From JACRDV01 sp024860865 [NCBI: Methanobacteriota archaeon] (GTDB taxonomy: Archaea; JACRDV01): a stretch of 6,723 nucleotides of DNA. The stretch lies in assembly GCA_024860865.1 (NCBI GenBank), contig JACRDV010000076.1, positions 1 through 6,723 on the forward strand, read 5' to 3'. This document shows, piece after piece, positions 1-6,723 of this stretch. The notes below the pieces were generated by a model. The model made no database searches and was not told the origin of the DNA. It saw only the letters and a list, made by a program, of their open reading frames with translations. Every line of letters begins with the position of its first letter. Positions within the stretch are counted from its first letter, which is position 1. Both the position numbers and the translations under genes were made by a program.

Positions 1-81
1 ACATCCTTTGTGCTGACGATTCCAGGGGAAAAGTTAGAAATATTAAAACGAAAAAACGCAAAACTTTTGTTATTATTTTGA
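1..81. other. Unresolved gene edge at the left border
   Basis: Two conflicting partial reading frames are visible and I cannot choose between them. On the plus strand, frame 1 is open from base 1 to a TGA at 79-81 and would give a 26-residue C-terminal tail (TSFVLTIPGEKLEILKRKN...). A T7 run at 132-138 could serve as its terminator. On the minus strand, a TTG at 59-61 opens a frame running off the left edge that begins MRFFVLIFLTFPLESSAQRM, which resembles a signal peptide. It has an AT-rich TATA-like box (82-90) about 25 bases upstream. GC is about 37% in bases 1-60 and about 12% in 81-140, so coding DNA probably does end near here. Only the sequence to the left can settle the strand. Confidence 0.25.
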
Positions 82-94
82 TTTTTATAAAAAT
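81..94. repeat. 14-bp AT palindrome, copy 1 (second copy at 241-254)
   Basis: ATTTTTATAAAAAT is a perfect palindrome and occurs again, identical, at 241-254, where it extends to 16 bp (240-255). The two copies flank the GC-rich island at about 141-200. They could act as TATA boxes or U-tract terminators on either strand. In DNA this AT-rich the match may be chance. Confidence 0.3.
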
Positions 95-140
95 ATAAAA
101 ATACCTTGAAAAATTTTGTGCTTATTTAATATTTTTTTGT

Positions 141-200
141 GTGCTTGCGGTCTCAGATGACCCTCTTATCTTCACTGATCAGATAAGCTAGCGCAATACT
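141..200 (+). ncRNA. Candidate structured RNA in a GC-rich island (speculative)
   Basis: This stretch is about 47% GC, while the 60 bases before (81-140) are about 12% and those after (201-260) about 20%. No convincing reading frame crosses it. It can fold into a three-way junction: an outer stem TTGC (145-148) with GCAA (193-196), hairpin GGTC (149-152) with GACC (159-162), and hairpin CTTATCT (165-171) with AGATAAG (181-187) around a 9-base loop. An A/T-rich stretch at 121-131 could be a TATA box for plus-strand transcription. It is not a tRNA: there is no T-loop motif. Box C/D motifs are only partial. The strand and the RNA nature are inference. Confidence 0.2.
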
Positions 201-239
201 CTTCATTGACCAATTATTGTTATTAAGTTTTGGCTAATA

Positions 240-255
240 AATTTTTATAAAAATT
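240..255 (-). terminator. AT palindrome, possible U-tract terminator of the 311-824 unit
   Basis: AATTTTTATAAAAATT is a perfect 16-bp palindrome about 55 bases past the stop of the minus-strand ORF 311-493. Read on the minus strand it gives T5 and a further T-rich stretch, which can end transcription in archaea, where U-tracts alone often suffice. Its central 14 bases repeat exactly at 81-94. It may instead be a plain AT-rich spacer. Confidence 0.3.
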
Positions 256-310
256 AAAGCATTAAAGGGCGTTACTGCATCTTTTGCTTAAAACACAAGT
301 AATTGCTTCC

Positions 311-493
311 CTAACTAACTTTCATTTGTTCTAGATACTTCAGAATTCTGCCAAACTCGTCCATGATGCCTGTTATATCAGTGCACTTGGGATCAGAATG
401 AAAGGCAAGAATTAAAATTGCAGCAGTAAGTTGGCTAAGTTCTTGTTTTAAGGTGCGTTCTTTTTCCGTAAGGTCAACCTCCATTTGTTTCAC
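311..493 (-). CDS. Small hypothetical protein overlapping the DUF211 gene
   Basis: This is a 60-codon frame from a GTG at 493 to a TAG at 311; an in-frame ATG at 484 is an equally possible start. I do not recognise the product. It looks all-helical: a charged helix (about residues 7-20, EKERTLKQELSQL) running into a hydrophobic stretch TAAILILAF (23-31), a loop with one Cys (residue 37), then a second helix (about 43-58). The hydrophobic stretch is too short for a clear membrane span. The frame overlaps the 3' end of the upstream DUF211 gene (stop at 474-476) by 20 bases from GTG or 11 from ATG. Such an overlap is typical of translationally coupled genes in one transcript and is the main reason to take it as real. 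There is no Shine-Dalgarno site before the GTG. Because the upstream gene carries a nonsense codon, coupled translation may be impaired. Confidence 0.5.
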   Translation of the reverse strand: MKQMEVDLTEKERTLKQELSQLTAAILILAFHSDPKCTDITGIMDEFGRILKYLEQMKVS

Positions 494-824
494 GTTTTTC
501 TATTTCATAAATTTCTCCGGCAATAACACGTTCAACTGAACGAACTACCCCGCCTAAGTGTTCAATAGCTTGGATTAATATATCATAGTCAAGTTTCTCC
601 CCATCAACAGTAATTTTAAGCATTTCAGTTGTACGGTCTGTTTCTTATAGAGTAACATCCAGGCCTTTTACCCCGTCAATCACGCTTAATTTTTCTACTA
701 ACTCAATAATTGAAGGTTCTAATGGCTTATGGACCTCAAAAATAACCTTTCTAATCCCAATTCGAGAGTTATCTTTTTGAACATGATGAGGCAAATTAGA
801 TTCAGCATTTAATATCTTCATCAT
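474..824 (-). pseudogene. DUF211 (COG1888) family gene interrupted by an in-frame TAA
   Basis: Reading 117 codons from ATG ATG at 824/821 to TGA at 474-476 gives one continuous DUF211 protein except for a TAA at codon 60 (645-647). From codon 26 the sequence is KVIFEVHKPLEPSIIELVEK..., then GVKGLDVTL, the stop, and ETDRTTEMLKITVDG..., ending in LGGVVRSVERVIAGE. From memory of archaeal members such as MTH889 (..[25 protein letters not shown]..), the stop replaces exactly one residue, with no frameshift or gap, so a single substitution explains it. The family is small, mainly archaeal, with a ferredoxin-like fold and no firmly known function. The N-terminal ~20 residues look like a non-conserved extension. 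An ATG at 623 could restart a 49-residue C-terminal piece. It may be a recent pseudogene, a sequencing or assembly error, or (unlikely) read-through; TAA is not a pyrrolysine or selenocysteine codon. Confidence 0.75.
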
Positions 825-850
825 AATTCACTTAAAAAATTTTTCAGCAA

Positions 851-858
851 TTATAATA
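851..858. promoter_or_regulatory. TATA-like box in the divergent lysC / DUF211 promoter region
   Basis: TTATAATA is the clearest TATA-like element in the 76-base gap between the divergent starts at 824 (minus) and 901 (plus). For the minus gene it lies about 30 bases before the ATG, as expected for a nearly leaderless transcript. For lysC it lies about 45 bases before the ATG, giving a start of transcription near 880 and a short leader that carries the Shine-Dalgarno site. One box may thus serve both directions. This is read from spacing only. Confidence 0.4.
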
Positions 859-870
859 GAAATAGTTGTC

Positions 871-888
871 GTCAGCTAAAAGTCAGAC
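871..888 (+). repeat. Tandem GTCAG half-sites before lysC
   Basis: GTCAG occurs at 871-875 and again, as GTCAGAC, at 882-888, 11 bases apart or about one helical turn. GTCAGAC is also the right arm of the perfect palindrome at 2503-2519 upstream of the winged-helix gene. The pair sits between the presumed TATA box and the lysC start codon, a place where a bound protein would repress. The short length makes chance a real alternative. Confidence 0.3.
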
Positions 889-889
889 C

Positions 890-894
890 GAGGT
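890..894 (+). promoter_or_regulatory. Shine-Dalgarno site of the aspartate kinase gene
   Basis: GAGGT, complementary to the 3' end of archaeal 16S rRNA, ends 6 bases before the ATG at 901. It fixes that ATG as the start, so the nearby in-frame ATG (codon 5) is not needed. The gene therefore has a short leader, unlike the leaderless-looking gene at 2572. Confidence 0.65.
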
Positions 895-900
895 TTAAAA

Positions 901-2310
901 ATGCGCATAGTGATGAAATTTGGTGGGACATCAGTCGGTGATGGAATACGTATTTTAAATGCAGCAAAGCTCGTTACACAAGCGGTAGAAAAAGGTTCTG
1001 AGGTAGTAGTAGTTGCATCAGCAATGAGCAAGGTTACAGATCAATTGCTTGAGATAGCTAAGAAAATGTTGACTGCTAAGGAAAGATTACAATTAGTCCG
1101 GAAGTTTATAGATCAACTTAAAGATAGGCACGAGAAAGCCGTTTTTGATGCAATTAAAAATGAATCAATTAAGCAAATCATCCTAAACGAGCAAAATCAA
1201 TTGCTACAAGAACTTGAACGAGCGTTGATTGGAATTGCATACCTCAGAGAGCTAACCCCACGCTCACTCGATTATGTCACATCGTTTGGAGAGAGGTTAT
1301 CTGTTCCAATTTTGGCTGGAGCTATACAGGACCTTGGAGTAAAAGCAAAAGCGCTCACTGGATTTGAAGCTGGTATAATAACAAATTCTAATTTTGGAAA
1401 AGCTGTTCCAATCATGTCAAAGACAAAAGAAAAAGTAAAAGCTTCACTTGAATCTTTATTTAAACAAAAAGTTTTGCCTGTGGTGACTGGATTTATCGGG
1501 GCTGATGAACAAGGCAATACCACAACCCTTGGTAGAGGGGGCTCAGATTACTCAGCTGCAATTATAGGGGCATGCTTAGGCGTAGATGAAATTTTGATCT
1601 GGACAGATGTCGACGGGGTAATGACATGCGATCCAAAAGTAGTGCCAGAAGCAAAAACAATTCCTGTTATGTCGTATATTGAGGCTATGGAACTCGCATA
1701 TTTTGGGGCTAAGGTAATTTACCCAAAGACAATTGAGCCAGCAATGGAAGCAAAGATACCTGTTAGAGTAAAAAATACTTTCAATCCAACCCATGAAGGC
1801 ACTTTAATTGTGCATGAGCTTGCAAAGACCGACTCAGTTGTAAAAGCAATTAGTTTAATTGAAAATGCTGCTTTGATCAATATAGCCGGCATTTCGATGA
1901 TTGGAACGCCAACAATTGCTGCTAGAGTTTTTGAGACTTTAGCACGAGAGGATATCAATGTAATAATGGTTAGCCAAGGATCTTCGGAGGCAAATATTTC
2001 ATTTGCTGTCGAAGGCACTCAAGTTGAGCAAGCAGTCAAAGCACTCAGTAAAGAGCTTGCTTTAGGCGGAAATTTTGTGCGCGGTATTAATTACGACAAA
2101 AATGTTGCAGTAATTGCGGTAGTGGGAGCTGGAATGAGAGGAACTCCAGGCGTTGCTGCCAAAGTCTTTTCTGCAGTTGCAAAAAAGGGAGTCAATATTT
2201 TAATGATAGCTCAAGGCTCAAGCGAGGTCAATATTTCTTTTGTTACAACAAAGGAACAATCAAGGTTGGCTGCTGAAGCTTTGCACAAAGAGTTTCAATT
2301 AGAAAGATAA
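901..2310 (+). CDS. lysC: Aspartate kinase, archaeal two-ACT type
   Basis: This enzyme phosphorylates L-aspartate with ATP to 4-phospho-aspartate, the entry step to lysine, threonine, methionine and isoleucine synthesis in the cytosol. The 469 residues match the usual length of monofunctional archaeal aspartate kinases; no homoserine dehydrogenase is fused. The kinase domain (about 1-300) shows KFGGTSV at 6-12, SFGERLS at 128-134, TTLGRGGSDYSA at 208-219 and WTDVDGVMTCDP at 234-245. Two ACT domains follow, about 314-385 and 401-466, with near-identical cores SQGSSEANISF (358-368) and AQGSSEVNISF (437-447). These are the expected effector sites; in the Methanocaldococcus enzyme the effector is threonine, but the effector here is not shown. 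The whole protein resembles that methanogen enzyme closely. The start is set by GAGGT at 890-894. It stands alone: no asd, hom or other aspartate-family gene is beside it. The gene symbol is by function; archaeal genomes often just call it aspartate kinase. Confidence 0.96.
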   Translation: MRIVMKFGGTSVGDGIRILNAAKLVTQAVEKGSEVVVVASAMSKVTDQLLEIAKKMLTAKERLQLVRKFIDQLKDRHEKAVFDAIKNESIKQIILNEQNQLLQELERALIGIAYLRELTPRSLDYVTSFGERLSVPILAGAIQDLGVKAKALTGFEAGIITNSNFGKAVPIMSKTKEKVKASLESLFKQKVLPVVTGFIGADEQGNTTTLGRGGSDYSAAIIGACLGVDEILIWTDVDGVMTCDPKVVPEAKTIPVMSYIEAMELAYFGAKVIYPKTIEPAMEAKIPVRVKNTFNPTHEGTLIVHELAKTDSVVKAISLIENAALINIAGISMIGTPTIAARVFETLAREDINVIMVSQGSSEANISFAVEGTQVEQAVKALSKELALGGNFVRGINYDKNVAVIAVVGAGMRGTPGVAAKVFSAVAKKGVNILMIAQGSSEVNISFVTTKEQSRLAAEALHKEFQLER

Positions 2311-2324
2311 ATTTTTTATTTTTA
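2311..2324 (+). terminator. U-tract terminator after aspartate kinase
   Basis: Directly after the TAA stop lies T6 (2312-2317), an A, then T5 (2319-2323). Consecutive T-runs right at a gene's end are the usual archaeal intrinsic terminator, and no hairpin is needed or seen. It suggests that lysC is transcribed alone and that the gene at 2572 has its own promoter. Confidence 0.55.
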
Positions 2325-2472
2325 GAAGACGGCATTGATTTACAAACATGATATTTCAAGAAATTCAGTTCGTAACAATTATTCAGCTGGATAAAATAAT
2401 AGTTGCAAAGTTCAATACATTATTATTACAAGATAAAATTTGGTCAGGATATAACACTATTGCATGAATTTG

Positions 2473-2495
2473 GTTTAGATTTTTTAAATCCAAAC
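2473..2495. repeat. Imperfect hairpin with a near-copy at 3045-3062
   Basis: GTTT (2473-2476) and GATTT (2478-2482) pair with AAATC (2486-2490) and AAAC (2492-2495) around a 3-base loop with one A/C mismatch. The right part, GATTTTTTAAATCCAAAC (2478-2495), recurs as GATTTTTTTAAATCAAAC at 3045-3062, differing by one T and one C. The two copies bracket the winged-helix gene. The function is unknown; both are AT-rich, so coincidence is possible. Confidence 0.35.
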
Positions 2496-2502
2496 TATAA
2501 CA

Positions 2503-2519
2503 GTCTGACATAGTCAGAC
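2503..2519. promoter_or_regulatory. Perfect palindrome, likely operator
   Basis: GTCTGACATAGTCAGAC is a perfect 7-bp inverted repeat with a 3-base centre, the size of a dimeric winged-helix regulator site. It is centred about 34 bases upstream of the TATA-like box at 2541-2550 and about 60 bases before the start codon at 2572. That upstream position suits an activator or an autoregulatory site. The adjacent gene encodes a winged-helix-like protein, the obvious candidate binder. The arm GTCAGAC also occurs before lysC (882-888). Confidence 0.5.
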
Positions 2520-2540
2520 AAATCAATTAAAACATAAACC

Positions 2541-2550
2541 TTTAAATTTA
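2541..2550 (+). promoter_or_regulatory. Archaeal TATA box of the winged-helix gene
   Basis: TTTAAATTTA is centred about 27 bases before the ATG at 2572, the standard TATA-to-start distance of archaeal promoters. The 21 bases between box and ATG hold no Shine-Dalgarno match. Transcription therefore probably begins at or next to the A of the ATG, giving a leaderless mRNA. Confidence 0.6.
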
Positions 2551-2571
2551 GATTAAAACCAATTAATCTTC

Positions 2572-2958
2572 ATGAAAGAAGAAATTTCAGAAGTTGATAT
2601 TTTAGAGGCTGAACGCAGTTTTTTCAAACACGCGCCAGATCCAGAATTAGTTTATCGTGAGTTTATTTTCTCTACAATAGCAGAAAAGCCTAGAAGTTAT
2701 GAAGAATTGAAGGAAAGAACAAAATCTTTAGAATATTATAGTAACTGCAATATCGAAGAAAAACTTAATGAATGCTTAGATTTCTTACAAAAGCAAGGCA
2801 GAATTCAGAATACTAATAATTTATTTTATTTAACTGAAGCAGCTAGAAATCTAGAGGAAGAAAGAAAGTCGTGGATAAAACTTAATCAACAATATGAAGA
2901 AACACCACCTATCATAAAAATGGTAATACGCGCATTATCACATATTTGTGAAGAATAG
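2572..2958 (+). CDS. Winged-helix-like DNA-binding protein, uncharacterised
   Basis: This is a 128-residue acidic cytosolic protein with no signal or membrane segment. I do not recognise a specific family, but the middle follows the winged-helix pattern: helix 1 about 24-38 (PELVYREFIFSTIAE), helix 2 about 42-51 (SYEELKERT), a putative recognition helix about 60-75 (NIEEKLNECLDFLQKQ), then a wing GRIQNTNNLFYLTEAARNL at 76-94. The wing echoes the common 'YxLTexG' ending of such domains. A charged helix (about 93-108) and a short C-terminal helix after TPP (111-113) could serve for dimerisation. It is probably a transcription regulator. The start is supported by a TATA box 27 bases upstream (leaderless), and a palindrome at 2503-2519 may be its own operator. 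A counted line is only about 27% GC, lower than lysC or the hem genes. Its 3' end faces hemY, so it is not co-transcribed with the hem genes. It may still regulate them or lysC; nothing proves either. Confidence 0.8.
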   Translation: MKEEISEVDILEAERSFFKHAPDPELVYREFIFSTIAEKPRSYEELKERTKSLEYYSNCNIEEKLNECLDFLQKQGRIQNTNNLFYLTEAARNLEEERKSWIKLNQQYEETPPIIKMVIRALSHICEE

Positions 2959-3008
2959 AAGTAAGTCACTTAATCTTTGTAAATTAAACATCTAAAGGTT
3001 TGTGAGAG

Positions 3009-3026
3009 TTTATTTTTTTAATTTTT
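3009..3026 (+). terminator. U-tract terminator after the winged-helix gene
   Basis: T7 (3013-3019) and T5 (3022-3026) lie about 50 bases past the TAG at 2956-2958. On the plus strand this is a good archaeal U-tract terminator. On the opposite strand it is an A-tract and would not stop the convergent hem operon. Confidence 0.5.
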
Positions 3027-3066
3027 CCAAAATTCTCGTTGTCAGATTTTTTTAAATCAAACAGAG

Positions 3067-3082
3067 ATTCTTTCGCGAGAAT
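3067..3082 (-). terminator. Small hairpin downstream of hemY, weak terminator candidate
   Basis: ATTCT (3067-3071) pairs with AGAAT (3078-3082) around a loop containing TCGCGA, about 20 bases after the hemY stop on the minus strand. Only short T-runs follow it in that direction (TTT and GATTT), so it is a weak terminator. It is the only stem I see close to the operon's end. Confidence 0.25.
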
Positions 3083-3101
3083 AAAGTTGCTACAGCTTAA
3101 C

Positions 3102-4541
3102 CTAAAATTTCTTTTTTAAGAATTCAAAAACCCGCTCAGCGGTAAGGGTTCCGTTATGAATGCAATCAGGGATACCAACTCCACGATATCCGGCTCCTGT
3201 TATGAAGAGCCCAGAATGCTCAGCAAGTTGTTGCTCTAAAACAGCCAAGCGGTCTAGGTGTCCAATAGTATACTGGGGCATTCCCATTTCCCAACGATAA
3301 ACTTTGGTAAGAACTGGTTCAGCTTCAATACCCATTATATCTTTTAATTCGGTGCGAACCATCCTAATCATATGCTCATCATCAAGCATAGCGTATTTTT
3401 GGTGTTGTGCCCCGCCAACAAAAGCCCTCAATAGAACATAGCCTTTTGGCACTCGATAGGCCCATTTGCTCGAACTCCATGTGGTAGCCATAATCTTTCT
3501 GCTCTCTATCCGCGGAACCACGAATCCGAACCCCTTGAGAGGATGAGGGATGCTTGATTTCTCATAAGCTAATGAAACTGTCGCAGATGAGGCATAAGGA
3601 ATCGCTCTAAGCTTCTCTGCAACTGACTTATCTAGATCTTCGATTATCTCAGCCGTGACAAAAGCTGGTGTGGTAAAAATTACGGCATCTGTTTGTATTG
3701 GTCTCTCTCCTTCAATATTAACTTCATAGACTGGCTTTTGCCCATGCACTCTGGTTTTTTCCTCCACATTAAGCACTTTTTTACCCAAAAGTAGATTTTT
3801 GCTACCAATGGCCGCCGCTAAGGCATCAATAAGATCGACCATACCACCCACATAGGACACGAAGTATGTCCTCTTTGGAATTGGTGCATTTTTCATCTCA
3901 GCCTGCATTTTCTTTTTCCTTGCCAATATGGCCAGAATTAGACTTCGATGCTCTAGCTCCATTTCAATAAATCTAGGAAAGGTACTTTTAAGACTCATCT
4001 CTTCAGGATTTCCAGCGTGAATTCCAGCAACCAATGGTTCAGCAATTTTATCAAGAACCTCCTGCCCCAGCCGACGGCGGACAAAACTGGCCAAGCTCTC
4101 ATCATCTGACTCACATCGCTTTGGTATGATAAGGTCAAGAGCCATTCGAATCTTTCCTGGCCATGACATAAGACCAGTTGTAATGAAGGAAACAAAGTTT
4201 GTCGGTACCATCAATATAGTGCCCTCCGGTAGCCGGTGCAGTTTTCCGTCTGAAAAAATAAAAGTTCCGGTGTTTTCTTCGTTTGTATTGAGCAGGCGAT
4301 CCTCAATGCCGAGTTTTTTGCTAAGTTCTAGAGCCCACGGCTTCTCGGTGATGAAACAATCTGGTCCTCCTTCAATTACAAATCCATCAATCTTTTCAGT
4401 TAGAATTGTTCCACCAAAGCGGTTCTCCTTCTCGAGCACAAGGAGTTCGATCTCCATGTCTGCTTCTTTCGCTCTTTCTTTGAGGGCATATGCTGTAGCC
4501 AGACCGGAAATGCCGCCTCCAACGATTACTACATTCACCAA
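3102..4541 (-). CDS. hemY: HemY-type porphyrinogen oxidase (FAD)
   Basis: This FAD enzyme oxidises protoporphyrinogen IX to protoporphyrin IX, or, in the coproporphyrin route, coproporphyrinogen III to coproporphyrin III (then called CgoX). The sequence alone does not decide which. The 479 residues are of normal family length. The N-terminal dinucleotide fold shows GGGISG at 8-13, and E37 in LLVLEKENRFGG binds the FAD ribose. Family blocks follow: GGPDCF (58-63), AEPLVAGIHAGNPEEMSL (167-184), YVGGMVDLIDAL (230-241), GFGFVVPR (337-344), and the C-terminal FAD block GLFITGAGYRGVGIPDCIHNGTLTAE (444-469). No signal peptide or transmembrane helix is seen; the family sits at the membrane face. The start is TTG at 4541, supported by AGGAG 7 bases upstream (4549-4553); GTG at 4538 is the alternative. 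It is the third gene of hemE-hemH-hemY, 30 bases after hemH. HemY-type enzymes are bacterial and eukaryotic and unusual in archaea. Confidence 0.93.
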   Translation of the reverse strand: MVNVVIVGGGISGLATAYALKERAKEADMEIELLVLEKENRFGGTILTEKIDGFVIEGGPDCFITEKPWALELSKKLGIEDRLLNTNEENTGTFIFSDGKLHRLPEGTILMVPTNFVSFITTGLMSWPGKIRMALDLIIPKRCESDDESLASFVRRRLGQEVLDKIAEPLVAGIHAGNPEEMSLKSTFPRFIEMELEHRSLILAILARKKKMQAEMKNAPIPKRTYFVSYVGGMVDLIDALAAAIGSKNLLLGKKVLNVEEKTRVHGQKPVYEVNIEGERPIQTDAVIFTTPAFVTAEIIEDLDKSVAEKLRAIPYASSATVSLAYEKSSIPHPLKGFGFVVPRIESRKIMATTWSSSKWAYRVPKGYVLLRAFVGGAQHQKYAMLDDEHMIRMVRTELKDIMGIEAEPVLTKVYRWEMGMPQYTIGHLDRLAVLEQQLAEHSGLFITGAGYRGVGIPDCIHNGTLTAERVFEFLKKKF

Positions 4542-4548
4542 TTTTAAT

Positions 4549-4553
4549 CTCCT
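4549..4553 (-). promoter_or_regulatory. Shine-Dalgarno site deciding the hemY TTG start
   Basis: AGGAG (minus strand) is separated by 7 bases from the TTG at 4541 and by 10 from the GTG at 4538. The 7-base spacing favours TTG. Starting there places the FAD-binding GGGISG motif at residue 8, as usual for the family. Confidence 0.6.
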
Positions 4554-4571
4554 ATTTTTATCAATGTGAAA

Positions 4572-5561
4572 TTATTTTTTCTTCTGCTTTGAAAGATGCT
4601 CGTGAACAATTTGAGCTAGCGCCTCAATGAATTTCGGCGATGCATTGAGTGATGGAGTACGTCGAAATGTGATTCCTTTTGACTCCGCTTGTTGACGATA
4701 AATGATATCAATATCATAAAGAGTTTCAACATGATCAGAAACAAAACTTATCGGCACAATCAAGACATCGCGATGTCCCTCCTTGGCAAGTTTATCCAAG
4801 ACAAAATCGGTTTCTGGCTCCAACCAAGCAACTGGTCCGCTTCGACTCTGAAATGCTAGATGCCAGGAGATCGAACCAATGCGCTTTAAGACACCAGCTA
4901 TGGTTGCCTTCAACTGCTCTAAATACGGATCACCACCTTCAATGAACTCCTTTGGCACACTATGTGCGCTAAAAATCACTTGGACCTTATTGCGATGTTC
5001 ATTTGGGAATTGCGAGATTCCTTCTTCAATTTTTTCCACTAGAGCATTGATGTAGGCTTGATGATTATACCAGCTATCTATGTAGGTAATTTTAAGATCA
5101 GTCGTAAGATTAGCAAGAACTTCTTTTAGTTTTTTAAAAATCGAGCCTGTGGTCATTCTAGTAAAATGAGGAGAAAGGCTTAGAGCAACAATACATTTGA
5201 TTCCATCTCTAAGGATATCCCCTATTGTCTCTTCGATAAATGGATGCCAGTAGCGCATGGCAATATAAACTCTAAAGGGGCCATCGCCTACATTAAGCCG
5301 CCTTTCAAGGGATTGTGCCTGCTCTTTGGTAATATCGAGGAGAGGTGAGCGACTGCCAATTTTCTTGTAGCGCTCAGCTACTTCCTTTGATCGTCTTTCT
5401 GCAATAAGCCGAGCGCGGGTCTGTCCTTCCCGCTCTAAAAAAAGATTATATAGAAAGGGTTGCACTGCCTCGAGCGAATCTGGCCCACCGAAACCTAGAA
5501 GAAGAACACCAATAGTCTTTTTTAGTTCAGTAATCTTTTTACTTCCTTTCTCCAAGGGCAT
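4572..5561 (-). CDS. hemH: Ferrochelatase
   Basis: This enzyme inserts Fe2+ into protoporphyrin IX (or coproporphyrin III) in the penultimate or last step of heme synthesis. The 329 residues show the family blocks: GVLLLGFGGPDSLEAVQPFL (18-37), RYWHPF (103-108), LSPHFTRMTTGS (129-140), FSAHSVP (197-203) with the metal-handling H200, FQSRSGPVAWLEPET (237-251) and FVSDHVETLYDID (273-285) with the catalytic E279. The GGPDSLEAV..FLYNLF start resembles enzymes of proteobacterial or Nitrospira type rather than the short Bacillus coproporphyrin ferrochelatase, whose motif is AYGTP. That would suggest a protoporphyrin substrate, but this is inference. There is no C-terminal [2Fe-2S] extension; C123 is the only Cys. 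The segment between FLYNLF and IAERR appears several residues shorter than in the human enzyme, which would trim the membrane-facing lip. The start is the ATG at 5561, with only a weak purine-rich AAAGAGAAAG before it. It lies 28 bases after hemE and 30 before hemY. Confidence 0.95.
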   Translation of the reverse strand: MPLEKGSKKITELKKTIGVLLLGFGGPDSLEAVQPFLYNLFLEREGQTRARLIAERRSKEVAERYKKIGSRSPLLDITKEQAQSLERRLNVGDGPFRVYIAMRYWHPFIEETIGDILRDGIKCIVALSLSPHFTRMTTGSIFKKLKEVLANLTTDLKITYIDSWYNHQAYINALVEKIEEGISQFPNEHRNKVQVIFSAHSVPKEFIEGGDPYLEQLKATIAGVLKRIGSISWHLAFQSRSGPVAWLEPETDFVLDKLAKEGHRDVLIVPISFVSDHVETLYDIDIIYRQQAESKGITFRRTPSLNASPKFIEALAQIVHEHLSKQKKK

Positions 5562-5589
5562 CTTTCTCTTTACACATTAAATCAAAATT

Positions 5590-6621
5590 CTATCTTTTGC
5601 TATATTTATGAACGGCCTCCACCATAGCGATGACATGCTCCACTGGCGTCTGAGGCAGAACACCATGACCGAGATTAAAAATATGCCCGGGTCTACCATC
5701 AGCTCGCTTTAGAATGTCTTTCACTCTTCTTTCGATTTCTTTCGGTGGAGCTAAAAGAGCGACTGGATCAAGATTTCCCTGAATGGCTACATCATAACCG
5801 AGGCGTTTCCAGGCAACATCAAGGTCGATTCGCCAGTCGATACCAATCACGTCTCCCCCTGCTTTTTTCATAAGCTCTAGAAGCATGGCTCCGCCATTTG
5901 CATAATGGATCACTGGGACTTCATTGCCCACTCCATCGATAACCTGTTTGGTATAAGGCATCACGAACTTTTCGTAATCTCTGGGACTCAGACATCCTAT
6001 CCAAGTATCGAAGATCTGAACCGCCTGAATTCCTGCTTCGATCTGGGCAATCAGATAGAGGGTTATCACTTTAGCAATCTTCTCCATAAGCGTATGATAA
6101 GTTGATGGATCCCAAAGCATCATTTTTTTTATATGGATATAATTTCGGGAATGCCCGCCTTCAACAATGTAACTGGCCAAAGTAAACGGTGCTCCGGAAA
6201 AACCGATGAGGGGTACCTTTCCATTTAAATGCCGACGAGCTATTTTAATGGTTTCCATTACGAATGGAACTTTTTCTTTAGGATCGATGATGGATAAAGC
6301 ATCAACGCTAGCAGGATTGCGAACTGGATTGTGAATAATAGGTCCCTTACTTTCTGAGAACTCAATATTTATCCCCATGGCCTCAACAGGAAAAAGAATA
6401 TCAGAAAAAAGAATTGCAGCATCTACTCCAAGTTTCTCTACTGGTTGAATTGTAATCTCTGCCGCCAGCTCTGGGGTCTTACACATAGTTGAAAATGGGA
6501 CTTTATTACGTATTTCTTGGTATTCTTTTAAATACCGCCCCGCTTGACGCATAAGCCATACTGGAGTGCAGTCCACAGGCTGACGCTGGCAAGCCTTAAG
6601 AAATCGGTATTCGCTACCCAT
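5590..6621 (-). CDS. hemE: Uroporphyrinogen III decarboxylase
   Basis: This cytosolic enzyme removes four acetate carboxyls from uroporphyrinogen III to give coproporphyrinogen III; it uses no cofactor. The 343 residues are of family length. Diagnostic motifs are PVWLMRQAGRYLKEY (20-34, with R25 and R29), LFSDILF (71-77, D74), GFSGAPFTLASYIVEG (140-155, Y151), FDTWIG (204-209), LSPRDYEKFV (211-220, S212), QGNLDP (281-286) and FNLGHGVLP (315-323, H319). R25, D74, Y151, S212 and H319 correspond to the substrate-binding residues known from the human enzyme, so it should be active. The start is the ATG at 6621, with AGGAG 6 bases upstream (6628-6632). It is the first gene of the hem operon. It commits carbon to the copro/protoporphyrin branch; the archaeal siroheme route does not need this enzyme, which makes its presence here telling. 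Confidence 0.97.
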   Translation of the reverse strand: MGSEYRFLKACQRQPVDCTPVWLMRQAGRYLKEYQEIRNKVPFSTMCKTPELAAEITIQPVEKLGVDAAILFSDILFPVEAMGINIEFSESKGPIIHNPVRNPASVDALSIIDPKEKVPFVMETIKIARRHLNGKVPLIGFSGAPFTLASYIVEGGHSRNYIHIKKMMLWDPSTYHTLMEKIAKVITLYLIAQIEAGIQAVQIFDTWIGCLSPRDYEKFVMPYTKQVIDGVGNEVPVIHYANGGAMLLELMKKAGGDVIGIDWRIDLDVAWKRLGYDVAIQGNLDPVALLAPPKEIERRVKDILKRADGRPGHIFNLGHGVLPQTPVEHVIAMVEAVHKYSKR

Positions 6622-6627
6622 GGTTTG

Positions 6628-6632
6628 CTCCT
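6628..6632 (-). promoter_or_regulatory. Shine-Dalgarno site of hemE
   Basis: AGGAG (minus strand) lies 6 bases before the ATG at 6621 and fixes the hemE start. It is a strong site, like that of hemY. Confidence 0.65.
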
Positions 6633-6645
6633 AGGTTGTATAGTG

Positions 6646-6691
6646 CATTATGATTTTAAACAGCTTTTTTGAAAATTGTTTAAAAAATTGA
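6646..6691 (-). promoter_or_regulatory. Promoter region of the hem operon
   Basis: Two archaeal TATA candidates are seen on the minus strand: GTTTAAAATC (6652-6661) and AATTTTTTAAAC (about 6679-6690). The first would place the transcription start on top of the Shine-Dalgarno site; the second gives a leader of about 35 bases that keeps it, and is preferred. A bacterial reading is also possible: TTTTCA, 17 bases, then CATAAT (6646-6651), close to a sigma-70 promoter. If the operon came from a bacterium this could be a relic. I cannot decide between these. Confidence 0.35.
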
Positions 6692-6723
6692 TTAGCTGGC
6701 TATTAAATTTTTTCTACTGACAA

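What the first reader, a model, noticed from the sequence alone, without database searches (positions are those of the whole stretch)
3102..6621. Bacterial-style hemE-hemH-hemY operon in an apparently archaeal chromosome
Seen: three complete, motif-intact genes in one tight minus-strand operon, beside an archaeal-type aspartate kinase, a DUF211 gene and a leaderless TATA-box promoter. Known: most archaea that make heme use the siroheme-dependent AhbABCD route and lack HemE, HemY and HemH; hemEHY is the Bacillus gene order. Inferred: this lineage gained the copro/protoporphyrin branch by transfer. Counted hem lines are 45-50% GC, above most of the rest of the window.
Basis: partly seen in the sequence, partly recalled or inferred. 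Interest (0 to 1): 0.65.

Follow-up and report, generated by a model that had tools for sequence, protein, structure and literature searches.

The report
Archaeon with a borrowed heme pathway
A little-known, probably sulfate-reducing archaeon carries three bacterial-type heme-making genes that seem to feed an archaeal-style last enzyme, a mixed route to heme that is known in outline for bacteria but that I did not find described for archaea.

Summary
Window 3102-6621 carries intact hemE, hemH and hemY in one minus-strand operon. The window is a whole 6.7 kb contig of a 1.54 Mb archaeal draft genome, alone in its phylum among the genomes held.

The rest of the genome explains the operon. It has AhbD (coproheme to heme b) beside cytochrome c maturation genes, and DsrAB. 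AhbC, AhbA/B, HemQ/ChdC and HemN_C were not found. Best reading: a hybrid coproporphyrin-dependent route, HemE, HemY, HemH (giving coproheme), then AhbD.

Nineteen bacteria with the nearest HemE also have an AhbD-like protein and no AhbC, AhbA/B or HemQ; in 17 of 17 Nitrospirota loci ahbD lies just upstream of hemE. Two further archaeal families carry ahbD-hemE-hemH-hemY operons. HemY groups with Actinomycetota/Bacillota proteins rather than with those archaea (AU p = 6e-10).

Reviews already mention AhbD ending the coproporphyrin route "in some organisms"; eight searches of an open-licence library listed no archaeal case.

Open problems: one contig without read coverage; HemB not found; a usually O2-dependent oxidase in a likely anaerobe; substrates untested.

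The parts
5590..6621 (-). hemE, uroporphyrinogen III decarboxylase (343 aa), first gene of the operon
   Evidence: TIGR01464 434.8 bits, cut-off 303; PF01208 full length; RQAGRY and FSDI motifs align with solved HemE 3cyv; 65% identity to Aquicultor HemE
4572..5561 (-). hemH, ferrochelatase (329 aa); proposed substrate coproporphyrin III, product coproheme
   Evidence: TIGR00109 308.8 bits, cut-off 124.6; PF00762 348.6; FSAHS and SDHVETLYDID stretches align with human ferrochelatase
3102..4541 (-). hemY, flavin-dependent porphyrinogen oxidase (479 aa); proposed coproporphyrinogen III oxidase (CgoX-type)
   Evidence: TIGR00562 341.3 bits, cut-off 97.85; best solved relative 3i6d 321 bits, then 2ivd 268, human-type 3nks 130; N-terminal VVIVGGGISG motif in the translation

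Best explanation
The operon supplies the middle of a hybrid, coproporphyrin-dependent heme pathway in an archaeon that probably reduces sulfate or sulfite. HemE decarboxylates uroporphyrinogen III to coproporphyrinogen III, HemY oxidises it to coproporphyrin III, HemH inserts iron to give coproheme, and AhbD, a radical-SAM enzyme encoded on another contig beside cytochrome c maturation genes, turns coproheme into heme b. The three genes, and perhaps AhbD, were acquired from bacteria of the Aquicultor/Bacillota/Nitrospirota kind and stand in for the siroheme segment (AhbA, AhbB, AhbC) that most heme-making archaea use. Shown: the genes, their families, the genome content found, gene neighbourhoods in relatives, tree positions. 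Inferred: substrates, flux, direction of transfer, that HemY works without O2 or with traces of it, and that the contig is correctly joined.
For: AhbD: 551.6 bits to TIGR04545, cut-off 500, beside CcmB and CcmE (over Pfam cut-offs), an ABC ATPase in the CcmA position and CcmC- and CcmF-like proteins (matches 91 and 290 bits, below the cut-offs 186 and 569). Its contig also has a DUF126 gene over cut-off and a phosphatase nearest to the Archaeoglobus-type model, below its cut-off. Not found in the same genome: AhbC (best 244 bits of 650 needed, at the AhbD place), AhbA/B (G029 rings twice), HemQ, HemN_C. Heme demand: Ccm genes and the cytochrome b DsrM, 305 bits of 300 needed. Bacteria: of 20 close HemE relatives, 19 genomes were searched (L038's was not): HemQ in 0 of 19, AhbC over cut-off in 0 of 19, AhbA/B in 0 of 19, an AhbD-like protein at 45.6-58.5% identity in 19 of 19. 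In 17 of 17 Nitrospirota loci ahbD lies within 500 bp upstream of hemE; in Aquicultor it reads as hemD-hemB-ahbD-hemL (only ahbD tested by family). Archaeal genomes G126, G218 and G290 have ahbD-hemE-hemH-hemY operons. HemY and AhbD trees reject one clade with the f2/f57/f77 archaea (AU p 6e-10 and 1.2e-4).
Against: The hem genes lie on one 6.7 kb contig of a draft genome; no reads were available to rule out a chimeric join between 2958 and 3102. Tetranucleotide usage of the hem part (r 0.736) lies within the spread of 26 pieces of the genome (0.67-0.88), but so does a Bacillota locus (0.742), so it decides nothing. HemB (PF00490) was not found here although 11 of the other 12 HemE/HemH archaea searched have it; absences in a 92%-complete genome are not proof. 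HemL, HemC, HemD, HemF and siroheme genes were not searched. HemH matches human ferrochelatase (218 bits) better than B. subtilis-type enzymes (173 at best) (species recalled). HemY-type enzymes are described as O2-dependent (PMC10965808, passages), awkward in a Dsr organism. AhbD is not in the operon here. In the bacteria the picture is not uniform: HemH and HemY were seen with HemE in 9 of 24 loci; L031, L034 and L046 show neither although at least 3.6 kb follow hemE, and L035 and L040 show HemH without HemY (no whole-genome search for these was made). HemN_C is over cut-off in 17 of 19 bacterial genomes, in four of them (G065, G067, G073, G075) in frames of 460-487 aa, a HemN-like length, so a protoporphyrin route is not excluded there. 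Soudan_17's AhbD-like protein fits NirJ2 best (616 bits; AhbD 357).
Confidence: 0.7

Rival explanations
1. Chimeric or mis-binned contig: the hem operon belongs to a bacterium of the Aquicultor/Bacillota kind and was joined to, or binned with, archaeal DNA.
For: G+C of the hem genes (41.9-44.0%) is above all 34 sampled genes of the genome and the codon fit is at its low edge. The change of G+C falls about the gap 2958-3102. HemE is up to 65% identical to bacterial homologues.
Against: Reported contamination is 0.73%. Without these genes the AhbD of the genome would have no known source of coproheme, since AhbC and AhbA/B are not found. Three other archaeal families hold the same enzyme types. 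Tetranucleotide usage is within the genome's own spread, though that test is weak. A recent transfer predicts the same shift in composition.
Confidence: 0.13
2. The archaeon has the ordinary siroheme-dependent route, with AhbA, AhbB and AhbC in the unassembled part, and the hemEHY operon is an additional, perhaps redundant, supply of coproheme.
For: AhbD is present and over cut-off. The genome is 92% complete and HemB, usually present, is also not found, so tetrapyrrole genes may be missing from the draft. Haloferax volcanii keeps both AhbD and a ChdC (PMC5746218, abstract and passages).
Against: AhbC and AhbA/B are both unfound in this genome, in the 3 f2 genomes and in the 19 bacterial genomes searched, while G029 rings for both. 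Here AhbD is beside ccm genes, whereas in G029 it is next to ahbA/B.
Confidence: 0.1
3. Protoporphyrin-dependent route: HemY is a protoporphyrinogen oxidase and HemH a protoporphyrin ferrochelatase, with an unrecognised coproporphyrinogen oxidase making protoporphyrinogen IX.
For: The HemY model is named protoporphyrinogen oxidase. HemH scores higher against human ferrochelatase than against B. subtilis-type enzymes. HemN_C proteins of HemN-like length occur in four of the 19 bacterial relatives.
Against: No HemN_C match in this genome, while controls ring in 9 of 14. AhbD, which acts on coproheme, would be left without a role. The best solved relative of HemY is 3i6d, from B. subtilis, a coproporphyrin-route organism (recalled). 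HemF was not searched.
Confidence: 0.07

Closest known systems
Coproporphyrin-dependent (CPD) heme pathway of Gram-positive bacteria (HemE, CgoX/HemY, CpfC/HemH, ChdC/HemQ)
   Different: HemQ/ChdC not found in the genome; AhbD is the candidate last enzyme; archaeal host.
CPD pathway ended by AhbD in bacteria
   Same: Apparently the same enzyme set. [quoted passage not shown] Nitrospirota loci here have ahbD-hemE, some followed by hemH and hemY.
   Different: Archaeal host; ahbD unlinked from hemEHY in this genome and beside ccm genes.
Siroheme-dependent (Ahb) heme pathway of archaea and sulfate-reducing bacteria
   Same: Shares AhbD, which acts on coproheme; in archaeon G029 AhbD also lies near a gene that reads as ccmE.
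   Different: AhbC and AhbA/B not found; coproheme would come from HemE-HemY-HemH.
hemE and hemH of Thermoplasma and Picrophilus
   Same: Archaea with hemE and hemH; in 2010 the only ones among the 59 archaeal genomes surveyed (PMC3004389, passages and abstract start).
   Different: Those genomes were reported without hemG/hemY and without ahb-nir genes.

Membership tests
CPD pathway ended by AhbD | HemE, HemY, HemH and AhbD in one genome | tested here: met
   All four over the cut-offs of TIGR01464, TIGR00562, TIGR00109 and TIGR04545
CPD pathway ended by AhbD | No AhbABC and no HemQ that could do the same work | tested here: met
   Not found in a 92%-complete genome; absence is not proof
CPD pathway ended by AhbD | Enzymes act on copro- rather than protoporphyrin substrates | not testable with these tools
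   Needs assays; only indirect support from gene content
CPD pathway ended by AhbD | Early pathway to uroporphyrinogen III (HemA, L, B, C, D) | tested here: inconclusive
   HemA 212.8 bits of 209.55 needed; HemB not found; HemL, C, D not searched
Classical CPD pathway (ChdC type) | HemQ/ChdC, PF06778 | tested here: not met
   No match in G000; controls ring in 7 of 14
Siroheme-dependent Ahb pathway | AhbC, TIGR04546 | tested here: not met
   Best 244 bits, cut-off 650, at the AhbD place; G029 scores 731
Siroheme-dependent Ahb pathway | AhbA/AhbB, PF17805 | tested here: not met
   No match in G000; two in G029
Siroheme-dependent Ahb pathway | AhbD, TIGR04545 | tested here: met
   551.6 bits, cut-off 500
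Protoporphyrin-dependent pathway | O2-independent coproporphyrinogen oxidase HemN (HemN_C, PF06969) | tested here: not met
   No match in G000
Protoporphyrin-dependent pathway | O2-dependent coproporphyrinogen oxidase HemF | not tested

The most novel reading that the evidence does not exclude
Modular exchange at coproheme: an archaeal sulfate or sulfite reducer dropped the siroheme-to-coproheme segment (AhbABC) and replaced it with a bacterial HemE-HemH-HemY operon, keeping its AhbD next to its cytochrome c machinery; other archaeal lineages made a similar exchange separately with a Nitrospirota-type ahbD-hemE-hemH-hemY operon; and HemY works in these anaerobes with an electron acceptor other than O2.
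Probability: 0.4. Interest if true: 0.65.

Novelty: new variant of a known kind. Interest (0 to 1): 0.5.

Why it matters
A 2024 review lists archaea as users of the siroheme route (PMC10991733, table seen as a passage). If this reading is right, at least four archaeal families (f1, f2, f57, f77) make heme by a bacterial-type branch that meets the archaeal route at coproheme, so the two pathways can be recombined by gene transfer at that one intermediate. It also poses a testable question: how HemY-type oxidases, usually described as O2-dependent, work beside DsrAB and a radical-SAM heme synthase.

Tried and rejected
The radical-SAM protein beside dsrAB on C132 as AhbC: rejected; it is TIGR04053 (406 bits, cut-off 395) and 161 bits to AhbC against a cut-off of 650.

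A single archaeal origin: rejected for HemY (AU p 6e-10) and AhbD (1.2e-4), not rejected for HemE (0.48) or HemH (0.07). The groups tested were named after first trees had been seen. Rows dropped, mostly long-branched: from HemE L045, L125-L127, L133-L136, L144, L145 and the duplicate L083; from HemY L129; from AhbD L072, L083, L095, L099, L130; from HemH L121, L123-L131, L133-L136, L144, L145. Before L129 was dropped the window sat with Soudan_17, Aquicultor and L129 at 100/100. Rows covering under 60% of the query were left out, and HemH locus L132 and genomes without a locus were not in the trees. The bacterial rows came from one scan for close HemE relatives, so the donor group is not identified, and the trees are unrooted.

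Tetranucleotide usage as a chimera test: uninformative. Aspartate kinase in viral contigs: no relatives. Dailey 2015 and 2017 are not held; their statements were seen only through reviews. Aquicultor with heme biosynthesis: 0 papers.
Full report
What is in the window. The window is the whole of contig C24 (6723 bp) of a 1.54 Mb, 160-contig draft genome, 92.45% complete and 0.73% contaminated as listed. Three complete genes lie on the minus strand at 3102-6621: hemE, hemH and hemY, 28 and 30 bp apart. They pass the general models of their families, and key motifs of HemH and HemE align with solved structures. Beside them are an archaeal-type aspartate kinase, a 128-residue gene without a match in Pfam or NCBIfam, and a DUF211 gene broken by one in-frame stop.

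Is it an archaeon. Asking for the phylum returned only this genome. All 60 relatives and all those listed are rated 'same domain'. G029, one of them, has AhbD next to AhbA/B, with AhbC elsewhere. The contig with AhbD in the window's own genome has a DUF126 gene over cut-off and a phosphatase nearest to the Archaeoglobus-type model, below its cut-off. I did not examine ribosomal RNA, and the lineage could not be named.

What the rest of the genome says. On contig C153 lies AhbD, 551.6 bits against a cut-off of 500, beside CcmB and CcmE (over Pfam cut-offs), an ABC ATPase in the CcmA position, and CcmC- and CcmF-like proteins below their NCBIfam cut-offs. On C132 lie DsrA, DsrB and DsrM, all over cut-off, an iron-sulfur protein that reads as DsrK, and HemA. 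So this is probably a sulfate or sulfite reducer that needs siroheme and heme. AhbC, AhbA/B, HemQ and HemN_C were not found, each search having controls that ring. HemB was not found either, although 11 of the other 12 archaea in that search have it. This warns that some tetrapyrrole genes may lie in the missing part. HemL, HemC, HemD, HemF and siroheme genes were not searched.

What bacterial relatives say. The one named-genome scan with HemE returned 24 loci: Candidatus Aquicultor (65%), Bacillota Soudan_17 (64%), Actinomycetota Kmv33 (63%), 17 Nitrospirota at 57-61%, and four distant or partial ones. Nineteen of the 20 close genomes were searched whole (not that of L038). None has HemQ, AhbC over cut-off or AhbA/B; all 19 have a radical-SAM protein 45.6-58.5% identical to the window genome's AhbD. 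Nine AhbD-like proteins from bacteria and archaea were scored: three pass the AhbD cut-off (Aquicultor 522, Kmv33 517, archaeon G029 567); two Nitrospirota, two f2 and one f57 protein score 437-453, below it, with AhbD still their best family; Soudan_17's is over cut-off for NirJ2 (616). One f77 protein scores 447. In 17 of 17 Nitrospirota loci ahbD lies upstream of hemE within 500 bp. In Aquicultor it lies in a run that reads as hemD-hemB-ahbD-hemL. This neighbourhood is the best evidence that AhbD works with HemE.

Results that blur this. HemE, HemH and HemY were found together in 9 of the 24 loci (HemY cut by the contig end in L033). L031, L034 and L046 show neither HemH nor HemY although at least 3.6 kb follow hemE, and L035 and L040 show HemH alone; these genomes were not searched whole for HemH or HemY. 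HemN_C is over cut-off in 17 of the 19 bacterial genomes; most frames are 240-402 aa, in the range I recall for HemW or cut short, but four (G065, G067, G073, G075) have frames of 460-487 aa, a HemN-like length.

Other archaea. HemH is over its cut-off in 35 of 394 genomes, this one included, so the premise that archaea lack it holds for most but not all. ahbD-hemE-hemH-hemY operons occur in G126 (f57) and in G218 and G290 (f77). Family f2 has hemH-hemY pairs in several genomes; 8 of 8 f2 genomes searched have HemE over cut-off, and the three f2 genomes have an AhbD-type protein. In family f7, G006 has HemQ next to HemH instead. AhbC, AhbA/B and HemQ were not searched in f57 and f77.

Trees. 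In HemY the window joins Soudan_17 and Aquicultor at 100/100, and holding it with the f2/f57/f77 archaea is rejected (p 6e-10). In AhbD the window lies apart from the Nitrospirota+f2+f57+f77 group (p 1.2e-4), near Aquicultor, Kmv33 and archaeon G029 without resolution. HemE places the window with Nitrospirota at 95/96 in one sample and 88/88 in another but does not reject an archaeal clade (p 0.48). HemH is unresolved (p 0.07). I read this as at least two separate acquisitions by archaea; the direction is inferred, since the trees are unrooted and the bacterial sampling is narrow.

Composition. The hem genes have 41.9-44.0% G+C and third-position G+C of 35.5-39.2%, against means of 37.1% and 28.6% in 34 other genes of the genome; aspartate kinase is at 39.8%. 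This fits a fairly recent transfer and would also fit a chimeric contig. That the operon fills the gap before an otherwise unsupplied AhbD argues for a true member of the genome, but reads are needed.

Literature. I read passages of eight papers and no whole paper. AhbD as last enzyme of the coproporphyrin route in some organisms is stated in PMC7242693, and colocalisation with hemY/hemH/hemQ in PMC10548856. PMC3004389 knew hemE and hemH among archaea only from Thermoplasma and Picrophilus, without hemY. PMC5746218 reports AhbD and a ChdC in Haloferax volcanii with uroD, cgoX and cpfC absent. PMC8351635 surveyed AhbABCD in methanogens and alkanotrophs. PMC10965808 describes ChdC as needing H2O2, HemY-type CgoX as O2-dependent, and an O2-independent alternative, CgoN. 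Eight full-text searches listed no paper whose title or abstract start describes HemE-HemY-HemH-AhbD in an archaeon; the library holds open-licence papers only.

Verdict. Real, well supported as gene content, and likely a transferred heme branch finished by AhbD: a new variant of a known pathway, of interest mainly because it departs from the rule that archaea make heme from siroheme.

Noticed in passing
window 474-821 (-): The DUF211 gene is interrupted by an in-frame TAA at 645-647; both halves match PF02680 separately, so it is a pseudogene or an assembly error.
   Followed up: partly
window 2572-2958 (+): A 128-residue gene without Pfam or NCBIfam match, at only 30.5% G+C.
   Followed up: no
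G000 (whole genome): No HemB (PF00490) match in the window's genome although it has HemA and DsrAB; missing from the draft or truly absent.
   Followed up: no
L063 5903-7102 (+): A TIGR04053-family radical-SAM protein lies just after dsrAB and a ferredoxin; a protein that looks similar lies in G001 (L069 2777-3976). Role unknown.
   Followed up: partly
L062, L070, L067: AhbD recurs beside cytochrome c maturation genes in archaea: ccm genes in G000, a gene that reads as ccmE in G029, a CcmF-like gene below cut-off in G023.
   Followed up: partly
L053 and L125 (G006, family f7): The HemQ match lies 26 bp from the HemH match on the same strand, with HemE next to HemH: a ChdC-type coproporphyrin cluster in another archaeal family.
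   Followed up: no
L144 7065-14000 (G350, family f126): A compact run that reads as hemH-hemA-hemC-hemB-hemL-hemE (HemH and HemE by blast, other labels from reading the sequence), with no ahbD or hemY seen in it.
   Followed up: no
L030 locus / G065:C4: A HemN_C match (frame of 487 aa) lies about 240 bp from the ahbD match in this Nitrospirota genome, a possible hemN beside ahbD-hemE.
   Followed up: no
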